Source of the DNA: an uncultured Clostridia bacterium | GTDB lineage: Bacteria; Bacillota; Clostridia; Christensenellales; Borkfalkiaceae | Direction: 5' to 3' | Length of the DNA stretch: 64,000 nucleotides | NCBI GenBank assembly: GCA_947628505.1 | Contig: CANRAD010000010.1 | Location: 1-64,000, forward strand | Part shown: piece by piece, positions 1-64,000 of the stretch | Numbering within the stretch: position 1 is the stretch's first letter | How the letters are laid out: every line of letters starts with the position of its first letter | Notes under the pieces: generated by a model | What the model saw: only the letters and a program-made list of their open reading frames with translations | Database searches by the model: none | What the model was told of the DNA's origin: nothing | Program-made: the position numbers and the translations under genes

Positions 1-102
1 TGGGATCCCGAGTCCTCTTTGAGCTTCACGCCGCAGGCCGACGGCCTCTATGTGGTCGGTGTCAAGGTCATCGACGAGACGGCTTTCAAGTCCATGCTTT
101 GA
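1..102 (+). CDS. C-terminal end of an unidentified protein (partial)
   Basis: An open frame enters from the left edge and stops with TGA at 100-102. The 33 visible residues (ending ETAFKSML) include the stretch DGLYVVGVKVIDE, which resembles the last beta strands of an Ig-like or PKD-like extracellular fold, but that is only an impression. Too little is present to name a function. The gene converges on the phosphoglucomutase gene, with about 200 bases between them. Confidence 0.5.
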   Translation, partial: WDPESSLSFTPQADGLYVVGVKVIDETAFKSML

Positions 103-225
103 AGAGTATGGCAAATCGGCGCCGACGGAAAGTCAGCGCCGATAAAATACCGCGCGACGGCGCGCGGATAAAGACAAATCGGTTTATAAGGTCTTTTAAA
201 GACTGCGTGCAAATCGATTTACGGC

Positions 226-260
226 AAAAAACGGCGGCGAGCTATTATGGCTCGCCGCCG
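226..260 (-). terminator. Rho-independent terminator of the phosphoglucomutase gene
   Basis: An 11-base-pair stem, CGGCGGCGAGC against GCTCGCCGCCG with a 7-base loop, is followed on the minus strand by a run of six T (231-226). It lies about 40 bases past the minus-strand stop codon at 301. Confidence 0.8.
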
Positions 261-300
261 TATCAGTTAATTGGTCGGAAATAATCTCGCCCGCGCGCGT

Positions 301-2022
301 TTAAACGCCGAGGAGCTGTTTTGCGGCCGCCTGCATTTTTTCAAGCGCGGTTTCCGCAGATTGTTTGTTGTTCGCCTTTACGGAGAAATATATTTTGAGC
401 TTGGGCTCCGTGCCGGAAGGGCGAACGCATATGAAACTGCCGTTTTCGAGTTCGTAGTAAACGCAGTTCGTGAGAGGCGAGCCTATTTCGGAAGTCTTGC
501 CGGTCTCAACGTCGGTCTTGATATTCTTGGAATAGTCGCGCACGGTCGTAACCTTGTAGATATCGAAAGAAGTCGCGGGATTTACTTTGAGGCTGTCGAC
601 GACTTTGTTCATATCGTCCATCGCGTGCAATCCCTTGAAAGGCACGGAGATATTGCAGTCGAGCACGTAGCCGTATTCGGCGTAAATTTCCTGCAATCTC
701 TGATAAACCGTTTTGCCGACGGAAGTATAGTAGCATACCATTTCCGCGCAGAGCATTGAAGCCACCACGGCGTCCTTATCGCGCGCATGCGTGCCGCGAA
801 GGTATCCGCAGCTCTCTTCGAATCCGAACACATAGGTGTGGGAGTGATCTTTCTCCCAGAGTTTTATTTTTTCGCCTATGAACTTGAAGCCCACGGGCAC
901 TTCGAAGAGTTCTACTCCGAACTTGTTGCATATGGCCTTTGCCATGCCGGTGGTAACGAACGATTTGACCACCGCGGCGTTCGCGGGCAGAGCGTTTTCC
1001 TCTTTAAGACGAGTGAGTATGTAGTCGAGGAGGAGAATACCCACCTGGTTGCCTGAAAGCGCCTCGAATTCGCCCTCCTTGTTTTTTACGGCCACGCCGA
1101 GTCTGTCGCTGTCGGGATCGGTTCCGAACACAACGGTCGCGCCTATCTTGTCGGCGAGCGCTATGCCCATGGAAAGGGTTTCCTTGAATTCGGGATTGGG
1201 AACTTCGACGGTGGAGAATGAGGTGTCCTTTTTGGTCTGCTCTTCGACAACCGTAGCGTTTATGCCTATCTTTTTAAGAATAGTGGTAACGGGGATATAT
1301 CCGGAACCGTGCACGGGCGTATATACGAGTTTTAAGTCTTTGCCGTATTTTTTGATTGCTTTTTTGGAAATCGTGAGCTTTGTGAGCTCTTTATAGTACT
1401 GTTTATCCACTTTCGCGGGAACGGGTTTTATATATTTTTTAATCTGTTCCTCGGTGGGCGCGGGCGTTCCGAGATAATCGGTGATGCCCTTGATGTATTC
1501 AACCACGACGGCGGTGTCCTCGGGGCTCATCTGAGCGCCGTCCGCGCCGTAAACTTTATATCCGTTATATTGTTTGGGATTATGCGAAGCGGTAACCATT
1601 ATGCCCGCGTAAGTGTTGAGATTTCTCACAGCGAACGAGAGCATGGGCACGGGATGCACGTCGTCGAAAAGATATGCCGTAATGCCGTTTGCCGCAAGCA
1701 CTTCCGCCGCGGCGCGCGCGAATTCGTCGCTTTTGAGGCGCGTGTCGTAGGAAATAACCACGCCGCGGGATACGGCTTCCGCGCCCTGTTTCAATATGAA
1801 CTGCGAAAGTCCCTGAGTTGCGCGTTTAACGGTGTAAACGTTCATCATGTTCGTGCCGTAGCCGATAATGCCGCGCATACCGGCTGTCCCGAACGCGAGT
1901 TCCGCGCCGAAACGATATTCGATATCTTCGTTGTTGCCCTTTAATTCGGAAAGCTCTTTTTTCGCTTCGGCGTTGAGCCGTTTGTCTCCGAGCCAGCTTT
2001 CATAGGTCTTTATGTAATCCAT
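301..2022 (-). CDS. pgcA: Phospho-sugar mutase (phosphoglucomutase/phosphomannomutase)
   Basis: Interconverts hexose 1- and 6-phosphates in the cytosol, feeding envelope polysaccharide and glycogen precursors. The 573-residue protein is the usual length of the Firmicute PgcA type. All four family signatures are visible in order: the phosphoserine loop TASHNPKQYNGYKVY, the metal-binding loop GTDPDSDRLG, the sugar-binding loop FGFEESCGY and the C-terminal phosphate-binding loop RPSGTEPKLKIYF. The start at 2022 is chosen because AAGGAGG lies a few bases before it; an in-frame ATG at 2043 lies upstream of that ribosome binding site and is unlikely to be used. Glucose versus mannose preference cannot be told from sequence. 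Confidence 0.93.
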   Translation of the reverse strand: MDYIKTYESWLGDKRLNAEAKKELSELKGNNEDIEYRFGAELAFGTAGMRGIIGYGTNMMNVYTVKRATQGLSQFILKQGAEAVSRGVVISYDTRLKSDEFARAAAEVLAANGITAYLFDDVHPVPMLSFAVRNLNTYAGIMVTASHNPKQYNGYKVYGADGAQMSPEDTAVVVEYIKGITDYLGTPAPTEEQIKKYIKPVPAKVDKQYYKELTKLTISKKAIKKYGKDLKLVYTPVHGSGYIPVTTILKKIGINATVVEEQTKKDTSFSTVEVPNPEFKETLSMGIALADKIGATVVFGTDPDSDRLGVAVKNKEGEFEALSGNQVGILLLDYILTRLKEENALPANAAVVKSFVTTGMAKAICNKFGVELFEVPVGFKFIGEKIKLWEKDHSHTYVFGFEESCGYLRGTHARDKDAVVASMLCAEMVCYYTSVGKTVYQRLQEIYAEYGYVLDCNISVPFKGLHAMDDMNKVVDSLKVNPATSFDIYKVTTVRDYSKNIKTDVETGKTSEIGSPLTNCVYYELENGSFICVRPSGTEPKLKIYFSVKANNKQSAETALEKMQAAAKQLLGV

Positions 2023-2082
2023 TTTTTCCTCCTTGATATACATATAACGGTTTTTATCACATTATACCTCAATTAATTATAT

Positions 2083-2110
2083 AAAAAAATTTCCCCCTTG
2101 TAAAGGGGGA
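2083..2110 (-). terminator. Terminator of the rdgB-phosphodiesterase-membrane protein operon
   Basis: On the minus strand a CCCCC/GGGGG hairpin with a short loop is followed by AAATTTTTTTAT. It ends the operon whose last stop is at 2143, and lies just upstream of the phosphoglucomutase promoter region. Confidence 0.85.
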
Positions 2111-2142
2111 TATGAAAAAAAATCCGCTTAAAGTTTGATTTT

Positions 2143-3114
2143 TTATTCGAAATCGCCTTTGAAAAACTGCTCGCGCGTTATAACGCTTTCTTTCGCCGGC
2201 TTTATTACGGTGTTTTTGTCCACGAAATATTTTATCTCTTCCCTGTCGTAATAATTTACGAGTTCGAAGCTCACCAATATGACGTAGCTTGCGGGTATGG
2301 TAAGCAGCAGGCCGACGCCGAAAGTCGTCAGAAAAGCCGTTATGTTGACGCTCATTATTATCAGCACGAGCACCACAAAGTTCGAGAACACGTTGAAAGT
2401 CTTCTTGTTTTTTCTCGAAAACGTGTACTTGAAGGAGTTTTGCTGTCCCATCTTGCCGCGTATCAAAGCGGGCAGCCAATCGCAAGTGAACGTCATTTTA
2501 AACGATATGGCAACCACGACTATGAGCATAAAGAAGAACACGCCGATAAGCAGAGGCAACACTTTCATGAACACGAGATAATACACGAACGCGAACATCG
2601 CCGCCACGATTATTATATCGTAGAGCACAGAGAGCGGCACGTAAATGAGGTTGTAAACGGCGGCTTCTCTGAGATTTTTTATGAGCGTTCCCATAAAGGG
2701 TGAATTGGCGCGGAGCGCCATTTTGTCGTTTATGACGGCTGCGGTTGCATAGTTGCCTATCCCGGCGAACCATTTTTCTATAATGTAAACGAGCAGCAGC
2801 AACAATCCGGCGAGCACGAGTTGAACCATTCTCGTCTGCAACAGATATATGAACTGCGTGTAGGCCTTTTCCACTTTATCGGAAATGCCTCTCAGCGCTT
2901 CCACGTCCCCGTCTATGAGTTTGGCGATGAAATCGCGCACGCCGTTCACGAGCGTGTTCAGCTCTTCCGAGGCGATGAGCGAACCGACGAACGGATAAAC
3001 GCACGCGATCGCTATGCCCGAGAACACGAGCATTATGACGAGTCTGTATAAAAGCTGTTTATATGTAACGGAGAAATTGTCCACGAACACGTGGAAAGTG
3101 TGTTTGAATTTCAT
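2143..3114 (-). CDS. Polytopic membrane protein of unknown function
   Basis: A 323-residue protein with about six hydrophobic segments (roughly residues 24-46, 100-120, 160-185, 187-215, 243-270 and 273-293), so an integral membrane protein. A soluble stretch around residues 50-95 and a charged C-terminal tail are visible. I do not recognise the family. It is the last gene of a three-gene operon: its ATG overlaps the stop of the metallophosphoesterase gene by four bases, and GAGAGGAATTT precedes the start. The context (housekeeping nucleotide hygiene) does not reveal a role. Confidence 0.75.
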   Translation of the reverse strand: MKFKHTFHVFVDNFSVTYKQLLYRLVIMLVFSGIAIACVYPFVGSLIASEELNTLVNGVRDFIAKLIDGDVEALRGISDKVEKAYTQFIYLLQTRMVQLVLAGLLLLLVYIIEKWFAGIGNYATAAVINDKMALRANSPFMGTLIKNLREAAVYNLIYVPLSVLYDIIIVAAMFAFVYYLVFMKVLPLLIGVFFFMLIVVVAISFKMTFTCDWLPALIRGKMGQQNSFKYTFSRKNKKTFNVFSNFVVLVLIIMSVNITAFLTTFGVGLLLTIPASYVILVSFELVNYYDREEIKYFVDKNTVIKPAKESVITREQFFKGDFE

Positions 3115-3593
3115 AAATTCCTCTCATCGGGATAAACGATTTTGGCGACGGACTTATTGCCGTTCACAACGAGATAGCAGTAGCTCTTGCGCGAATATCT
3201 CGAAAACGTTCCCGGGTTTATGACGAGAACTCCGCATATTTCGTGCTCAACGGCTCTGTGGGTATGCCCGTAGAGCGCCGCCGAACAGCCGAGTTCTTTC
3301 GCTCGTTCCACAATTTTATCTTCGGTGTATCTGACGGAATATCTGTGTCCGTGGCAAGCGAAGATTTTAACGTTTTCAACGGTCAGAACGAGTTCGTCCT
3401 CGCCGAGATTTTCGGGATCGCAGTTGCCGTTTACAACGTAGGTTTTATCGGGGAACGCCGAACTCAGATAACGCCCGTCCGCGGAGGTGTCGCCGAGATG
3501 GATAATCATATCACATTCCGAGAACACCCCGAAGAGTTCGTCGACGCCCCGTCTGTTTCCGTGGGTGTCCGAAATAACGGCTATCGTCTTCAT
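3111..3593 (-). CDS. YfcE/MJ0936-type metallophosphoesterase
   Basis: A 160-residue calcineurin-like phosphoesterase. The metal-ligand motifs are intact: ISDTHGN (residues 7-13), the HLGDT block, GNCDP and the double-histidine GHTHRA near the C terminus. Family members hydrolyse phosphodiesters, and the natural substrate is generally unknown. It overlaps rdgB by four bases upstream and the membrane protein by four bases downstream. The rdgB-phosphoesterase pairing is common in Firmicutes. No strong ribosome binding site precedes it, consistent with translational coupling. Confidence 0.9.
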   Translation of the reverse strand: MKTIAVISDTHGNRRGVDELFGVFSECDMIIHLGDTSADGRYLSSAFPDKTYVVNGNCDPENLGEDELVLTVENVKIFACHGHRYSVRYTEDKIVERAKELGCSAALYGHTHRAVEHEICGVLVINPGTFSRYSRKSYCYLVVNGNKSVAKIVYPDERNL

Positions 3594-4159
3594 ATTTTGT
3601 TTCTGAGGTCCTGCAAAGCGCGGAAGCGGTGGGAAACGGAGTTTTTCTCCTCGTCGCTCGCCATTCCGAAGCTCTTTTTAAGGTCGTCGGAGAAGAAGAG
3701 CGAATCGTAGCCGAACCCGTTGGAACCTATTTCTTCATAGAGAATTCTTCCGTAAGTTCTTCCCTCGCCGAAATATGTATGACCGTCCGGCATGTAGAGG
3801 CATACGGCGCACTCGAAATGCGCGTGTCTGTCGTATACGTTCTCCATTCTCTTTAAAAGCAATTTTCTGTTTTCGGCCTCGCCCTCGCCGGAGAACCTTG
3901 CCGAATATATGCCGGGCGCGCCGTTAAGACCTTCCACGCACAGTCCGGAATCGTCGGCGAGCGAGGGCATTCCGTACATTTCGGCAATTGCCTTGGCCTT
4001 TATCTGCGCGTTTGCGCGGAAGTTTTTGCCCGTCTCTTCTATTTCGCCGTCGAACCCGAGGTCGTGCATCGAAACGATTTCCACGTCGTTGAAAATCTCT
4101 TTTATCTCGCGGATTTTGTTATTGTTGCCGCTCGCAACGGCTATTCTCTGTAATACCAT
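3590..4159 (-). CDS. rdgB: XTP/dITP diphosphatase (RdgB/HAM1 family)
   Basis: Hydrolyses non-canonical purine triphosphates (dITP, XTP) to monophosphates, keeping them out of DNA and RNA. The 189-residue protein has the family's N-terminal ASGNNNKIREI, the central LADDSGLCVEGLNGAPGIYSARF region (catalytic aspartates), GYDSLF and the C-terminal SHRFRAL. It is first in a three-gene operon. No Shine-Dalgarno sequence precedes the ATG, and the promoter -10 box ends only six bases before it, so the message may begin at or next to the start codon. Confidence 0.94.
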   Translation of the reverse strand: MVLQRIAVASGNNNKIREIKEIFNDVEIVSMHDLGFDGEIEETGKNFRANAQIKAKAIAEMYGMPSLADDSGLCVEGLNGAPGIYSARFSGEGEAENRKLLLKRMENVYDRHAHFECAVCLYMPDGHTYFGEGRTYGRILYEEIGSNGFGYDSLFFSDDLKKSFGMASDEEKNSVSHRFRALQDLRNKI

Positions 4160-4165
4160 AACAAT

Positions 4166-4194
4166 ATTATATAATAAATATTTGAAAATGTAAA
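4166..4194 (-). promoter_or_regulatory. Sigma-A type promoter of rdgB, probably leaderless
   Basis: Minus strand TTTACA, 17-base spacer, TATAAT. The last T of the -10 box is six bases from the rdgB ATG, so transcription should start at about the A of the start codon. Confidence 0.7.
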
Positions 4195-4198
4195 GGGC

Positions 4199-4693
4199 TT
4201 AATCCCATTTTAACGTATGCAGTTGCCCTTTTAAATTAAAGCCGTCGAAACCGAGCTGTCTGAGCCCCTCGTAAACGGCAATGGCCACGGAATTGGAGAG
4301 GTTCAGACTGCGCGTGTCGGCAATCATCGGTATTCTCAGACAGTTTTCTTCGTGCGCTTTCAGGAGTTCTTCCGGCAGTCCCTTCGTTTCCTTGCCGAAC
4401 ACGAGGAAGTCCCCTTTCGAAAACTTCTCGTCGGAATACGTCTTGCGCGCTTTTGTGGAAAAGAAGAAAAAGCGCGAACGGGGGAAGGCCGCAAACAGCT
4501 CCCCGATACCGTCGTAGTAAAAAATCTCCACGTCTTTCCAATAGTCCAGACCGGCGCGTTTGAGCTGTCTGTCGTTGACTTCGAATCCCAGCGGCCGCAC
4601 GAGATGCAGTCTGCACCCGGTCGCCGCGCAGGTCCTCGCGATATTCCCCGTATTCTGAGGTATTTCGGGCTCGACGAGCACAATATCGAACAT
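4199..4693 (-). CDS. trmL: tRNA (cytidine/uridine-34-2'-O)-methyltransferase TrmL (SPOUT)
   Basis: SPOUT-class enzyme that 2'-O-methylates the wobble nucleotide of tRNA-Leu isoacceptors using S-adenosylmethionine. The 164-residue protein has the N-terminal EPEIPQNTGNIARTCAATG motif, FGKETKGLPEEL in the middle and the C-terminal knot motif RSLNLSNSVAIAVYEGLRQ. The start at 4693 is preferred: AAGGAG is eight bases from it but only two from the alternative ATG at 4699. The gene is divergent from the phosphate transporter and appears monocistronic. Confidence 0.93.
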   Translation of the reverse strand: MFDIVLVEPEIPQNTGNIARTCAATGCRLHLVRPLGFEVNDRQLKRAGLDYWKDVEIFYYDGIGELFAAFPRSRFFFFSTKARKTYSDEKFSKGDFLVFGKETKGLPEELLKAHEENCLRIPMIADTRSLNLSNSVAIAVYEGLRQLGFDGFNLKGQLHTLKWD

Positions 4694-4786
4694 TCGCATA
4701 ACTCCTTATCGAAACGGTTTCGTTGCGGTTGTATTTCCCGCCGCTCGGTTATTTTACTTCAAAATTCAACAAATTGCAATTAATTA

Positions 4787-4816
4787 TTGACAATGCGCGC
4801 GAATAACTGTTACAAT
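4787..4816 (+). promoter_or_regulatory. Promoter of the Na/phosphate transporter gene
   Basis: TTGACA, 18-base spacer, TACAAT, about 40 bases before the start codon. Confidence 0.7.
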
Positions 4817-4863
4817 ATAAAAGGTGGAAATTTGCATTTCCGCCGAAAACCGGAGAGATGAAT

Positions 4864-6657
4864 ATGACGGCTTCACTTATGGCGTTAACGGCGAGCGACG
4901 CATTGACGATAGTCAATAATTTTCTTTTGCTGTTTGGCGGTATTGCGGCTTTTATAATCGGCATGAATATGATGGGCACCAACCTCGAAAAGGCGGCGGG
5001 CAGGCATATGCGCAGACTTATGGCCAAGGCCACCAAAAACCGCTTTTTGGGCGTAGGCACGGGCGCGGCTGTAACGGCTATCGTAACAAGTTCGTCTGCT
5101 ACCACCGTCATGATAGTCGGCTTCGTAAACGTGGGATTGATGACGCTTACTCAGGCCGTATCCGTTATAATGGGCGCAAATATAGGCACCACAATAACGG
5201 CGTTTATAACCGCAATTTCCACAACGGGCGGTACGCTTGAAATAACTTCCGTGTTTGCATGTCTCGCCTTTGCCGGCGTATTGATGAATATGCTCGGCAA
5301 GAAAGATATAATAAAATACGTCGGACTTATTCTCGCCGGACTCGGACTTATATTTATAGGTATGAATACCATGTCCGTTTCTATGGGCGAGCTTATGGCG
5401 GAAAAAGTTATATCTCATGACGCGACAGGCGAGGCCATTCTCGTCGACAATCCGATAGCCTCGTTCGTAAAAGGAATGTTTTCGGCAATAGGCGGCAACG
5501 CAAACGGAAATCTTACATGGCAGATACCTGTTTTGTTCCTTTTGGGCGCTGTGCTTACCGGGCTTGTACAATCGTCCGCCGCGGTAACGGCAATAGTTAT
5601 GTCGTTGGCTCGTGCGGAAGCGGTGGACTTACCTTTTGCGATGTTTGTAATTCTGGGCACCAACGTCGGCACATGCGTAACCGCTCTTTTGTCGTCGCTC
5701 GGCACGAATGTAAACGCGAGACGCACGGCTTTCGTACACTTTTCGTTCAATATTATAGGCGGCATAATCTTTATGATTCCGCTTGCATTTCCTTTTGTCA
5801 GCAACGGTATAGCAACCGTTTTACAATCCGTTACCGACGTAATTGCAATCCAGATTGCGCTGTTCCATATGTTCTTCAACATAGTAACAACGCTTATACT
5901 TTTGCCCTTCCAGAACATGCTCGTAAAGCTCGCCATGTTCGTCGTGCGCGATAAAAAAGGCGCCGCCGTTCAGGGTGTGGGAGAAGAGGACGAAACGCTC
6001 GACTACCGTCTCCTCAAAACTCCAGCCATAGCCATAGGTCAGGCGCGCAAGCAGATTGTCAAGATGGGCAACCTTGCCTTTGAAAACTATAAGCTCTCCC
6101 TCGAAATGCTCTTGTCGGGAGACTTGTCGAAAGCGGAGGACTTCGCGGAACGCGAAAAGCACATCAACGAATACAACCATTACATAAATTCTTATCTCGT
6201 AAAGCTCTCTTTGGAACCGCTGTCTCAGACGGACGAAAAGAAGCTGTCGTCGTTCTATCACGTAACCAGCGACCTCGAACGCATAGGCGATTATGCCGAA
6301 AACATAGTCGAGTATGCGCAGACGGCGGTAAAGGATAAAATAGTATTTTCCGAGCACGCTCTCGAAGAAATACGCGAAATGGATTCCCATCTCACAGAAC
6401 TGTACAAGTATGTGAAGATGTCCTTCGAGCGCATAAATTTGAGCTATCTTCGGAATATCGACATAGAGGAGCAGGCGACCGACAAGCTGTGCGTGCAGAT
6501 GCAGCAATCGCATCTGCGCCGTCTCACGGAGAACAGATGCACGGCGGAAGCGGGCGCGATTTTCCTGCAACTTGCAATAAACATGGAGCGCATAGGCGAC
6601 CACATGAAGAATATCTCCAATTCGGTCAAAGACTACGCTCCTCCCGTAAAACAATAG
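4864..6657 (+). CDS. Na+/phosphate cotransporter family protein with PhoU-like tail
   Basis: Predicted secondary Na+-driven phosphate symporter of the NptA/PNaS type. The N-terminal ~350 residues hold the duplicated membrane domain with the two paired QSS/TSSSA-type repeats (VTSSSATTVMIVGF and VQSSAAVTAIVMSLA), each followed by a GANIGTT/GTNVGT turn. The C-terminal ~220 residues are a PhoU-like helical domain (repeated ERIGDYAENI and ERIGDHMKNI motifs, about residues 455 and 570). Start: GGAG at 4852-4855 is eight bases from ATG 4864 but almost abuts ATG 4858, so 4864 is chosen (597 residues). It stands alone between trmL and the MATE gene. Cation specificity is inferred from family. Confidence 0.9.
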   Translation: MTASLMALTASDALTIVNNFLLLFGGIAAFIIGMNMMGTNLEKAAGRHMRRLMAKATKNRFLGVGTGAAVTAIVTSSSATTVMIVGFVNVGLMTLTQAVSVIMGANIGTTITAFITAISTTGGTLEITSVFACLAFAGVLMNMLGKKDIIKYVGLILAGLGLIFIGMNTMSVSMGELMAEKVISHDATGEAILVDNPIASFVKGMFSAIGGNANGNLTWQIPVLFLLGAVLTGLVQSSAAVTAIVMSLARAEAVDLPFAMFVILGTNVGTCVTALLSSLGTNVNARRTAFVHFSFNIIGGIIFMIPLAFPFVSNGIATVLQSVTDVIAIQIALFHMFFNIVTTLILLPFQNMLVKLAMFVVRDKKGAAVQGVGEEDETLDYRLLKTPAIAIGQARKQIVKMGNLAFENYKLSLEMLLSGDLSKAEDFAEREKHINEYNHYINSYLVKLSLEPLSQTDEKKLSSFYHVTSDLERIGDYAENIVEYAQTAVKDKIVFSEHALEEIREMDSHLTELYKYVKMSFERINLSYLRNIDIEEQATDKLCVQMQQSHLRRLTENRCTAEAGAIFLQLAINMERIGDHMKNISNSVKDYAPPVKQ

Positions 6658-6754
6658 CGGCTGTGCCCCGAAGCCGGCCCTCGCGCGGCCGAGTTTTCGA
6701 CGCGCGGCGAAGAGTTCCGGATTGAAAAATATTTTTGTCCGCGGCCGCGTTCGG

Positions 6755-6783
6755 TTGACAAATTTTGCGGAAAAATATATAAT
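6755..6783 (+). promoter_or_regulatory. Consensus promoter upstream of the MATE gene
   Basis: Perfect TTGACA, 17-base spacer, perfect TATAAT. The start point should be near 6790. A strong terminator hairpin follows about 16-20 bases later, before the MATE gene. Confidence 0.85.
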
Positions 6784-6805
6784 GACAATATACAATGCGT
6801 GGCTG

Positions 6806-6848
6806 AAAAAGGCGTAAATCCAATTGGATTTACGCCTTTTTTTTGTTG
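6806..6848 (+). terminator. Strong terminator/attenuator between promoter and MATE gene
   Basis: A perfect stem of at least 12 pairs, GGCGTAAATCC-AATT-GGATTTACGCC, extended by A/T pairs and followed by a run of T (6837-6844). It lies downstream of the consensus promoter at 6755, so it either attenuates the MATE gene or ends a very short transcript. The flanking A tract makes it plausible in both directions. Confidence 0.85.
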
Positions 6849-6884
6849 TTTTACGGCTTGAAACCGCGCATTTCGGAGGGTTTA

Positions 6885-8270
6885 ATGGAAGAAAAAGAAA
6901 CAAATAAAATGTCGTCGCAACCCGTATGCGGGCTCATATGGAAAATGGGATTGCCCATGATAATTTCCATGGTATTGCAAGCCGTCTACAATATCGTGGA
7001 CACCGCTTTCCTTATAAACATGGGCGAAAACGGCGTTGAAGGCAATCTCGCCCTTACGTTCGCCTTTCCCGTGCAGTTGCTCATAATCGCAGTCGGGGTG
7101 GGCACGGGCGTAGGCGTCAACGCGTTGCTTTCGAAGTCGCTCGGCGAGGGAAACGCGGAGAAATCCGAGAGAGCGGTGGGGAACGGCATTTTCCTCGGCA
7201 TAATTATCTATATCGCGTTTTTGCTGTTCGGATTGTTCGGCGCGCGGCCGTTTATCGCCATGCAGGCGCAGGGCAATGAACTCGTAACGGATATGGGAGG
7301 GGAATATCTCTCTGTCTGCTGTTGTTTTTCCTTCGGAGCCGTGGGATTTGCGGTGTACGAACGCTTTTTGCAAAGCACGGGCAAGACGATGTGCTCAACA
7401 ATAGCCCAGATAGCCGGCGCGGCGACGAATATAGTTCTCGATTACGTTTTTATCTATCCTTTGAAAATGGGGATAGCCGGCGCGGCATTGGCCACGGTCG
7501 CCGGCCAGATTTTGTCGCTTGTAACGGCAATGCTGTTCCATTATCTCTCGAACAAGGAACTGCACAATTCTTTGAAAGCAATCTTGCCGAGCGCCTCCGT
7601 GATAAGGAAAATTTATCATATCGGCTTTTCTGCGGCGCTTATGCAGGGGCTCCTTTCCGTTATGATGCTGGGTGTAAATCTCATTCTCGGCACTGCGAGC
7701 AATCCTTCCGTCATTCAGGGCGGCTTCGGGATTTATTATAAAGTCATGCAGTTTGCGCTGTTCGCGTGCTTCGGACTTTCCAACACCGTAATTTCTCTGC
7801 TCTCCTACAATTACGGACGGGGCGACGCGTCCCGCTCCCGCGAGTGCGTAAAGTGGGGGATAATAAGCTCCGCCGCGGTCGCTGCTGTCATTGCCGTCTT
7901 ATTCGAAATTCTCGCCCGTCCGCTGGCCGAGCTGTTCGGCGCTGCGAGCGGCAACGCGGGCGCGGAAATCACGAAAGTTGTAACGCTCGCCATAAGAATA
8001 GCGAGCGCGGGCTATGTTTTCATGGCGTTCAGCGTGGCGGTTCAGGGCGTTTTGCAGGCTCTCGGCTACGCCTTTTATCCGCTCATTATCTCATGTCTGC
8101 GGCTTGCCGTTTTTGTATTTCCCGCCGTATGGATTTTCACGCTTTCCGATAACGCGGCAAGCATCGTATGGTGGGCTTTTCCCCTTTCGGAACTGTTCAC
8201 GGCGGCGATTTCTCTTGTGTTCGTGCTGTCTGCTATGCGCAAAAGGCGCTTGACGGCCGTCGGCGTCTGA
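6885..8270 (+). CDS. MATE family efflux transporter
   Basis: Predicted Na+- or H+-coupled exporter of cationic drugs or metabolites in the cytoplasmic membrane. The 461-residue protein matches the family length, with about twelve hydrophobic segments in two related halves. The N-terminal ...GLIWKMGLPMIISMVLQAVYNIVDTAF is the typical MatE opening. The start at 6885 is set by CGGAGGG five bases upstream, and upstream in-frame ATGs lack such a site. Expression probably passes through the attenuator-like hairpin at 6806-6848. Substrate is unknown. Confidence 0.9.
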   Translation: MEEKETNKMSSQPVCGLIWKMGLPMIISMVLQAVYNIVDTAFLINMGENGVEGNLALTFAFPVQLLIIAVGVGTGVGVNALLSKSLGEGNAEKSERAVGNGIFLGIIIYIAFLLFGLFGARPFIAMQAQGNELVTDMGGEYLSVCCCFSFGAVGFAVYERFLQSTGKTMCSTIAQIAGAATNIVLDYVFIYPLKMGIAGAALATVAGQILSLVTAMLFHYLSNKELHNSLKAILPSASVIRKIYHIGFSAALMQGLLSVMMLGVNLILGTASNPSVIQGGFGIYYKVMQFALFACFGLSNTVISLLSYNYGRGDASRSRECVKWGIISSAAVAAVIAVLFEILARPLAELFGAASGNAGAEITKVVTLAIRIASAGYVFMAFSVAVQGVLQALGYAFYPLIISCLRLAVFVFPAVWIFTLSDNAASIVWWAFPLSELFTAAISLVFVLSAMRKRRLTAVGV

Positions 8271-8271
8271 A

Positions 8272-8308
8272 TAAAAAAACGGCGGATAAAACCGCCGTAA
8301 TTTTTTTG
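8272..8308. terminator. Bidirectional terminator between convergent genes
   Basis: Stem ACGGCGG/CCGCCGT (8279-8298) flanked by A7 on the left and T7 on the right, so it can stop both the MATE gene (+) and the membrane protein gene (-). Confidence 0.85.
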
Positions 8309-8312
8309 CGAA

Positions 8313-9782
8313 TTATTTTTTGTCGTCCTTCGGACCGTTTTGCGTTTCGTCCGCGGCGGCCGTTTCGCCTGCCGCGCGCTTTTCGACTCTGCCGGCAAAA
8401 TACGCCTTTCTCGCTTCGAGAAAGATATAATACGCCGCGTTGAATATGTAGAACAGCCCCACGTAAACGAGGTAAAGAATGATGAGGTATGCCCAATTCA
8501 TTGTATACCGCCAGATTACGAGCGGTGCGAACGGTTCGGGCACAGGCGTGGGATTTATCTGAGTGAACGCGTAGTTGGGGAAGAGCCACTCGGTCTCGTT
8601 GGGGAACAGCCCTTCGACGTGCTCGCGCAGCGTATAGCCGTCGTAAGAGAACGTCATTGAAGCGGAGGTAACGAGCCCGCTCGCTATCGCCGCTATTATT
8701 ATGACGATGCAGTAGTAGATAAGCGGAATAATTGCGTCTTTCGGCGTGAATTTATAGTGCCCGAGCGCGGTCGGCATTATCGAAAGTATGAACAGCAGAC
8801 AGTGCTCCACGCAGAAGAACACAATGGAATAGCCTATGAATATGCCGTAATTCGAGATATTGTCCCTTCCGAAGTAGAAGAACACCGACAGGGCTCCCGC
8901 CGCGTGCACGAAGAACGCTATCGAGTACAACACTCTCTTTTTGAGCATTACCGAAAGACAGGCGACGTAAACGCCTATGTTGCAGATAAAAAGCGGCACG
9001 CACGCAAACACCGTCTTATAGACGTTGTAGCCGTCGCCCATGATTACGGAATCCTTGCTGTGGTAGTGAATGAGAAGGACTATTGCCATCGCGACAAGAT
9101 ATTCGTTCTGCCTTTCGCGCGATTTGTTTTTCAGGAAGTAGTAGCAACCTATCGTGGCGGCTATGAGTATCATAACGACGAGCAAATGCCAGACGGAAAA
9201 GCTCTTGAAAAGCCAGAAACTGTCTCCCGCGAAGTTGGGGGAGTACTTGTCGAAGAGGGAAGTATCGTAAAAGTTTTCGAAGATATTGAGGGGCATCGCC
9301 GCAACTACGGCAAAGGGCAGGTAGACGAACGAACGCCCGCTTGCCTTGAACCCGTCGCGAACGAAGATGAGCCCGCAGATTATGAGGTAAAGCGCCGACG
9401 AGATGAAGAACATTGTCATGTTGGCGCTTTTGGGGATAAATTCGTTTATGCTGGCATAAACTTTATCTGCCGGCGAGGCGTCCGCCGTGAGCTTGGTTAT
9501 ATCGAAAAAGTTGCCGTAAGTGCACATCGAGATTATCACGAATACGGGCAGAAAGTATTTGGCTATATCCGCGCAGGATCTCTTTTTGAGGTATACGGCG
9601 AGAGGCAATATCAACAGTCCGACTTTTTTGGCCCATTGACTCAATATGAAAGCCGGGTTGTATTGCGTGAACTTATTGAATATGTAGTAATCCGAAACGG
9701 TGAAAGTAAGAACGAGCGCCAGAGCGAGCAGTAAACCGGTCAGAACCTTTAACGCAAGGTCGTTTATTTTGCGTAATTCCAT
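8313..9782 (-). CDS. Polytopic membrane protein of unknown function
   Basis: A 489-residue protein with roughly ten to twelve hydrophobic helices across its length and a short charged C-terminal tail rich in K, E, D and A. The central HYHSKDS and the later FVEHCLL-like segment (VFFCVEHCLLFILS) place histidines near helices, faintly like YwaF/TMEM164-type proteins, but I do not claim that family. It is monocistronic, convergent with the MATE gene, and preceded by only a weak ribosome binding site. Confidence 0.7.
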   Translation of the reverse strand: MELRKINDLALKVLTGLLLALALVLTFTVSDYYIFNKFTQYNPAFILSQWAKKVGLLILPLAVYLKKRSCADIAKYFLPVFVIISMCTYGNFFDITKLTADASPADKVYASINEFIPKSANMTMFFISSALYLIICGLIFVRDGFKASGRSFVYLPFAVVAAMPLNIFENFYDTSLFDKYSPNFAGDSFWLFKSFSVWHLLVVMILIAATIGCYYFLKNKSRERQNEYLVAMAIVLLIHYHSKDSVIMGDGYNVYKTVFACVPLFICNIGVYVACLSVMLKKRVLYSIAFFVHAAGALSVFFYFGRDNISNYGIFIGYSIVFFCVEHCLLFILSIMPTALGHYKFTPKDAIIPLIYYCIVIIIAAIASGLVTSASMTFSYDGYTLREHVEGLFPNETEWLFPNYAFTQINPTPVPEPFAPLVIWRYTMNWAYLIILYLVYVGLFYIFNAAYYIFLEARKAYFAGRVEKRAAGETAAADETQNGPKDDKK

Positions 9783-9948
9783 AGCTTAATTATTATAAAA
9801 TAATAAATTTATTATGTCAACGGAAATATGTTTCCAATTTTATCATATCGTCCTCGCGCCTCGGTAACGGGCCTTTCGGGGTTATAATTTTCCGCGGCGG
9901 AATATTATGCCCCGAAAACTGCAATACTAAGCCTAAGGAGAAATCGTT

Positions 9949-10209
9949 ATGGTAATAGCAAACATTATTTCTTACGTACTCGTAATAGTCGGCGCTCTCA
10001 ATTGGGGGTTATACGGCGTATTCAACTTCAACCTCGTGAGTTGGATATTCCAGGGCCCGAGAAGCGTAGGTTCGATTATAATTTACGTCATAATCGCGCT
10101 CGCTTCCATATGGCTCATCATCTCGCCCATAATATCCGGGCACGGATTGAGACTCGCCGTTCGCGACGAGGAGGAAAGAGAGGCGCGCCGCGAACATACG
10201 GGAGTATAA
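9949..10209 (+). CDS. DUF378 family small membrane protein
   Basis: An 86-residue protein with two hydrophobic helices. The opening ...ISYVLVIVGALNWGLYGVFNFN is the hallmark of DUF378, whose function is unknown. A charged C-terminal tail (DEEEREARREH) should lie in the cytoplasm. AAGGAG eight bases upstream supports the start. It is monocistronic with its own terminator. Confidence 0.88.
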   Translation: MVIANIISYVLVIVGALNWGLYGVFNFNLVSWIFQGPRSVGSIIIYVIIALASIWLIISPIISGHGLRLAVRDEEEREARREHTGV

Positions 10210-10225
10210 AAAGCGCGTCGATAAT

Positions 10226-10257
10226 GCGGCGGAGCACGTGCTCCGCCGCGATTTTTT
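10226..10257 (+). terminator. Terminator after the DUF378 gene
   Basis: Perfect 24-base palindrome GCGGCGGAGCAC/GTGCTCCGCCGC followed by GATTTTTT. Confidence 0.9.
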
Positions 10258-10302
10258 AACTCCGTATTTTTTATTTAATATGCAAAAAAACCTTTTAAGC
10301 TG

Positions 10303-10331
10303 TTGCAAAATACAAATATATATGCTAAAAT
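10303..10331 (+). promoter_or_regulatory. Promoter of the esterase/ATP-grasp operon
   Basis: TTGCAA, 17-base spacer, TAAAAT. It lies about 70 bases before the first gene of the six-gene operon. No other promoter of this quality was seen inside the operon. Confidence 0.65.
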
Positions 10332-10404
10332 ATGAAATAATAACCGCATAAAGATAAATAAAACGCGAATTTTTCCGCGGTTTTGCGACAGGGTGGCCGA
10401 TAAA

Positions 10405-11553
10405 ATGACAAAATGGGTAACGGTATGGGGCAATGCGACTTCCGTGGCGGAACATCGTCCGGAAACTTACGCCAAAAACGTAACGTTGCGCTATCCGTTG
10501 ACGTGCGCTTTCGGCGGCAGCGCCGTAAGGCTCCATTTTTCCAATTTCTGCGGCACGGAGCCGGTAACCATAAAGAGAACGGTAGTGGCATACTCCCCTT
10601 CCGGAAGAGTTATCGACCTCAAAGACGCCGTCGCCGTAACGTTCAACGGCGAAGAGAGCGTAACCATTCCCGCCGGCGCCGAAATTTTTTCGGACGAAAT
10701 CTGTTTTCGCGTGCGCCCTCTCTCGCGCATAGCCGTGAGTTTTTATCTCGAAAATTTCACGCTTATGCGCTCGGCGGTAGTGGTAACCGGTCCCCTTTCC
10801 GGCGGATATTTTTCCGTCGGAGATAGGGTTTTTTCCGATATTTTGCCCCTCGACCTCACGCGTAACACCAACGTCTATTATTTTCTTACGGGCGTGGACC
10901 TTCTCACCGACGACTGCAATCGCGCGCTGATAGCTTACGGCGACTCAATAACGTCCCAAAGCTGGCCCGATTTTCTCGCGATGCTGTTCATGTCCGAAAA
11001 ATCGCCCTCGACGTCAGTCGTGCGCCGCGCGGCGAGCGGAACGCGCGTTCTCAGAGAGTATAAGTGCATAACCTACGAAAGTTACGGGCTTTCGGGCAAG
11101 CACAGATTCGAACGCGAGATATCCGCCGTTTCCGGCGCGGACGCCGTCGTGATACAGCAGGGCATAAACGACATAATTCACCCGGTCGGCACGGACGTAA
11201 ACCCTTTTCGTCCGATGTCCGATTTGCCCTCTTTGGAAGAGCTTGAAGAGGGGATAAAATATTATCTTGAAATTGCCGGAAAGCACGGTCTCAAAACATG
11301 CCTCGGCACACTCCTTCCGATATTGGGTTGGCGCACTTACGCGTCGTTCAGGGAGGAGATGCGCGAGGGCTTCAACGCATGGGTGCGCGGCTCGGGCGCG
11401 TCGGATTTTATCGCGGATTTCGATAAAGCGCTCAGGTCTCCCGACGACGTTCGTGCGTTTAAAGAGGGGTTCGACAGCGGCGACCATCTTCACCCGAGCG
11501 AAGAGGCTTACAGAGAAATGGCAAAAACGGCATACGAGGTTCTGAAAAGATGA
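10405..11553 (+). CDS. SGNH/GDSL-family hydrolase with N-terminal beta domain
   Basis: Predicted esterase or deacylase. The catalytic blocks are present in order: block I IAYGDSITSQSWP (nucleophile Ser), block III QQGINDIIHP (oxyanion Asn) and block V GDHLHPSEEAY (Asp and His). The N-terminal ~160 residues form a beta-rich domain of the kind that precedes SGNH domains in carbohydrate or polysaccharide esterases. No signal peptide is seen, so it is probably cytoplasmic. The ATG at 10405 is preferred because AGGGTGG precedes it; a GTG at 10393 is the alternative. First gene of the operon; its stop overlaps the next start by four bases. Confidence 0.85.
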   Translation: MTKWVTVWGNATSVAEHRPETYAKNVTLRYPLTCAFGGSAVRLHFSNFCGTEPVTIKRTVVAYSPSGRVIDLKDAVAVTFNGEESVTIPAGAEIFSDEICFRVRPLSRIAVSFYLENFTLMRSAVVVTGPLSGGYFSVGDRVFSDILPLDLTRNTNVYYFLTGVDLLTDDCNRALIAYGDSITSQSWPDFLAMLFMSEKSPSTSVVRRAASGTRVLREYKCITYESYGLSGKHRFEREISAVSGADAVVIQQGINDIIHPVGTDVNPFRPMSDLPSLEELEEGIKYYLEIAGKHGLKTCLGTLLPILGWRTYASFREEMREGFNAWVRGSGASDFIADFDKALRSPDDVRAFKEGFDSGDHLHPSEEAYREMAKTAYEVLKR

Positions 11554-12551
11554 GAACGGCAATTTACGGCGCGGGCGCCATGGGCACCGTGCTCGGAGCA
11601 TATATATCCCGCGCGGGCAGACAAATAGACTTGATAACCCGCAACGCCTCGCACGTGCGCGCGCTGAATACGCGCGGAGCTACCGTAACGGGTTCCGCCG
11701 AATTTACGGTTCCGGTAACGGCTTTGACTCCGGACATGATGCAGGGCAAGTACGATATAATTTTTCTCATGACAAAACAGCGCAACAATTCTGAGATTTG
11801 CGAGTTTTTGAAGGACTTTCTCGACGATAACGGCGTTATCTGCACAATGCAGAACGGGCTGCCGGAGCCGTCGGTATCGGCGGTAGTCGGCGAGAGCAGA
11901 TGCCTCGGCTGCGCGGTGTCATGGGGCGCGACTTTCATAGGCGACGGCGTTTCCGAGCTCACCTCGAACAACCGCGCTTTGACTTTCGCTCTCGGCGCTT
12001 TCCGCCCGGGCAACAGAAAGTTGGAGGCGGTCAAAGAACTCCTTTCGTGTATGGGCGAGGTCGAGATTGAGAGCAATTTCATAGGCGCAAGGTGGTCCAA
12101 ACTTGCCGTAAACTCCGCGTTTTCCTCCCTTTCCGCCATAACGGGGCTGACTTTCGGAGAGATTTCTTCGAGAAAGGACAGTCGCGTTCTCGCGCTCGGG
12201 CTTTTGAACGAGGCGTTCGCGGTCGCCGAAAAATGCGGCGTGAAACTCGAAAAAATTCAGGGACACGACATAGTCCGGATATATTCTTACAAGGGCAAGT
12301 TCAAAAAGGCGATAGCTTTGCGGCTGTTGCCCTCGGCTATGAAAAACCACAAAAATCTCGTTTCCGGAATGTATTTCGACCTTAAAACGGGCAAAAAGAG
12401 CGATATAGACCACATCAACGGCGTAATTTTACATTCCGCCAGAAATTTCGGGGTATCCGTTCCGCTCAACGTAAAAGTGCTCGAAATAGCGCGTTCGATT
12501 GAAAAGGGCGAGCGCGCCGTAGGCATAGAAAATTTAACGCTTTTCGAATGA
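11550..12551 (+). CDS. Ketopantoate reductase family (ApbA/PanE-like) oxidoreductase
   Basis: A 333-residue NADP-dependent reductase of the ApbA/PanE fold. The Rossmann motif GAGAMG lies at residues 7-12, KYDIIFLMTKQRNN and MQNGLPEP follow in the expected positions, and a helical C-terminal domain begins near RWSKLAVNSAFSSLSAITG. The best-known activity is ketopantoate to pantoate reduction (pantothenate synthesis). However, no panB, panC or panD lies nearby, the context is hydrolases and an ATP-grasp enzyme, and a related 2-oxo acid may be the substrate. ATGA overlap with the gene before it implies translational coupling. Confidence 0.82.
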   Translation: MRTAIYGAGAMGTVLGAYISRAGRQIDLITRNASHVRALNTRGATVTGSAEFTVPVTALTPDMMQGKYDIIFLMTKQRNNSEICEFLKDFLDDNGVICTMQNGLPEPSVSAVVGESRCLGCAVSWGATFIGDGVSELTSNNRALTFALGAFRPGNRKLEAVKELLSCMGEVEIESNFIGARWSKLAVNSAFSSLSAITGLTFGEISSRKDSRVLALGLLNEAFAVAEKCGVKLEKIQGHDIVRIYSYKGKFKKAIALRLLPSAMKNHKNLVSGMYFDLKTGKKSDIDHINGVILHSARNFGVSVPLNVKVLEIARSIEKGERAVGIENLTLFE

Positions 12552-12555
12552 TTTT

Positions 12556-13509
12556 ATGCAGGAAATAAGTTATCCGTCGTCTGACGGCAAAAACATAATT
12601 CACGCTTGCGTCTGGCGTCCGCAAGGTCTGGTTAAAGGCGTGGTTCAGATAATTCACGGAATGTGCGAATACGTCGAGAGGTACACTCCGTTCGCCGAAT
12701 TTTTGTGCGGCGAGGGGTATGTCGTTTGCGGCGAAGACCACCTCGGCCACGGCAAAAGCGCGGCGTCTGCCGAAGACCTCGGCAGTTTCGGCGAGAGAGC
12801 GGACTTCAACGAGGTGATTTCGGATATCCGCGCTCTGCATCTCAGAATGAAAGAGGAGTATCCCGACGTAAATTATTATATCCTCGGGCACAGCATGGGT
12901 TCCTTTTTCTGCCGCAACTACATTGCCCGTTACGGCGGCGAGCTTACCGCGGCGGTGGTTATGGGCACAGGCTACAAGAGCAAACCCGTTCTCGGCTTCG
13001 CGCTGTTCGCCGTAAGACTTAACGCGCTTTTCTGCGGTTGGAAAAACAGGAGTAAACTGATAAAAAATCTCGCTTTCGGCTCGTACAACAAGCGTTTCGG
13101 CGGCAAGAAGAACGCTTGGCTGTCGTGCGACGAGCCCAATGTGGCGAGGTACAACGTCGACGGATATTGCAATTTCGATTTTACCGACAACGGCTATCGC
13201 GTGCTCTTCTCCGTAATGAAGGCCGCTTGCGCTTCGAAGACGGTAAAGGCCGTGCCGGAAAGTCTGCCGGTGCTTTTCGTCTCCGGCGCGGACGATCCCG
13301 TGGGCGGCTACGGCAAGGGCGTGTCGAAAATTTACAAAAAATTCGTAAAGGCCGGCAAAAACGCGCGGATGATTCTCTATCCCGGCGCGCGCCACGAAAT
13401 TTTGAACGAATACTCTGCGGAGATCGGGCGCGAAGGCGGGCGCGTCGTTGCGGTAACGGCCGTCAGAGGCGATATTCTCGACTTTTTCGCGAAAAATACT
13501 AACGGTTGA
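12556..13509 (+). CDS. Alpha/beta hydrolase (monoacylglycerol lipase/S33-like)
   Basis: A 317-residue serine hydrolase. The nucleophile elbow is GHSMGSF (about residue 115), the oxyanion region is IIHGMCEYVERY, the acid is in SGADDPVGGYG and the histidine is in GARHEILNE. The architecture, including the conserved GEDHLGHGKS segment, matches lysophospholipase/monoacylglycerol-lipase-type members. No signal peptide. The gene begins five bases after the reductase stop. Substrate is unknown; the family acts on acyl esters. Confidence 0.85.
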   Translation: MQEISYPSSDGKNIIHACVWRPQGLVKGVVQIIHGMCEYVERYTPFAEFLCGEGYVVCGEDHLGHGKSAASAEDLGSFGERADFNEVISDIRALHLRMKEEYPDVNYYILGHSMGSFFCRNYIARYGGELTAAVVMGTGYKSKPVLGFALFAVRLNALFCGWKNRSKLIKNLAFGSYNKRFGGKKNAWLSCDEPNVARYNVDGYCNFDFTDNGYRVLFSVMKAACASKTVKAVPESLPVLFVSGADDPVGGYGKGVSKIYKKFVKAGKNARMILYPGARHEILNEYSAEIGREGGRVVAVTAVRGDILDFFAKNTNG

Positions 13510-13528
13510 CTTAATTTATAAGGATTTT

Positions 13529-14290
13529 ATGGTTGAAACCTTTGAAGTAACTATTCCCAAACTCACGGGCGACCGCCCTCGCAAGGCTTACGTGTATCTC
13601 CCCGTCGGATTTGATCCGGACGACAGATATCCCGTTATGTATATGTTCGACGGTCAGAATCTTTTTTCCGACGAAGAGGCCACTTACGGCAAAAGCTGGG
13701 GGCTTGCGGACTATCTCGATTTCACGGAGACGCGGCTCATAGTCGCCGCCGTGGAGTGCAACACCGTCGGCAACGGCCGGCTCTCCGAATATTCGCCCGT
13801 CGATTTCGACGATTGGCACGGCGAACACATAAAGGGCAGAGGCAAAGTTTATATGGATTGGCTCGTTAAAGAGTTCAAGCCATACATAGACGACAACTAT
13901 CCCGTTCTGACGGACAGGGAAAACACGGCGATAGGCGGCAGTTCCATGGGCGGGCTCATGACGCTTTATGCGCTTGCGGCTTACGGCAGATATTTTTCCA
14001 GGGGCGCGGCGCTTTCGCCCAGCCTTTGGATAAACGGCGGCAATTTCACGGGATTTCTCGAAAAAGGGAGATTTGCAAAAAATTGCGTTATCTATACTGA
14101 TTACGGCAGTCGCGAATTTTCCAATCACAGAGAACAGAAGCGAGCGTTTACGGAAGCATGTCGGATACTGATTGAAAAAAACGTTAATTTGACCGCGCGC
14201 GTCGTTCCCGGCGGCACTCATTGCGAGGCCTCGTGGGAGAAACAAATACCGTTCTTTATGAACGCGCTCGGTTTTTATGCGGAGAATTGA
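13529..14290 (+). CDS. Alpha/beta hydrolase, esterase D/Fes-like
   Basis: A 253-residue putative esterase. FDGQNLF near residue 35 is typical of the enterochelin-esterase/esterase-D-like group, the nucleophile elbow is GGSSMGGLMT (about residue 140), and the C-terminal GGTHCEASWE carries the catalytic His. Family members cleave acyl or phenolic esters. No export signal. The next gene's ATG follows directly after this stop codon, so the two esterases are almost certainly translated together. Confidence 0.85.
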   Translation: MVETFEVTIPKLTGDRPRKAYVYLPVGFDPDDRYPVMYMFDGQNLFSDEEATYGKSWGLADYLDFTETRLIVAAVECNTVGNGRLSEYSPVDFDDWHGEHIKGRGKVYMDWLVKEFKPYIDDNYPVLTDRENTAIGGSSMGGLMTLYALAAYGRYFSRGAALSPSLWINGGNFTGFLEKGRFAKNCVIYTDYGSREFSNHREQKRAFTEACRILIEKNVNLTARVVPGGTHCEASWEKQIPFFMNALGFYAEN

Positions 14291-15037
14291 ATGAAGATAG
14301 AATATTATAAGGAATACAGCAACTTTCTCGGCCGCGATATGGAGTTCAAGGTCTACGGCCATGCCGGCAAACCGTTGATAGCCGTCCCTTGTCAGGGAGG
14401 CAGATTTTACGAATTCGAAGATATGCGAATGCTCGACGTCTACGCACCGTATATAGAGGACGGCCGCGTTCAGGTATTCACGATAGATTCGCTCGACTAC
14501 GAAACTCTCGTAACCGACGGCGATTGCCGCGCGCGTATCGAGAGGCACGAGAATTGGATAAAATATATAATAGAAGAGGCGGTTCCGCGTTTCAGACAGA
14601 TAAATTTCGAAGCCAACGGCTGGGAGATAAAGTTTGCGGTTACGGGGCTCAGCCTCGGGGCTCTTCACGCCGCCACGCTTTATTTCCGCTTTCCGGATAT
14701 CTTCGACGGGCTCATGTGTCTGAGCGGATTGTATACGAACGAATATTTTTTCGGGGATTATCACGACGACCTTACATATATGAATTCGCCTCAGCAGTTT
14801 ATAAGGAATATGCCCGACGACCATCCTTATCTTGAAAAATACCGTTCCGGCAGAATGATTTTCTGCGTGGGGCAGGGAGCATGGGAAATAGAAACGCTCG
14901 AAAGCACGCGCGAATTTGCGAAAGTGCTTGCGGAAAAGAGCGTCGGCGCATGGTTTGATTTCTGGGGCGGCGACGTTAAACACGATTGGGATTGGTGGTT
15001 CGTACAGGCGTCGTATTTTCTCCCCAAACTCATATAA
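14291..15037 (+). CDS. Alpha/beta hydrolase-fold esterase
   Basis: A 248-residue esterase-like protein distinct from its neighbour. The nucleophile elbow is GLSLGALHA (about residue 118) with an unusual Leu after the Ser, and the probable catalytic His is in VKHDWDWWF near the C terminus. The start FLGRDMEFKVYGHAGKP is characteristic of a small clostridial esterase group often found next to ATP-grasp genes (from memory, not checked). It abuts the preceding esterase gene with no gap and is followed 36 bases later by the ATP-grasp gene. Confidence 0.8.
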   Translation: MKIEYYKEYSNFLGRDMEFKVYGHAGKPLIAVPCQGGRFYEFEDMRMLDVYAPYIEDGRVQVFTIDSLDYETLVTDGDCRARIERHENWIKYIIEEAVPRFRQINFEANGWEIKFAVTGLSLGALHAATLYFRFPDIFDGLMCLSGLYTNEYFFGDYHDDLTYMNSPQQFIRNMPDDHPYLEKYRSGRMIFCVGQGAWEIETLESTREFAKVLAEKSVGAWFDFWGGDVKHDWDWWFVQASYFLPKLI

Positions 15038-15073
15038 AAACAACCGGCCGTCGGTCGGCTTAAAGGAGTACGC

Positions 15074-16258
15074 ATGAAAAATTTCGTATTTATCTCGCCG
15101 AACTTTCCGAGCAATTATTGGAAATTCTGCCGTCAACTGAAAAACGACGGCTTTAACGTGCTGGGCATAGGCGATTGCCCTTACGACGCTCTTGCTTACG
15201 ACCTCAAAATTTCCCTCGGCGAATATTATAAAGTTTCCTCGCTCGAAAATTACGAGGAGGTCTACCGCGCCGTGGCGTTTTTCATATTCAAATACGGCAA
15301 GATAGATTTTCTCGAAAGCAACAACGAATATTGGCTTGAACGGGACGCGTATCTGCGCACGGAATTCAATATCTCTTCCGGCTTTCGCGCCGAGGACGTC
15401 AGAAAGATAAAGTTCAAGTCCGAGATGAAAAAGTATTATCGGCTTGCGGGAGTCAAAGTCGCGAGATACACCCTCGTAACCGATATCGATACATGCAAAA
15501 AATTCATAGCCGAAGTCGGCTATCCGGTAATCGTAAAGCCGGATAACGGCGTGGGCGCCAACGATACGTATAAACTCTCCTCCGCCGTGGAACTCGAAGC
15601 GTTTATGGCAACTTCGCCCAAGGGCTATATCATGGAGGAGTTCATCGAAGCCGAAGTCAATTCTTACGACGCGATAATCGACAGCAAGGGCGAACCCGTT
15701 TTCGAAACGGGCAACGTTACGCCGAGCTCAATTATGGACGTCGTTAACAACAACGACAACAGCATATATTATATGGTAAACGAGCCTTTCCCCGACGTCC
15801 GCGAGATCGGCAGGCGCACCGTAAAGGCGTTCGGAGTAAAGAGCCGTTTCGTTCACTTTGAATTTTTCCGTCTGACGCGCGATCAGCATATCGGCAAAAA
15901 GGGCGAGGTCGTGGCTCTCGAAGTCAATATGCGCCCTTGCGGCGGCTTTTCGCCCGATATGATGAACTACGCCAATTCCACCGACGTATACAAGATTTGG
16001 GCGGACGTAATGGCGTTTGACAAGTCCGACGTAAATTTGGGAGAGCGCTATTACTGCGCTTACGCAGGCCGTCGCGACGGCAAGGATTTCGTGTATTCCG
16101 AGCAGGAAATAATCGACCGATACGCCAAAAATTTAAAGGCGATAGACAGAATACCCGACGCGCTTTCCGCGGCAATGGGCAATATAATGTATCTCGCAAC
16201 GTTCAAAACCGAGGAGGAAATGGACGAATTTTACGAGGAAGTGCTGCTCACGAAATAG
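15074..16258 (+). CDS. ATP-grasp domain ligase
   Basis: A 394-residue stand-alone ATP-grasp enzyme. Such proteins activate a carboxylate as an acyl phosphate and join it to an amine or thiol. The ATP-binding loop is VIVKPDNGVGANDTYKL, the adenine/lid region is YIMEEFIEAEVNSYDAI and the metal ligands are in LEVNMRPCGGFSPDMMN. The N-terminal NFVFISPNFPSNYWKFC is typical of a clostridial group of unknown substrate. A good AAGGAG lies ahead of the start. Last gene of the operon with two ester hydrolases just upstream, which suggests it builds or salvages an ester- or amide-linked metabolite (inference). Confidence 0.83.
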   Translation: MKNFVFISPNFPSNYWKFCRQLKNDGFNVLGIGDCPYDALAYDLKISLGEYYKVSSLENYEEVYRAVAFFIFKYGKIDFLESNNEYWLERDAYLRTEFNISSGFRAEDVRKIKFKSEMKKYYRLAGVKVARYTLVTDIDTCKKFIAEVGYPVIVKPDNGVGANDTYKLSSAVELEAFMATSPKGYIMEEFIEAEVNSYDAIIDSKGEPVFETGNVTPSSIMDVVNNNDNSIYYMVNEPFPDVREIGRRTVKAFGVKSRFVHFEFFRLTRDQHIGKKGEVVALEVNMRPCGGFSPDMMNYANSTDVYKIWADVMAFDKSDVNLGERYYCAYAGRRDGKDFVYSEQEIIDRYAKNLKAIDRIPDALSAAMGNIMYLATFKTEEEMDEFYEEVLLTK

Positions 16259-16296
16259 CGTTGCCGCACATAATTTAATAAAACGCCGTTCTAAAA

Positions 16297-16344
16297 AAAC
16301 GCCTTCGCAAATATGTTATTATACATAGTTTTGCGGAGGCGTTT
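16297..16344 (+). promoter_or_regulatory. Hairpin that could hide the spoIVA ribosome binding site
   Basis: A near-perfect inverted repeat: AAACGCCTTCGCAAA (16297-16311) plus TATG pairs with CATA plus TTTTGCGGAGGCGTTT (16329-16344). The 3' arm contains the spoIVA Shine-Dalgarno GGAGG and ends at the ATG. If transcription starts upstream, the site is in a long stem. Confidence 0.6.
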
Positions 16345-17817
16345 ATGCTTGATTACAATATTTACGAGGATATCGCGGAGAGAAGTTGCGGCGATATCTT
16401 CATAGGAGTGGTGGGCCCCGTCCGTACGGGCAAGAGCACGCTCATAAAGAAATTCATGACCGAACTCGTCATTCCCAACGTTGCGGAGGGCAACGCAAAG
16501 TCGGTTATGACCGACGAAATGCCGCAATCGGCATCCGGCAAGAGCGTAATGACCACGGAGCCCAAATTCATACCCTCGGAAGCCGTCGAAGTGAAAATAG
16601 AGAACGCCGCGGCGAAAGTGCGGTTCTGCGATTGCGTCGGGTTCATAACCGACGGCGCTTCCGGATTTGAAGAGGACGGCAAACCGCGCCTTGTAAACAC
16701 GCCGTGGAGCAAATCGCCCCTGCCCTTCGAAAAGGCGGCCGAACTCGGCACCGAAAAAGTCATAAGCGAGCACTCTACGATAGCCGTGCTCGTAACCACC
16801 GACGGCAGCGTCGCCGGCATAGACCGCGCGGGATACGTGTCCGCGGAAGAGCGCTCCGTGCGCAAATTGAAGGAGTGCGGCAAGCCGTTCGTCATTGTCC
16901 TCAACTGCGTCAATCCGGGCTCGGACGAAGTGAGAAGATTGAAAGCCGAGCTCGAAAACAAATATTCCGTTTCGGTAATAGCCGCAAATTGCGCGGAAAT
17001 AGACGCATCGGGACTTATGAATATTCTGAAAGCCGTTTTGTTCGAATTTCCGGTAACGCGGATAGACGTCGACATTCCGGAATGGATGCGTTTTCTTCCC
17101 GAAAATTCTTCGGCCGTTTCCGAATTGATTTCCAAAGTGAAATCTTCGTCGGACGAAGTCGTCAGAATGAAGGATTGCACCTTCGACGGAATGCTTTCCG
17201 ATTGCCGATTCTGGAAAGCCGAAGTTTCGGTTTCTCTGAATCTCGCCGACGGAAGAGCGCTTTTGAAAGCCGACGTAAAAGACGGCGTTTTCTACGATAT
17301 GCTCTCCGAAATAGCGGGAGAGAGTATTTCCGACGAGTTCTCGCTTATGCGCTACGTAAGCGGTTCGAGCGAGGCCAAGCGCAGCTATTCCAAAATCAAG
17401 GACGCGTTCGAATGCGCCAGAATAAACGGATACGGGATAGTGCAGCCTTGCGACGAGGACATGAGCCTCGAAAGTCCGTCCATAGTCCGTCAGGGCGGCA
17501 ACGTCGGGATAAAGCTCAAAGCCACCGCGCCGAGCTACCACATAGTCAAGATAGACGTAACGGGCGAAGTGAGCCCCATAATGGGCTCGGCCGCGCAGAG
17601 CGAAAGCATAGTACAGGGCATGATGAGCGGATTCGAAAACAATCCCGAGGATATGTGGGATACCGATTTATTCGGCAAATCCCTCCGCGGAATGGTAAAG
17701 GACGGCCTTTCCGGCAAAGTGCAGGGCATGCCGGAGGAGACGAAAGTCAAGATGCGCCGCGCCATCACAAGGATAATAAACGAGGGCAAGGGCGGAGTTA
17801 TCTGCATACTTTTATAG
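16345..17817 (+). CDS. spoIVA: Stage IV sporulation protein A (spore coat morphogenetic ATPase)
   Basis: SpoIVA polymerises on the outer forespore membrane in the mother cell, using ATP hydrolysis, and forms the basement layer for coat and cortex assembly. The 490-residue protein is family length. The N-terminal Walker A is GPVRTGKST (residues 25-33), ...VRFCDCVGFITDGASG supplies the switch/Walker B region, and the C-terminal ends VICILL with small hydrophobics typical of the membrane-anchoring tail. In Bacillus it is sigma-E controlled, but I could not find a convincing sigma-E box here. Its presence argues for an endospore former. Confidence 0.96.
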   Translation: MLDYNIYEDIAERSCGDIFIGVVGPVRTGKSTLIKKFMTELVIPNVAEGNAKSVMTDEMPQSASGKSVMTTEPKFIPSEAVEVKIENAAAKVRFCDCVGFITDGASGFEEDGKPRLVNTPWSKSPLPFEKAAELGTEKVISEHSTIAVLVTTDGSVAGIDRAGYVSAEERSVRKLKECGKPFVIVLNCVNPGSDEVRRLKAELENKYSVSVIAANCAEIDASGLMNILKAVLFEFPVTRIDVDIPEWMRFLPENSSAVSELISKVKSSSDEVVRMKDCTFDGMLSDCRFWKAEVSVSLNLADGRALLKADVKDGVFYDMLSEIAGESISDEFSLMRYVSGSSEAKRSYSKIKDAFECARINGYGIVQPCDEDMSLESPSIVRQGGNVGIKLKATAPSYHIVKIDVTGEVSPIMGSAAQSESIVQGMMSGFENNPEDMWDTDLFGKSLRGMVKDGLSGKVQGMPEETKVKMRRAITRIINEGKGGVICILL

Positions 17818-17866
17818 GCAAGTTCGCTGTCTGCGTTGCGGCGCGGGCAATGAGCGGCAAAAATTC

Positions 17867-17903
17867 GGCGGCGGGAGCTTAAAACTCCCGCCGCCACCGA
17901 TTT
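17867..17903 (+). terminator. Terminator after spoIVA
   Basis: Eleven-pair stem GGCGGCGGGAG/CTCCCGCCGCC with a 7-base loop; a short T stretch follows at 17900-17903. It sits between spoIVA and the convergent small gene. Confidence 0.75.
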
Positions 17904-17920
17904 TACAAGGCTGAAATATT

Positions 17921-18076
17921 TTATATGTCTTTTTTTTCTTCTTTTTTGTTTATGCTCTCGGGGACGAACATCTCGCCGTCCGCATTATAGAGAGTAGGTT
18001 CGTTTTTGAGACTCATAATGTATGCGTTATATTGCTCTTCGCTCAGTTTTGTTATCTTTTTTTTCTTTTTACTCAT
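17921..18076 (-). CDS. Small charged protein of unknown function (51 residues)
   Basis: A 51-residue, lysine- and glutamate-rich protein beginning MSKKKKKITKLSEEQYNAY and ending KKEEKKDI. No transmembrane or export signal. GGAGGT lies about eight bases before the ATG at 18076, which makes it a likely real gene; a longer in-frame reading would run into serA. It lies 68 bases downstream of serA on the same strand, and its ribosome binding site is part of the terminator-like hairpin that follows serA. The family is not recognised. Confidence 0.6.
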   Translation of the reverse strand: MSKKKKKITKLSEEQYNAYIMSLKNEPTLYNADGEMFVPESINKKEEKKDI

Positions 18077-18122
18077 AAAAAACGACCTCCGCGCTTTAAT
18101 GCCATAAGTATTATGCGCGGAG
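18077..18122 (-). terminator. serA terminator that overlaps the next gene's ribosome binding site
   Basis: On the minus strand CTCCGCGC (from 18122) pairs with GCGCGGAG, then GTCG and six T lead straight into the ATG at 18076. The 3' arm includes the GGAGG of the 51-residue gene, so stopping serA and starting that gene are mutually exclusive. Confidence 0.6.
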
Positions 18123-18144
18123 ATCGTCATTTTTATACCGTCTT

Positions 18145-19302
18145 TCAGATTGCTCTCACTCTTAAAACTTCGTCGAGCGAATTTATCTTTTCCAAAGTCT
18201 TTTCGCTCGGCGCTCTGTCGAGGTCGCACATAAGATATGCGTATTCGCCCTTTGAGGCGTCCTGCATGTTTTCCACGTTTATGCCTTCCTCGGCCACTGC
18301 GGCGAGAATTTTCGAAAGCGTCTCTTTAACGTTTTTGTGATGCACGCAAAGTCTTGCGGAACCCGAGCGCGCCATGCTCACGGCGGGGTAATTGACGCTG
18401 TTTTTGATATTTCCGTTCAAAAGGTAATCCGTCAGCTCCTGCGCCGCCATAACCGCGCAGTTGTCCTCGGCCTCCGGCGTGCTCGCCCCGAGATGCGGCA
18501 CGCATACGGCGTTTTTCACGCCTATCAGCTTGTCGTCGGGGAAGTCGGTTATGTATCTCGAAAGTTTTCCGCTTCCGAGCGCTTCGATAACGGCGTCGCT
18601 GTCCGCGAGTTCGCCGCGGCTGTTGTTTATGAGCACGGCGCCGTCCTTCATTTTCGCAATCGTGTCGCGGCCGAACATTCCGCGCGTGTCGGGAGTAAGA
18701 GGCACGTGCACGGTTATGAAGTCCGCCGCTTTATAGACCTCGTCGCGGTTTTCCACGAGATTTACGCCGGCCGGCAGCGCCACGGCGTTGCGCGCCGAGA
18801 GGTAGGGATCGACGCCCACGACTTTCATTCCGAGAGCCGCGGCGGCGTTCGCAACGAGTATGCCTATCGCGCCGAAGCCGATAACGCCGAGAGTTTTTCC
18901 GTATATCTCCGAGCCGGCGAAAGCGCCCTTGCCTTTTTCGACGAGTTTCGGAACGTTCTCGCCCTCGCCTTTGAGGGTTTTCACCCAATCGATGGCGTCG
19001 GTTATCTTTCTTCCGCCGAGGAAGAGCTCGCAGATAACGAGTTCTTTAACCGCGTTTGCGTTCGCGCCGGGCGTATTGAAAACGACTATGCCCTTTTTTG
19101 CGTATTCGGCGACGGGAATATTGTTAGTGCCCGCGCCGGCTCTCGCAACGGCGAGCAGTCTGTCTTTAACGGGGTAATCCGCCATTGCCGCCGAACGCAC
19201 CATTATTCCGTCCGGATTTTCTATGTTTTCCGAATAGGCGAAGCCCTTGAAACAGTCGTCGGCAAGCGGGCTTATCTTGTTGAGCTTTAATATTTCAACC
19301 AT
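18145..19302 (-). CDS. serA: D-3-phosphoglycerate dehydrogenase
   Basis: First step of serine synthesis: oxidises 3-phosphoglycerate to 3-phosphohydroxypyruvate with NAD+. The 385-residue enzyme has the substrate domain with RAGAGTNNIPV, a Rossmann domain with GFGAIGILVA, the D-isomer dehydrogenase signature region (NNSRGELADSDAVIEAL) and catalytic His in VPHLGAST. The C terminus (about residues 310-385) is a short ACT-like regulatory domain (NVKETLSKILAAVAEEGINVENM), consistent with feedback control by serine. It overlaps serC by eight bases, so the pair forms an operon. Confidence 0.94.
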   Translation of the reverse strand: MVEILKLNKISPLADDCFKGFAYSENIENPDGIMVRSAAMADYPVKDRLLAVARAGAGTNNIPVAEYAKKGIVVFNTPGANANAVKELVICELFLGGRKITDAIDWVKTLKGEGENVPKLVEKGKGAFAGSEIYGKTLGVIGFGAIGILVANAAAALGMKVVGVDPYLSARNAVALPAGVNLVENRDEVYKAADFITVHVPLTPDTRGMFGRDTIAKMKDGAVLINNSRGELADSDAVIEALGSGKLSRYITDFPDDKLIGVKNAVCVPHLGASTPEAEDNCAVMAAQELTDYLLNGNIKNSVNYPAVSMARSGSARLCVHHKNVKETLSKILAAVAEEGINVENMQDASKGEYAYLMCDLDRAPSEKTLEKINSLDEVLRVRAI

Positions 19303-20374
19303 TTTCCACCTCGAATTTTTTCATGAACGCAATGAGCGCCTGAACGCCTTCCACGGGCATCGCGTTGTAAATGGAGGCGCGCATGCCGCCTACGAGTCTG
19401 TGCCCTTTCAGAGAAACGAGACCGGCCTTTTTGGCTTCCGCAACGAATTTCGCGTCGAGCTCGTCGCTCCCCGTAACGAAGGGCACGTTCATTATCGAAC
19501 GATATTTTTTCTCCACATTGTTTTTATAAAGTTTGGAATTGTCAATAAAATCGTATAAAAGACCGGCTTTGTAGACGTTTATCTCGTTTATGGCCTTAAC
19601 GCCGCCTTTCTTTTTCAGATTGCGCAACACGAGGTCGGCCATGTAAATGGAGAAAGCGGGAGGAGTGTTGTAGAGCGAGCCGTTTTCGTCCTGAACTTTC
19701 CATTTGAGCATCGTAGGACAGATTTTGAGAGGATTGCCTATCAGCGCGCGCTTTGCTATTACAATCGTAACGCCCGCGGGGGCGAGGTTTTTCTGTGCGC
19801 CGGCGTAAATTACGCCGAAATCCGCAACGTTTATCTCCCTCGAAAAAATTTCCGAGGACATATCGGCGACGAGCGGCGCCTTGCAAACGGGGAATTTATC
19901 GTATCTCGAACCGAAAATAGTGTTGTTGGAGGTGATATGCACATAGTCCGCTCCGTCGGTGTATCCGAGCGAATCCACGTCGGGAATGTAAGTGTAGATT
20001 TTGTCGGAGCTGTCGCCTATTTTTTTGGCCTCGCCGTAAATCTGCCCTTCTTGCCATGCTTTTTTCGCGAAGTTGCCCGTAACGATATAATCGGCCTTGC
20101 CGGAGTGCATGAGATTGAGAGGAACGGCGGCAAATTGCGTGGACGCGCCTCCCTGAACGAATATGACGCAGTAATCGTCGGGCACGTTCAAAAGCTCTCT
20201 TACAAGCGCTTCGGCGTCTTTGACTACCTCTTCATAAGTTTTGTCGCGGTGGGAAATTTCCGTAACCGACATTCCGGTGCCGCGGAAGTTTAAAAATTCG
20301 TCTCTCGCTTCGGTAAGAACTTCCAGAGGCAGGGTGGAGGGCCCGGCCGCAAAATTGTAAACTCTCTTGTCCAT
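19295..20374 (-). CDS. serC: Phosphoserine aminotransferase
   Basis: PLP-dependent class V aminotransferase that converts 3-phosphohydroxypyruvate plus glutamate to phosphoserine. The 359-residue protein opens with NFAAGPSTLPLEVL, a family hallmark. The PLP lysine lies in YAGAQKNLAPAGVTIV, and the C-terminal GHRLVGGMRASIYNAMP is the conserved substrate/dimer segment. Promoter TTGTAT-17-TATAAT lies 27 bases upstream and AGGAGAA precedes the ATG. No serB is visible in the window. Confidence 0.95.
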   Translation of the reverse strand: MDKRVYNFAAGPSTLPLEVLTEARDEFLNFRGTGMSVTEISHRDKTYEEVVKDAEALVRELLNVPDDYCVIFVQGGASTQFAAVPLNLMHSGKADYIVTGNFAKKAWQEGQIYGEAKKIGDSSDKIYTYIPDVDSLGYTDGADYVHITSNNTIFGSRYDKFPVCKAPLVADMSSEIFSREINVADFGVIYAGAQKNLAPAGVTIVIAKRALIGNPLKICPTMLKWKVQDENGSLYNTPPAFSIYMADLVLRNLKKKGGVKAINEINVYKAGLLYDFIDNSKLYKNNVEKKYRSIMNVPFVTGSDELDAKFVAEAKKAGLVSLKGHRLVGGMRASIYNAMPVEGVQALIAFMKKFEVENG

Positions 20375-20400
20375 AAAATTCTCCTTTTTTATTTCAAGGC

Positions 20401-20429
20401 ATTATACTATAAAATGAAAAAAAATACAA
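20401..20429 (-). promoter_or_regulatory. Promoter of serC-serA
   Basis: Minus strand TTGTAT, 17-base spacer, TATAAT, about 27 bases before the serC ATG. Confidence 0.65.
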
Positions 20430-20646
20430 CCATTTTCGGTATATTGTATAAATTTTCATTTGCCTCGGAAAATTGACCGCGGGATATGCCGCAACGAAAG
20501 AAAAATTTTCTCGAAAATACGAAAAAATTTTACATAATTATATTTACTTTTTTTATAAATTAGTGTAAACTATTATAAGAGAGCTGCCGTTTACGTTGCG
20601 CTTTGCGCGCGGCGTGTGTGCGGCAATAACGTTTACGAGGTGTAAA

Positions 20647-22485
20647 ATGGCATACAGCAAGCACGAAGAGGAATACGCGCCTTCTGCTGCGCCCAAAAAG
20701 GCGGATTTGATTTTAAAGCAAGAGGGCGAAATTTACGCCCGCGCGCTTGAAATAGCCAACGAAACCAGGCAAATGGGCGCAAAAATCGACGCCTCGCTCG
20801 GTCAGATAGAAAAATGCCGTCAGGACGCGGCCTTGTCGGCCCGTCAGGCGACGGAAATTTATAAGAACATTCAGGAAGAATACGCGGCTTTGAAGCGCGA
20901 ATTGAAGTATCTTGCCGCGCAGTCCGAAAATATATTTCTTAGCCTTACCGAAAAGATAGAAAATCTTTCGAACGCTGTTTCGGGCGGAAAGACCAGCGTT
21001 GCTGCCGCGGCGGCTAACGTGCAGGCCGAAATAGACTACGATAAACTTGCGCAGAAAGTCATAGAGCTCATGCCGGCGCAGGAAGCGATTTCCGCGGACT
21101 ACATCGCCAGCAAGGTTGCGGAACAGATAGTCGTTCCCGAGGCTCAGGCGGAAACGGTTTCTCAGGCGGAGACGCAGCAGGTCTATGCCGGAGTTCCCGC
21201 GGAAGTGCAGATAAACGAGGAAGAGCTTGCGGACAGAATAGCCCTTAAAGTCGGCTCGTTGAAAGCCGAGGATTTCGATATACTCGTCGACGACGACGGA
21301 TGCGGCTCGATTTCCGAGGCGATAGCGGATAAGCTGGATTACGATCTGATTTCGGCAAATCTCGCCGAAAAATTGCGCTCGGCGCTCGAACTTGCCGCCG
21401 CCAACGAGCCCGATTACGACGAAATGGCGGCTCGCATAAGCGAGAAGATAACGGTTGCGGGAGTAAACGAGGACGCGATAGCCGATAAAGCGGCGGCCGT
21501 TCTCTCCAATTATTTGCCGGAGATTGACACCGACGATATCGCCGATAAAGTTGCCAATCAGGTCATAAGCTCGCTGCCCGCGCTCGACGAAAACATTGCG
21601 GAAAGCGTCTCCGAGAAGATTGTGGAGAAACAGTCCGCGGGAGAATACGACATCGTCGTGGACGAAGACGGCATAGGCAAGATAACCGAGAGCGTTTCCG
21701 AAGAAGTGCTTAAAAACACCGACGACCGCTTCAACAGCGTAGACAACGGCATTTCCGAGATAAAGGCAATGCTCTTGGGCGGCGCGGTAGTGCGCGAAGT
21801 CGAAACGGCCGCGGCGGCCGAGGCTTACGACGAGGGCTATGTGGCCGAGGAATCCACGCTCGTTACGGTCAGCGACATAGTCGAAGAAAAGGAAGGCGCG
21901 GCCGAAGAAGAGGACGAAGTCATAAACGAAATCGTAGAGGAAATAGACGAGGAACCCGCCACGGGCGAGATAATGCCCGATATGCTCTCTTCGTCCGTTG
22001 ATTTCGAGCACATGATGAAGTACAACCGTTCGTTCATCGCCCGCATAATTCAGGGCACCGACGAGCAGAAGCAATATTACGGAGCGGTAAAGAACGCGCT
22101 TTTATCTTACGCCAAGGTCAATTCCAACGTCGCGTGGGGCGCGGAAAGATTCAATAAGGGCAGGGAGACAATCGCCCGCTTCAAGATTCGCGGAAAAACG
22201 CTCTGTCTGTATCTTGCGCTCGATCCGGCGGAATATAAGACTTCCGTATATCATCAGGCCGACGTGTCGGACAACAAGTCCATGCACGGCACGCCGATGA
22301 TGGTAAAGATAAAAAGCCCTCTCGGAGCCAGAAAGGCGATAAGGCTTATAGACGATATGCTCGAAAAGCGCGGCGGCGTGAAGAGAAACACGCAGGAGCG
22401 CGATTACGCGGCAATGTATCCTTACGAGACCATCGACGAACTCATAGAAGACGGACTCGTGAAGGACGTAAGCAAGAACAAATAA
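20647..22485 (+). CDS. Acidic repeat/coiled-coil protein with a conserved C-terminal domain, function unknown
   Basis: A 612-residue soluble protein. Residues ~1-100 are a helical region with heptad character (no signal peptide). Residues ~130-390 contain degenerate repeats of acidic amphipathic helices of the form D-x-D/E-x-I-A-x-K/R-V. Within them the motif DILVDDDGCGSISEAI (about 218) recurs as DIVVDEDGIGKITESV (about 335), an internal duplication. Residues ~390-450 are very acidic. The C-terminal ~150 residues (from FIARIIQGTDEQKQYYGAVK) form a separate domain, with KGRETIARFKIRGKTLCLYLALDP, that I have seen in unnamed clostridial proteins. GAGGTG before the ATG at 20647 sets the start. 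Monocistronic. Confidence 0.75.
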   Translation: MAYSKHEEEYAPSAAPKKADLILKQEGEIYARALEIANETRQMGAKIDASLGQIEKCRQDAALSARQATEIYKNIQEEYAALKRELKYLAAQSENIFLSLTEKIENLSNAVSGGKTSVAAAAANVQAEIDYDKLAQKVIELMPAQEAISADYIASKVAEQIVVPEAQAETVSQAETQQVYAGVPAEVQINEEELADRIALKVGSLKAEDFDILVDDDGCGSISEAIADKLDYDLISANLAEKLRSALELAAANEPDYDEMAARISEKITVAGVNEDAIADKAAAVLSNYLPEIDTDDIADKVANQVISSLPALDENIAESVSEKIVEKQSAGEYDIVVDEDGIGKITESVSEEVLKNTDDRFNSVDNGISEIKAMLLGGAVVREVETAAAAEAYDEGYVAEESTLVTVSDIVEEKEGAAEEEDEVINEIVEEIDEEPATGEIMPDMLSSSVDFEHMMKYNRSFIARIIQGTDEQKQYYGAVKNALLSYAKVNSNVAWGAERFNKGRETIARFKIRGKTLCLYLALDPAEYKTSVYHQADVSDNKSMHGTPMMVKIKSPLGARKAIRLIDDMLEKRGGVKRNTQERDYAAMYPYETIDELIEDGLVKDVSKNK

Positions 22486-22501
22486 AAAAATATAAACAGA
22501 G

Positions 22502-22529
22502 GGGGTTGGTTTTTTATCAACCCCTTTTT
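22502..22529 (+). terminator. Terminator after the repeat protein gene
   Basis: Stem GGGGTTG/CAACCCC (22502-22524) followed by T5. The rnj start lies 30 bases further on. Confidence 0.85.
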
Positions 22530-22558
22530 CAATAAAAAAACCGAAAGCAGGTAAGAAA

Positions 22559-24355
22559 TTGAAGATACCCGAAAAAGAAAATCCGGCAAACGCCGCGAAG
22601 CGCGCGACGAGGAGAACGCGCGCCGTGAAGAATCCACCTCAGGAAAAAAGTGAGAAGCCCGCGGCGGAGCGGGCTAAGCGCGGAGCAAAGAGCGCGCAAA
22701 GAGGCGACAGATCCGTAAAAATAGTGTTTTTGGGCGGCGTCGGCGAAATAGGCAAAAATATGACGGCCATAGAGTGCGGCGGCGACATAATAATAATCGA
22801 CGCCGGCGCGATATTCCCCACGGAGGAAACTCCCGGCTTCGACCTCGTCGTTCCGGACATAACCTATCTTCTCGAAAATTCCCGCAAGATACGCGGGTTG
22901 ATTTTAACGCACGGGCATGAAGACCATATAGGCGGAGTGCCCTATCTTCTGAACGAACTGAAAATACCCGTAATAGGCACGAAGCTCACTTTGGCCCTCG
23001 TGGACAACAAGCTCAGAGAGCACAGGATAAACGACGTAACCATGCGCGTCGTCGAGCCGGGGCAGAACTTGAAGCTGGGCTGTTTCAACGTGCGCTTCGT
23101 AAACGTCAATCATTCCATAGCCGGCTCACTCGCGCTTGCGGTAGGCACGCCGCAGGGCGTGATATTCCACAGCGGCGATTTCAAAATAGATCTTACTCCC
23201 GTAGCCGGCTCTCCCATCGACCTCAGAGCCATCTCCGACATAGGCGCTTCGGGCGTTCTTCTCTACATGGGCGAGAGCACCAATATCGAGCGCGCGGGCT
23301 ACACAATGAGCGAAACGGTAGTGAGCGCCACTCTCGAAAGGCTGTTTTCGGAGAACGCCCGCCGCAGGATAATAATCGCCACGTTCGCCTCGAACGTGCA
23401 CAGATTGCAACAGATTTTCGAACTCGCCGTAAAATATCGCCGTAAAGTCGCGTTGTCGGGGAGAAGTATGCTGAACGTCGTCGACGCCGCGGAAAAAATA
23501 GGCGAACTTACCATTCCCTCGGACGTTCTCGTGGACGTCTCGCGCATAAAGAACATGCGCGACAGCGAAATAGTAATAGTTTCCACGGGCAGTCAGGGCG
23601 AGCCCATGAGCGCGTTGACGCGCATGGCGAACGGCGACAATCCCGCGGTAACCGTCGGCGAAAACGACACGGTCATAATATCTGCGTCTCCCATTCCTGG
23701 CAACGAAAAATTCATCTACCGCGTAATAGACAATCTGTACAGAAAGGGCGCGGACGTGGTCTATGAGAGCTTGCAGAACGTGCACGTCTCGGGCCACGCA
23801 TGCCGCGAGGAACACAAGATTATTCACGGACTTTTGAAGCCCAAATACTTCATTCCCGTGCACGGCGAATATCGGCACCTTAAAAAACACGCGCAACTTG
23901 CGGAGGAGCTCGGCATGCCGGCAGAGAGGATATTCATTCCGGATATAGGCAATCGCATAGAGATAACCGCCCGCGGCGGCATACGCCGTCTCGAAGACGT
24001 AACTTCCGGTTCGCGGCTTATAGACGGCGAGGGCATCGAGGACGAAAAGGCCAGCGTCGTAATAGAGGACAGACGTCAGCTCGCGGCGGAGGGCTTGTTC
24101 ATAGTTTCCGTCGCAGTTTCGGGAGGTGAAGTCATAGGCGAGCCGGCGATAAACTCCCGCGGTTTCGTGTTTGATTTCCACAGGGATTACAACAAGGAAA
24201 TGCGCGAAGTGATAACGCGCGCCATAGCCGGTTACGACCTCGCCCGTGGCTCGGTAGACGAACTCAAAAGAGTTATAAAGCGCAGTCTCAAAAATTATAT
24301 CTACAAAAAGACAAAACAGTCCCCGATGATAGTTCCCGTCGTAGTTGAACTTTAA
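22559..24355 (+). CDS. rnj: Ribonuclease J
   Basis: Zn-dependent endo- and 5'-3' exoribonuclease central to RNA decay and processing in Gram-positives. The first ~50 residues are a lysine/arginine-rich disordered extension (KRATRRTRAVKN...). Then come the beta-lactamase core with HGHEDHIGGVP (metal ligands), HSGDFKIDLTP, the beta-CASP domain with TFASNVHRLQQI, and the second histidine block HVSGHACREEH / PVHGEYRHL, then the C-terminal domain. The start is a TTG at 22559, with AGCAGGT about seven bases before it. The 598-residue length fits RNase J plus the N-terminal extension. Confidence 0.95.
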   Translation: MKIPEKENPANAAKRATRRTRAVKNPPQEKSEKPAAERAKRGAKSAQRGDRSVKIVFLGGVGEIGKNMTAIECGGDIIIIDAGAIFPTEETPGFDLVVPDITYLLENSRKIRGLILTHGHEDHIGGVPYLLNELKIPVIGTKLTLALVDNKLREHRINDVTMRVVEPGQNLKLGCFNVRFVNVNHSIAGSLALAVGTPQGVIFHSGDFKIDLTPVAGSPIDLRAISDIGASGVLLYMGESTNIERAGYTMSETVVSATLERLFSENARRRIIIATFASNVHRLQQIFELAVKYRRKVALSGRSMLNVVDAAEKIGELTIPSDVLVDVSRIKNMRDSEIVIVSTGSQGEPMSALTRMANGDNPAVTVGENDTVIISASPIPGNEKFIYRVIDNLYRKGADVVYESLQNVHVSGHACREEHKIIHGLLKPKYFIPVHGEYRHLKKHAQLAEELGMPAERIFIPDIGNRIEITARGGIRRLEDVTSGSRLIDGEGIEDEKASVVIEDRRQLAAEGLFIVSVAVSGGEVIGEPAINSRGFVFDFHRDYNKEMREVITRAIAGYDLARGSVDELKRVIKRSLKNYIYKKTKQSPMIVPVVVEL

Positions 24356-24441
24356 TATTTGAATGGAACGAAAGTGCGTCAAGTAGTAAAGCAATAAAGA
24401 TACGTGGTTGCGGCGCCCCGCCGCCGCGCAGCGGAGAATAT

Positions 24442-25140
24442 ATGAAAGAGATAAATTACGCGCATAACGATACCTTTAACGGCGAACGCATAACGTGCAC
24501 ATCGAAGTACAATAAGCCCCGGCTTCGCGAGGAGCTCGAAGAGATAAGGAGGTCCGCCTCTCGCCGCGGGATTCCCGTATCTGGTCCCGAAACGCTCAAC
24601 TTTCTAAGGACGTTTCTTCTGGCGGCAAAGCCCGCAAACATTCTCGAAATAGGCACTGCCGTCGGGCTTTCCGCGTCGCTTATGGCCGAAACTTGCCCTT
24701 ATGCGCATATCACCACGATTGAAAAGAACGAAGCGTTTTATGCGGAAGCGCTTGAAAATTTCCGAAAGCTCGGCATAGACGACCGCATCCGCGCCGTATG
24801 CGGCGACGCGGCCGAAGCGCTCGGAACTCTTTCCGGGAAATATTCTCTGATTTTTCTCGACGGAGCGAAAGCCCAATACGTAAAATATCTTCCCGCGTTG
24901 AAAGCGCTTCTCGACGACGGCGGAGCGCTCGTCGCCGACGACGTTCTGCTGTTCGGCTATGTAACGGGCGAAGAACCCACGCCTCCCAAGCGCAGAATGC
25001 TTGTGGAGCATATAAAGGAATATCTTGCGGCGGTAACGTCGGATAGCGATTTCGCGACTACGGTATTGAACGTCGGCAACGGCGTTTCGGTTTCCGTAAA
25101 GATTTCCGTTGCCGACACGGAAAATAAAATTCAAGGATAA
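24442..25140 (+). CDS. trmR: tRNA 5-hydroxyuridine methyltransferase (TrmR, O-methyltransferase fold)
   Basis: SAM-dependent class I O-methyltransferase. In Bacillus the homologue YrrM/TrmR methylates 5-hydroxyuridine at tRNA position 34 to 5-methoxyuridine. The 232-residue protein has the SAM loop ILEIGTAVGLSASLMAE, the acidic TTIEKNEAF and the metal/catalytic FLDGAKAQYVKYLPAL ... VADDVLLFG. The next gene is a U32-type protein (TrhP), which makes the 5-hydroxyuridine; that neighbourhood supports TrmR over a generic catechol-type methyltransferase. The identification rests on family plus context. Confidence 0.85.
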   Translation: MKEINYAHNDTFNGERITCTSKYNKPRLREELEEIRRSASRRGIPVSGPETLNFLRTFLLAAKPANILEIGTAVGLSASLMAETCPYAHITTIEKNEAFYAEALENFRKLGIDDRIRAVCGDAAEALGTLSGKYSLIFLDGAKAQYVKYLPALKALLDDGGALVADDVLLFGYVTGEEPTPPKRRMLVEHIKEYLAAVTSDSDFATTVLNVGNGVSVSVKISVADTENKIQG

Positions 25141-25159
25141 AAAACCAGGCAGGTGCGCT

Positions 25160-26353
25160 ATGCCCGAACTTCTGGCCCCGGCAGGCAATTTTTCAAAACT
25201 CGAAACGGCTCTCTATTTCGGAGCGGACGCCGCGTATATCGGCGGCAAGGATTTTTCCCTACGTTCGTTCGCCGATAATTTTTCGCGCGAAGAACTCGAA
25301 AAAGCCGTTTCATACGCCCATTCGTTGGGCAAAAAGGTGTATGTTACCGTCAACATTTTCGCGAAGAACGCCGATTTGCCGCTGATGGAGGACTATTTCG
25401 CCTTTCTTTACGGAGCCGGCGCGGACGCCGCCATAATCTCCGATCCGGGCGTTTTTTACGCGTCGAAAAAGAGCGCGCCGCGCCTTGCCGCGCATATCTC
25501 CACGCAGGCCAATCTTACAAATAAATACGCCGTTAAATTCTGGCGCGAACAGGGCGCGGAAAGAGTTATACTTGCGCGCGAGCTGTCCCTTGCCGAGATA
25601 TCCGAAATACGCGATTTCGTTCCGGATATAGAGCTCGAAGCCTTCGTTCACGGCGCAATGTGTATATCCTATTCCGGCAGATGTCTGTTATCTGATTATC
25701 TTGCCAATCGCAAGAGCAACCGCGGAGAATGTGTACAGGCTTGCCGCTGGAAATATTCGATAAGAAAATGCGACGAGCTCTCCGACAGCGGCTGGCTGGA
25801 TATGGAGGAAGACGAAAGAGGTTCCTATATTTTGAACTCGAAGGACCTCAATATGAGCGCGCATCTTAAAGAGTTGAGCGCCGCGGGCGTGAATTCCTTT
25901 AAAATAGAGGGAAGAATGAAGAGCGAATACTATCTCGCCACGGTAATCAACGCCTATCGCCGTTGCATAGACGGCGGATACGACGGCATAGTCGAAAGGG
26001 AACTCAAAACTGCCGCGCACAGGGATTACACTACGGCTTACGCTTTCGGCGACAACTCTTCGACCGTGAACTATTCCGACAGTCAGGCAAAAGGCGACTG
26101 CGACTATATAGGCAACGTAAAGGGCTGTAAAAACGGCAACGCGGAGGTGGAGATGCGAGGCAGGTTCAAAGTGGGCGACGAGCTCGAAATTCTCTCGCCG
26201 GGAGAAAACTTCGGCAAGAGTTTCGTGGTCTCCCGCGCGTTCACGAGCGGCGGCGAAGAGGTGGACGACTGCAAACTCGTGCAGGAAGTCTACTCCGTGC
26301 CGTGCCCTTATGCGCTCTCCTCGGGCGATATTTTGCGCAGGAGAAAACGCTGA
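25160..26353 (+). CDS. trhP: Peptidase U32-family tRNA hydroxylation protein (TrhP-like)
   Basis: U32 proteins of this branch act with prephenate-derived chemistry to hydroxylate U34 of tRNA rather than as peptidases. The 397-residue protein opens ELLAPAGNFSKLETALYFGADA, contains the U32 signature EAFVHGAMCISYSGRCLLSDYL and the cysteine-bearing NRGECVQACRWKY that binds an Fe-S cluster in characterised members. Start at 25160: GGCAGGTG is just upstream. An earlier in-frame start at 25109 would overlap trmR by 32 bases. Bacillus has two adjacent copies (TrhP1/P2); only one is present here. Confidence 0.86.
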   Translation: MPELLAPAGNFSKLETALYFGADAAYIGGKDFSLRSFADNFSREELEKAVSYAHSLGKKVYVTVNIFAKNADLPLMEDYFAFLYGAGADAAIISDPGVFYASKKSAPRLAAHISTQANLTNKYAVKFWREQGAERVILARELSLAEISEIRDFVPDIELEAFVHGAMCISYSGRCLLSDYLANRKSNRGECVQACRWKYSIRKCDELSDSGWLDMEEDERGSYILNSKDLNMSAHLKELSAAGVNSFKIEGRMKSEYYLATVINAYRRCIDGGYDGIVERELKTAAHRDYTTAYAFGDNSSTVNYSDSQAKGDCDYIGNVKGCKNGNAEVEMRGRFKVGDELEILSPGENFGKSFVVSRAFTSGGEEVDDCKLVQEVYSVPCPYALSSGDILRRRKR

Positions 26354-26383
26354 AAAAATCCCGCGTTCGGGTGAGGCGGAAAG

Positions 26384-27595
26384 ATGGATTACGAAGTAAA
26401 AAACATATACGGAAAAATAAAGAACGTTAGGGCCGCTGTGTCGGTTCCGGGTTCGAAGAGCATAACGGCCCGCGCGCTGCTCATAGCCGCGCTTGCGCGC
26501 GGCGTTTCAACGCTATATAACGCACAGTTTTCCGACGATTGCGCAACGTTTGCGAACTGTCTGAAATCTCTCGGCATAGGCATAGAAGCGGATGGAACGA
26601 CGGTAAAAGTTTTCGGTTGCGGCGGCAAATTGCCCATAAAGAGCGCAACGATAAACGTCGGCTCGGCGGGCACGGCGGCGCGCTTTTTGACGGCGCTTCT
26701 CGCGTTTACCGACGGCGAATTTACGATAGATTCCTCCGAGCAGATGAAAAGGCGTCCGCAGGCGCCGTTGATAAAAGCTCTCCGTTCGGCGGGCACGGAT
26801 ATCGAGGGCGAAACCTTTCCCTTGAAAGTGCGCGGCTCGTCGTCGCCGAAGAACGGAATAGAGGTCGATATCACCGAGAGCAGTCAGTTCCTTTCGGCGC
26901 TTTTGATATCGTCGGTATGCCTTGAAAAACCCGTTCCCGTCTCCGTTGTCGGCGAACACGGGCTCGGCTATGTGGATATGACGGCGGATATGATGTGGTC
27001 GTTCGGAGTAAACGTCGAAAAAAACGGCAATACTTATATCGCCCGCGGTTCGTATTCGGCTAAAAAATACGAAATCGAGCCCGACCTTTCCGCGGCCTCT
27101 TACTTTTTCGCGATGAACCGCATACTCGGCACGGACATAAAGGTGAGGGGCGTTATGCCGCACAGCATGCAGAGCGACGCCGCCTTTATAAAGCTCATAT
27201 CCGATTTCGACGGCGGAACCGTAGATATGAGCGCGTTTTCCGACCAGGCTCTGACGCTCGCCGCGATTGCTCCCTATTTTTCCTCACCCACGGTAATAAA
27301 GGGCGTGGGGCACATAAGAAAGCAGGAGTGCGACAGAATAAAAGCCATTTCGTGCAATCTTGCCGCCATGGGCGTAAAGTGCGACGAAACAGACGACGGC
27401 GTAAAGATATACCCCTCGCGGCCGCAAAGCGCAAAGATAGAGACTTTCGGCGACCATCGCGTGGCGATGAGCTTCGCCTTGACGGGGCTTCGCGCGGACG
27501 GAATAGTCATAAAGAACGCGGAAGTTTGTTCCAAGACCTTTTCGGACTATTTTTCCGTTCTCTCTTCGCTGTGCAAAGAGCTCGCGGGAGAATGA
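26384..27595 (+). CDS. aroA: 3-phosphoshikimate 1-carboxyvinyltransferase (EPSP synthase)
   Basis: Sixth step of the shikimate pathway: transfers the enolpyruvyl group of PEP to shikimate 3-phosphate. The 403-residue enzyme has the phosphate-binding VPGSKSITARALLIAALA (residues ~20), the NVGSAGTAARFLTALLAF signature, RPQAPL, a DLSAASYFFA segment with the catalytic Asp region and DHRVAMSFAL near the C terminus. It has NVGSAGTAARF where glyphosate-sensitive class I enzymes have N-A-G-T-A, so sensitivity cannot be judged. It stands 30 bases after trhP and may share its transcript. No other aro gene is nearby. Confidence 0.94.
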   Translation: MDYEVKNIYGKIKNVRAAVSVPGSKSITARALLIAALARGVSTLYNAQFSDDCATFANCLKSLGIGIEADGTTVKVFGCGGKLPIKSATINVGSAGTAARFLTALLAFTDGEFTIDSSEQMKRRPQAPLIKALRSAGTDIEGETFPLKVRGSSSPKNGIEVDITESSQFLSALLISSVCLEKPVPVSVVGEHGLGYVDMTADMMWSFGVNVEKNGNTYIARGSYSAKKYEIEPDLSAASYFFAMNRILGTDIKVRGVMPHSMQSDAAFIKLISDFDGGTVDMSAFSDQALTLAAIAPYFSSPTVIKGVGHIRKQECDRIKAISCNLAAMGVKCDETDDGVKIYPSRPQSAKIETFGDHRVAMSFALTGLRADGIVIKNAEVCSKTFSDYFSVLSSLCKELAGE

Positions 27596-27602
27596 GTTTA
27601 AT

Positions 27603-27640
27603 CGCGCCCCGCCTAAAGCGGCGGGGCGCTTGAAATTTTT
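27603..27640 (+). terminator. Hairpin terminator after aroA
   Basis: GCGCCCCGCC/GGCGGGGCGC stem around a short loop, followed by TTGAAATTTTT. Confidence 0.75.
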
Positions 27641-27655
27641 ATCGGAGTATCGAGT

Positions 27656-28960
27656 GTGGAAAGAATAATAATTCATTCCGATCTTAATAATTTTTACGCT
27701 TCGGTCGAAAGACTTTTGAATCCCGGGCTTTCCGGCAAGCCCGTAGCCGTATGCGGCGACAGGGAACTGAGAAAAGGCATAGTGCTCGCAAAGAGCGAGG
27801 AGGCCAAAAAATTCGGCGTAAAAACGGGAGACGCCATATGGCAGGCGCGCAAAAAATGCCCCGACATAGTCGTCGTTCCGCCGCAGTTCGACAAATATAT
27901 GGAGTTTTCCCGCAAAGTAAAGGCCGTTTATGCCGGGTACACCGATTTGATAGAGAGTTACGGCATAGACGAATGTTGGCTCGATTTGAGCCATTCCACT
28001 CTCGTTTTCCCGCCGTTCGAGCCCAAATTCACGGAGGCGAACGGCGAGAAACACTATTCCGAACAGTATCTCAGATATCTCGGCGACTTCATTCGCGAGG
28101 AAGTAAAAAGAAAGCTCGGATTGACCGTTTCGTGCGGCGTTTCGTTCAACAAAGTTTTCGCAAAGCTCGGGAGCGACTTGAAAAAGCCCGACGGCACCAC
28201 GGTTATCTCCGTCCTCGGCTATAAAGACGTGGTAAACGGTTTGCCCGTGGGCGACCTTCTGTACGTGGGCAAGGCAACCGAAAAAAAGCTCGTTTCCATG
28301 GGCTTGGATACGATAGGCAAACTTGCCGCGGCCGACAGAAAAAAACTTACCGACGTATTCGGCAAAACGGGCGAAACGCTGTCCGTATACGCCCGCGGCG
28401 AGGACGATGAGCCCGTAAAGCACATGAACGACAAACGCGAATACAAATCGATAGGCAACTCCAATACTTATCCGGAAGACGTGGAGAGTATCGGCAAAAT
28501 CGAGAGACTGATATACGTCTTGTCCGAGAGCGTCGCAACGCGTCTGCGCGAGACGGATCAGGGCCTCGCCGACACCGTCCATCTGTGGGTGAGATATGCG
28601 GATTTCACCGATTTCACCGTCCAGAAAAAAGTACGGCACACGGCGCTGTGCGGCGAAATCGCCGAACACGCGTTTTCTCTGTTCAAAGAGAACGTAAAGC
28701 CGCCTTTCAAAGTGCGCGCGCTCGGCGTAAGCGTTTCGGGATTCGATAACGGCCGCTCGCAGGTAACTTTCGACGAAAGTTTCGGCAACTACGCAAAACG
28801 CGAAAAAGCGGAACGCGCGGTGGACGAGATACGCAAGAGACACGGCTACGATAAAATTCAACGCGGAATAATCGCCGAAGAGCCCGAACTTATGCGCGAC
28901 GACGTCAAAAACTCCCACGTGATAAAGCCCGCGAACTTCGAGGACAGAGAGGATAAATGA
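27656..28960 (+). CDS. dinB: DNA polymerase IV (Y-family)
   Basis: Error-prone translesion polymerase. The 434-residue protein has the palm motif I HSDLNNFYASVE (residues 6-17), the second catalytic SYGIDECWLDLS (about residue 100-112), VSCGVSFNKVFAKLGSDLKKP, and the helix-hairpin-helix thumb (GVGKATEKKL-like LYVGKATEKKLVSMG). The little-finger domain fills the C-terminal third. The start codon is GTG with GGAG nine bases upstream. There is no obvious C-terminal beta-clamp motif; I looked for QLSLF-like residues without a clear hit. Monocistronic. Confidence 0.93.
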   Translation: MERIIIHSDLNNFYASVERLLNPGLSGKPVAVCGDRELRKGIVLAKSEEAKKFGVKTGDAIWQARKKCPDIVVVPPQFDKYMEFSRKVKAVYAGYTDLIESYGIDECWLDLSHSTLVFPPFEPKFTEANGEKHYSEQYLRYLGDFIREEVKRKLGLTVSCGVSFNKVFAKLGSDLKKPDGTTVISVLGYKDVVNGLPVGDLLYVGKATEKKLVSMGLDTIGKLAAADRKKLTDVFGKTGETLSVYARGEDDEPVKHMNDKREYKSIGNSNTYPEDVESIGKIERLIYVLSESVATRLRETDQGLADTVHLWVRYADFTDFTVQKKVRHTALCGEIAEHAFSLFKENVKPPFKVRALGVSVSGFDNGRSQVTFDESFGNYAKREKAERAVDEIRKRHGYDKIQRGIIAEEPELMRDDVKNSHVIKPANFEDREDK

Positions 28961-28972
28961 TATATTGACATA

Positions 28973-29005
28973 CAAAATCCATAAGTGCAGCTTATGGATT
29001 TTATA
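28973..29005 (+). terminator. Terminator after dinB
   Basis: Stem AAAATCCATAAG/CTTATGGATTTT with a 5-base loop, followed by ATAAAAA. The A/T-rich flanks make it usable on both strands. Confidence 0.75.
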
Positions 29006-29038
29006 AAAACGTCAAAACGACAAATTGCGTCATTTAAT

Positions 29039-29067
29039 TTGACTATTGCCGAATATTTTTTTATAAT
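29039..29067 (+). promoter_or_regulatory. Promoter of glnN
   Basis: TTGACT, 17-base spacer, perfect TATAAT, 63 bases before the glnN start. Confidence 0.8.
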
Positions 29068-29130
29068 CTTATGCGTAAACGATAAGCGCGATATGAGAGA
29101 GCGCAAATATATAATGAAAAGGAGAAATTT

Positions 29131-31212
29131 ATGAATCTTCCCGAAAAATTCGGAGAAAACGTATTCAACGATTCGGTGCAGAAGGAAACTCTTCCCAAGG
29201 AAGTTTACAAAGCTCTGCGCGAGACGATTGAGGCGGGAAAACAGCTCGACGTTTCTATTGCCGGCGCGGTAGCCGCCGCAATGAAGGATTGGGCGGTGTC
29301 AAAGGGCGCCACGCACTATACGCACTGGTTCCAGCCGCTTACGGGGCTTACCGCGGAAAAACACGACAGCTTCATCGAACCGGACGGCGATAAAGTAATA
29401 ATGCGCCTTACGGGCAAGAGCCTTATAGTCGGCGAGCCCGACGCGTCGAGTTTTCCTTCCGGCGGTTCGAGAGCAACCTATATGGCGCGCGGATATACGG
29501 CGTGGGATCCCACGTCTCCGGCGTTCGTCAAAGAGGGCACGCTGTACATACCCACGATTTTCGTTTCTTATACGGGCGAAACTCTCGATAAGAAAGGCCC
29601 GCTTTTAAGGTCCATGACTGCGCTCGACAAACAGGCGAAGAGGATTTTGAGGCTCTTCGGCATAGAGTGCAAAAAAGTCTCCACTACGGTAGGCCCCGAA
29701 CAGGAATATTTCCTTATTTCGGAGGAAGAATATCTCAAAAGAAAGGATTTGCAGCTTACGGGCAGAACGCTCTTCGGCGCGCCCGCAACGAGAGGTCAGG
29801 AACTCGAAGACCACTATTTCGGCGTTTTGAAACCGCAGATATCCGAGTTTATGCGCGACCTCGACAACGAACTTTGGAGCTATGGCATACTCTCCAAAAC
29901 AAAACATAACGAAGTAGCTCCGGCTCAGCACGAAATGGCGCCGGTATATTCCACCACGAACGTAGCGGTAGATACCAATATGCTCACGATGGAGATAATG
30001 AAAAAAGTCGCAAAGAAGCACGGTTTGGTATGTCTTCTTCACGAAAAGCCCTTCGAGGGGATAAACGGAAGCGGCAAACACAACAATTGGTCGATGTCCA
30101 CCGACGCCGGCCTCAATCTGCTCGATCCGGGCAACGCCCCCGAAAAGAACACACTTTTCAAACTCGTTCTCGCGGCGGTTATCAAGGCCGTGGACGATTA
30201 TCAGGGGCCCTTGCGCGCGTCCGTTGCGTCGGCCGCCAACGACCACCGTCTCGGCGCCAACGAAGCTCCGCCGGCAATAATCTCCGTCTATCTCGGTGAT
30301 CAGCTCGGCGCGCTTGTCGACAGCATAGTCAACGGCGGCGAATACAAGTCCGGCAACGAGGAGAAGGGTAGTCTGGGCGTTCCTGAATCTCCCATTTTCC
30401 CCAAGGACGCTACCGACAGAAACAGAACGTCTCCCTTTGCTTTCACGGGCAACAAGTTCGAATTCAGAATGCTCGGCTCGCAGGCGAACGTCTCCGACGC
30501 CAATATCTGCCTTAACACCATAGTCGCCGACGCGTTCGAGAAATTCGCCGACGTGCTCGAAGGCAGCAAAGATATCGAAAAGGCGGCGAACGCGCTCGTG
30601 GAAAAGGAACTCAAAGCTCATTACCGTATAATTTTCAACCTCGACGGCTACGGCCCCGAATGGGAACCGGAAGCGGAGAGAAGAGGCCTTCTGAACAAAA
30701 AGAACACGGCCGACGCAGTGCCCGTGCTCTATGAAGAGAAGAATATCGAAGTATTTGTCCATCAGGGCGTTTTCACCCGCGAAGAGGCGGTTGCCCGTGC
30801 GGACATAAGGCTCGAAAATTATATCAAACTGATAAATATCGAGGCCTTGACGATGCTCGAAATGGTCAAGCGCGACGTAATTCCCGCAGTCAGCGATTTC
30901 ATATCCGACCTCTGCCAGAACGTCGCCTCGAAGCAGGCGGTAAACGAACACATTCCCGCCGAAACCGAAAAGAACCTCATAATGCGCCTTTCCACGCTCA
31001 ACGACGCGGCGAGCGCCGCCGTCGACAAGCTCGAACAGGACGTGGCGAGAATAGACAAATCCGATATAATTCCCGCTTCGCAGGCAATGGCGCACACCGT
31101 CATACCGGATATGGAAAACCTCAGGAGATGGGTTGACGAAATGGAGACTATAACGTCGTCCGACTATTGGCCTTATCCCTCGTATTTCGACCTTCTTTAT
31201 TCAGTAAAGTAA
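29131..31212 (+). CDS. glnN: Glutamine synthetase type III
   Basis: ATP-dependent synthesis of glutamine from glutamate and ammonium. The 693 residues match GSIII (about 700), far longer than GSI (about 450). Recognisable blocks are FKHTHWFQPLTG-type ATHYTHWFQPLTGLTAEKHD, FPSGGSRATYMARGYTAWD, VGPEQEYFLI, KHNEVAPAQHEMAPVY, GINGSGKHNNWSM (ammonium/metal site) and NDHRLGANEAPPAI. AAGGAG precedes the ATG, and promoter TTGACT-17-TATAAT lies just upstream. With amt/PII and the glutamate synthase operon downstream, it completes a GS-GOGAT cluster. Confidence 0.96.
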   Translation: MNLPEKFGENVFNDSVQKETLPKEVYKALRETIEAGKQLDVSIAGAVAAAMKDWAVSKGATHYTHWFQPLTGLTAEKHDSFIEPDGDKVIMRLTGKSLIVGEPDASSFPSGGSRATYMARGYTAWDPTSPAFVKEGTLYIPTIFVSYTGETLDKKGPLLRSMTALDKQAKRILRLFGIECKKVSTTVGPEQEYFLISEEEYLKRKDLQLTGRTLFGAPATRGQELEDHYFGVLKPQISEFMRDLDNELWSYGILSKTKHNEVAPAQHEMAPVYSTTNVAVDTNMLTMEIMKKVAKKHGLVCLLHEKPFEGINGSGKHNNWSMSTDAGLNLLDPGNAPEKNTLFKLVLAAVIKAVDDYQGPLRASVASAANDHRLGANEAPPAIISVYLGDQLGALVDSIVNGGEYKSGNEEKGSLGVPESPIFPKDATDRNRTSPFAFTGNKFEFRMLGSQANVSDANICLNTIVADAFEKFADVLEGSKDIEKAANALVEKELKAHYRIIFNLDGYGPEWEPEAERRGLLNKKNTADAVPVLYEEKNIEVFVHQGVFTREEAVARADIRLENYIKLINIEALTMLEMVKRDVIPAVSDFISDLCQNVASKQAVNEHIPAETEKNLIMRLSTLNDAASAAVDKLEQDVARIDKSDIIPASQAMAHTVIPDMENLRRWVDEMETITSSDYWPYPSYFDLLYSVK

Positions 31213-31217
31213 AAACC

Positions 31218-31238
31218 GTTGCGGGCGTCGCCCGCAAC
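31218..31238 (+). terminator. GC-rich hairpin after glnN
   Basis: GTTGCGGGCG/GCCCGCAAC forms a tight stem three to four bases past the stop but has no T run, so termination would be weak. Confidence 0.45.
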
Positions 31239-31278
31239 CATATCGCCCCGAAAACCTTGCGGTGAGAGGGGCGTCCGA

Positions 31279-31304
31279 TTTTTAAAAAAGCGCGCTTTTA
31301 AAAA
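31279..31304 (+). promoter_or_regulatory. AT-rich inverted repeat upstream of amt
   Basis: TTTTTAAAA and TTTTAAAAA flank a central GCGCGC with a two-base bulge, about 35 bases before the amt start. It may be an operator or a leader hairpin. No clear promoter was found with it. Confidence 0.4.
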
Positions 31305-31337
31305 TTTTCAACTTAATAAAATTTTTGGAGGCGTTTT

Positions 31338-32570
31338 ATGGACTTCACTATATGGTACCTCATCGGCGCCGCTCTCGTATTTTTCATGCAGTGCGGTTTC
31401 GCCATGGTGGAAACCGGATTTACACGCGCCAAAAATGCAGGCAACATCATAATGAAAAATCTGATGGATTTCTGCATAGGCACGGTAGTATTTATGTTGC
31501 TCGGCTTCGGGCTCATGATGGCGGAAGACTATGTCGCGGGCTTTATAGGCGTGCCGAACATGGGATTATTCACCGATTTCAGTCTTTTCGTAACGGCCGA
31601 TTTCGCAAAATCCTTCGTGTTCAACCTTGTGTTCTGCGCCACGGCGGCAACCATAGTTTCGGGCGCCATGGCCGAGAGAACGAGATTTTTATCCTATTGC
31701 ATATATTCCGCAATGATCTCTCTCGTCGTCTATCCCATAGAGGCGGGCTGGATATGGAACGGACAGGGCTGGCTGTTCGCGCACGGCTTTATAGATTTCG
31801 CGGGCAGCGCGGCGATACACTCCGTCGGCGGTACGGCGGCGTTGATCGGCGCGATAATGGTAGGCCCGCGCATAGGCAAATACGACAGAGACGAAAACGG
31901 CAAAGTTACCAAGGTAAACGCCATTCAGGGACATTCGTTAACGCTCGGCGCGTTGGGCGTGTTCGTTCTTTGGTTCGGCTGGTACGGCTTCAACGGCGCG
32001 GCGGCCACTACAACTCAATCCCTTGCGGTAATTTTTCTTACGACCACTTTGGCGCCCGCGCTCGCTTCGGTCAGTTGCCTTGTATTCACGTGGATAAAGA
32101 ACAAGAAGCCCGATGTGGGAATGTGTCTTAACGCTTCTCTCGCGGGGCTTGTGGCGATAACCGCGGGCTGTTACAGAGTAGACGCTCTCGGGGCTTCGGT
32201 AATAGGTATCGTTGCGGGAATACTCGTCGTCGTGTTTGCGGAGTTTCTCGATAAAAAACTGCATATAGACGATCCCGTAGGCGCGTGCGCCGTGCACTTC
32301 GCAAACGGAATATGGGGCACGATTGCGGTAGGACTTTTCGCTTGCGTTGACTTTCAGGCGGGAGCTCCGGGCGTAGACGCAAATTTCAGAATAATCGATA
32401 AAAGTATGCTCGGCCTCTTTTACGGCGGCAACGGCTATCTTCTCGGAATGCAGGTTGCGGGCATATTGTGCATAGTATTGTGGACGGCGGTCTGCATGAC
32501 GCTCACTTTCGGCGCGATAAAGTACGTCCCCGTAATGTTAAATACTCTTGGGGAATTTGCGGGTAGGTAG
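31338..32570 (+). CDS. amt: Ammonium transporter, C-terminal tail lost to an element insertion
   Basis: Amt/Rh-type ammonium channel with eleven predicted membrane helices; the periplasmic-to-core blocks FMQCGFAMVETGFTRAKNAGN, GWIWNGQGWLF, FAGSAAIHSVGG and FVLWFGWYGFNG are present. The 410-residue product keeps all membrane helices, but its last ~16 residues (after FGAIK) are encoded by the mobile element, which inserted here. The normal cytoplasmic tail and a fused PII domain are found 5.9 kb downstream (38464-39057). GGAGG precedes the ATG. The channel may still fold, but the regulatory tail that helps gate Amt proteins is missing. Confidence 0.93.
   Translation: MDFTIWYLIGAALVFFMQCGFAMVETGFTRAKNAGNIIMKNLMDFCIGTVVFMLLGFGLMMAEDYVAGFIGVPNMGLFTDFSLFVTADFAKSFVFNLVFCATAATIVSGAMAERTRFLSYCIYSAMISLVVYPIEAGWIWNGQGWLFAHGFIDFAGSAAIHSVGGTAALIGAIMVGPRIGKYDRDENGKVTKVNAIQGHSLTLGALGVFVLWFGWYGFNGAAATTTQSLAVIFLTTTLAPALASVSCLVFTWIKNKKPDVGMCLNASLAGLVAITAGCYRVDALGASVIGIVAGILVVVFAEFLDKKLHIDDPVGACAVHFANGIWGTIAVGLFACVDFQAGAPGVDANFRIIDKSMLGLFYGGNGYLLGMQVAGILCIVLWTAVCMTLTFGAIKYVPVMLNTLGEFAGR
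32516..32558. other. attL: left junction of the integrative element
   Basis: GATAAAG at 32516-32522 (amt side) also occurs at the right junction. A 22-base arm at 32537-32558, beginning GTTAAATAC and ending GGGGAATTT, is the inverted counterpart of the arm at 38440-38461 (20 of 22 match). Together they would form a symmetric attP in the excised circle. Confidence 0.8.
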
Positions 32571-32594
32571 GTTTTAACTGCCTACCCGTTTTTT
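32561..32594 (+). terminator. Terminator just inside the element, after the truncated amt
   Basis: GGGTAGGTAG pairs with CTGCCTACCC (ten pairs, one G-U) across a 7-base loop, followed by GTTTTTT. The 5' arm encodes the last amt codons and the stop. It would stop amt transcription at the element edge. Confidence 0.9.
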
Positions 32595-32608
32595 GTTCCC
32601 TTTGATTT

Positions 32609-34448
<1,840 letters not shown>

Positions 34449-34532
34449 GTTGTTGGTTTTCGCTTCGTTTTCCGTAATTATAATCTCCTTATCATTGATT
34501 TCAATTACGCAAAACGGCAGGAAGAGTATCGG

Positions 34533-34763
34533 CTACTGATTTAATGTGCCGTTTTCTTTCTTTTTCTTCAAAGACTCGTATCCCTCTTTGATGAGGCGGA
34601 CTTTGGTTATATCGTTTTCTTCGAGAAATTCGTTTATTTCATTAAAAAGCGCTCTCGGTATCATCGTGCCGAAGTTTCCGCTTGCTTGTTTTCTCTTTTC
34701 CTTATTCTTTTCTTCATACTTCCTGCGCGTCTTGCGTACAGGCGTATCTTCCTTTCTTTCCAT
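34533..34763 (-). CDS. Putative ribbon-helix-helix DNA-binding protein of the element
   Basis: A 76-residue protein: a strongly basic N terminus (~30 residues, RKTRRKYEEKNKEKRKQ), then ASGNFGTMIPRALFNEINEFL...ITKVRLIKEGYESLKKK, which has the beta-strand plus two-helix pattern of RHH repressors or mobilization accessory proteins. GGAGGT precedes the start. A palindrome overlapping its own promoter (34805-34826) is a natural operator. It could regulate the recombinase or assist MobV at oriT. Confidence 0.65.
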   Translation of the reverse strand: MERKEDTPVRKTRRKYEEKNKEKRKQASGNFGTMIPRALFNEINEFLEENDITKVRLIKEGYESLKKKKENGTLNQ

Positions 34764-34803
34764 TACGCTTAACCTCCGAAATTATATTCTCGTATTGATA
34801 CAT

Positions 34804-34832
34804 ATTTTATCTTGTTTCAGATAAAAAGTCAA
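34804..34832 (-). promoter_or_regulatory. Promoter and palindromic operator of the recombinase operon
   Basis: Minus strand TTGACT, 17-base spacer, TAAAAT. TTTTATCT (34805-34812) and AGATAAAA (34819-34826) form an inverted repeat over the -10 box and spacer, suggesting autoregulation by the RHH-like protein. Confidence 0.7.
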
Positions 34833-34870
34833 GCTCGGATAGGAAGTAAAGGGAAGATAGCCCTTAAATT

Positions 34871-35881
34871 TTACTTATAATTGCTGTTTTTGTTGTGCTT
34901 TTCGTATTCTTTTCGTTCTTCTTCGATTTCGCGCTCAATCTGTTGCAGGCGTGGAATCCGCATCGTTACGTCCGGCGTGAACATAGAGAGAACGGAGTCG
35001 AAGAAAGTGCCGATAGTTTTCGGCTTGCCTTGGCTTATGCGCTTGTATTCCGTGGGATTGGTTCTTGCAAGAGTTTTCCCGACGCGAGCATAATGCGAAT
35101 CGCTGTCTTTTTCCCGTTGCAGAGTTTCCGCTTTCTTTGCATATTCGAGCGTTTCACCCATAGAGCGGTCAAGCCGTTTGGTTAAATCTTTATTCTCCGC
35201 CGTTAAAGCAACGACTTGTTCTTGCAGTTTACCACGTTTTCGGGAAATATCTCCGCTTTTCGCCTCGGCAAGAGCGTCCGCATAGACTTGATTCTCCTCC
35301 CGTATCGCTTCGGCTTGTTCGATTATCTTTTTCGCCTTGAACTCTGCCGTGGACAGGTGCTTTGCCTGACTGCCTTCCTTGCCACGTTGTAAACCGTACT
35401 TCTTTCCGACAGCGTTATAAAAGTCCGTTTGCAACTGTTGTAGCTTTGGTTTGTCGAATAGGTCTTTACTGCACAATCTTCCGTCCGGCGTAATAGGGAC
35501 AAGATTGAGGTGCATATGCGGTGTGGTTTCGTCCATGTGGATTACCGCCGATATTACGTTTTCCGTTCCGTATCTTTCTTCAAAGAACTTGGTACAGTCC
35601 GAAAAGAAGTTGTATTGCGATAATTTCGATAGTTCGTCAAAGAAGGCTTTATCTGCGCCCACAACGAAAGAGTTCATCACGACTGCGTCTTTGCGCGGAG
35701 TGAGTTTCAACTCGGTTATTCGCTTATTGATGAATTCGGTGTACGTCCCATCGGGGGTGTGCATATGATAATTGTATTTTGTCTTTGAACTGTCTATCTG
35801 CGGATTGTCCGACTTATAATTCTCGTCCCGTTCATTTTCCCGTTCGATAGGGGCAACGTCGTTCTTATGGCATTTTTCCAT
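34871..35881 (-). CDS. mobV: MobV-family relaxase
   Basis: DNA nickase that starts mobilization at oriT. The diagnostic motif VIHMDETTPHMHLNLVPI (HxDExxPHxH) is present about residue 115, with RKDAVVMNSFVVG before it and a coiled-coil C-terminal half. The first ATG is at 35881, but the frame continues upstream as SYLVCH before MEKCHKN, matching the conserved MobV N terminus. AGGAGG lies eight bases from an ATA at 35902, so the real start may be that ATA (343 residues). Family members are about 300-500 residues. Confidence 0.92.
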   Translation of the reverse strand: MEKCHKNDVAPIERENERDENYKSDNPQIDSSKTKYNYHMHTPDGTYTEFINKRITELKLTPRKDAVVMNSFVVGADKAFFDELSKLSQYNFFSDCTKFFEERYGTENVISAVIHMDETTPHMHLNLVPITPDGRLCSKDLFDKPKLQQLQTDFYNAVGKKYGLQRGKEGSQAKHLSTAEFKAKKIIEQAEAIREENQVYADALAEAKSGDISRKRGKLQEQVVALTAENKDLTKRLDRSMGETLEYAKKAETLQREKDSDSHYARVGKTLARTNPTEYKRISQGKPKTIGTFFDSVLSMFTPDVTMRIPRLQQIEREIEEERKEYEKHNKNSNYK

Positions 35882-35936
35882 GTGACATACTAAATATGAT
35901 ATTGTAGTTTCCTCCTTTCATTTTGATTTAGTGGTG

Positions 35937-36049
35937 TTGGGCAAAGTGTGTAGTAGAGAGTGTCTGCCAATGTGATTTTTTAGTGGACACTCAGCCTCGC
36001 AGAGCCCACTCTTTGCAGCGCAAAGTATAGTGGGCTACACTTTGCCCAA
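35937..36049. other. Candidate oriT
   Basis: Outer arms TTGGGCAAAGTGT (35937-35949) and ACACTTTGCCCAA (36037-36049) are inverted repeats. Inside the right arm, AAAGTATAGTGGGCTACACTTT (36022-36043) resembles the hairpin and nick region of pMV158-type MobV origins (TAGTGTG/TTA with AAGTATAGTG). GAGTGTC/GACACTC forms another pair in between. It lies just upstream of the relaxase gene, where MobV origins are found. Confidence 0.65.
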
Positions 36050-36094
36050 ACTGTTGCATTTTTGCTTCCTGTTTGCTTCCAAAGTTGCGCCCGT

Positions 36095-36127
36095 CTATGG
36101 CGGACGGTATTGCTCATAGTTTTTCAT
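36095..36127 (-). CDS. Ten-residue leader peptide candidate
   Basis: ATG with a strong AGGAGGTTAT just ahead, encoding MKNYEQYRPP then TAG. It is too short to be a typical protein but has the best ribosome binding site in the region. It lies between the leader terminator (36273-36330) and mobV, so it may be a translated leader that couples ribosome state to mobV expression. Confidence 0.45.
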   Translation of the reverse strand: MKNYEQYRPP

Positions 36128-36272
36128 ATAACCTCCTGATTTTTGGCGTGAAAAAGGTCGCTGACATTTCTTCATCACCGACCTGAGAGTGCGCTATGGC
36201 ATAAGCCGCAACGCAGTATTAAATTGTCTGTTTGTCTTACATAATCTCGCCTCCTTGTTTTTGTCTAAGAAT

Positions 36273-36330
36273 AAAAAAATCCGCACGAATTCTAATCGAC
36301 CGTTAAACGGTAATCTTCTTCGTGCGGATT
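36273..36330 (-). terminator. Attenuator-like terminator in the mobV leader
   Basis: On the minus strand AATCCGCACGAA pairs with TTCGTGCGGATT, enclosing a smaller ACCGTT/AACGGT hairpin, and is followed by T7. It lies between the promoter at 36605-36633 and mobV, so transcripts must read through it. Confidence 0.75.
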
Positions 36331-36488
36331 AGTTCCGCTTATTAAATTGTAGGTTGTACTTAAAAAATTGTACAACAATAAAACCCACACCTCAAACCTC
36401 ATTTTTACGGTTGAAATGCCTGTCGCAGAAATTGCTCGTTCACAAACGCAACTCTATGGTAAAGCGACAGTAATTCTCCGCTACGATT

Positions 36489-36584
36489 CTATGCCGTAGC
36501 GATATTCACTTCCACGTCAGGGAAGGAATAATGGGTAAACTCTCTATAATTTATATATACCCACAATAGCAATAATTCAAACAT
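36489..36584 (-). CDS. 31-residue leader ORF candidate
   Basis: ATG at 36584 begins MFELLLLWVYINYREFTHYS and ends at TAG 36489. It starts about 14 bases after the expected transcription start and has no clear Shine-Dalgarno sequence. Its end overlaps a CGCTACG/CGTAGCG hairpin. The position (first ORF of a long structured leader, before a terminator) is that of a regulatory peptide in translation-dependent attenuation, but no antibiotic gene follows. Confidence 0.45.
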   Translation of the reverse strand: MFELLLLWVYINYREFTHYSFPDVEVNIATA

Positions 36585-36604
36585 ACGTTCGTAATTGTAT
36601 TCTT

Positions 36605-36633
36605 ATTTTAGCATATCTTTTTCGACTTGTCAA
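36605..36633 (-). promoter_or_regulatory. Promoter of the mobV leader transcript
   Basis: Minus strand perfect TTGACA, 17-base spacer, TAAAAT. It drives a leader of roughly 700 bases containing two short ORFs, several hairpins and a terminator before mobV. Confidence 0.8.
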
Positions 36634-36675
36634 GCCTCAAATGTCCACGATTATGGACATTTGACTGTTTTTTGT

Positions 36676-36804
36676 CTATAAAACTATATTTATCTCGTCG
36701 TACCGGTCGATTTCACTGTGACTGTTTTCAACCGTTTCTTTCAGTTGCCGTTGCTTCTGCTCATATGCCTCGGACATCAAAGCAAACCGTTCTTCCGTTA
36801 TCAT
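36676..36804 (-). pseudogene. Remnant of another large serine recombinase
   Basis: An in-frame stretch ITEERFALMSEAYEQKQRQL followed by KETVENSHSEIDRYDEINIVL* resembles the coiled-coil region of large serine recombinases (the intact integrase here has [20 protein letters not shown] at the equivalent place). Only about 40 residues remain, with no catalytic or DNA-binding domain. It is a decayed scrap of an earlier element and suggests this element was assembled by nesting. Confidence 0.65.
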
Positions 36805-36838
36805 GGCTTTGAATATACAATTTGCAATAGGTAATCAA

Positions 36839-37450
36839 TTAACTTTTTACATACTTAAAAAGGATTATTCCCTTAATTACCAACAGCAAAAATACCACTG
36901 TTGTAGCATACGCTTCTCTTGTTATAGCCAGAAGACATACCGTAAGAATACTTAGTACCATCGATATTACCGTAACAATTTTTTGTCCTTTTTGAATTCT
37001 GATTTTTGTTAAAATTATTTTTACGGTTCCAACCAAGATAAGCGCTATATACATAATCCAATATGTCAAGATATTAAACAATGTGGTTTGAGTATATGCA
37101 AGCAGATTTACGGCATAAATATATTCGTCGATCGATTTTGGATAAAGAGGCAAAACGACAAGCAAAAATGAAAACAAATCGACAATTCCGAATATCAGGT
37201 CGCACGTATTCCGAACGTTTGATTGATTTTCTTTTTCTGCAATGGAAAGTAATTTTTCCCCCGATAACAAATCATCAATAGTAACAGAAAAAAAACTTGC
37301 TATTTGTTTTAACGAATCTATACTCGGATACCCCCTTCCCGATTCCCATTTTGAAACAGCAGTTCTTGACACATATAGAGCCTCCGCTAATTCTTCTTGC
37401 GTAAGCCCTCTGTTTTTTCTCAATTCTTGAAGTTTTTCATTAAATTCCAC
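36839..37450 (-). CDS. Helix-turn-helix regulator with membrane domain
   Basis: A 203-residue protein. Residues ~5-60 are a classic Cro/CI HTH (KNRGLTQEELAEALYVSRTAVSKWESGRGYPSIDSLK). Residues ~90-200 hold four hydrophobic segments, so the DNA-binding head is tethered to the membrane. The start is GTG at 37450 with GGAGG eight to nine bases upstream. It follows the PAP2 gene by 15 bases in one operon. Base use is clearly AT-richer than the surrounding chromosome. A membrane-stress or lipid signal is possible but unproven. Confidence 0.85.
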   Translation of the reverse strand: MEFNEKLQELRKNRGLTQEELAEALYVSRTAVSKWESGRGYPSIDSLKQIASFFSVTIDDLLSGEKLLSIAEKENQSNVRNTCDLIFGIVDLFSFLLVVLPLYPKSIDEYIYAVNLLAYTQTTLFNILTYWIMYIALILVGTVKIILTKIRIQKGQKIVTVISMVLSILTVCLLAITREAYATTVVFLLLVIKGIILFKYVKS

Positions 37451-37465
37451 AGCAAAACCTCCGGA

Positions 37466-38128
37466 TCAGTTTTCTTTTTTCGCGCATAACAAAACAACAG
37501 CTTTATAAATTAAAAATAACCCTGCACTCAAAATGATAGAACCGATAATATCTGTAATCCAATGAACTCCTGACAGCAATCGTCCAATTACCATAAAGGC
37601 GGAAAAAATAATGCTAACGATATTTATAACTATTTTTACCCACGCATTTTTGATCCTGCGATTACACTGAAAAATAAGCGTTGGCATAACGCTTAAAACA
37701 ACAAGCGTCGTTGACGACGGGTAAGAAGCTTCCATATGCCCGTTGATAAATACTGGTCTGTAATTTATCGGAATCATTTCAAAAACAAAATATCCCAACA
37801 TTACTAAAATGTAATAAATTCCTAAAATAATAATGTCATAATCTACTTGTAATAAGCTTCTTCTCTTAATCAGTTGAATAAGTCCGATTGTTGCGAATAT
37901 CATGCAGATAACCAACGGTACAATACCCAACCAATCAGTAATGATATAGAGAGGCATATTCGTTCCTGTAAGTTTGTGAAACCAACAGTTAAATGTTGCA
38001 AGACCTATATCCGTACCATTCAATCCGACTTGTTGAACGTCCACCATCTGTATTAATATTGTCCAGACAGCAAATGCTATTATTAACATAATTCCTATAA
38101 CTAATGTTCTTTTTCCACTCTTTTTCAT
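37466..38128 (-). CDS. PAP2-family membrane phosphatase-like protein
   Basis: A 220-residue protein with six hydrophobic segments. The PAP2 signature is partly visible: INYRP (motif 1 end), YPSSTT in place of the usual PSGH (motif 2), and GRLLSGVHWITDIIG (motif 3, with the His and Asp). Replacement of the motif 2 His, normally the general acid, could mean reduced or different activity. AAGGAG lies ahead of the ATG, and promoter TTGATA-17-TATAAT is 45 bases upstream. Operon with the HTH-membrane regulator; cargo of the element. Confidence 0.82.
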   Translation of the reverse strand: MKKSGKRTLVIGIMLIIAFAVWTILIQMVDVQQVGLNGTDIGLATFNCWFHKLTGTNMPLYIITDWLGIVPLVICMIFATIGLIQLIKRRSLLQVDYDIIILGIYYILVMLGYFVFEMIPINYRPVFINGHMEASYPSSTTLVVLSVMPTLIFQCNRRIKNAWVKIVINIVSIIFSAFMVIGRLLSGVHWITDIIGSIILSAGLFLIYKAVVLLCAKKEN

Positions 38129-38172
38129 TTTTACTCTCCTTACTTTGTCTGCTTTGCCCTTAGGCTAATTTA

Positions 38173-38201
38173 ATTATAATTGAAAGAATGGAAAATATCA
38201 A
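38173..38201 (-). promoter_or_regulatory. Promoter of the PAP2-regulator operon
   Basis: Minus strand TTGATA, 17-base spacer, TATAAT. GATACGAATCGTG and other AT-rich partial repeats lie just upstream, possible sites for the HTH regulator. Confidence 0.7.
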
Positions 38202-38439
38202 GAACCGATACTTCACATGCTTGACACGATTCGTATCATTTGTTTAAATTGTTTTCTGAAGCATTTAATCTACCGCCCCAATTTATAAAAGCCTCAAAAT
38301 ATAGTTTATTATACCATATTTGCTAAATAATTTCAATACCTTTTAGCGTTGCAATATTATTAAGAAAAAGAAGAGCCCGATTTCTCGGACTCTAGAAACG
38401 AACTCGCTATTTGCATATATTGAATTTAATACTTCTTCT
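38202..38439. other. AT-rich non-coding right end of the element
   Basis: No reading frame with a ribosome binding site was seen. It contains an AGAGCCCGA/TCGGACTCT hairpin at 38370-38393 with one mismatch, followed on the minus strand by a T/C-rich stretch. Otherwise nothing recognisable before the attR arm at 38440. Confidence 0.5.
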
Positions 38440-38478
38440 AAATTCCCCACGAATATTTAACTAATGATAAAGAAAAAA
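38440..38478. other. attR: right junction of the integrative element
   Basis: The arm at 38440-38461 (AAATTCCCCA...TATTTAAC) mirrors the left-end arm. GATAAAG (38466-38472) repeats the left junction and is followed by A6. An AA crossover at 38476-38477 against 32520-32521 gives nearly equal arm spacing (14 and 15 bases) and an in-frame amt-glnB join. Confidence 0.75.
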
Positions 38479-39057
38479 TGCGGTTTGATATCCGCAATAC
38501 GTTTCGGGAAAGAGTGGAACGGCCTCAGAGCCGGCGCCGAAGACGAGATAACCGGCCTCGACATATCCGAACACGGACTTTCCTCGGCCTATGCCGACTT
38601 CCTTCCCACGGTTCCCGCATATGACGGAGAAGGCGAAAACGTCGATATTTCCGGCGTAACGCCTTCGGATATAGAACTTCTTCCGGCTTCCGGCAGATAT
38701 ACCAAAATCACAATAATAACCGGTCAGGACAAATTCTTAACGTTAAAGGACGCCATGGCGCAGATAGGCGTAACGGGCATGACGGTATCCACCGTAATGG
38801 GTTGCGGAGCGCAGGGCGGCAAAACGGGGCAGTATCGCGGCGTAAAGACAACGATGCACCTGCTTCCCAAAATTCAGGTCGAGATAGTCGTCTCCACGGT
38901 CGATCCCAAACTTGTGGTGGCGGTTGCGAGAAAAGTTCTCGACGACGGCAAAGTCGGCGCAGGCAAGATATTTGTATCGAATATCGAAAACGTCATGCGC
39001 ATACGCACGGGCGAAACGGGCGTGGACGCCCTTTCGAACGAGGCGGAAGTCGGATAA
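38464..39057 (+). pseudogene. glnB: Displaced 3' part of the amt-glnB fusion: Amt tail plus PII domain
   Basis: The first ~75 residues (WNGLRAGAEDEITGLDISEH ... GLSSAYADF) are the cytoplasmic tail of an ammonium transporter. The last ~115 (YTKITIITGQDKFLTLKDAM..., T-loop GCGAQGGKTGQYRG, GKVGAGKIFVSNIENVMRIRTGE) are a PII signal protein. The T-loop RGVKT lacks the tyrosine that is uridylylated in GlnB/GlnK. The ATG at 38464 has no ribosome binding site and follows a stop two codons upstream, so this is a fragment whose expression is doubtful. Translation from this ATG would still give a complete PII domain. Confidence 0.85.
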
Positions 39058-39091
39058 ATTCAATCACACAGCTCTCTCATAGATACTTGGG

Positions 39092-39123
39092 AAGTCCGTC
39101 TGCCTCGGCAGGCGGACTTTTCA
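39092..39123 (+). terminator. Terminator after the PII fragment
   Basis: Thirteen-pair stem AAGTCCGTCTGCC/GGCAGGCGGACTT with one G-U and a two-base loop, followed by TTTT. It ended the original amt-glnB transcript. Confidence 0.8.
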
Positions 39124-39141
39124 CGCAGACGTCGCATTGAA

Positions 39142-39170
39142 TTGACTTTTCCCGCGGGAAGTGATAATAT
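39142..39170 (+). promoter_or_regulatory. Promoter of the ClC gene with a palindrome in the spacer
   Basis: TTGACT, 17-base spacer, TAATAT. The perfect palindrome TTCCCGCGGGAA (39149-39160) fills the spacer and is a likely repressor operator. Confidence 0.7.
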
Positions 39171-39192
39171 ATGCGGGAATAAAAGGTAAAAT

Positions 39193-40824
39193 ATGAATTT
39201 GCGCTTTGACAGTAAAAAACGTTATATCGTAGATAATTTCATAAACATCATAGTTCTCAGCGTATTGACCGGGCTTTTCGCCGGGGTAATTATAACTTTT
39301 TACAATATTTTCGCTTTTCTCGGTGAGGAATATTCCGTAAAGCTCTATGAGCTCGTGTTTGAAAATCCCGCGTTTGTGCCCTTGCTGTTTTTGGGGCTCG
39401 CGGCGGGCGCGCTCGTAATAGGCACGGTCGTTCGTTTCGTGCCAATGATACGCGGAAGCGGAATCCCGCAGATTGAAGGCGCGGCCCGCGGAATTATCCG
39501 TTTTAAGTGGTATGTAACGCTGTGCTCTATGTTCGCCGCCTCGCTCGCGTGTATGTTCCTCGGACTTTCCGCCGGAGCGGAGGGCCCTTCGCTCGAAATG
39601 GGCGGTTGCGCGGGCAGCGCCGTCGGAACGATTTTAAAGCGCAATCATATGGCGCGCCGTCTGCAAATCGCCTCGGGCGCGTCCGCAGGCCTTGCAGTGG
39701 CTTTCAACGCGCCCATAACGGGGCTTGTGTTCGCTCTCGAAGAGGCGTTTCGCTCGTTTTCGCCGCAGGTGTTTATAAGCGCCGCGATAAGCGTGGTAGT
39801 CGCCCTTTTCACGCGCAACGCAATACGTCCCGCCATTTCGATGGGCGGTTATTCGTTTGAAACGGGTTTCGCTTTCAACGGCGTTTTCGATTTCGTCGAA
39901 GTTACGGATCCGATAATTTTTCTTTGGATAGCCCTCGGCGCCGTCTGCACGGCTCTCGCCGGCGTGTTGTTCTATCACCTTGTCTTTCTCTCGAAAAGAC
40001 TGTTTAAACGCATAACCTTTTTGAAGGGCGTCGGCAAATATCTTATACCTTTCCTTATTGCGGGAGCTTTCGGACTGATAAGCGTGTACGCCATGGGCGG
40101 CGGTCATTCGTTTATCGAGACCGTGGGCGGCGGAGATGTCAATTTAAGCGTATTCGGCGCAGGTCTTCTCGCTTCGCTCGGCATAATAGTGCTGATGCGC
40201 TTCATATCCGCCGTGCTCGTCATGGGCGGCGGCGTGCCTTGCGGCGTGTTCATTCCCATGCTCGCAATAGGCGCGGGCATAGGCGCCTTGCTCTCTTGTC
40301 TTTTCAATATGTGGGGAATGGACGGCATATATACGGACTATATGATTATAATCTGCATGGCGGCCTTTTTCACGTGCGTGGTCAAAGCCCCGATAACGGG
40401 GCTCGTAATGATTTTCGAACTTACGGGCAGTTACGTAAATCTTTTGCCGGCTCTTATGGGCGTAACGATAGGATATCTCGTCGGAGTCGTCTGCCGTATC
40501 CAGCCTATATACGAGAAGTGCCTCGAAATGTACATAGACGAGGAGAAACTGTACGAGAAACTTAAAAAGGAGCGCATAACTCTCGAAATACAGCCTTTGT
40601 CGCGCGCCGACGGAGAGAGAATACGCGCGTTGATATGGCCGACGAACGGCCTTGTAACGTCCGTTAAAATGCCCGACGGTCAGACGCTCGTTCCCGACGG
40701 CGAATTTACTCTCGCCGCGGGCGAAGTGATAACTTTCGAATGTGAAACCGACGATTTGAAGGAAACCACCGATTATCTCTATGCGATAACGGGCAAACCC
40801 GCCCGCCAGACGGAGAATAAATAG
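39193..40824 (+). CDS. ClC-family chloride channel/antiporter with TrkA-C domain
   Basis: Membrane anion transporter, about 10-12 membrane-inserted helices plus a C-terminal cytoplasmic RCK-C/TrkA-C-like domain (last ~85 residues). Selectivity motifs are visible: GSGIPQ (residues ~94), GLSAGAEGPSLEMGG (the equivalent of GREGP, keeping the gating glutamate) and GGGVPCGVFIPMLAIGAG (the GxFxP block). The Arg of GREGP is replaced by Ala. The retained external Glu suggests proton coupling; whether it carries chloride or fluoride is not shown. Monocistronic. Confidence 0.92.
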   Translation: MNLRFDSKKRYIVDNFINIIVLSVLTGLFAGVIITFYNIFAFLGEEYSVKLYELVFENPAFVPLLFLGLAAGALVIGTVVRFVPMIRGSGIPQIEGAARGIIRFKWYVTLCSMFAASLACMFLGLSAGAEGPSLEMGGCAGSAVGTILKRNHMARRLQIASGASAGLAVAFNAPITGLVFALEEAFRSFSPQVFISAAISVVVALFTRNAIRPAISMGGYSFETGFAFNGVFDFVEVTDPIIFLWIALGAVCTALAGVLFYHLVFLSKRLFKRITFLKGVGKYLIPFLIAGAFGLISVYAMGGGHSFIETVGGGDVNLSVFGAGLLASLGIIVLMRFISAVLVMGGGVPCGVFIPMLAIGAGIGALLSCLFNMWGMDGIYTDYMIIICMAAFFTCVVKAPITGLVMIFELTGSYVNLLPALMGVTIGYLVGVVCRIQPIYEKCLEMYIDEEKLYEKLKKERITLEIQPLSRADGERIRALIWPTNGLVTSVKMPDGQTLVPDGEFTLAAGEVITFECETDDLKETTDYLYAITGKPARQTENK

Positions 40825-40841
40825 CGCGAAACGGTTTTGAC

Positions 40842-40868
40842 GGCGGCGGACGAAATGTCCGCCGTTTT
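40842..40868 (+). terminator. Terminator after the ClC gene
   Basis: CGGCGGAC/GTCCGCCG stem with a 5-base loop, followed by TTTTTAATT. Confidence 0.85.
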
Positions 40869-40968
40869 TAATTGCGCCCGCAAACCGGGCATAAATACAG
40901 CTTATACGCGATATCAGTATTATTAAAGCCGCAGTCCGGCATTTTAAATTGTTATCATTACATTACGC

Positions 40969-40997
40969 TTGACTAAACCCGCCTTTTAATCTATAAT
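40969..40997 (+). promoter_or_regulatory. Promoter of the glutamate synthase operon
   Basis: TTGACT, 17-base spacer, TATAAT. It lies about 170 bases before the first gene, leaving a long leader. The remaining bases between the ClC terminator and this promoter (40869-40968) show nothing recognisable. Confidence 0.8.
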
Positions 40998-41004
40998 ATA
41001 ATTT

Positions 41005-41174
41005 GTTGAAAAAACGGCGGTTGTCGACGGAGCGGCGACGCTTTCGGGAGAGCCCCGTTCGTATCTTATAGCGAATAGTAATCGTAAACTGTGCAGTGGT
41101 CGGTTTATCGGTTAAGGCGCGTTATATCCTTACGCGCCGCGCGCATATTCGACATTTCAGAAAGGGAACGACAT
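41005..41174 (+). ncRNA. Structured 5' leader of the glutamate synthase operon
   Basis: About 170 bases between promoter and ATG with several hairpins: GTCG/CGAC near 41023-41040, CGGG/CCCG near 41045-41056 and a strong GGCGCGT/ACGCGCC stem at 41116-41138. It does not match a riboswitch consensus that I recognise, and no terminator is evident, so any control would be translational or by stability. Confidence 0.4.
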
Positions 41175-42302
41175 ATGTTTCTGAACGATATGAATTTGAA
41201 AAACGCTCCGCTCGAAGGCGAAGTGAGAATACCTTCCGGTTGCGCGGTAAGCGCAATAATAGACAGGTCGGGCAAGAAGATGACGGGAGAGCGCATAATT
41301 CGCTCGATCGCCACTATGCACGACCGTTCAAACGGTCTCGGCGGCGGTTTCGCCGGTTACGGCATATATCCCGATTACAAGGAATATTATGCCTTTCACC
41401 TCTTTTACAACGATTTCCAATCAAAAAAAGAAACAGAGGACTTTCTCATTCAGCATTTCGAGGTCGTTTATTCTTCCGAAATGAAGACGAGGAAGATGAA
41501 AAAAATAACCAACGAGCCGCTCATATACAGATATTTTCTGTATCCGCTCTCGAAGAGGCTTGCCAACTCTCTGCTCGGCGAAGAACAATACGTCGTCAAA
41601 TGCGTCAATAAGATAAACGCCGAGATAAACGGCGCGTTCGTCTTTTCCAGCGGCAAGGATATGGGCATATTCAAAGGCGTTGGCTTTCCCGAGGATATAG
41701 GCAAATTTTATCTTCTCGACGAAGAATATGAGGGATACAGCTGGACGGCTCACGGCAGATACCCCACAAACACTCCCGGTTGGTGGGGCGGAGCGCACCC
41801 GTTCGGGCTCCTCGATTATTCGGTGGTTCACAACGGCGAGATTTCCTCCTACGACGCCAATCGCAGATACATAGAGATGTTCGGCTATAAATGCTCGTTG
41901 CAGACGGACACTGAAGTGATAACGTATGTTATAGATTATCTCATCAGGGTTAAAAAATTAACCTTGCAGGAAGTAGCAAAAGTCATCTCCGCGTCGTTCT
42001 GGTCGACGATAGATGAGAAATCGGAAGAAGAGCAAAGGCAGGAGATTTTTCTCAGAAAGGCGTTCCCGTCTCTGCTCATAACGGGGCCTTTCTCGATAAT
42101 TTTCGGCTTTACGGGCGGCATAATGGCGTTGAACGACAGATTGAAACTGCGTTCCATGGTCTGCGCCGAAAAGGGCGATATAGCCTATGTTTCGAGCGAA
42201 GAGTGCGGCATACGCGTCATCGAACCCGACGTGGACAAGATTTTCTCGCCCGCCGGCGGACAGCCGATAGTTTACACTTTGAAAGAAGGGGGATCGCTCT
42301 GA
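41175..42302 (+). CDS. Class II glutamine amidotransferase subunit of glutamate synthase
   Basis: Releases ammonia from glutamine for the FMN subunit encoded next. The 375-residue protein has an N-terminal-nucleophile amidotransferase fold: Cys23 in IPSGCAVSAIIDR is the probable catalytic residue after removal of a 22-residue propeptide, ATMHDRSNGLGGGFAGYGIYP follows, and WTAHGRYPTNTPGWWGGAHPFGLLDYSVVHNGEI holds the Arg and Asn of the active site. ATG 41175 is the first start that keeps a propeptide of family size. The stop overlaps the next gene's ATG (TGATG). Corresponds to GlxB-type subunits. Confidence 0.86.
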   Translation: MFLNDMNLKNAPLEGEVRIPSGCAVSAIIDRSGKKMTGERIIRSIATMHDRSNGLGGGFAGYGIYPDYKEYYAFHLFYNDFQSKKETEDFLIQHFEVVYSSEMKTRKMKKITNEPLIYRYFLYPLSKRLANSLLGEEQYVVKCVNKINAEINGAFVFSSGKDMGIFKGVGFPEDIGKFYLLDEEYEGYSWTAHGRYPTNTPGWWGGAHPFGLLDYSVVHNGEISSYDANRRYIEMFGYKCSLQTDTEVITYVIDYLIRVKKLTLQEVAKVISASFWSTIDEKSEEEQRQEIFLRKAFPSLLITGPFSIIFGFTGGIMALNDRLKLRSMVCAEKGDIAYVSSEECGIRVIEPDVDKIFSPAGGQPIVYTLKEGGSL

Positions 42303-43804
42303 TGGAAGAGTTTATTCCCGAAGAATACGACGTTTTGAGAAATGCCGAACTCTGCATAGCTTGCAGAGTTTGCGAAAGGCAGTGCTCCAACGAGGTTCAC
42401 AAGTTCGATAAGGATTTGAACAGGATGATTGCGGACAGCGCCAAATGCGTAAACTGCCACAGGTGCGTCAGCCTTTGTCCCACGCACGCCCTTAAAATAG
42501 TGAAAAACCCCGATACATTCAGGGAGAATTACAATTGGCCGTCTCAGGCCATGAAGGAAATATACCGTCAGGCGAATTCGGGCGGCGTGCTCTTGTCGTC
42601 TATGGGCAACCCCAACGAATATCCCGTATATTTCAATAAAATACTCGTAAACGCTTCGCAGGTTACCAATCCTCCGATAGATCCTCTGCGCGAGCCCATG
42701 GAAACAGTTGTATATCTGGGCAAAAAGGATGTCGAGATGAAGAGGGACATAAACGGCAGGCTTGTAGACACCATGCCCCCTCAGCTCAAACTTTCCGTTC
42801 CCGTCATGTTTTCCGCCATGAGTTACGGCTCGATATCGTACAACGCGCACGAGGCGCTCGCGCGCGCCGCCGAGGAGTTGGGCATTTACTACAACACGGG
42901 CGAGGGCGGACTTCACCGCGATTTCTATAAGTACAGCAAAAACACGATAGTTCAGGTCGCCTCGGGCAGATTCGGCGTTCATTCGGAATATCTTTCCGCG
43001 GCCGCGGCGATAGAGATAAAGATGGGGCAGGGCGCAAAGCCGGGCATAGGCGGACATCTCCCCGGAATGAAAATTTCCGACGAAGTTTCCAAAACGCGCA
43101 TGATACCCAAGGGCATAGACGCGATATCTCCCGCTCCCCATCACGATATATATTCAATCGAGGATCTCAGGCAACTTATTTACACCATAAAAGAGGCCAC
43201 GGCATACTCCAAACCGGTGATAGTCAAGGTTGCGGCGGTGCATAACGTCGCGGCCATAGCTTCGGGCATAGCCCGTTCGGGCGCGGATATAATCGCAATA
43301 GACGGCTTCCGCGGCGGCACGGGCGCGGCTCCCACGAGGATAAGAGACAACGTCGGTATTCCGATAGAACTTGCGCTTGCGCAGGTGGACGAACGTCTCC
43401 GCCAAGAGGGAATAAGAGACAACGTTTCGATAGTCGTCGCGGGCTCCGTACATTCGTCGGCGGACGTCGTCAAAGCCATTGCGCTCGGCGCGGACGCTTG
43501 CTACATAGGCACGGCGGCCTTGCTCGCGCTCGGCTGTCATCTCTGCCGCAGTTGCCACACGGGCAAGTGCAATTGGGGCATAGCCACTCAGCGAGAAGAC
43601 CTCGTAAAACGCTTGAATCCGGATATAGGCTATAAGCGCCTCGTAAATCTCGTAACGGCGTGGGGGCACGAAATTCAGGAGATGATGGGCGGCATGGGCA
43701 TAAACTCTATAGAGGCCTTGAAGGGCAACCGCCTTATGCTCCGCGGCGTCGGACTGAACGAAACCGAGCTCAGAATTCTCGGAATAAAGCACGCCGGAGA
43801 GTAA
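42302..43804 (+). CDS. Glutamate synthase FMN/Fe-S central subunit (GltB2-like)
   Basis: Catalytic subunit that reductively aminates 2-oxoglutarate. The 500-residue protein begins with two [4Fe-4S] ferredoxin motifs (CIACRVCERQC and CVNCHRCVSLC), then the FMN-binding TIM-barrel domain: MSYGSISYNAHEALARAA, GEGGLHRDFY, GQGAKPGIGGHLPG, ISPAPHHDIYSIEDL and DGFRGGTGAAP. C-terminal cysteines CHLCRSCHTGKCNWGIATQ match the 3Fe-4S-bearing segment. Start at 42302 overlaps the preceding stop by one base. This is the archaeal/clostridial short form without fused glutaminase. Confidence 0.92.
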   Translation: MEEFIPEEYDVLRNAELCIACRVCERQCSNEVHKFDKDLNRMIADSAKCVNCHRCVSLCPTHALKIVKNPDTFRENYNWPSQAMKEIYRQANSGGVLLSSMGNPNEYPVYFNKILVNASQVTNPPIDPLREPMETVVYLGKKDVEMKRDINGRLVDTMPPQLKLSVPVMFSAMSYGSISYNAHEALARAAEELGIYYNTGEGGLHRDFYKYSKNTIVQVASGRFGVHSEYLSAAAAIEIKMGQGAKPGIGGHLPGMKISDEVSKTRMIPKGIDAISPAPHHDIYSIEDLRQLIYTIKEATAYSKPVIVKVAAVHNVAAIASGIARSGADIIAIDGFRGGTGAAPTRIRDNVGIPIELALAQVDERLRQEGIRDNVSIVVAGSVHSSADVVKAIALGADACYIGTAALLALGCHLCRSCHTGKCNWGIATQREDLVKRLNPDIGYKRLVNLVTAWGHEIQEMMGGMGINSIEALKGNRLMLRGVGLNETELRILGIKHAGE

Positions 43805-43881
43805 CTTCGGCCGTATATTGAAAAATCGCCGCATTGAGAGCTTGCGGCTTGAAATAAAATTTAATTAAGGAAAGAGGAAAA

Positions 43882-45162
43882 ATGTTAACAAGTATCTGTG
43901 GAATCAATTGGGGCGACGAGGGAAAGGGAAGAATGGTTGACCTTCTGTCGGAGAAGTTCGACGTGGTATGCAGGTATCAGGGCGGCAATAACGCAGGGCA
44001 TACCGTTATAAACGAAAAGGGAAAATTCATTCTCAATCTGCTTCCCTCGGGCATTTTGCGCGAAAACGTCGTCAACGTCATGGGGTGCGGAATGGTAATA
44101 GATATCAAGCATCTCTGCGGCGAAATCGGCAAACTCCGTGCGGCAGGCATCAGGATATCTCCCGAAAACCTCAAAATAAGCGATAAAGCCATCATAGTCA
44201 TGCCCTATCACGTTTTGCAGGACGTGATGGAAGAGGACAGACTTTCCAAGGCGACGGGCAAGCCTTACGGCTCCACCCGCCGCGGCATTTCTCCCGTATA
44301 TTCCGATAAATATATGAAAAAAGCTCTCCGCATGGGCGAGCTTCTCAACCCGGAACTTATGTATAAACGCCTCCCCGACATAGTCGCATGGAAGAATATG
44401 ACGATAAAGGCATACGGATTCGAACCGATAACCGTCGAGGATATGATAACGTATCTCAAAACTTACGGCGAGCCTTTGAAAGATTACGTCGTGGACACGG
44501 GAATATACCTCAACGAAGCATATAACGAGGGCAAAAACGTCATGTTCGAAGCTCAGTTGGGAGCTCTCCGCGACATAGATTACGGCATAGTGCCCTATAC
44601 TTCCGCATCGTCGACCATAGCCGCTTACGCCCCCATCGGCGCGGGCGTTCCGAACCTCAGGCTGACAAATTCCATAGGCATAATGAAGGCGTATTCGAGT
44701 TGCGTGGGCGCAGGTCCGTTCACTTGCGAATATTTCGGCGAAAAGGCCGAAAGATTGCGCGAACTCGGCGGCGAGTACGGCGCGGCTACGGGCAGACCGA
44801 GAAGAGTCGGACCATTCGACGTTGTGGCGTCGAAATACGGCATACGCTGTCAGGGCGCGGACGAAATCGCGCTCACGAAGCTCGACGTTTTAGACGACTA
44901 CGAGGAGATAGAGATCTGTTCGCACTATAAACTTCACGGCAAAATAACGGACGAATTTCCCTTTACCGACGTTCTCGACGAGTGTGAGCCCGTTTTCGAA
45001 AAGGTAAAGGGTTGGCATAAGGACATAACGGGTTGCCGCAAAAAGGAGGACCTCCCCAAAGAGGCTCTCGACTACATCGCGCTTCTCGAAAAACTTTGCA
45101 AGTGCAGAATAAAGTATGTCTCGGTAGGCGCCGAAAGAGACGCATATATCGAGATGTATTGA
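43882..45162 (+). CDS. purA: Adenylosuccinate synthetase
   Basis: GTP-dependent joining of IMP and aspartate, the first step of the AMP branch. The 426-residue enzyme has the N-terminal P-loop-like GINWGDEGKGRMVD, GGNNAGHTV, then ATGKPYGSTRRGISPVYSDK, FEAQLGALRDIDYGIVPY and the GTP-site TGRPRRVG. Good SD AAGGAAAGAGG before ATG. It is placed inside the glutamate synthase gene set, between the FMN subunit and the ferredoxin subunit, with a 77-base gap upstream that contains no clear promoter. Confidence 0.95.
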   Translation: MLTSICGINWGDEGKGRMVDLLSEKFDVVCRYQGGNNAGHTVINEKGKFILNLLPSGILRENVVNVMGCGMVIDIKHLCGEIGKLRAAGIRISPENLKISDKAIIVMPYHVLQDVMEEDRLSKATGKPYGSTRRGISPVYSDKYMKKALRMGELLNPELMYKRLPDIVAWKNMTIKAYGFEPITVEDMITYLKTYGEPLKDYVVDTGIYLNEAYNEGKNVMFEAQLGALRDIDYGIVPYTSASSTIAAYAPIGAGVPNLRLTNSIGIMKAYSSCVGAGPFTCEYFGEKAERLRELGGEYGAATGRPRRVGPFDVVASKYGIRCQGADEIALTKLDVLDDYEEIEICSHYKLHGKITDEFPFTDVLDECEPVFEKVKGWHKDITGCRKKEDLPKEALDYIALLEKLCKCRIKYVSVGAERDAYIEMY

Positions 45163-45207
45163 GAATATCAGAATTTCCGCATATATTTGCGGAGAGCGGC
45201 CGAAATT

Positions 45208-45654
45208 ATGAAACGTATTTACGTAAACGAAAACAGGTGCCTCGGGTGCCGTCTATGCGAGTGGGAATGTGCCTTCGCAAACTCCGGATTGGACGAAATG
45301 TTTAAATTGAAGGGCAGATTCGGCACTGAGTTTTCCCCTCGCATAAAAGTGGAAGGCGAGGAGAAAGCCGGGATAAATTTTGCGGTGAACTGCCGCCATT
45401 GCACAGACGCCGTCTGCGTTCAGAGCTGTATAGCGGGCGCCCTTTCCAAAACCGACGAGGGCATGGTCGTCATCGACAGGGATAAGTGCGTGGGCTGCTT
45501 CACGTGCGTTCTTGTATGTCCGTTCGGGGCCATAATGCCTTCCGCGGACGGGAAAGCGGCGCAGAAGTGCATGCTGTGCACGGATAATCTGTCCGGCAGC
45601 CCGAGTTGCGTGTCGCACTGCCCGAACGGCGCCATAGTTTACGAGGAACGGTGA
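45208..45654 (+). CDS. Polyferredoxin-like 4Fe-4S electron-transfer subunit
   Basis: A 148-residue protein with four cysteine clusters: CLGCRLCEWEC, CRHCTDAVCVQSC, CVGCFTCVLVC and a CMLCTD...SCVSHC set, the layout of HycB/CooF-like dicluster proteins. It probably passes electrons between the flavoprotein encoded next and the Fe-S centres of the glutamate synthase subunit. ATG 45208 is chosen; GGAGAG lies about 11 bases upstream. An in-frame TTG at 45187 is less likely. Gap of four bases to the next gene. Confidence 0.88.
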   Translation: MKRIYVNENRCLGCRLCEWECAFANSGLDEMFKLKGRFGTEFSPRIKVEGEEKAGINFAVNCRHCTDAVCVQSCIAGALSKTDEGMVVIDRDKCVGCFTCVLVCPFGAIMPSADGKAAQKCMLCTDNLSGSPSCVSHCPNGAIVYEER

Positions 45655-45658
45655 ATTT

Positions 45659-46888
45659 ATGGAATATGTTATAATCGGCAACGGCACGGCGGCAATAGCT
45701 TGCATAGAGGGCATACGCTCCGAGGATAAAACGGGCTCAATAGCTTTGATATCTTCGGAAAACAGGCACTGCTACGGCAGACCTCTCATTTCATATAAAC
45801 TTCTCGGCAAGATAACCGCCGATAAAATGGATTATCGCCCCCGCGGTTTTTACGCCGAGAACGGAGTTAAAACTTATCTCGGGCATACCGTAGAGACAAT
45901 AAACCCTTCCGAAAAATTCGTCGTGCTGTCAGGCGGCGAAAAAATCGAATACGGCAAACTGCTCGTCGCAACCGGTTCGCGCCCGTTCGTTCCCCCTACG
46001 GAGGGATTGGAAAACGTAGCTTATCACACTTTTATGACTTACGACGACATGGAGAAACTCGAAAAAGAGCTCTCGTGCGAAAAGAGCGTCCTTGTGATAG
46101 GCGCGGGGTTGATAGGGCTTAAATGCGTAGAGGGCATATTGCACCGCGTAAAGAGCGTAACGGTAGTCGACATGGCGGACAGGATACTGCCGTCGATACT
46201 CGACAAAACGGGCTCTGAAATAATAAGCGAGGAGCTTACCAAGCTCGGCGTAAAATTTATTCTCAACGACAGCGTCGCAAAAGTGGAAAAGGACGCGGCG
46301 ACGTTGAAAAGCGGCAAGCGCGTGCCGTTTGATATACTCGTTGTCGCCGTGGGCGTCCGCCCGAACGTGGAACTCGTCAAAGCGTGCGGCGGAGAAGTAA
46401 ATCGCGGAATAGTGATAAACGCGAAGTGCGAAACTTCCGTTAAAGACATATATGCGGCCGGCGACTGTTCCGAGGGATACGATATGTCGGCTGGCGGCAA
46501 TCGTATTCTCGCAATTCTTCCCAATGCCTATTTTCAGGGCAGATGCGCGGGCATAAATATGGCGGGCGGAGTAAGTTCGTTCGTAAACGCCGTGCCCATG
46601 AACGCCATAGGCTTTTTCGGTTCGCACGTGCTTTCCGCGGGAAGTTACGAAGGCGAGGCGATAGTCGAAGAGAAGAACGGCGGAAATTACAGAAAACTCT
46701 ACGTAAAAGACGGAAAACTTTCGGGATATATACTGATTAACGATTTTTTACGCGCCGGGATATATACTTCGCTTATCCGCAACTCCACTCCGCTTTCGGA
46801 GGTGGACGTGGAGCTTTTGAAACAGAAACCGCAGCTGCTTGCTTTTTCCGAAGCGGTTCGCGCCGCAAAACTTGCGCGTAAAGTGTAG
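45659..46888 (+). CDS. NAD(P)H-dependent FAD oxidoreductase (small GltD-like/rubredoxin reductase-like)
   Basis: A 409-residue pyridine nucleotide-disulfide-type flavoprotein. FAD motif IIGNGTAAIACIEGI (residues 4-18), NAD(P) motif VIGAGLIGLKCVEG (about residue 143) and the second FAD segment IYAAGDCSEGYD (about residue 265) are all present; no redox-active CxxC. It should take electrons from NAD(P)H and pass them to the Fe-S protein just upstream. It is not the usual GltD, which carries its own Fe-S motifs. Operon member, with the next gene eight bases downstream. Confidence 0.88.
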   Translation: MEYVIIGNGTAAIACIEGIRSEDKTGSIALISSENRHCYGRPLISYKLLGKITADKMDYRPRGFYAENGVKTYLGHTVETINPSEKFVVLSGGEKIEYGKLLVATGSRPFVPPTEGLENVAYHTFMTYDDMEKLEKELSCEKSVLVIGAGLIGLKCVEGILHRVKSVTVVDMADRILPSILDKTGSEIISEELTKLGVKFILNDSVAKVEKDAATLKSGKRVPFDILVVAVGVRPNVELVKACGGEVNRGIVINAKCETSVKDIYAAGDCSEGYDMSAGGNRILAILPNAYFQGRCAGINMAGGVSSFVNAVPMNAIGFFGSHVLSAGSYEGEAIVEEKNGGNYRKLYVKDGKLSGYILINDFLRAGIYTSLIRNSTPLSEVDVELLKQKPQLLAFSEAVRAAKLARKV

Positions 46889-46896
46889 GATTGGAT

Positions 46897-47625
46897 ATGG
46901 AGATAAACGTAGACGAAAACGTGCGCTTTCAGGTGCTCAACAGGAGAATAAGAGAGACTTCCGAAAAGGAGATAACGGTCAACGGAGTTATAGGCCAGCG
47001 GTATATCGCGGCCGGCCTCGGCGGCAAAAAAATAACTCTGAACGGCACTCCTGGCAACGCTCTCGGAGCGTATCTGAACGGTTGCGACGTGTACATAAAC
47101 GGCAACGCGCAGGACGCCACCGGCGACACCATGAACGACGGCAGAATAATAATATACGGCAATGCCGGCGACGCCACAGGATACGCCATGCGCGGCGGAA
47201 GGATATACGTCCGCGGCAACACGGGCTATCGTTGCGGTATTCACATGAAGGCGTATGAGAGCTTTAAACCTATAATAGTAATAGGCGGGAGAGCGGGATC
47301 GTTTCTCGGCGAATATCAGGCCGGCGGCGTCATCGTAGTGCTCGGGAAAAACGCCGACGGTTTGCCCGTCGTCCACAATTTCTGCGGTACGGGCATGCAT
47401 GGCGGAGTTATGTATTTGAGATGCGAAAAACTCCCCCACAGATTGCCCAAACAGGTTCGCGCAGAAAAGGTAAAGGGCTCCGATATACCCGAACTTGCGG
47501 AAATAATCGGCGATTACTGTCGCTACTTTACCGAATACGACAAGGAAGAACTGCTCTCTTCTGTATTTTACAAACTTACGCCAGACAGAGAAAACCCTTA
47601 CAAAAGAATGTATACCGACAACTGA
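46897..47625 (+). CDS. Glutamate synthase GXGXG-domain subunit (GltB3/GlxC-like)
   Basis: A 242-residue right-handed beta-helix protein with repeated G-x-x-G-x-x-x-G turns: VNGVIGQRYIAAGLGG, LNGTPGNALGAYLNG, INGNAQDATGDTMNDG, IYGNAGDATGYAMRGG and VRGNTGYRCGIHM. In ordinary GltB this is the structural C-terminal domain that connects the glutaminase and FMN sites; here it is a separate gene, completing a split synthase. ATG 46897 is preferred over TTG 46891. Last gene of the operon, with a strong terminator three bases later. Confidence 0.9.
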   Translation: MEINVDENVRFQVLNRRIRETSEKEITVNGVIGQRYIAAGLGGKKITLNGTPGNALGAYLNGCDVYINGNAQDATGDTMNDGRIIIYGNAGDATGYAMRGGRIYVRGNTGYRCGIHMKAYESFKPIIVIGGRAGSFLGEYQAGGVIVVLGKNADGLPVVHNFCGTGMHGGVMYLRCEKLPHRLPKQVRAEKVKGSDIPELAEIIGDYCRYFTEYDKEELLSSVFYKLTPDRENPYKRMYTDN

Positions 47626-47627
47626 TT

Positions 47628-47673
47628 AAAAACCCGCGATTTCGACGCAAAATGTCAAAATCGCGGGTTTTTC
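47628..47673 (+). terminator. Terminator of the glutamate synthase operon
   Basis: AAAACCCGCGATTT pairs with AAATCGCGGGTTTT (14 pairs) across a 15-base loop, followed by T. A and T flanks make it usable on both strands. Confidence 0.9.
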
Positions 47674-47693
47674 GAAAAAAAGGAATTATTCGG

Positions 47694-47722
47694 TTGCGAT
47701 TTATATATTATTATGATACAAT
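47694..47722 (+). promoter_or_regulatory. Promoter upstream of the triple-hairpin leader
   Basis: TTGCGA, 17-base spacer, TACAAT, giving a 5' leader of about 95 bases. Confidence 0.6.
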
Positions 47723-47738
47723 GAAATCGGCTTAAATC

Positions 47739-47816
47739 ACAAGGGGCGCCCCTTGTATGCGTTTTAAAAAACGCATACAAAAACTCCTTGATTGGTCTGA
47801 GACTAAAAACAAGGAG
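47739..47816 (+). promoter_or_regulatory. Three consecutive hairpins; the last hides the ribosome binding site
   Basis: I: perfect palindrome ACAAGGGGCGCCCCTTGT (47739-47756). II: TATGCGTTTT/AAAACGCATA (47756-47777). III: CTCCTTG (47784-47790) with CAAGGAG (47810-47816), which covers the AAGGAGG of the next gene. The CCCCTTG of hairpin I could also pair with CAAGG of the ribosome binding site, so alternative folds are possible. Confidence 0.7.
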
Positions 47817-47823
47817 GTTAATC

Positions 47824-48315
47824 GTGAAAAAGTATCTCAACAAAATTCTGTACGGCGTGTCGGCGCTTCTCGGAGTAATAGCTATAATTATGCTCGCGGC
47901 TCCCGCAATCGTTCCCAAAGGCGAGTATGCCGATTATGTCGGCGGTTCTTTCAGCGGCGCCAACGTGGCTTTCGGCAATGACAATTATTTTGCATTTTCG
48001 TTCGGCTATTTTCTTCCCTATTTGCTTGTGGCGATAGGCGTAGCGTTTGTCATAGTCGCCGTTTTTGGCAAGCTCGGAAAGATAGCTCCCATAGTTGCAG
48101 CCGTCTGCTTCGTTGTTGCGGGAATTATGTTCTTCTTGCCCATAGACCTTATGGCCGGCAAAGACATTAACGCCGATGAACTTGCGGAATTCAAAAATTA
48201 TGTTAAAGAAATATGCACTGTCGGCGCCGGCGCGATAATGGCGGGAATATTCTCGCTCGTTGCGGCCGTTCTCTCGGTTGTAACGGCGTTTGTCGTAAAA
48301 ACCGAAAACAACTGA
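47824..48315 (+). CDS. Small membrane protein with four helices, function unknown
   Basis: A 163-residue protein with four hydrophobic segments (about residues 5-28, 55-78, 83-103 and 133-157). The N terminus KKYLNKILYGVSALLGVIAI could pass as an anchor or a signal. The start is GTG 47824, seven bases after AAGGAGG. I do not recognise the family. Its interest lies in the leader: three stacked palindromes, the third sequestering this ribosome binding site. It stands between the glutamate synthase operon and the DpnI locus. Confidence 0.75.
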   Translation: MKKYLNKILYGVSALLGVIAIIMLAAPAIVPKGEYADYVGGSFSGANVAFGNDNYFAFSFGYFLPYLLVAIGVAFVIVAVFGKLGKIAPIVAAVCFVVAGIMFFLPIDLMAGKDINADELAEFKNYVKEICTVGAGAIMAGIFSLVAAVLSVVTAFVVKTENN

Positions 48316-48376
48316 AATCGTCCGCTCCGCCGATAAGGTCGGGCGCCGATATTCGGCAAGAATTAAAAGTAACACC

Positions 48377-48421
48377 AAAAAAATAAGCGGTTCGGCACTC
48401 GCCAAGCCGTTTATTTTTTTG
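48377..48421 (+). terminator. Terminator after the four-helix protein gene
   Basis: AAAATAAGCGGTTCGG pairs imperfectly with CCAAGCCGTTTATTTT and ends in T7. A tracts on the other side allow it to work in both directions. Confidence 0.8.
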
Positions 48422-48637
48422 TGTCGGATTGAGTACGGGAATAATGTCAAACTGCAATTTTTTTAGTTTAAAACGCGTAATTTATATTTTGTAAACGCCC
48501 GATTTTTGAACTTTCTTAAATGAAACTTAATTTTGCATAAATATCCGAACGCGCAAAAGCGTGTAATGCATACCGTTTTTAACGCGCAACGGATTTTGGT
48601 TTGTAATCATAATGGTCATATTTCAACAAGAAAATCC
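48422..48637. other. AT-rich non-coding stretch before the restriction locus
   Basis: About 215 bases with no supported gene. It is AT-richer than the chromosome to the left, which marks the start of the foreign-looking restriction-modification region. Short repeats such as CGCGCAAAAGCGTG occur, but no att site or transposon end was seen. Confidence 0.4.
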
Positions 48638-48666
48638 TTGCTTTTATTCGAGATTTGGAATATAAT
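48638..48666 (+). promoter_or_regulatory. Promoter of the methylase-dpnCD locus
   Basis: TTGCTT, 17-base spacer, TATAAT, 26 bases before the methylase ATG. Confidence 0.55.
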
Positions 48667-48691
48667 TGACTTAGAAAAGCGAGGTATAATT

Positions 48692-49657
48692 ATGTTGAGT
48701 TATATATCGGCGAAAGAAGCTGCCGAGCGGTGGAATATTTCCAGGCGACGCGTGGCGATTTTATGTTCCGAGAACAGAATAGACGGGGCTATGATGGTCG
48801 GCAATATGTGGATTATACCGAGCAATGCCGAAAAACCCATAGATAAGAGAACCTTGCGCTATGAAAATGAGCGCAAATTCACTTTAAAGCCGTTTGTTAA
48901 ATGGGTTGGCGGCAAGGGACAACTTATCGGCGAACTTGAAAAGATGCTGCCCTCAAACGGGGATAAAGTTCTTACAAAGTATTGTGAACCTATGGTTGGC
49001 GGCGGCGCACTCCTTTTCAACGTGCTGTCGAAATATGATTTTGCCGAACTTTATATCGGCGATATCAACCCCGAACTTATCAATGCCTACAACGTGATTA
49101 AAAAGAATGTTGAGGAATTGATTTCGCGCTTACAAGAGATGCAAATGGTCTTTTTGCCTATGGACGAGAACGGCAGAAAGTTTTATTACTATTCCGTCCG
49201 TGATAAATTCAATTCCGTAGTATTGGCAGCCGAAACAGCGGTCGAAAAGGCGGCTTACTTTATCTTTCTCAATAAGACTTGTTTCAACGGACTGTATCGT
49301 GTAAACCGCAAAGGACAATTTAACGTGCCCATGGGAGCATACAAAAATCCGACGATTTGCGACAAGGAAAACTTGCTCAATATAAGCAAGGCCTTGCAAA
49401 ACGTAACCATCGTCTGCGGCGATTATTCTTTGTCGAAGGAGTTTATCGATAAAAATACTTTTGTGTATATCGATCCGCCTTATCGTCCCATTTCCGAAAC
49501 GTCCGGCTTCACTTCATACAATGCGGACGTCTTTGACGACGACGAACAAATAAGGCTCGCACGTTTTATCGATGAAATAAATAAATCCGGCGCGAAGATA
49601 GTGTTGAGAAAGAAAAACAAGGAGTTAAAGGTATATGGATTTACAAATGTATTTTAA
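48692..49657 (+). pseudogene. C-terminally truncated DNA adenine methylase (DpnM/Dam class) with N-terminal HTH
   Basis: The 321-residue frame starts with a ~50-residue helix-turn-helix head (ISAKEAAERWNISRRRVAILC), then a D12-class adenine methylase: motif X KWVGGKGQL (70-78), motif I EPMVGGGALLF (99-109), FNGLYRVNRKGQFNVP and the catalytic IDPPYRPISETSGFTSY (260-276). Homology to M.DpnII-type enzymes stops near residue 305 (GAKIVL); the last 16 residues are unrelated and overlap dpnC. Motifs V-VIII, about 50 residues, are missing, so it is probably inactive. In M.DpnII relatives the target is GATC. Confidence 0.85.
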
Positions 49658-50405
49658 AGGAATAGATAATTATCATAGCGGAGCACAACAAGCGCGTGTA
49701 TTTACTGAAACTTGGGTTGCAAGAAATCTTTATTGCCCGCGTTGCGGAAATGAAAATATCGTTCATTTTAAAAATAATCGTCCGGTGGCAGATTTCTATT
49801 GCGAGAAATGTAAAAACGAATATGAGTTAAAAAGCAAAAGCGGTGGATTGGGTGAAAAAGTTAATGACGGCGCTTACGATACTATGATAGCCCGTATAAC
49901 AGGCAATCAAAATCCGGATTTTTTATTTATGGGCTATCAAAAACAGTCTTTAACGGTAAAAGACCTCGTTATAGTGCCGAAGCACTTCTTTATCCCGTCA
50001 ATGATTGAAAAACGGAGGCCGCTTTCTGCAACGGCACGCAGAGCGGGCTGGACAGGTTGTAATATTTTAATAAACACAATCCCCAAACAGGGTTTTATAA
50101 AAATTATTGAAGACGGGCGTATTGTCGAAAAAGAAAAAGTGTTATTGCAAATGTCCCGTTGTTCGAAATTGGAGATTTTGAATGTTGAAGCGCGCGGTTG
50201 GTTATTGGATGTACTTGAATGTGTTAATTTGATTCCCATGCAAGAATTTTCGCTCGACGACGTGTATCGGTTTGAAGCGGTACTTGCGGCGAAACATCCG
50301 CAAAATCACAACGTAAAACCGAAAATTCGTCAACAGTTACAATATTTGCGCGACAAGGGATTTTTGGAATTTACGCAAAGAGGAAAATATAGAAAAATAT
50401 ATTGA
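49635..50405 (+). CDS. dpnC: DpnI-like methyl-directed restriction endonuclease
   Basis: Type IIM nuclease that cuts GATC only when the adenine is methylated. The 256-residue protein aligns along its length with my memory of DpnI: a zinc site (C34, C37, C56, C59), the PD-(D/E)xK catalytic residues D53, E64 and K66 in PVADFYCEKCKNEYELKSK, NDGAYDTMIARI, ATARRAGWTGCNI and a C-terminal winged helix (KIRQQLQYLRDKGFLEFTQRGKYRK) that reads methylated sites. AAGGAG is ten bases before the ATG, inside the end of the truncated methylase frame. It can exist only where GATC is not adenine-methylated. Confidence 0.93.
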   Translation: MDLQMYFKGIDNYHSGAQQARVFTETWVARNLYCPRCGNENIVHFKNNRPVADFYCEKCKNEYELKSKSGGLGEKVNDGAYDTMIARITGNQNPDFLFMGYQKQSLTVKDLVIVPKHFFIPSMIEKRRPLSATARRAGWTGCNILINTIPKQGFIKIIEDGRIVEKEKVLLQMSRCSKLEILNVEARGWLLDVLECVNLIPMQEFSLDDVYRFEAVLAAKHPQNHNVKPKIRQQLQYLRDKGFLEFTQRGKYRKIY

Positions 50406-50413
50406 GGATAAAT

Positions 50414-50608
50414 ATGAAAAAATTTATTATTGCGATTGAAGAAACGGTTTCACAAACATTTGACGTGTTGACGGAAAACGTTGATGAGGCTTTAATGATA
50501 GCTCAGAGCAAATATCGAAAATGCGAGTTTGTTTTAGAGCCGGGCGAATTGATATGCAAGCAAATTGCGTCTGTTGGAGACAATCCAACCGAATGGACGG
50601 AATTTTGA
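50414..50608 (+). CDS. dpnD: DpnD/PcfM-family small protein
   Basis: A 64-residue protein (KKFIIAIEETVSQTFDVLTEN...), opening like DpnD/PcfM proteins, small beta-alpha proteins that follow dpnC in the pneumococcal DpnI cassette; their role is unknown. GAGGATAAAT lies ahead of the ATG 50414, directly after the dpnC stop. Its presence completes a dpnC-dpnD pair and helps date the replacement as import of a whole cassette. Confidence 0.8.
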   Translation: MKKFIIAIEETVSQTFDVLTENVDEALMIAQSKYRKCEFVLEPGELICKQIASVGDNPTEWTEF

Positions 50609-50612
50609 TTGA

Positions 50613-50933
50613 ATTTTGTATCACGGCGATTTGTCTCGTTTGCCGATGAAAGAATTTCTGCTTGAAATAGGCAAAGTCGCCGAGGAATGTTATCGCGTGC
50701 TTAAAAAGGATAAATTTTGCGCCGTACTTATGGGCGATACACGGCAAAAAGGCATGGTGAAACCTCTCGCTTTTGAGGTTATGCGCGTATTCGGGAATGT
50801 CGGTTTCAAGACAAAAGAGATAATTATCAAGGAACAGCACAACTGCAAGGCAACGGGCTATTGGAAAACAAACAGCATAAAATTCAATTTTCTGTTGCTT
50901 GCGCATGAATATCTGTTCGTGTTTAAAAAATAG
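50613..50933 (+). pseudogene. C-terminal fragment of a second DNA methyltransferase
   Basis: About 106 residues with no proper start: it opens directly after a stop at 50610-50612, its first usable codon is a TTG, and there is no ribosome binding site. HGDLSRLPMKEFLLEIGKVA, YRVLKKDKFCAVLMGDTRQ and KEQHNCKATGYWKTNS ... LLAHEYLFVFKK are typical of the C-terminal half of N4/N6 DNA methylases encoded beside restriction genes. The SAM-binding and (D/S)PPY catalytic motifs are absent, so it is inactive. Confidence 0.78.
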
Positions 50934-50962
50934 AACCGATAGCGCGTAAAAGACAATATGAA

Positions 50963-50997
50963 CCGCGTAGGTATAAAATATACCCGCGCGTTTTTAT
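50963..50997 (+). terminator. Terminator after the restriction-modification locus
   Basis: CGCG-TA-GGTATA pairs with TATACC-CG-CGCG around AAA, followed by TTTTTATTTG. Confidence 0.75.
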
Positions 50998-51021
50998 TTG
51001 TAAAATATCCGCACTATTTAA

Positions 51022-51050
51022 TTGCAACCTCGCCCGCGTAATGGTATAAT
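51022..51050 (+). promoter_or_regulatory. Promoter of dapF
   Basis: TTGCAA, 17-base spacer, perfect TATAAT, 43 bases before the start codon. Confidence 0.75.
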
Positions 51051-51092
51051 AAAACGGTAAACGCGTATTCAAATGCAACGCGGAGGATTTAT

Positions 51093-51929
51093 ATGAAATT
51101 CTATAAAATGCACGGTTGCGGCAACGACTACATATATTTCGACTGCATGAAAGCCGAGATAAAAGAACCCGAAAAACTTGCCGTGCGCCTTTCCGACAGA
51201 CACTTTTCGATAGGCGGCGACGGAATAATTCTTCTTTGTCCTTCAAAAATCGCCGATTGCAGAATGAGAATGTTCAACGCCGACGGCTCGGAGGGCAGAA
51301 TGTGCGGCAACGGAGTGCGTTGCATAGGCAAACTCGCACGCGACCTCGGCTATGCGAAAGGCGACAAATGCTCGGTGGAAACGCTGTCGGGGATAAAATA
51401 TCTCGATTTGTTCTTCGATGACTCCGGAAAGGTTTCCGCGGCGAAAGTGGATATGGGCGTCCCCGAATTGCGCGGCGAAAAAATTCCCTCCTCGTTCACA
51501 GGCGAAAAAATCGTCGGCGCGCCGCTCGAAGTCGGCGGAAAAGTTTACGCCGTAACTCTCGTCTCCATGGGCAATCCGCATTGCGTTGTTTTCGTGGACG
51601 ATCCCGATGATATCGATATCGGAAAAATCGGTCCGCAGTTCGAAAATCACCCGTCGTTCCCCGAACGTGTCAACACCGAATTTATAAGCGTTTCCGGCGA
51701 AAACCGCTTGAAGATGCGCGTTTGGGAGAGGGGAAGCGGCGAAACTCTCGCTTGCGGCACGGGCGCATGCGCGGCGGCCGTGGCCGCCGTTTTGAACGGT
51801 TACTGCAAAATCGGCGAGGATATAACTGTGTCGCTCAAAGGCGGAGATCTCGTTATAACTTACAAGGACGACCGCGTATACATGTACGGCGGAGCCACGC
51901 TTGCGTTCACGGGTGAAACAGAGATATAA
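51093..51929 (+). CDS. dapF: Diaminopimelate epimerase
   Basis: Interconverts LL- and meso-diaminopimelate for peptidoglycan and lysine. The 278-residue enzyme has the two catalytic cysteine loops: GRMCGNGVRCIGKLA (about residue 72) and LACGTGACAAAVA (about residue 220), plus the N-terminal KMHGCGNDYIY and FNADGSEG. GGAGG precedes the ATG. It has its own promoter. The partner dapL lies two genes downstream, with pyrG between them. Confidence 0.95.
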   Translation: MKFYKMHGCGNDYIYFDCMKAEIKEPEKLAVRLSDRHFSIGGDGIILLCPSKIADCRMRMFNADGSEGRMCGNGVRCIGKLARDLGYAKGDKCSVETLSGIKYLDLFFDDSGKVSAAKVDMGVPELRGEKIPSSFTGEKIVGAPLEVGGKVYAVTLVSMGNPHCVVFVDDPDDIDIGKIGPQFENHPSFPERVNTEFISVSGENRLKMRVWERGSGETLACGTGACAAAVAAVLNGYCKIGEDITVSLKGGDLVITYKDDRVYMYGGATLAFTGETEI

Positions 51930-51954
51930 GCGCGCATATTTTTGCCGTTTACTG

Positions 51955-51983
51955 TTGCAATGGCGCAAATTTTATGTTAAAAT
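51955..51983 (+). promoter_or_regulatory. Promoter of pyrG-dapL-malQ
   Basis: TTGCAA, 17-base spacer, TAAAAT, just past the dapF stop and 37 bases before the pyrG start. Confidence 0.7.
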
Positions 51984-52020
51984 ATTTTAGATGGCAACTA
52001 ATGAAATTTCGGAGTGAAAT

Positions 52021-53616
52021 ATGACAAAATACATTTTCGTAACGGGCGGAGTTGTATCGGGGCTCGGCAAGGGCATAACGGCGGCTTCTTTGGGAAGGCT
52101 CCTCAAATGCAGAGGCTATAAAGTCGCTTCGCAGAAACTCGATCCCTATATCAACATAGATCCCGGCACTATGAGCCCTTATCAGCACGGCGAAGTTTTC
52201 GTAACCGACGACGGCGCCGAAACCGATCTCGATTTGGGACATTACGAGAGGTTCATAGACGAGAATCTCAACAAGTACTCCAATCTGACTACGGGCAAAG
52301 TGTATTGGAATGTTCTCAACAAGGAGAGGAACGGCGAATACTTGGGGCAGACGGTTCAGGTAATTCCGCATATAACCAACGAAATAAAGAGCTTTATATA
52401 TAACGTCGGAAAAATCACTTCGGCGGACGTCGTCATAACGGAGATAGGCGGCACGATAGGCGATATAGAGAGCCAGCCGTTTATAGAGGCGATACGTCAG
52501 GTTGCAAGGGAAGTCGGCAGGGATAACTGCTGTTTTATACACGTAACGCTCGTTCCGTATATATCCGGCTCCGAAGAATTCAAATCCAAGCCCACGCAAC
52601 ATTCCGTAAAGGAGTTGCAGGGAATGGGAATAAATCCCGATATAATAATTGCGAGAGTGGACGCGCCAATGCCTAAGGACGTCCGCGCGAAGATAGCAAT
52701 GTTCTGCAACGTGGAGCCGGAGTGCTGTATAGAAAACCTCACGCTCCCCGTGCTGTATCAGTGCCCCATAATGCTCGAAAACAGCAATTTTTCGACTATA
52801 GTCTGCAAAAAACTCAATCTCGATCCGCGCGTTATAGATCTGACGGAGTGGAATAAAATGTTGGAGCGCATAGCGGCGCGCAACAAAGAGGTAACCATAG
52901 CTCTCTGCGGCAAGTACGTTCAGCTTCACGACGCGTATCTTTCCGTTGCGGAAGCATTGGCTCACGCCGGCTACGAAAACGCCGCAAAAGTCAACATAAA
53001 ATGGGTGGATACCGAGGAGCTTACCCGTGAAAACATCGCGGAGACGCTTTCGGGCGTACAGGGAATACTCGTTCCCGGCGGTTTCGGCGGCAGAGGGATA
53101 GAGGGCAAAGTTCTTTGCGCCGAATATGCCCGCGTAAACAATATCCCTTATCTCGGCATCTGTCTCGGAATGCAGACGGCGGTAATAGAATTTGCGCGCA
53201 ACGTTTTGGGATACGCCGACGCTAACTCCTCCGAATTCGATTCCGATTCGAAGCATCCGGTAATCGATCTGATGCCCGACCAGCACGGAGTGAAGATGGG
53301 CGGCACAATGCGTTTGGGCGCGTATCCATGCAAGGTCATAGGCCCCGAAATGAAAGCGGCGTATAAAGCGGACAACATCTCCGAACGCCACCGCCACAGA
53401 TACGAATTCAACAACGATTACCGCGAGGAAATAGAGAAAGCAGGAATGAAAATCGCCGGCACGTCCCCGAGCGGGCACCTTGTGGAGGCGGTGGAAATTC
53501 CCGCGAACGATTTTTATGTGGGCGTTCAGTTTCATCCCGAATTCAAATCCCGTCCGCAGTCGGCGCATCCGCTTTTCCGCGAGTTTGTAGCCGCGGCGGT
53601 AAGATACGGAAAATAA
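52021..53616 (+). CDS. pyrG: CTP synthase
   Basis: Aminates UTP to CTP using ATP and glutamine. The 531-residue protein has the N-terminal synthase domain ([56 protein letters not shown]) and a C-terminal class I glutaminase domain with [14 protein letters not shown] (catalytic Cys) and [16 protein letters not shown]. The Firmicute leader-attenuation region was not evident in the short 5' region here. Gap of eight bases to dapL, so they are co-transcribed. Confidence 0.97.
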
Positions 53617-53624
53617 GGTAAACC

Positions 53625-54809
53625 ATGAAATATAATTCCAATTTCAACGATATAGCGGAGAACTATCTCTTTGCGGAAGTCGCCGACCGCGCTTCCGCGT
53701 ATTCCGCCGCGCATCCGGATAAAAAAGTTTTGAAGCTCGGCATAGGGGACGTAACTCTGCCCCTCGTTCCGGAAGTCATAAAGGCGCTTCACGCGGCCGT
53801 GGACGAAATGTCCCGAAAATCCGATTTCAAGGGCTATGGCCCCTATGAGGGCTATGATTTTCTGCGCGAGAGCATACGCGGATACTATCGGTCTCGCGGC
53901 GTGAATATCGCTCTGAATGAAATTTTCGTCTCCGATGGCGCGAAAAGCGATCTCGGAAACATTCTCGATATCTTCTCCCGGGATAACGTCGTCCTCGTTC
54001 CCGATCCGGTATATCCGGTATATGTGGATACAAACGTCATGGCGGGCAGAAAGATAATATACGCCGACGCGTCCGAGAAAAACGGCTTCCTTCCCGAACC
54101 GGATTATTCCGTCAAAGCGGACATAATTTATATATGCTCTCCCAACAACCCGACGGGTGCGGCGTACACTCGCGAAGGTTTGAAAGCGTGGGTGGACTAT
54201 GCCAATTCCATGAACGCCGTTATCTTGTACGACGCGGCATACGAGTGTTTTATAGAGGATGAAAATCTTGTCCGCTCCGTTTTCGAAATAGACGGCGCAA
54301 GAACTTGCGCTATAGAGTTCTGTTCGTTCTCGAAAACGGCGGGATTCACGGGCACGCGTTGCGGATATACGGTAATTCCGCAAGAGCTCGCAAAGGACGG
54401 CTTTTCTGCCAATAAAATGTGGCTGCGCCGCCAAAGCACGAAATTCAACGGCGTGCCCTATATAGTCCAGCGCGGCGCGGCTGCGGTATTTACGGCCGAC
54501 GGTATGCGCGAAATAAAGGAAAACATTTCATACTATAAGAAGAACGCAAAGCTCATAGCCGACGCCATGGACGAACTCGGCGTATGGTATACGGGCGGAA
54601 AGAATTCCCCGTACATATGGTTGAAATGCCCCGGCGGAATGAACAGTTGGCAGTTTTTCGATTATCTTTTGGAAAACGCGCAGGTTGTCGGCACTCCGGG
54701 CTCGGGTTTCGGCAGAAACGGCGACGGCTTTTTCCGTCTTACGGCATTCGGTAGCGAAGAAGTTACCCGCGAAGCTGTCGGCCGCATAAAATTATTGTTG
54801 AAAAAGTGA
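53625..54809 (+). CDS. dapL: LL-diaminopimelate aminotransferase
   Basis: PLP enzyme that makes LL-diaminopimelate from tetrahydrodipicolinate and glutamate in one step, bypassing the acyl-intermediate branch. The 394-residue protein has YLFAEVADRASAY and LKLGIGDVTLPLVPEVIKAL at the N terminus, YGPYEGYDFLRESI, CSPNNPTGAAY and the PLP-lysine region SFSKTAGFTGTRCGY. It works with dapF just upstream, which indicates the DapL variant of the lysine pathway, common in Clostridia. Confidence 0.95.
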   Translation: MKYNSNFNDIAENYLFAEVADRASAYSAAHPDKKVLKLGIGDVTLPLVPEVIKALHAAVDEMSRKSDFKGYGPYEGYDFLRESIRGYYRSRGVNIALNEIFVSDGAKSDLGNILDIFSRDNVVLVPDPVYPVYVDTNVMAGRKIIYADASEKNGFLPEPDYSVKADIIYICSPNNPTGAAYTREGLKAWVDYANSMNAVILYDAAYECFIEDENLVRSVFEIDGARTCAIEFCSFSKTAGFTGTRCGYTVIPQELAKDGFSANKMWLRRQSTKFNGVPYIVQRGAAAVFTADGMREIKENISYYKKNAKLIADAMDELGVWYTGGKNSPYIWLKCPGGMNSWQFFDYLLENAQVVGTPGSGFGRNGDGFFRLTAFGSEEVTREAVGRIKLLLKK

Positions 54810-54826
54810 ATCTTATGGGTGAAAGC

Positions 54827-56329
54827 ATGGAAAACGATTTGAAGCGCGGCGCCGGAATACTGTGCCACATCTCTTCTTTGCCGGGAAAATACGGAATAGG
54901 AACGCTCGGCAAAGAGGCCTATAAGTTTGCCGATTATCTCGTGAAATGCCACGTGAAGTATTGGCAGATTTTGCCGCTCGTGCAAACGGGCTTCGGCGAC
55001 AGCCCCTATCAATCGGTGTGCTGTAATTCGGGCAACCCTTATTTTATCGACCTCGAAGCGCTCAGAGACGAGGGGCTCATAGACGACGAGGAGCTCTCGT
55101 CATGCGTCGCTCCCGAAGGCGATATAGACTACGGCAATCTCTATAAAAAGCGTTACGAAATACTTCGTCTCGCCTATGCGCGTTTCAATATCGGCGATCC
55201 CGATTTCGTCGCGTTTATCGACAGCGGCGAGTTTGAGGATTACGCTCTGTTTATGTCGCTTAAATCGCGTTACGGCGGTTCTTTCGATACATTTCCCGAC
55301 GCGTATAAGTACAAAGAGCATCTCGCAATGTACGAGTTCAGGAATTCCGTATACAAGAGCGAATATTGTTTTTGGCTGTTCTTGCAGTATATTTTCAAAA
55401 AACAATGGAAAAAGCTCAAAGAGTACGTCAATTCCCTCGGCATAAAGATAATAGGCGACATACCCTTGTACGTCGCATACGATTCGTCGGACGTGTGGGG
55501 CAGACCGGAGCTTTTCAAGCTCGACGAAGAGCTTCGCCCCACGAAAGTGGCAGGAGTTCCGCCCGATTATTTTTCGAGGACGGGCCAACTCTGGGGCAAT
55601 CCGCTTTATAATTGGGAGGCGCTTGCCGCGGAGAATTACGAGTGGTGGATAAACCGCGTGCGTAAAGCGCAGGAGTTGTACGACGTGGTAAGAATAGACC
55701 ACTTCCGCGGTCTTGACAGATATTACGCCATACCCGCCGGCGCCAGGACGGCCGAAACGGGGGAGTGGCTCGAAGGCCCGCAGACAAAGCTCTTCGACGC
55801 GATAAAGGAAAGGATAGGAGACGTTCCCGTAATCGCGGAAGATTTGGGGATTATGGACAGCGGAGTGATAAAACTGAGAGCGCGCACGGGATTTCCCGGG
55901 ATGAAAATACTTCAATTCGCGTTCGACGGCAAGCTGTCCAATTCGTATCTGCCCAAAAACATGGAGGAGAACTCCGTGGCGTATACGGGCACTCACGATA
56001 ATTCCACAACTCTCGGTTTTCTCGAAAAAATGAGCGAAAATCAGTTCCGCCTTTTCAAGAGACGTTTGCGCGAAGCCCTCGACGGCGAAAACGCTTCTTT
56101 CCCGTTCGTAACCCGCAAGCAGACGGCTCTCGCGCTGTCTGTATGCGCTCTCGCTTCGCCGGCGCGCCTTGCGATAATCCCCGTTCAGGACCTTATGTTG
56201 CTTGGGGACGAGAGCAGAATGAACGTTCCGTCCGTGGCCGAAGGCAATTGGAAATTCAGATTGAAAACCATGCCTACGAGATACAGCGCGGCGGTTATGC
56301 GCAAGATAAACGAACAATATTCAAGATGA
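54827..56329 (+). CDS. malQ: 4-alpha-glucanotransferase
   Basis: GH77 enzyme that transfers alpha-1,4-glucan segments; acts in maltodextrin or glycogen metabolism. The 500-residue protein has GILCHISSLPGKYGIGTLG at the N terminus, the nucleophile/acid regions VRIDHFRGLDRYYAIPAG and VIAEDLGIMDSGV, and AYTGTHDNSTTLGFL. The ATG at 54827 has GGGTGAAAGC ahead of it; a GTG at 54806 overlapping dapL's stop and an ATG at 54815 are alternatives. Last gene of the pyrG operon, with a strong terminator after it. Confidence 0.93.
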   Translation: MENDLKRGAGILCHISSLPGKYGIGTLGKEAYKFADYLVKCHVKYWQILPLVQTGFGDSPYQSVCCNSGNPYFIDLEALRDEGLIDDEELSSCVAPEGDIDYGNLYKKRYEILRLAYARFNIGDPDFVAFIDSGEFEDYALFMSLKSRYGGSFDTFPDAYKYKEHLAMYEFRNSVYKSEYCFWLFLQYIFKKQWKKLKEYVNSLGIKIIGDIPLYVAYDSSDVWGRPELFKLDEELRPTKVAGVPPDYFSRTGQLWGNPLYNWEALAAENYEWWINRVRKAQELYDVVRIDHFRGLDRYYAIPAGARTAETGEWLEGPQTKLFDAIKERIGDVPVIAEDLGIMDSGVIKLRARTGFPGMKILQFAFDGKLSNSYLPKNMEENSVAYTGTHDNSTTLGFLEKMSENQFRLFKRRLREALDGENASFPFVTRKQTALALSVCALASPARLAIIPVQDLMLLGDESRMNVPSVAEGNWKFRLKTMPTRYSAAVMRKINEQYSR

Positions 56330-56349
56330 TTTAAAAGCAAAACATATAA

Positions 56350-56390
56350 AACGCCGCACGCGATTTTATCGCGTGCGGCGTCGTCTTTTG
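56350..56390. terminator. Bidirectional terminator between malQ and spoIIE
   Basis: Perfect 14-pair stem ACGCCGCACGCGAT/ATCGCGTGCGGCGT with a 3-base loop. A short T run follows on each side. Confidence 0.85.
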
Positions 56391-56413
56391 AAACCGCTTT
56401 TTAAAGTTTTGCC

Positions 56414-58681
56414 TCAACCGTAGTCGAACAATCTCGTGCAAAGTACGGTCATATCGTCCGAGAGCGCCCGTTTTGTTCTGTTGAGAGCTTCGGCGAGAAT
56501 TTTATCGGCGAGATTTTGCGGATTTAAAGGTTTTAAACCTTGCAGATATTCGTATAATTCGGTTGAAGAGGGAAAGGCGGAGGTAATGCCGTCGCTCATA
56601 AACACGATTATATCTCCGCTTTTGAGCTGTTCCGAACAAACGGTGGGTTTGAGGTTGTCGAGAATACCGAGCGGCAGCGAGCCGCTTTCGAGCACTTTAA
56701 TCTCGCCTCGGCGCATGATAACGCCCGCCGGCGAACCTATTTTTACGAAATCCGCTCTGCCGCTGTCGAGGTTGACAGCGGCTATGTCTATGCACGCGAA
56801 CCTTTCGTCTCTGTTGAACGAGAGCAGTTTGTTGATTGTTTTCAGCACGGTGTCCTCGGGAATTTCCGCGCGGTAGAAGGCCTCGATGAGCGATATCGCG
56901 GCCTCGGAAACTTTGCGCGCGTAAACTCCGCTGCCCATTCCGTCCGAAAGCGCCATTAAAAAGGCGCGTTCGTTTATGCGTATCACCGAATGAGTGTCTC
57001 CCGAAACGCTTTCGCCGTTTTTTACGGCGCAGGCAACGCCGAAAGCTGCGTCCAATCTCGGCGGCGCCCCGAACACGAGACAGGTTTTAAGTCCGCTCTC
57101 GGAGTATTTGTCTTTGAGAAGGTATTTTTTACGCATTACTTCCGAAATAACCCCGGCGACGGTCGACGGATTGAAATCACCGCATATGAGCGCCCAGACT
57201 TCACAGCCGTTTTCGCCCGTAATATTCAGTTCCGGGCATGAAACGCCGTATGAAGAGAGCGATTTTTTTATCTCGTCCTCGGCTTCGGAATAATTTTCGG
57301 GCGTGCGGCTCAGATCCACGGCGCAACTTTTCATAACTTCCGAAACCCCGTGCGCCTGGTCGGCAAGCAGCCTTCGCCCCGCTTTGGCGTTGTCGTTTTC
57401 CGTCATAACCCGTCTGTATTCCTGTAAAATTGCGTTCAGTTCGGTCATTACGTCCGACGGCCGCGCGCACGCCGCCGTCATCTCCGAGGGCAAGTCGATA
57501 AGATTTACTTTGCCCTTGACGCAGCCGGCGTCTATCAGTTTTTTAAAGCCGGGATATTTCCCCGTTTTCCCGCATATTCCCGCTCTGTCGCAATTTAAAC
57601 AGCACTTGTCTTTGAGCTCCGAAAACATTCTTTCGCGCACTGCTGTTTCGTCCACGTCGTCGTCGAGCGCCATAAACGCACATTCTATCTCTTTGAACAG
57701 TTCGCTTATTCTGAACAGCCTTTCTCCGGTACGTCTGCGCGTGCGCGCAACGGCCGCTTCGGGCAGAACTTCTCTGCACGCGAGCTTCGATTTCAGCTCT
57801 TTCATATGTTTATCCGAGGGCAGAGAGGGGATAAAACACGCAAAAAACAGCAATAGCGCGAGCGCTATTATAAGCGACGTCGGACAGCGGTATGCGCCGG
57901 AAATATACGAATAACCGGCCGAGAGAACGCCCGCGGTCGCGGCGGGCGCAAACCGCCCCGCGTTACAGAACAAAAGCGCCGCCGCGCCTATCGTAACGTA
58001 TGCCGATATGCATATCGGATTCAATTCGGAAATCGCCTCGGGAACAGCGAGCACGAGCGATATCAGAATCGAGGCCGGCGATTTCAAAAGCCGCGTGAAG
58101 AACACTATGGCCGCGGCGCAAAGGCATATGTAGGCGGCTTGACCGGCGATTTCGTACAGCCCGGCGCCCGCCGTGGCGTATACCGCGGCGATACAGACGA
58201 GTTCGTCCTCTCTGAGCCTGCATTTTCCGAGTCTGAAAATGAGCGCGTAAACGCACTTGAATGAAAAAAAAGCGAAAACGCATGCGACGGCGGCGGCAAC
58301 GCTCTTTACGGCATATTCGTTCAGCCAACTTATTCTGATTCCCAGCCAGGGCGCGAAGATGATATACGGCGCCAGAGCCGCGGCAAAGAGAAGAGCGGCT
58401 TCGTATTTGAGTTTTCTGCCCGTTCTGCGATACAAAAAAGCCGTCAAGGCGAGGAATATGCCTTCGAACGCGCAGATGAGAGTTATTTTGAGATTGAGAT
58501 TTACAGCCGAGGCGGCTATAAAGACGGCGGGCGTAACGATTAAATTCGCGCCGCACGCCAGCATGGCAAAACACAGTCCGAGCGAGAGCGGCGCGCCTTT
58601 TACGGCATAGTTCAAAAGCGCCGTAACGACGCCGTAAATTACGTACAGCCGAATCGATTTCAAGTTAATTTTAAGCGGCAT
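56414..58681 (-). CDS. spoIIE: Stage II sporulation protein E (SpoIIE serine phosphatase)
   Basis: PP2C-type phosphatase that dephosphorylates SpoIIAA at the division septum and triggers sigma-F in the forespore. The 755-residue protein has an N-terminal region with about ten membrane helices (residues ~10-300), a central oligomerisation region with a cysteine cluster (CCLNCDRAGICG, about residue 350), and the C-terminal phosphatase domain with FLMALSDGMGSG, VFMSDGITSAF and LSDDMTVLC. Length and layout match SpoIIE (about 830 in Bacillus). The adjacent upstream gene is mnmG. No classical SpoIIE promoter motif was identified. Confidence 0.93.
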   Translation of the reverse strand: MPLKINLKSIRLYVIYGVVTALLNYAVKGAPLSLGLCFAMLACGANLIVTPAVFIAASAVNLNLKITLICAFEGIFLALTAFLYRRTGRKLKYEAALLFAAALAPYIIFAPWLGIRISWLNEYAVKSVAAAVACVFAFFSFKCVYALIFRLGKCRLREDELVCIAAVYATAGAGLYEIAGQAAYICLCAAAIVFFTRLLKSPASILISLVLAVPEAISELNPICISAYVTIGAAALLFCNAGRFAPAATAGVLSAGYSYISGAYRCPTSLIIALALLLFFACFIPSLPSDKHMKELKSKLACREVLPEAAVARTRRRTGERLFRISELFKEIECAFMALDDDVDETAVRERMFSELKDKCCLNCDRAGICGKTGKYPGFKKLIDAGCVKGKVNLIDLPSEMTAACARPSDVMTELNAILQEYRRVMTENDNAKAGRRLLADQAHGVSEVMKSCAVDLSRTPENYSEAEDEIKKSLSSYGVSCPELNITGENGCEVWALICGDFNPSTVAGVISEVMRKKYLLKDKYSESGLKTCLVFGAPPRLDAAFGVACAVKNGESVSGDTHSVIRINERAFLMALSDGMGSGVYARKVSEAAISLIEAFYRAEIPEDTVLKTINKLLSFNRDERFACIDIAAVNLDSGRADFVKIGSPAGVIMRRGEIKVLESGSLPLGILDNLKPTVCSEQLKSGDIIVFMSDGITSAFPSSTELYEYLQGLKPLNPQNLADKILAEALNRTKRALSDDMTVLCTRLFDYG

Positions 58682-58742
58682 ATACGTATTGTACTGCCGC
58701 TTGCGATGAATAATTTGTCTTATATTGAATAATAAAATGTTT

Positions 58743-60611
58743 TCATACGGATTTCCGCGTGGCCAGCCAAACCATGAGCACGGTGATATCCGCGGGATTG
58801 ACGCCCGAAATTCTTTCGGCTTGACCTATCGTCAGCGGCCTTACGCGTTCGAGCTTTTCGCGCGCTTCCAGCCTCAATCCGCCTATTTTCGAATAATCTA
58901 TGTCCTCCGGCAGTTTTTTCTCTTCGAGTTTTTTCTGCTTTTCGATACGCGCCCTTATTTTTTTGGAATAGCCCTCGTACTTGATTGTTGCCTCCGCGCT
59001 CTTTTTTATCTCCTCGGGAGCGTCGTTCAGAATTCCGAAGAACCGCGTTATGTCATTAAGCGCGGCGCCGCGGCGTATGAGGTCCGCGTAAGTCAGCCCT
59101 CCGGCGTTTCCCCGCAGCGAGCGAGCCTTTAAAAATTCTTCGCACGCGGCGCGGTCGACTTTCAAATCGAGCTTTTTCAGAACGTCGTCGTACCAGCATT
59201 TGCGCATAAAATAAATTCTGCCGCGCTCTTCCGTGAACAGCGGAGTGCCCATGATTTTCGGCGTCAGTCTGAAATCTGCCGTGTCTTGTCTGAGCTCCGT
59301 GGAAAATTCCGCGCGGGACGTCATCATTCTGTACGGCTCTTCCGTGCCCTTGGTAACGAGGTCGTCGATAAGAACGCCGATATACGCTTCGTCCCGTCCG
59401 AGCACGAGCGGTTGTTTTCCGAGAAGGGCAAAGGCCGCGTTTATTCCGGCGACGAGCCCTTGCGCGGCGGCCTCTTCATAGCCCGAAGTTCCGTTTATTT
59501 GTCCCGCGGTGTAAAGCCCCTTGACTTTCTTGAATTCGAGCGTAGGCAAGAGGTCGAGAGAGTCTATGCAATCGTATTCGATCGCATACGCGTATCTCAT
59601 TATCTTTGAATTTTCCAACCCCTTTACCGAGCGATACATCTCTTTCTGCACGTCGTGCGGCATTGAAGAGGACATTCCCTGAACGTAAACTTCGTTGGTG
59701 TCCGCGCCCTCGGGTTCGAGGAAAATCTGATGCCGCTCCTTGTCCGAAAATCTTACTACTTTCGTCTCTATCGAGGGACAGTATCTCGGTCCGGTGCTCT
59801 TTATCTCTCCGTTGTAGAGGGGAGAGCGGTCGAGATTGTCCAGAATTATCGAATGGGTGTTCGCGTTGGTATAGGTGAGGTAGCAGGGCTTCGAATTTAC
59901 GGGCGCGCTTTCGTGCAAAAACGAAAACGCGGGCACGCCTTCCTCGCCGGGTTGAATTTCGCATTTTCCGAAGTCGACGGTTCTTCCGTCCAACCTCGCG
60001 GGAGTGCCCGTCTTGAATCGGCGCACTTTGAAACCGAGCTTAATAAGATTTGAAGTAAGCTCGTCGGCAGGCGCGAATCCGGAAGGCCCGCTCTTTTGTC
60101 TGAAACTTCCCGTAACCGTCTCCGCGTTCAGATATACGCCCGTCGCCACGATTACGGCTTTACAGACGAGCACTCCGCCGTAAGTTGTAAGAACGCCCGA
60201 AACTTTTCCTCCGTCGACAAGGATTTCCGCCGCTTCGCCTTGCAATATATCGAGGTTTTCGCAATTTTCGAGCGTGCGTTTCATCTCGCGGTGGTATGCG
60301 TTTTTATCGCATTGACAGCGCAGACATTGCACGGCCTCGCCCTTGCCCTCGTTCAACATTCTTATCTGTAAAGCCGTCTTGTCGGCGTTTACGGCCATTT
60401 CCCCGCCGAGCGCGTCTATTTCCCGCACGAGATGTCCTTTTGCCGTGCCGCCTATGGACGGATTGCACGCCATAAACGCTATGCTGTCGAGGTTGAGGGT
60501 AAGAACGGCGGTCTTCAAGCCGAGTCTCGCCGCGGCGAGCGCGGCCTCCGAACCGGCGTGTCCGGCGCCTATGACCACTATATCGAATTGTCCTTCGGTA
60601 AATCTATCCAT
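58743..60611 (-). CDS. mnmG: tRNA uridine-5-carboxymethylaminomethyl modification enzyme MnmG
   Basis: FAD-dependent enzyme that, with MnmE, adds (carboxymethyl)aminomethyl to U34 of certain tRNAs. The 622-residue protein has VVIGAGHAGSEAALAAARLG (FAD Rossmann, residues 11-30), NPSIGGTAKGHLVREIDALGG, the RPGYAIEYD-like RYAYAIEYDCID and GQINGTSGYEEAAAQGLVAGINAA. mnmE is not in the window. It lies 39 bases from the dnaA stop on the same strand, so the two may be co-transcribed. Confidence 0.96.
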   Translation of the reverse strand: MDRFTEGQFDIVVIGAGHAGSEAALAAARLGLKTAVLTLNLDSIAFMACNPSIGGTAKGHLVREIDALGGEMAVNADKTALQIRMLNEGKGEAVQCLRCQCDKNAYHREMKRTLENCENLDILQGEAAEILVDGGKVSGVLTTYGGVLVCKAVIVATGVYLNAETVTGSFRQKSGPSGFAPADELTSNLIKLGFKVRRFKTGTPARLDGRTVDFGKCEIQPGEEGVPAFSFLHESAPVNSKPCYLTYTNANTHSIILDNLDRSPLYNGEIKSTGPRYCPSIETKVVRFSDKERHQIFLEPEGADTNEVYVQGMSSSMPHDVQKEMYRSVKGLENSKIMRYAYAIEYDCIDSLDLLPTLEFKKVKGLYTAGQINGTSGYEEAAAQGLVAGINAAFALLGKQPLVLGRDEAYIGVLIDDLVTKGTEEPYRMMTSRAEFSTELRQDTADFRLTPKIMGTPLFTEERGRIYFMRKCWYDDVLKKLDLKVDRAACEEFLKARSLRGNAGGLTYADLIRRGAALNDITRFFGILNDAPEEIKKSAEATIKYEGYSKKIRARIEKQKKLEEKKLPEDIDYSKIGGLRLEAREKLERVRPLTIGQAERISGVNPADITVLMVWLATRKSV

Positions 60612-60650
60612 CTTCCAAATTATTATTGCCCGAGCGCGTCGGGCAATAAC

Positions 60651-62000
60651 TTATTTTTTGAGAATTATATTTTTTATGTCGTCGACGTCTTTTGCTATCT
60701 TGTCGTTGACGTGGCACATTTCGTCTATTTTGTCGCGCGAGTAGAGAATTGTGGTATGGTCTCTGCCGCCGAGCTCCTTGCCTATGGCTATGAGCGGAAG
60801 GGAGAGTAATTCGCACATAAGATAACAGCATATCTGTCTCGGCGTTACGATTTCCTTTTTCTTGCTCTTTCCCACAAGGTCGGCTTTTGAAATGCGGTAG
60901 TAGGAGGTAACCGCCGAAATGACGCTCTGCGGCGTGATTTCTTCTTTGCCCTCGGAAACGGCTTCGTTAAGAGCGCTCATTGCGAGTTCAACGGTTATCG
61001 GTTCTTCGTGAAGCCTCGAAGCGAATATGACTTTCGTAAGTCTGCCTTCGAGGGTTCTCACGTCGTCGCCGGAGCCTTGCGCAAGGAATTCCAGAACGTC
61101 GTCGGGCACAATACACTTCTTTTCGAACGCCTTTCTCTTCAAAATGGCTATTTTCGTTTCGAAGTTGGGCGGGAGTATGTCGAACAGCAGTCCGCCCGAA
61201 AATCTCGTTCTCAGCCTTTCTTCGAGCGCCGTGAGCTCTTTGGGCGGATGGTCGGACGATATGACAATCTGTTTGCCCTTCGAAACCAATTCGTTGAAGG
61301 TATGGAAAAATTCTTCCTGAACGGCCTTTTTGTTTTCGATGAATTGAATATCGTCTATTATGAGCACGTCCGCGCTGCGGTAATACTGTCTGAGCTTGTT
61401 GCCGCGATCTCTCGCGTCGGGGCCGCGGCTCGTGAACATATTGTCGATTATCTCGTTGACGAACTGCTCGCAAGTAACGTAAATAACTTTCAAAGCGGGC
61501 TTTTCGGCGATTATCTTGTTGGCTATGGCCTGTATGAGATGCGTTTTGCCGAGACCGGTTCCGCCGTATATGAAGAGCGGATTATATGTTCCGGCGGGAT
61601 CTTGGGCGACAGAGAGCGCCGCCGCATAGACGAATTCGTTGTTTTTGCCCACGACGAAGCTGTCGAACGTAAATTTTTTGTCGAGGTTCGAAGGCGGAGA
61701 AAAAGCGTCGTCGTCGCTCGGAGCGTTGTAAGAGTATCCTTCGCTTCCGGCAACTCTGAGGCGGAAGTCGTTGACGCCCACGTCGGCTTTGATTATCGCT
61801 TCGCGCATTTTATCGGCAAGCGTGTTGGTTATATGCTGCGCAAGATTCTCCGAAGGCACTTCGAACACGATAAACCGGCCGTCTATTTCAACGGGCTCCA
61901 TCTTTTCGATAAAAGATATGTAGTTGATGTGCGATATGTGTTCGCGCAGTTTTTCCTTTATCGGATTGTAAATCCAATCAAAGTTTCCGTTTTCTGCCAT
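60651..62000 (-). CDS. dnaA: Chromosomal replication initiator protein DnaA
   Basis: AAA+ protein that binds DnaA boxes and opens oriC. Domains: N-terminal helical domain I, a variable linker, then the AAA+ core with Walker A FIYGGTGLGKTHLIQAIAN (about residue 142), Walker B VLIIDDIQFIENK, sensor KQIVISSDHPPKEL, and the C-terminal DNA-binding domain with LGGRDHTTILYSRDKI. The 449-residue length is typical. The gene is divergent from recF across 128 bases. No TTATCCACA-type DnaA boxes were seen there, and dnaN is not adjacent, both unusual for a bacterial origin neighbourhood. Confidence 0.97.
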   Translation of the reverse strand: MAENGNFDWIYNPIKEKLREHISHINYISFIEKMEPVEIDGRFIVFEVPSENLAQHITNTLADKMREAIIKADVGVNDFRLRVAGSEGYSYNAPSDDDAFSPPSNLDKKFTFDSFVVGKNNEFVYAAALSVAQDPAGTYNPLFIYGGTGLGKTHLIQAIANKIIAEKPALKVIYVTCEQFVNEIIDNMFTSRGPDARDRGNKLRQYYRSADVLIIDDIQFIENKKAVQEEFFHTFNELVSKGKQIVISSDHPPKELTALEERLRTRFSGGLLFDILPPNFETKIAILKRKAFEKKCIVPDDVLEFLAQGSGDDVRTLEGRLTKVIFASRLHEEPITVELAMSALNEAVSEGKEEITPQSVISAVTSYYRISKADLVGKSKKKEIVTPRQICCYLMCELLSLPLIAIGKELGGRDHTTILYSRDKIDEMCHVNDKIAKDVDDIKNIILKK

Positions 62001-62128
62001 CGACGGTAAAATATCCTTTGAATTTTTAAAAATTTTTGCTATAATAGGTACGAACTTGTTTTTTCAAAACAGGTTGTAAACAATTATAATACAAAAATCG
62101 ATTAAAATAAAGTGTTTTGACTTAAAAA
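62001..62128. promoter_or_regulatory. AT-rich divergent promoter region between dnaA and recF
   Basis: Contains a plus-strand TATAAT (about 62084-62089) for recF and a minus-strand TATTATAG for dnaA, plus a partial inverted repeat (TTGTTTT/AAAACAG) in between. No 9-base DnaA box matching TTATNCACA was found, so this is not an obvious oriC. Confidence 0.45.
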
Positions 62129-63214
62129 ATGCGCATAAAAAAATTGAATTTGAAAAATTTCAGAAATTATTGCGACGAAAGCATAGATTTTTCCGACGGA
62201 ATGAACGTGCTGTACGGCAGAAACGCGCAGGGGAAAACCAATTGCGCCGAAGCCGTATATTATCTTTGCACGGGCACTTCGCCGCGCAGCAAACGCGAGA
62301 AACAACTGATAAAACACGGCGAGGAATACGCGGAGATATCCGCAATAGCGGAGGGCAGATACGGAAATATCGAGATATATGCCAAAATCTTTGAAAACGG
62401 CAGGGAAATGCGCCTCAACGGAAATAAAATTGCGCGCAACGCCGACGTGCTCGGCAACCTTTTCAGCGTATTTTTTTCGCCGCACGAGTTGCGGTTGATA
62501 CAGGACGGCCCCGACGAGCGCAGAAGATTTCTCAACGTCTCGATATCCCAGCTCTCGCGGCCGTATTACGTAGCGCTCGCCAGATACAACAAAATTCTCG
62601 AACAGCGGAACAACCTTCTGAAAGAAAAAGACCTCGACGCGGTGTATGATTCTCTTCCCGTGTGGGACGAGCAACTTTGCAAATATGCCGCGATTATCGC
62701 CGTCAAGCGGGCGGAATATCTCGACATGCTTTCCCCGCTCGCAAAGAGCGCGCACGCGTTTCTGACGGACGGCGGCGAAGAACTTTCAATTTCTCCGGGC
62801 AGAAAATACCGCGGAAGCGAAGAAGAGATAAGATCCCGCCTATATTCCGAGCTTTCGGAAAATTACGAACGCGATATCCGCCTCGGCTTTACGGGTTCCG
62901 GGCCGCACAGGGACGATATGGACATAGCGATAGACGGCGCCGACGCAAAGACCTTTGCTTCGCAGGGGCAGATGCGCACGGCCGCGCTCGCCGTCAAACT
63001 CGCCGAAGTCGGGATTTTCAAAGAGCTTTCGGGAGAATACCCCGTGCTCGTGCTCGACGACGTCATGAGCGAACTCGATTTGCCCCGCCGCAAAAAACTC
63101 GTCGAGCGCACCGTCGGCTTGCAGACAATTCTTACGTGCACCCACGCCGAGCGCGTTTTGTACGGCAAGGAGACTAATAAGATAAGAATAGAGGGGGGCG
63201 CCGTTAAAAGATGA
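62129..63214 (+). CDS. recF: DNA replication and repair protein RecF
   Basis: SMC-like ATPase of the RecFOR pathway that loads RecA at gaps. The 361-residue protein has Walker A GRNAQGKTNCAEAVYYL (residues 31-47), signature-type SQGQMRTAALAVKLAEV and Walker B YPVLVLDDVMSELD. There is no Shine-Dalgarno sequence before the ATG (upstream is TTGACTTAAAAA), so initiation may be weak or leader-dependent. Its stop overlaps the start of the PHP-domain gene by four bases. Confidence 0.95.
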   Translation: MRIKKLNLKNFRNYCDESIDFSDGMNVLYGRNAQGKTNCAEAVYYLCTGTSPRSKREKQLIKHGEEYAEISAIAEGRYGNIEIYAKIFENGREMRLNGNKIARNADVLGNLFSVFFSPHELRLIQDGPDERRRFLNVSISQLSRPYYVALARYNKILEQRNNLLKEKDLDAVYDSLPVWDEQLCKYAAIIAVKRAEYLDMLSPLAKSAHAFLTDGGEELSISPGRKYRGSEEEIRSRLYSELSENYERDIRLGFTGSGPHRDDMDIAIDGADAKTFASQGQMRTAALAVKLAEVGIFKELSGEYPVLVLDDVMSELDLPRRKKLVERTVGLQTILTCTHAERVLYGKETNKIRIEGGAVKR

Positions 63215-64000
63215 CTGCCGATCTTCACATTCATACTACGGCTTCCGACGGACTTTTTTCTTGTCAGGACGTCATAAAAGAGGCGCTTTCCGCGGGCGTC
63301 GACGTCGTCTCGGTAACCGATCACGACACGGCGTTCAACACCGAGGAGATTGCCCGTCTTTCCGCCCGCGCGGGCATAAAGAGCGTAAACGGCACGGAAA
63401 TTTCCGCATACGAGGGCACGGTCAAGATACATATTCTCGCATACGGCGCGGACATTAAGAACACAGGCTTCGAACTATTCATGAACGAGCTGTATAACGG
63501 CTCCGTAAAGCGCGCTGAACAGATAGTTTTCAAATTGAAACTTTGCGGCTTCAAGCTCTCGCTCGAAGAGGTCGCGGCGGAGCGTTCGTCGCCTTTAACG
63601 CCGATACACGCCATGCACATAGCCCGCGCCGCGGCGAAAAAGAGATACGCGGCCGGCCCTTTCGAGTTTTACAAGGCCTATATGATGCCCGGCCGCCCCG
63701 CGTTTTCGAATGTTTGCCGACCTTCCCCCGAACGCACGGTCGCCGAAATAAAGGCGGCGGGCGGTCTCGCCGTTCTGGCGCATCCGGGCAGAGTGGAGAT
63801 GAATCCGGCCGCCTTGAAAGAACTCATAGAAAGGCTCTCCGCCGTAGGGCTCGGCGGCATAGAAGCCGTTTATTCTACGCATACTGTTAAACAGACGGCA
63901 TACTATAAGGAGCTTGCAGCAGAGCGCGGTCTGCTCGTAACCGGCGGTTCCGACACCCACTGTCGCGGCGGGAGCAGAAAAGTCGGCTCGCCCGTATTCT
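63211..64000 (+). CDS. PHP-domain phosphoesterase (partial, runs off the window)
   Basis: The first 263 residues of a PHP-domain hydrolase. ADLHIHTTASDGLFS, VSVTDHDT, NGTEISAYEG, LAVLAHPGR and GGSDTHCRGG supply the metal ligands in the family order (HxH, H, E, H, D-x-H). It is like YciV/TrpH-type 3',5'-nucleoside bisphosphate or RNA/DNA-oligonucleotide phosphatases. It overlaps recF by four bases (ATGA), suggesting coupling. The 3' end lies beyond 64000. Confidence 0.85.
   Translation, partial: MTADLHIHTTASDGLFSCQDVIKEALSAGVDVVSVTDHDTAFNTEEIARLSARAGIKSVNGTEISAYEGTVKIHILAYGADIKNTGFELFMNELYNGSVKRAEQIVFKLKLCGFKLSLEEVAAERSSPLTPIHAMHIARAAAKKRYAAGPFEFYKAYMMPGRPAFSNVCRPSPERTVAEIKAAGGLAVLAHPGRVEMNPAALKELIERLSAVGLGGIEAVYSTHTVKQTAYYKELAAERGLLVTGGSDTHCRGGSRKVGSPVF

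Follow-up and report, generated by a model that had tools for sequence, protein, structure and literature searches.

A predicted DpnI cassette in the place of the core of a DpnII-type locus in an uncultured Clostridia bacterium

How does the gene of a nuclease that should cut GATC only when it is methylated come to lie between the pieces of two methylase genes? This question is raised by positions 48692-50933 of the window, i.e. of the whole 64,000-nucleotide stretch analysed here, which belongs to the draft genome of a gut-type bacterium, of 98.7% completeness and in 40 contigs (G000). An initial annotation had described this region as a DpnI cassette embedded between two broken methyltransferase genes, the fossil of a DpnII-to-DpnI switch, and the open reading frames indeed lie where it had put them. 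The locus and its neighbours comprise the following features:

46891..47625, forward strand: gene of a GXGXG protein, left neighbour of the presumed insertion; it adjoins dapF in eight same-genus genomes
48638..48666, forward strand: conserved promoter-like element, with a pattern shared with related loci; putative promoter function
48692..48886, forward strand: HTH head, residues 1-65 of the truncated methylase; weak HTH_17 match, conserved in relatives
48692..49606, forward strand: dpnM', residues 1-305 of an HTH-DpnM adenine methylase, of which the last ~50 residues are lost
48692-49657, forward strand: complete P0001 frame (321 aa), i.e. dpnM' plus a non-homologous end
49607..49657, forward strand: non-homologous end of the dpnM' frame, running through the dpnC leader and into dpnC
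49635..50405, forward strand: dpnC, predicted DpnI-type endonuclease (PF06044, PF17726, 4esj)
50414..50608, forward strand: dpnD, small DpnD/PcfM-like protein (PF14207)
50625..50933, forward strand (open frame 50616-50933): methylase-2 tail, residues ~147-248, no evident start
51093..51929, forward strand: right neighbour of the presumed insertion, taken to be dapF by its sequence

By its domains and key residues, dpnC encodes a predicted DpnI-type endonuclease for methylated GATC. Its product matches the PD-(D/E)XK catalytic domain (PF06044, 251 bits) and the C-terminal winged-helix domain (PF17726, 113 bits), and aligns with DpnI (4esj) across residues 2-255 (1.6e-78). PMC4117772 names D53, E64, L65, L129, R135 and W138 as active-site or methyl-binding residues of DpnI; D53, E64, L65 and the counterparts of the other three are invariant in seven aligned DpnC proteins, including that of the window. 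The product of dpnD reaches 28.3 bits with PF14207, against a cut-off of 25. Both genes thus look intact, as had been proposed. The dpnC leader carries AAGGAG at 49619-49624, and the dpnM' frame overlaps the dpnC start by 23 nt. A phage-borne cassette was considered and rejected, as a scan of viral contigs gave no full DpnC and only five partial C-terminal matches. Viral contigs L312-L316 match the winged-helix C-terminal part of DpnI only.

The P0001 frame scores 200 bits with the D12 methylase family (PF02086) and 267 bits with the Dam family (TIGR00571), and its best match among solved structures is DpnM (2dpm, 3e-47), in an alignment that ends at position 243 of 284. All three matches fall short of the end of the model or protein. 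Intact HTH-bearing relatives are mostly ~355 aa long, and their homology to P0001 ends at residue 305-309, about position 49606. The comparison therefore bears out the earlier description of a DpnM-like methylase that keeps three motifs, which we take to be X, I and IV, and loses its homology near residue 305. Five conserved positions past the break (S, R, R, E and N) are gone, and a full-length DpnM-type methylase is not present at this locus.

The right flank corresponds to the last ~103 residues of a methylase of ~248 aa, here called methylase 2, and matches only part of PF01555. In intact copies of this protein, two motifs that we take to be the SAM-type motif and the HPPY motif both lie before residue 145; the tail in the window lacks them because they sit in the missing half. 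A methylase fragment without SAM and catalytic motifs had been claimed, and this part stands, but the breakpoint does not lie at 50610, as homology starts near 50625. The DpnA motif order is the reverse of that of methylase 2. An identification of the second methylase as DpnA was rejected, since its SAM-type motif precedes HPPY, unlike the DpnA layout. Taking both flanks together, we infer that neither methylase is active.

If these flanks are remnants, what did the locus look like before? The initial annotation had proposed a search for the uninterrupted locus with an alignment of the breakpoints, and HTH-DpnM/nuclease/methylase-2 loci do exist in the same taxonomic order. HTH-DpnM was matched in 129 of 297 genomes of this order, many of which share the HTH head only, and the tail protein in 48. 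Of the 47 stretches compared, seven surround dpnC, and the other 40 surround DpnM, methylase 2 or fragments of these. The usual arrangement is HTH-DpnM (~355 residues, ~300 without the HTH head), followed by a nuclease and then by methylase 2 (~248 residues). Among 48 chosen middle frames, 22 form one group, whose two tested members are DpnII (PF04556, 361 bits), seven form a second group with one tested, PDDEXK_11-like member (28 bits), and 19 are others; the slot after DpnM seems to accept unrelated nucleases. A protein of 179-197 residues that is not DpnII occupies this slot in L114, L115, L117, L123, L134, L135 and L136. A methylase-nuclease fusion may exist in L132 (G038, 2531-4297), where DpnM and DpnII seem to be encoded by a single open frame of 588 residues.

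In both arms, the window shares 85-90% identity with the nearest uninterrupted loci (G148, G019 and G248). The two closest of these carry DpnII as the nuclease between their arms. Compared with G148, the window has lost ~1.46 kb, comprising the end of dpnM, DpnII and the front of methylase 2, and has ~1.02 kb of dpnC-dpnD instead. Judged from this comparison, the predicted DpnI cassette is in the place of these three parts. We therefore favour, with fair confidence, the reading that a DpnII-type locus was converted to DpnI by replacement of its middle, and that DpnI thereby captured the DpnII promoter and a putative HTH autoregulator. No DpnII (PF04556) match was found in the genome of the window. 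Across the 297 genomes of the order, DpnI scores above the cut-off in eight (in 15 at E 0.001) and DpnII occurs in 27; none combines DpnI above the cut-off with DpnII, which, with 0.7 such genomes expected, is not significant alone. In L130 (G091), a DpnM fragment at 3052-3394 directly precedes a methylase-2 fragment and no DpnI was found there, possibly a deletion scar of the same locus type.

The surroundings of the locus suggest an insertion. Of 29 dapF stretches from the same genus, eight have the GXGXG gene 46-558 bp from dapF, compared to 3468 bp in the window, while the remaining 21 do not show the GXGXG gene; dpnM, dpnC and the tail are absent from all 29. In the window, a 175-residue membrane-like frame without Pfam match (47788-48315) separates the GXGXG gene from the DpnI locus, and locus and frame together look like an insertion beside dapF. 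That the chimera is an error of the draft assembly of 40 contigs is extremely improbable: the same order and the same left junction recur in other assemblies (G193, contig CANRHI010000015.1). This recurrence also places the locus order beyond chance.

How widespread is this arrangement? A scan of species genomes with the aligned DpnC proteins confirmed at least 521 relatives, of which the best 80 were analysed with profiles built from the uninterrupted loci. Remnants of a DpnII locus accompany dpnC in 23 of these best 80 (of at least 521): 17 have dpnM, 13 methylase 2 and one DpnII. Within the best 80, all dpnM remnants lie upstream and all others downstream of dpnC, always on its strand. Methylase-2 matches weaker than 1e-9 had been dropped beforehand (L169, L171, L173 and L217, apparently unrelated methylases), and two of these (L169, L173) sit upstream of dpnC. 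Among the counted matches, those to methylase 2 are weak in L142, L193 and L210, and four of the 17 dpnM remnants (L143, L146, L185, L186) consist of the HTH head only, which is common elsewhere. A chance neighbourhood was ruled out by the lack of any dpnM or methylase-2 match in 96 kb of control dapF loci. No remnant was detected in 57 of the best 80 dpnC loci (of at least 521), so DpnI can do without the arrangement. Of the eight genomes with DpnI in the order, four have remnants (G000, G193, G157 and G072), with a presumed link in G157, where the HTH head and dpnC are on different contigs. Remnant-bearing loci occur in Bacillota, Bacteroidota, Spirochaetota, Zixibacteria, Planctomycetes and a Moraniibacteriota bin, with the reservation that bins may be impure.

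Among the 17 dpnM remnants in the best 80 (of at least 521), not one keeps the last methylase motif or the profile end. Four end at positions 59-62, three at 110-132 and eight at 302-314 of 356; the longest, in L191 and L193, end at 345 and 344. The RGKxxE-type end, a loose motif matched by 58 of 67 intact DpnM rows, is absent from L191 and L193 in all three frames. In L191, methylase 2 is nearly complete and dpnC itself is split across two frames.

The position of the break is shared in detail. The codon of residue 305 and the dpnC start are 28 nt apart in the window, L029, L138 and L164, and 31 nt apart in L031, L145 and L154; in all seven, the dpnM' frame extends past the dpnC start codon. 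A spacer core is common to the window and L029/L138, and the dpnC proteins of the window, L029, L138 and L140 form the clade marked by a star in the dpnC tree, while the other loci with the same junction are scattered in it, mostly without support. A single origin of this dpnM-dpnC junction is likely from these sequences. Four Bacteroidales loci also break at 302-305, with different spacers and within one dpnC clade; their junction may have arisen independently. The breakpoint lies within a few bases of a GATC in the codons for SNSDP in 22 of 31 matched dpnM genes (L098-L136). One idea is that DpnI cut at this GATC and caused the shared breakpoint; Asp codon use alone could explain the GATC.

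These observations bear on the possibility of a recent neutral switch in situ in this species, with both flanks as fossils and the left one too young to have decayed. The dN/dS of 0.07 between dpnM' of the window and its intact relatives would also be expected from a very recent event, and the tail differs from that of G148 at only nine of 102 residues. However, six other loci have the same 28/31-nt junction, synonymous sites of dpnC are saturated between the window and L029, and the locus is missing at the same site in eight same-genus genomes. We consider such a recent switch quite improbable; the junction is probably old, and the switch not local to this species. Thus, of the earlier proposal that the old system was overwritten from inside, the overwriting of a DpnII-type locus is supported by the uninterrupted relatives, with the amendment that the switch was probably not local, given the left junction in other genera and the insertion beside dapF.

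The arms and the core of the locus tell different histories. The dpnM' of the window groups with G148, G019 and G248 (support 99/97 for protein, 100/99 for DNA), and the AU test rejects placing it in one clade with L029 and L138 (0.005 and 0.016), whereas dpnC groups with these two. The tail is nearest to G148 (93 of 102 residues), in a weak tree with an AU value of 0.0498 against grouping with L138. A single clade of truncated dpnM was likewise rejected by AU for the tested rows, which were named after the first tree had been seen. In pairs of loci that share a junction, dS is discordant between dpnM' and dpnC: 0.08 versus 0.62 for L029/L138, 0.35 versus 0.02 for L205/L206, 0.82 versus 0.17 for L197/L210, and 0.69 (139 codons of dpnM') versus saturated for L031/L164. 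Sequence identity is patchy along paired loci. Because the dpnM' and dpnC trees disagree and dS is discordant, the simplest reading is that DpnI and DpnII cores exchange between strains by homologous recombination through the methylase arms.

Which parts of the old locus might still serve the new nuclease? Upstream of dpnM', a promoter is predicted with TTGCTT (-35, 48638-48643), a 17-bp spacer and TATAAT (-10, 48661-48666). The spacer contains the repeat TTCGAGATTTGGAA (TTC-N8-GAA, 48647-48660), a putative operator with arms of only 3 bp. This pattern recurs in 20 of 25 HTH-bearing loci without dpnC (missing from L117, L118, L122, L124 and L126) and in 10 of 12 HTH-bearing dpnC loci (missing, by the strict pattern, from L143 and L185), where G157 was counted by its HTH-head contig. 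It was also matched without an HTH frame in L159, ~120 bp before dpnC, and once in L034. The promoter core TTCGNGATTTNGAATATA has one exact match in the genome, and seven further matches at two mismatches, compared to one match in the control.

The initial annotation had also given the methylase an HTH head, which agrees with an HTH_17 match that is weak (0.0011, below the cut-off) and with conservation in relatives. The head alone is kept in five loci, L030 and four of the best 80. In L030 (G072, 806-1285, reverse-complemented), a 77% identical HTH head is fused in frame to DpnD before dpnC, and L185 (5606-5998) shows the same fusion with the methylase body gone, as in G072. According to PMC3874152, methylases with an N-terminal HTH repress their own gene through an operator over the promoter. 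The suggestion that the HTH head could have autoregulated the old locus is strengthened by the conserved promoter with its short repeat; we infer that the head now has such a role in front of dpnC.

The state of the two methylase halves differs. All 37 strongly conserved body positions of DpnM are kept in the window, L029, L138, L164, L154, L197, L205 and L210; L031 keeps all 18 readable ones and L206 36 of 37. Intact DpnM rows, among which those from viral contigs served as references only, keep all 37 in 40 of 67 cases, with a mean of 0.84 lost. Private changes in dpnM' of the window are 28 synonymous and nine nonsynonymous, a ratio that does not differ from intact sisters (p 0.20). In the tail, they are nine and ten; this differs from dpnM' (Fisher p 0.043), while the difference from the tail's sisters is not significant (p 0.07). 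G193/L029 has stops in the tail and an open dpnM'. The left half, with its promoter, HTH head and conserved residues kept, is not visibly decaying, unlike the right half, which appears to erode. The label of a fossil consequently suits the right fragment better than the left one.

This asymmetry would fit a second possibility, to which we give tentative weight: the truncated HTH-DpnM could be a retained dead methylase that still binds GATC or SAM and represses or tunes dpnC, rather than an HTH with a passenger. In favour of this, the window, L029, L138, L164, L154, L197 and L205 have lost none of the 37 conserved body positions, as is the case for 40 of 67 intact rows, the tail rather than dpnM' carries stops in G193 and relatively more nonsynonymous changes in the window, and L029/L138, both broken at the same junction, differ by 15 synonymous and four nonsynonymous changes (omega 0.07). 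However, recombination with intact alleles seems to occur in the arms and could maintain dpnM' in good order without a function of its own, and such refreshment explains the good state of the body as well as selection does. Moreover, dpnM' is damaged in places (a stop between its two pieces in L210, loss of the GGK lysine in L206, S to F after DPPY in L138), five loci have the HTH head only, and 57 of the best 80 dpnC loci (of at least 521) show no detected remnant. A dead methylase that represses the nuclease which replaced its partner, on a platform of promoter, HTH and half methylase rechargeable with either of two opposite nucleases by homologous exchange, is a speculative proposal; if true, it would mean that a methylase turned from antitoxin into regulator.

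The genome of the window has further D12 methylases. A 651-aa two-domain protein on contig C8 reaches 146 bits with TIGR00571 (cut-off 115) and matches T4 Dam (7e-39). At the positions of T4 Dam M114 and R130, which we take to be GATC contacts, it carries Q490 and N506, counted in the alignment. If this protein methylates GATC, an active DpnI would be lethal here. The D12 methylase of contig C16 showed no match to the Dam family. On contig C8 (L036, 3869-10097), the two-domain D12 methylase is accompanied by two other methylases and a DndB-like protein, and the second D12 methylase, on C16, also has a DndB-like neighbour.

In the favoured conversion of a DpnII-type locus, dpnM lost its end and methylase 2 its front, the nuclease gene between them disappeared and dpnC-dpnD came in, as the comparison with relatives shows. 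Since DpnI should kill cells with methylated GATC, such a swap would be survivable only if the GATC methylase dies too; every dpnM remnant found beside dpnC (in the best 80 of at least 521) lacks its end. Transcription of dpnC would then probably start at the old DpnII promoter, with autorepression through the HTH part of dpnM', and its translation may be coupled to that of dpnM'. The broken methylase halves may serve as homology arms for the exchange of DpnI and DpnII cores between strains. The promoter, the HTH head, dpnC and dpnD would be the parts working today, and the methylase-2 tail would be debris. This would offer a concrete genetic route from "methylate GATC, cut unmethylated" to "cut methylated", on which no intermediate with both GATC methylation and DpnI activity should survive. 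Because the arrangement recurs across phyla, none of the 17 dpnM remnants (best 80 of at least 521) is a complete DpnM, and promoter and HTH head have been retained, both the regulation and the sequence of events can be put to the test.

The open-access literature searched yielded no account of a gutted DpnII locus that houses a DpnI cassette, but several known systems resemble parts of it. As in the SsoII/Ecl18kI type, the methylase has a predicted N-terminal HTH and a candidate operator overlaps its putative promoter. SsoII/Ecl18kI-type methylases are 5mC methylases; unlike in that type, autorepression by HTH-DpnM is suggested by the conserved promoter element only. Pneumococcal DpnI and DpnII exchange as whole cassettes, whereas the exchange points in the window lie inside the methylase genes, and half genes remain as arms. 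According to PMC3573125, the pneumococcal enzymes are complementary systems, of which a strain has either one. A precedent for the arrangement in the window is found in Neisseria, where, according to PMC4269198 and PMC516771, the insertion of drg leaves dam truncated, the two genes exclude each other, and three gonococcal genomes have drg followed by the gene of a DpnIIB-like enzyme. Both cases share a DpnI-type nuclease gene within a GATC methylase gene that is truncated by it. They differ in that the Neisseria drg hits dam beside leuS, whereas in the window a DpnII-type locus appears gutted, its promoter and HTH head are kept, and similar remnants occur across phyla.
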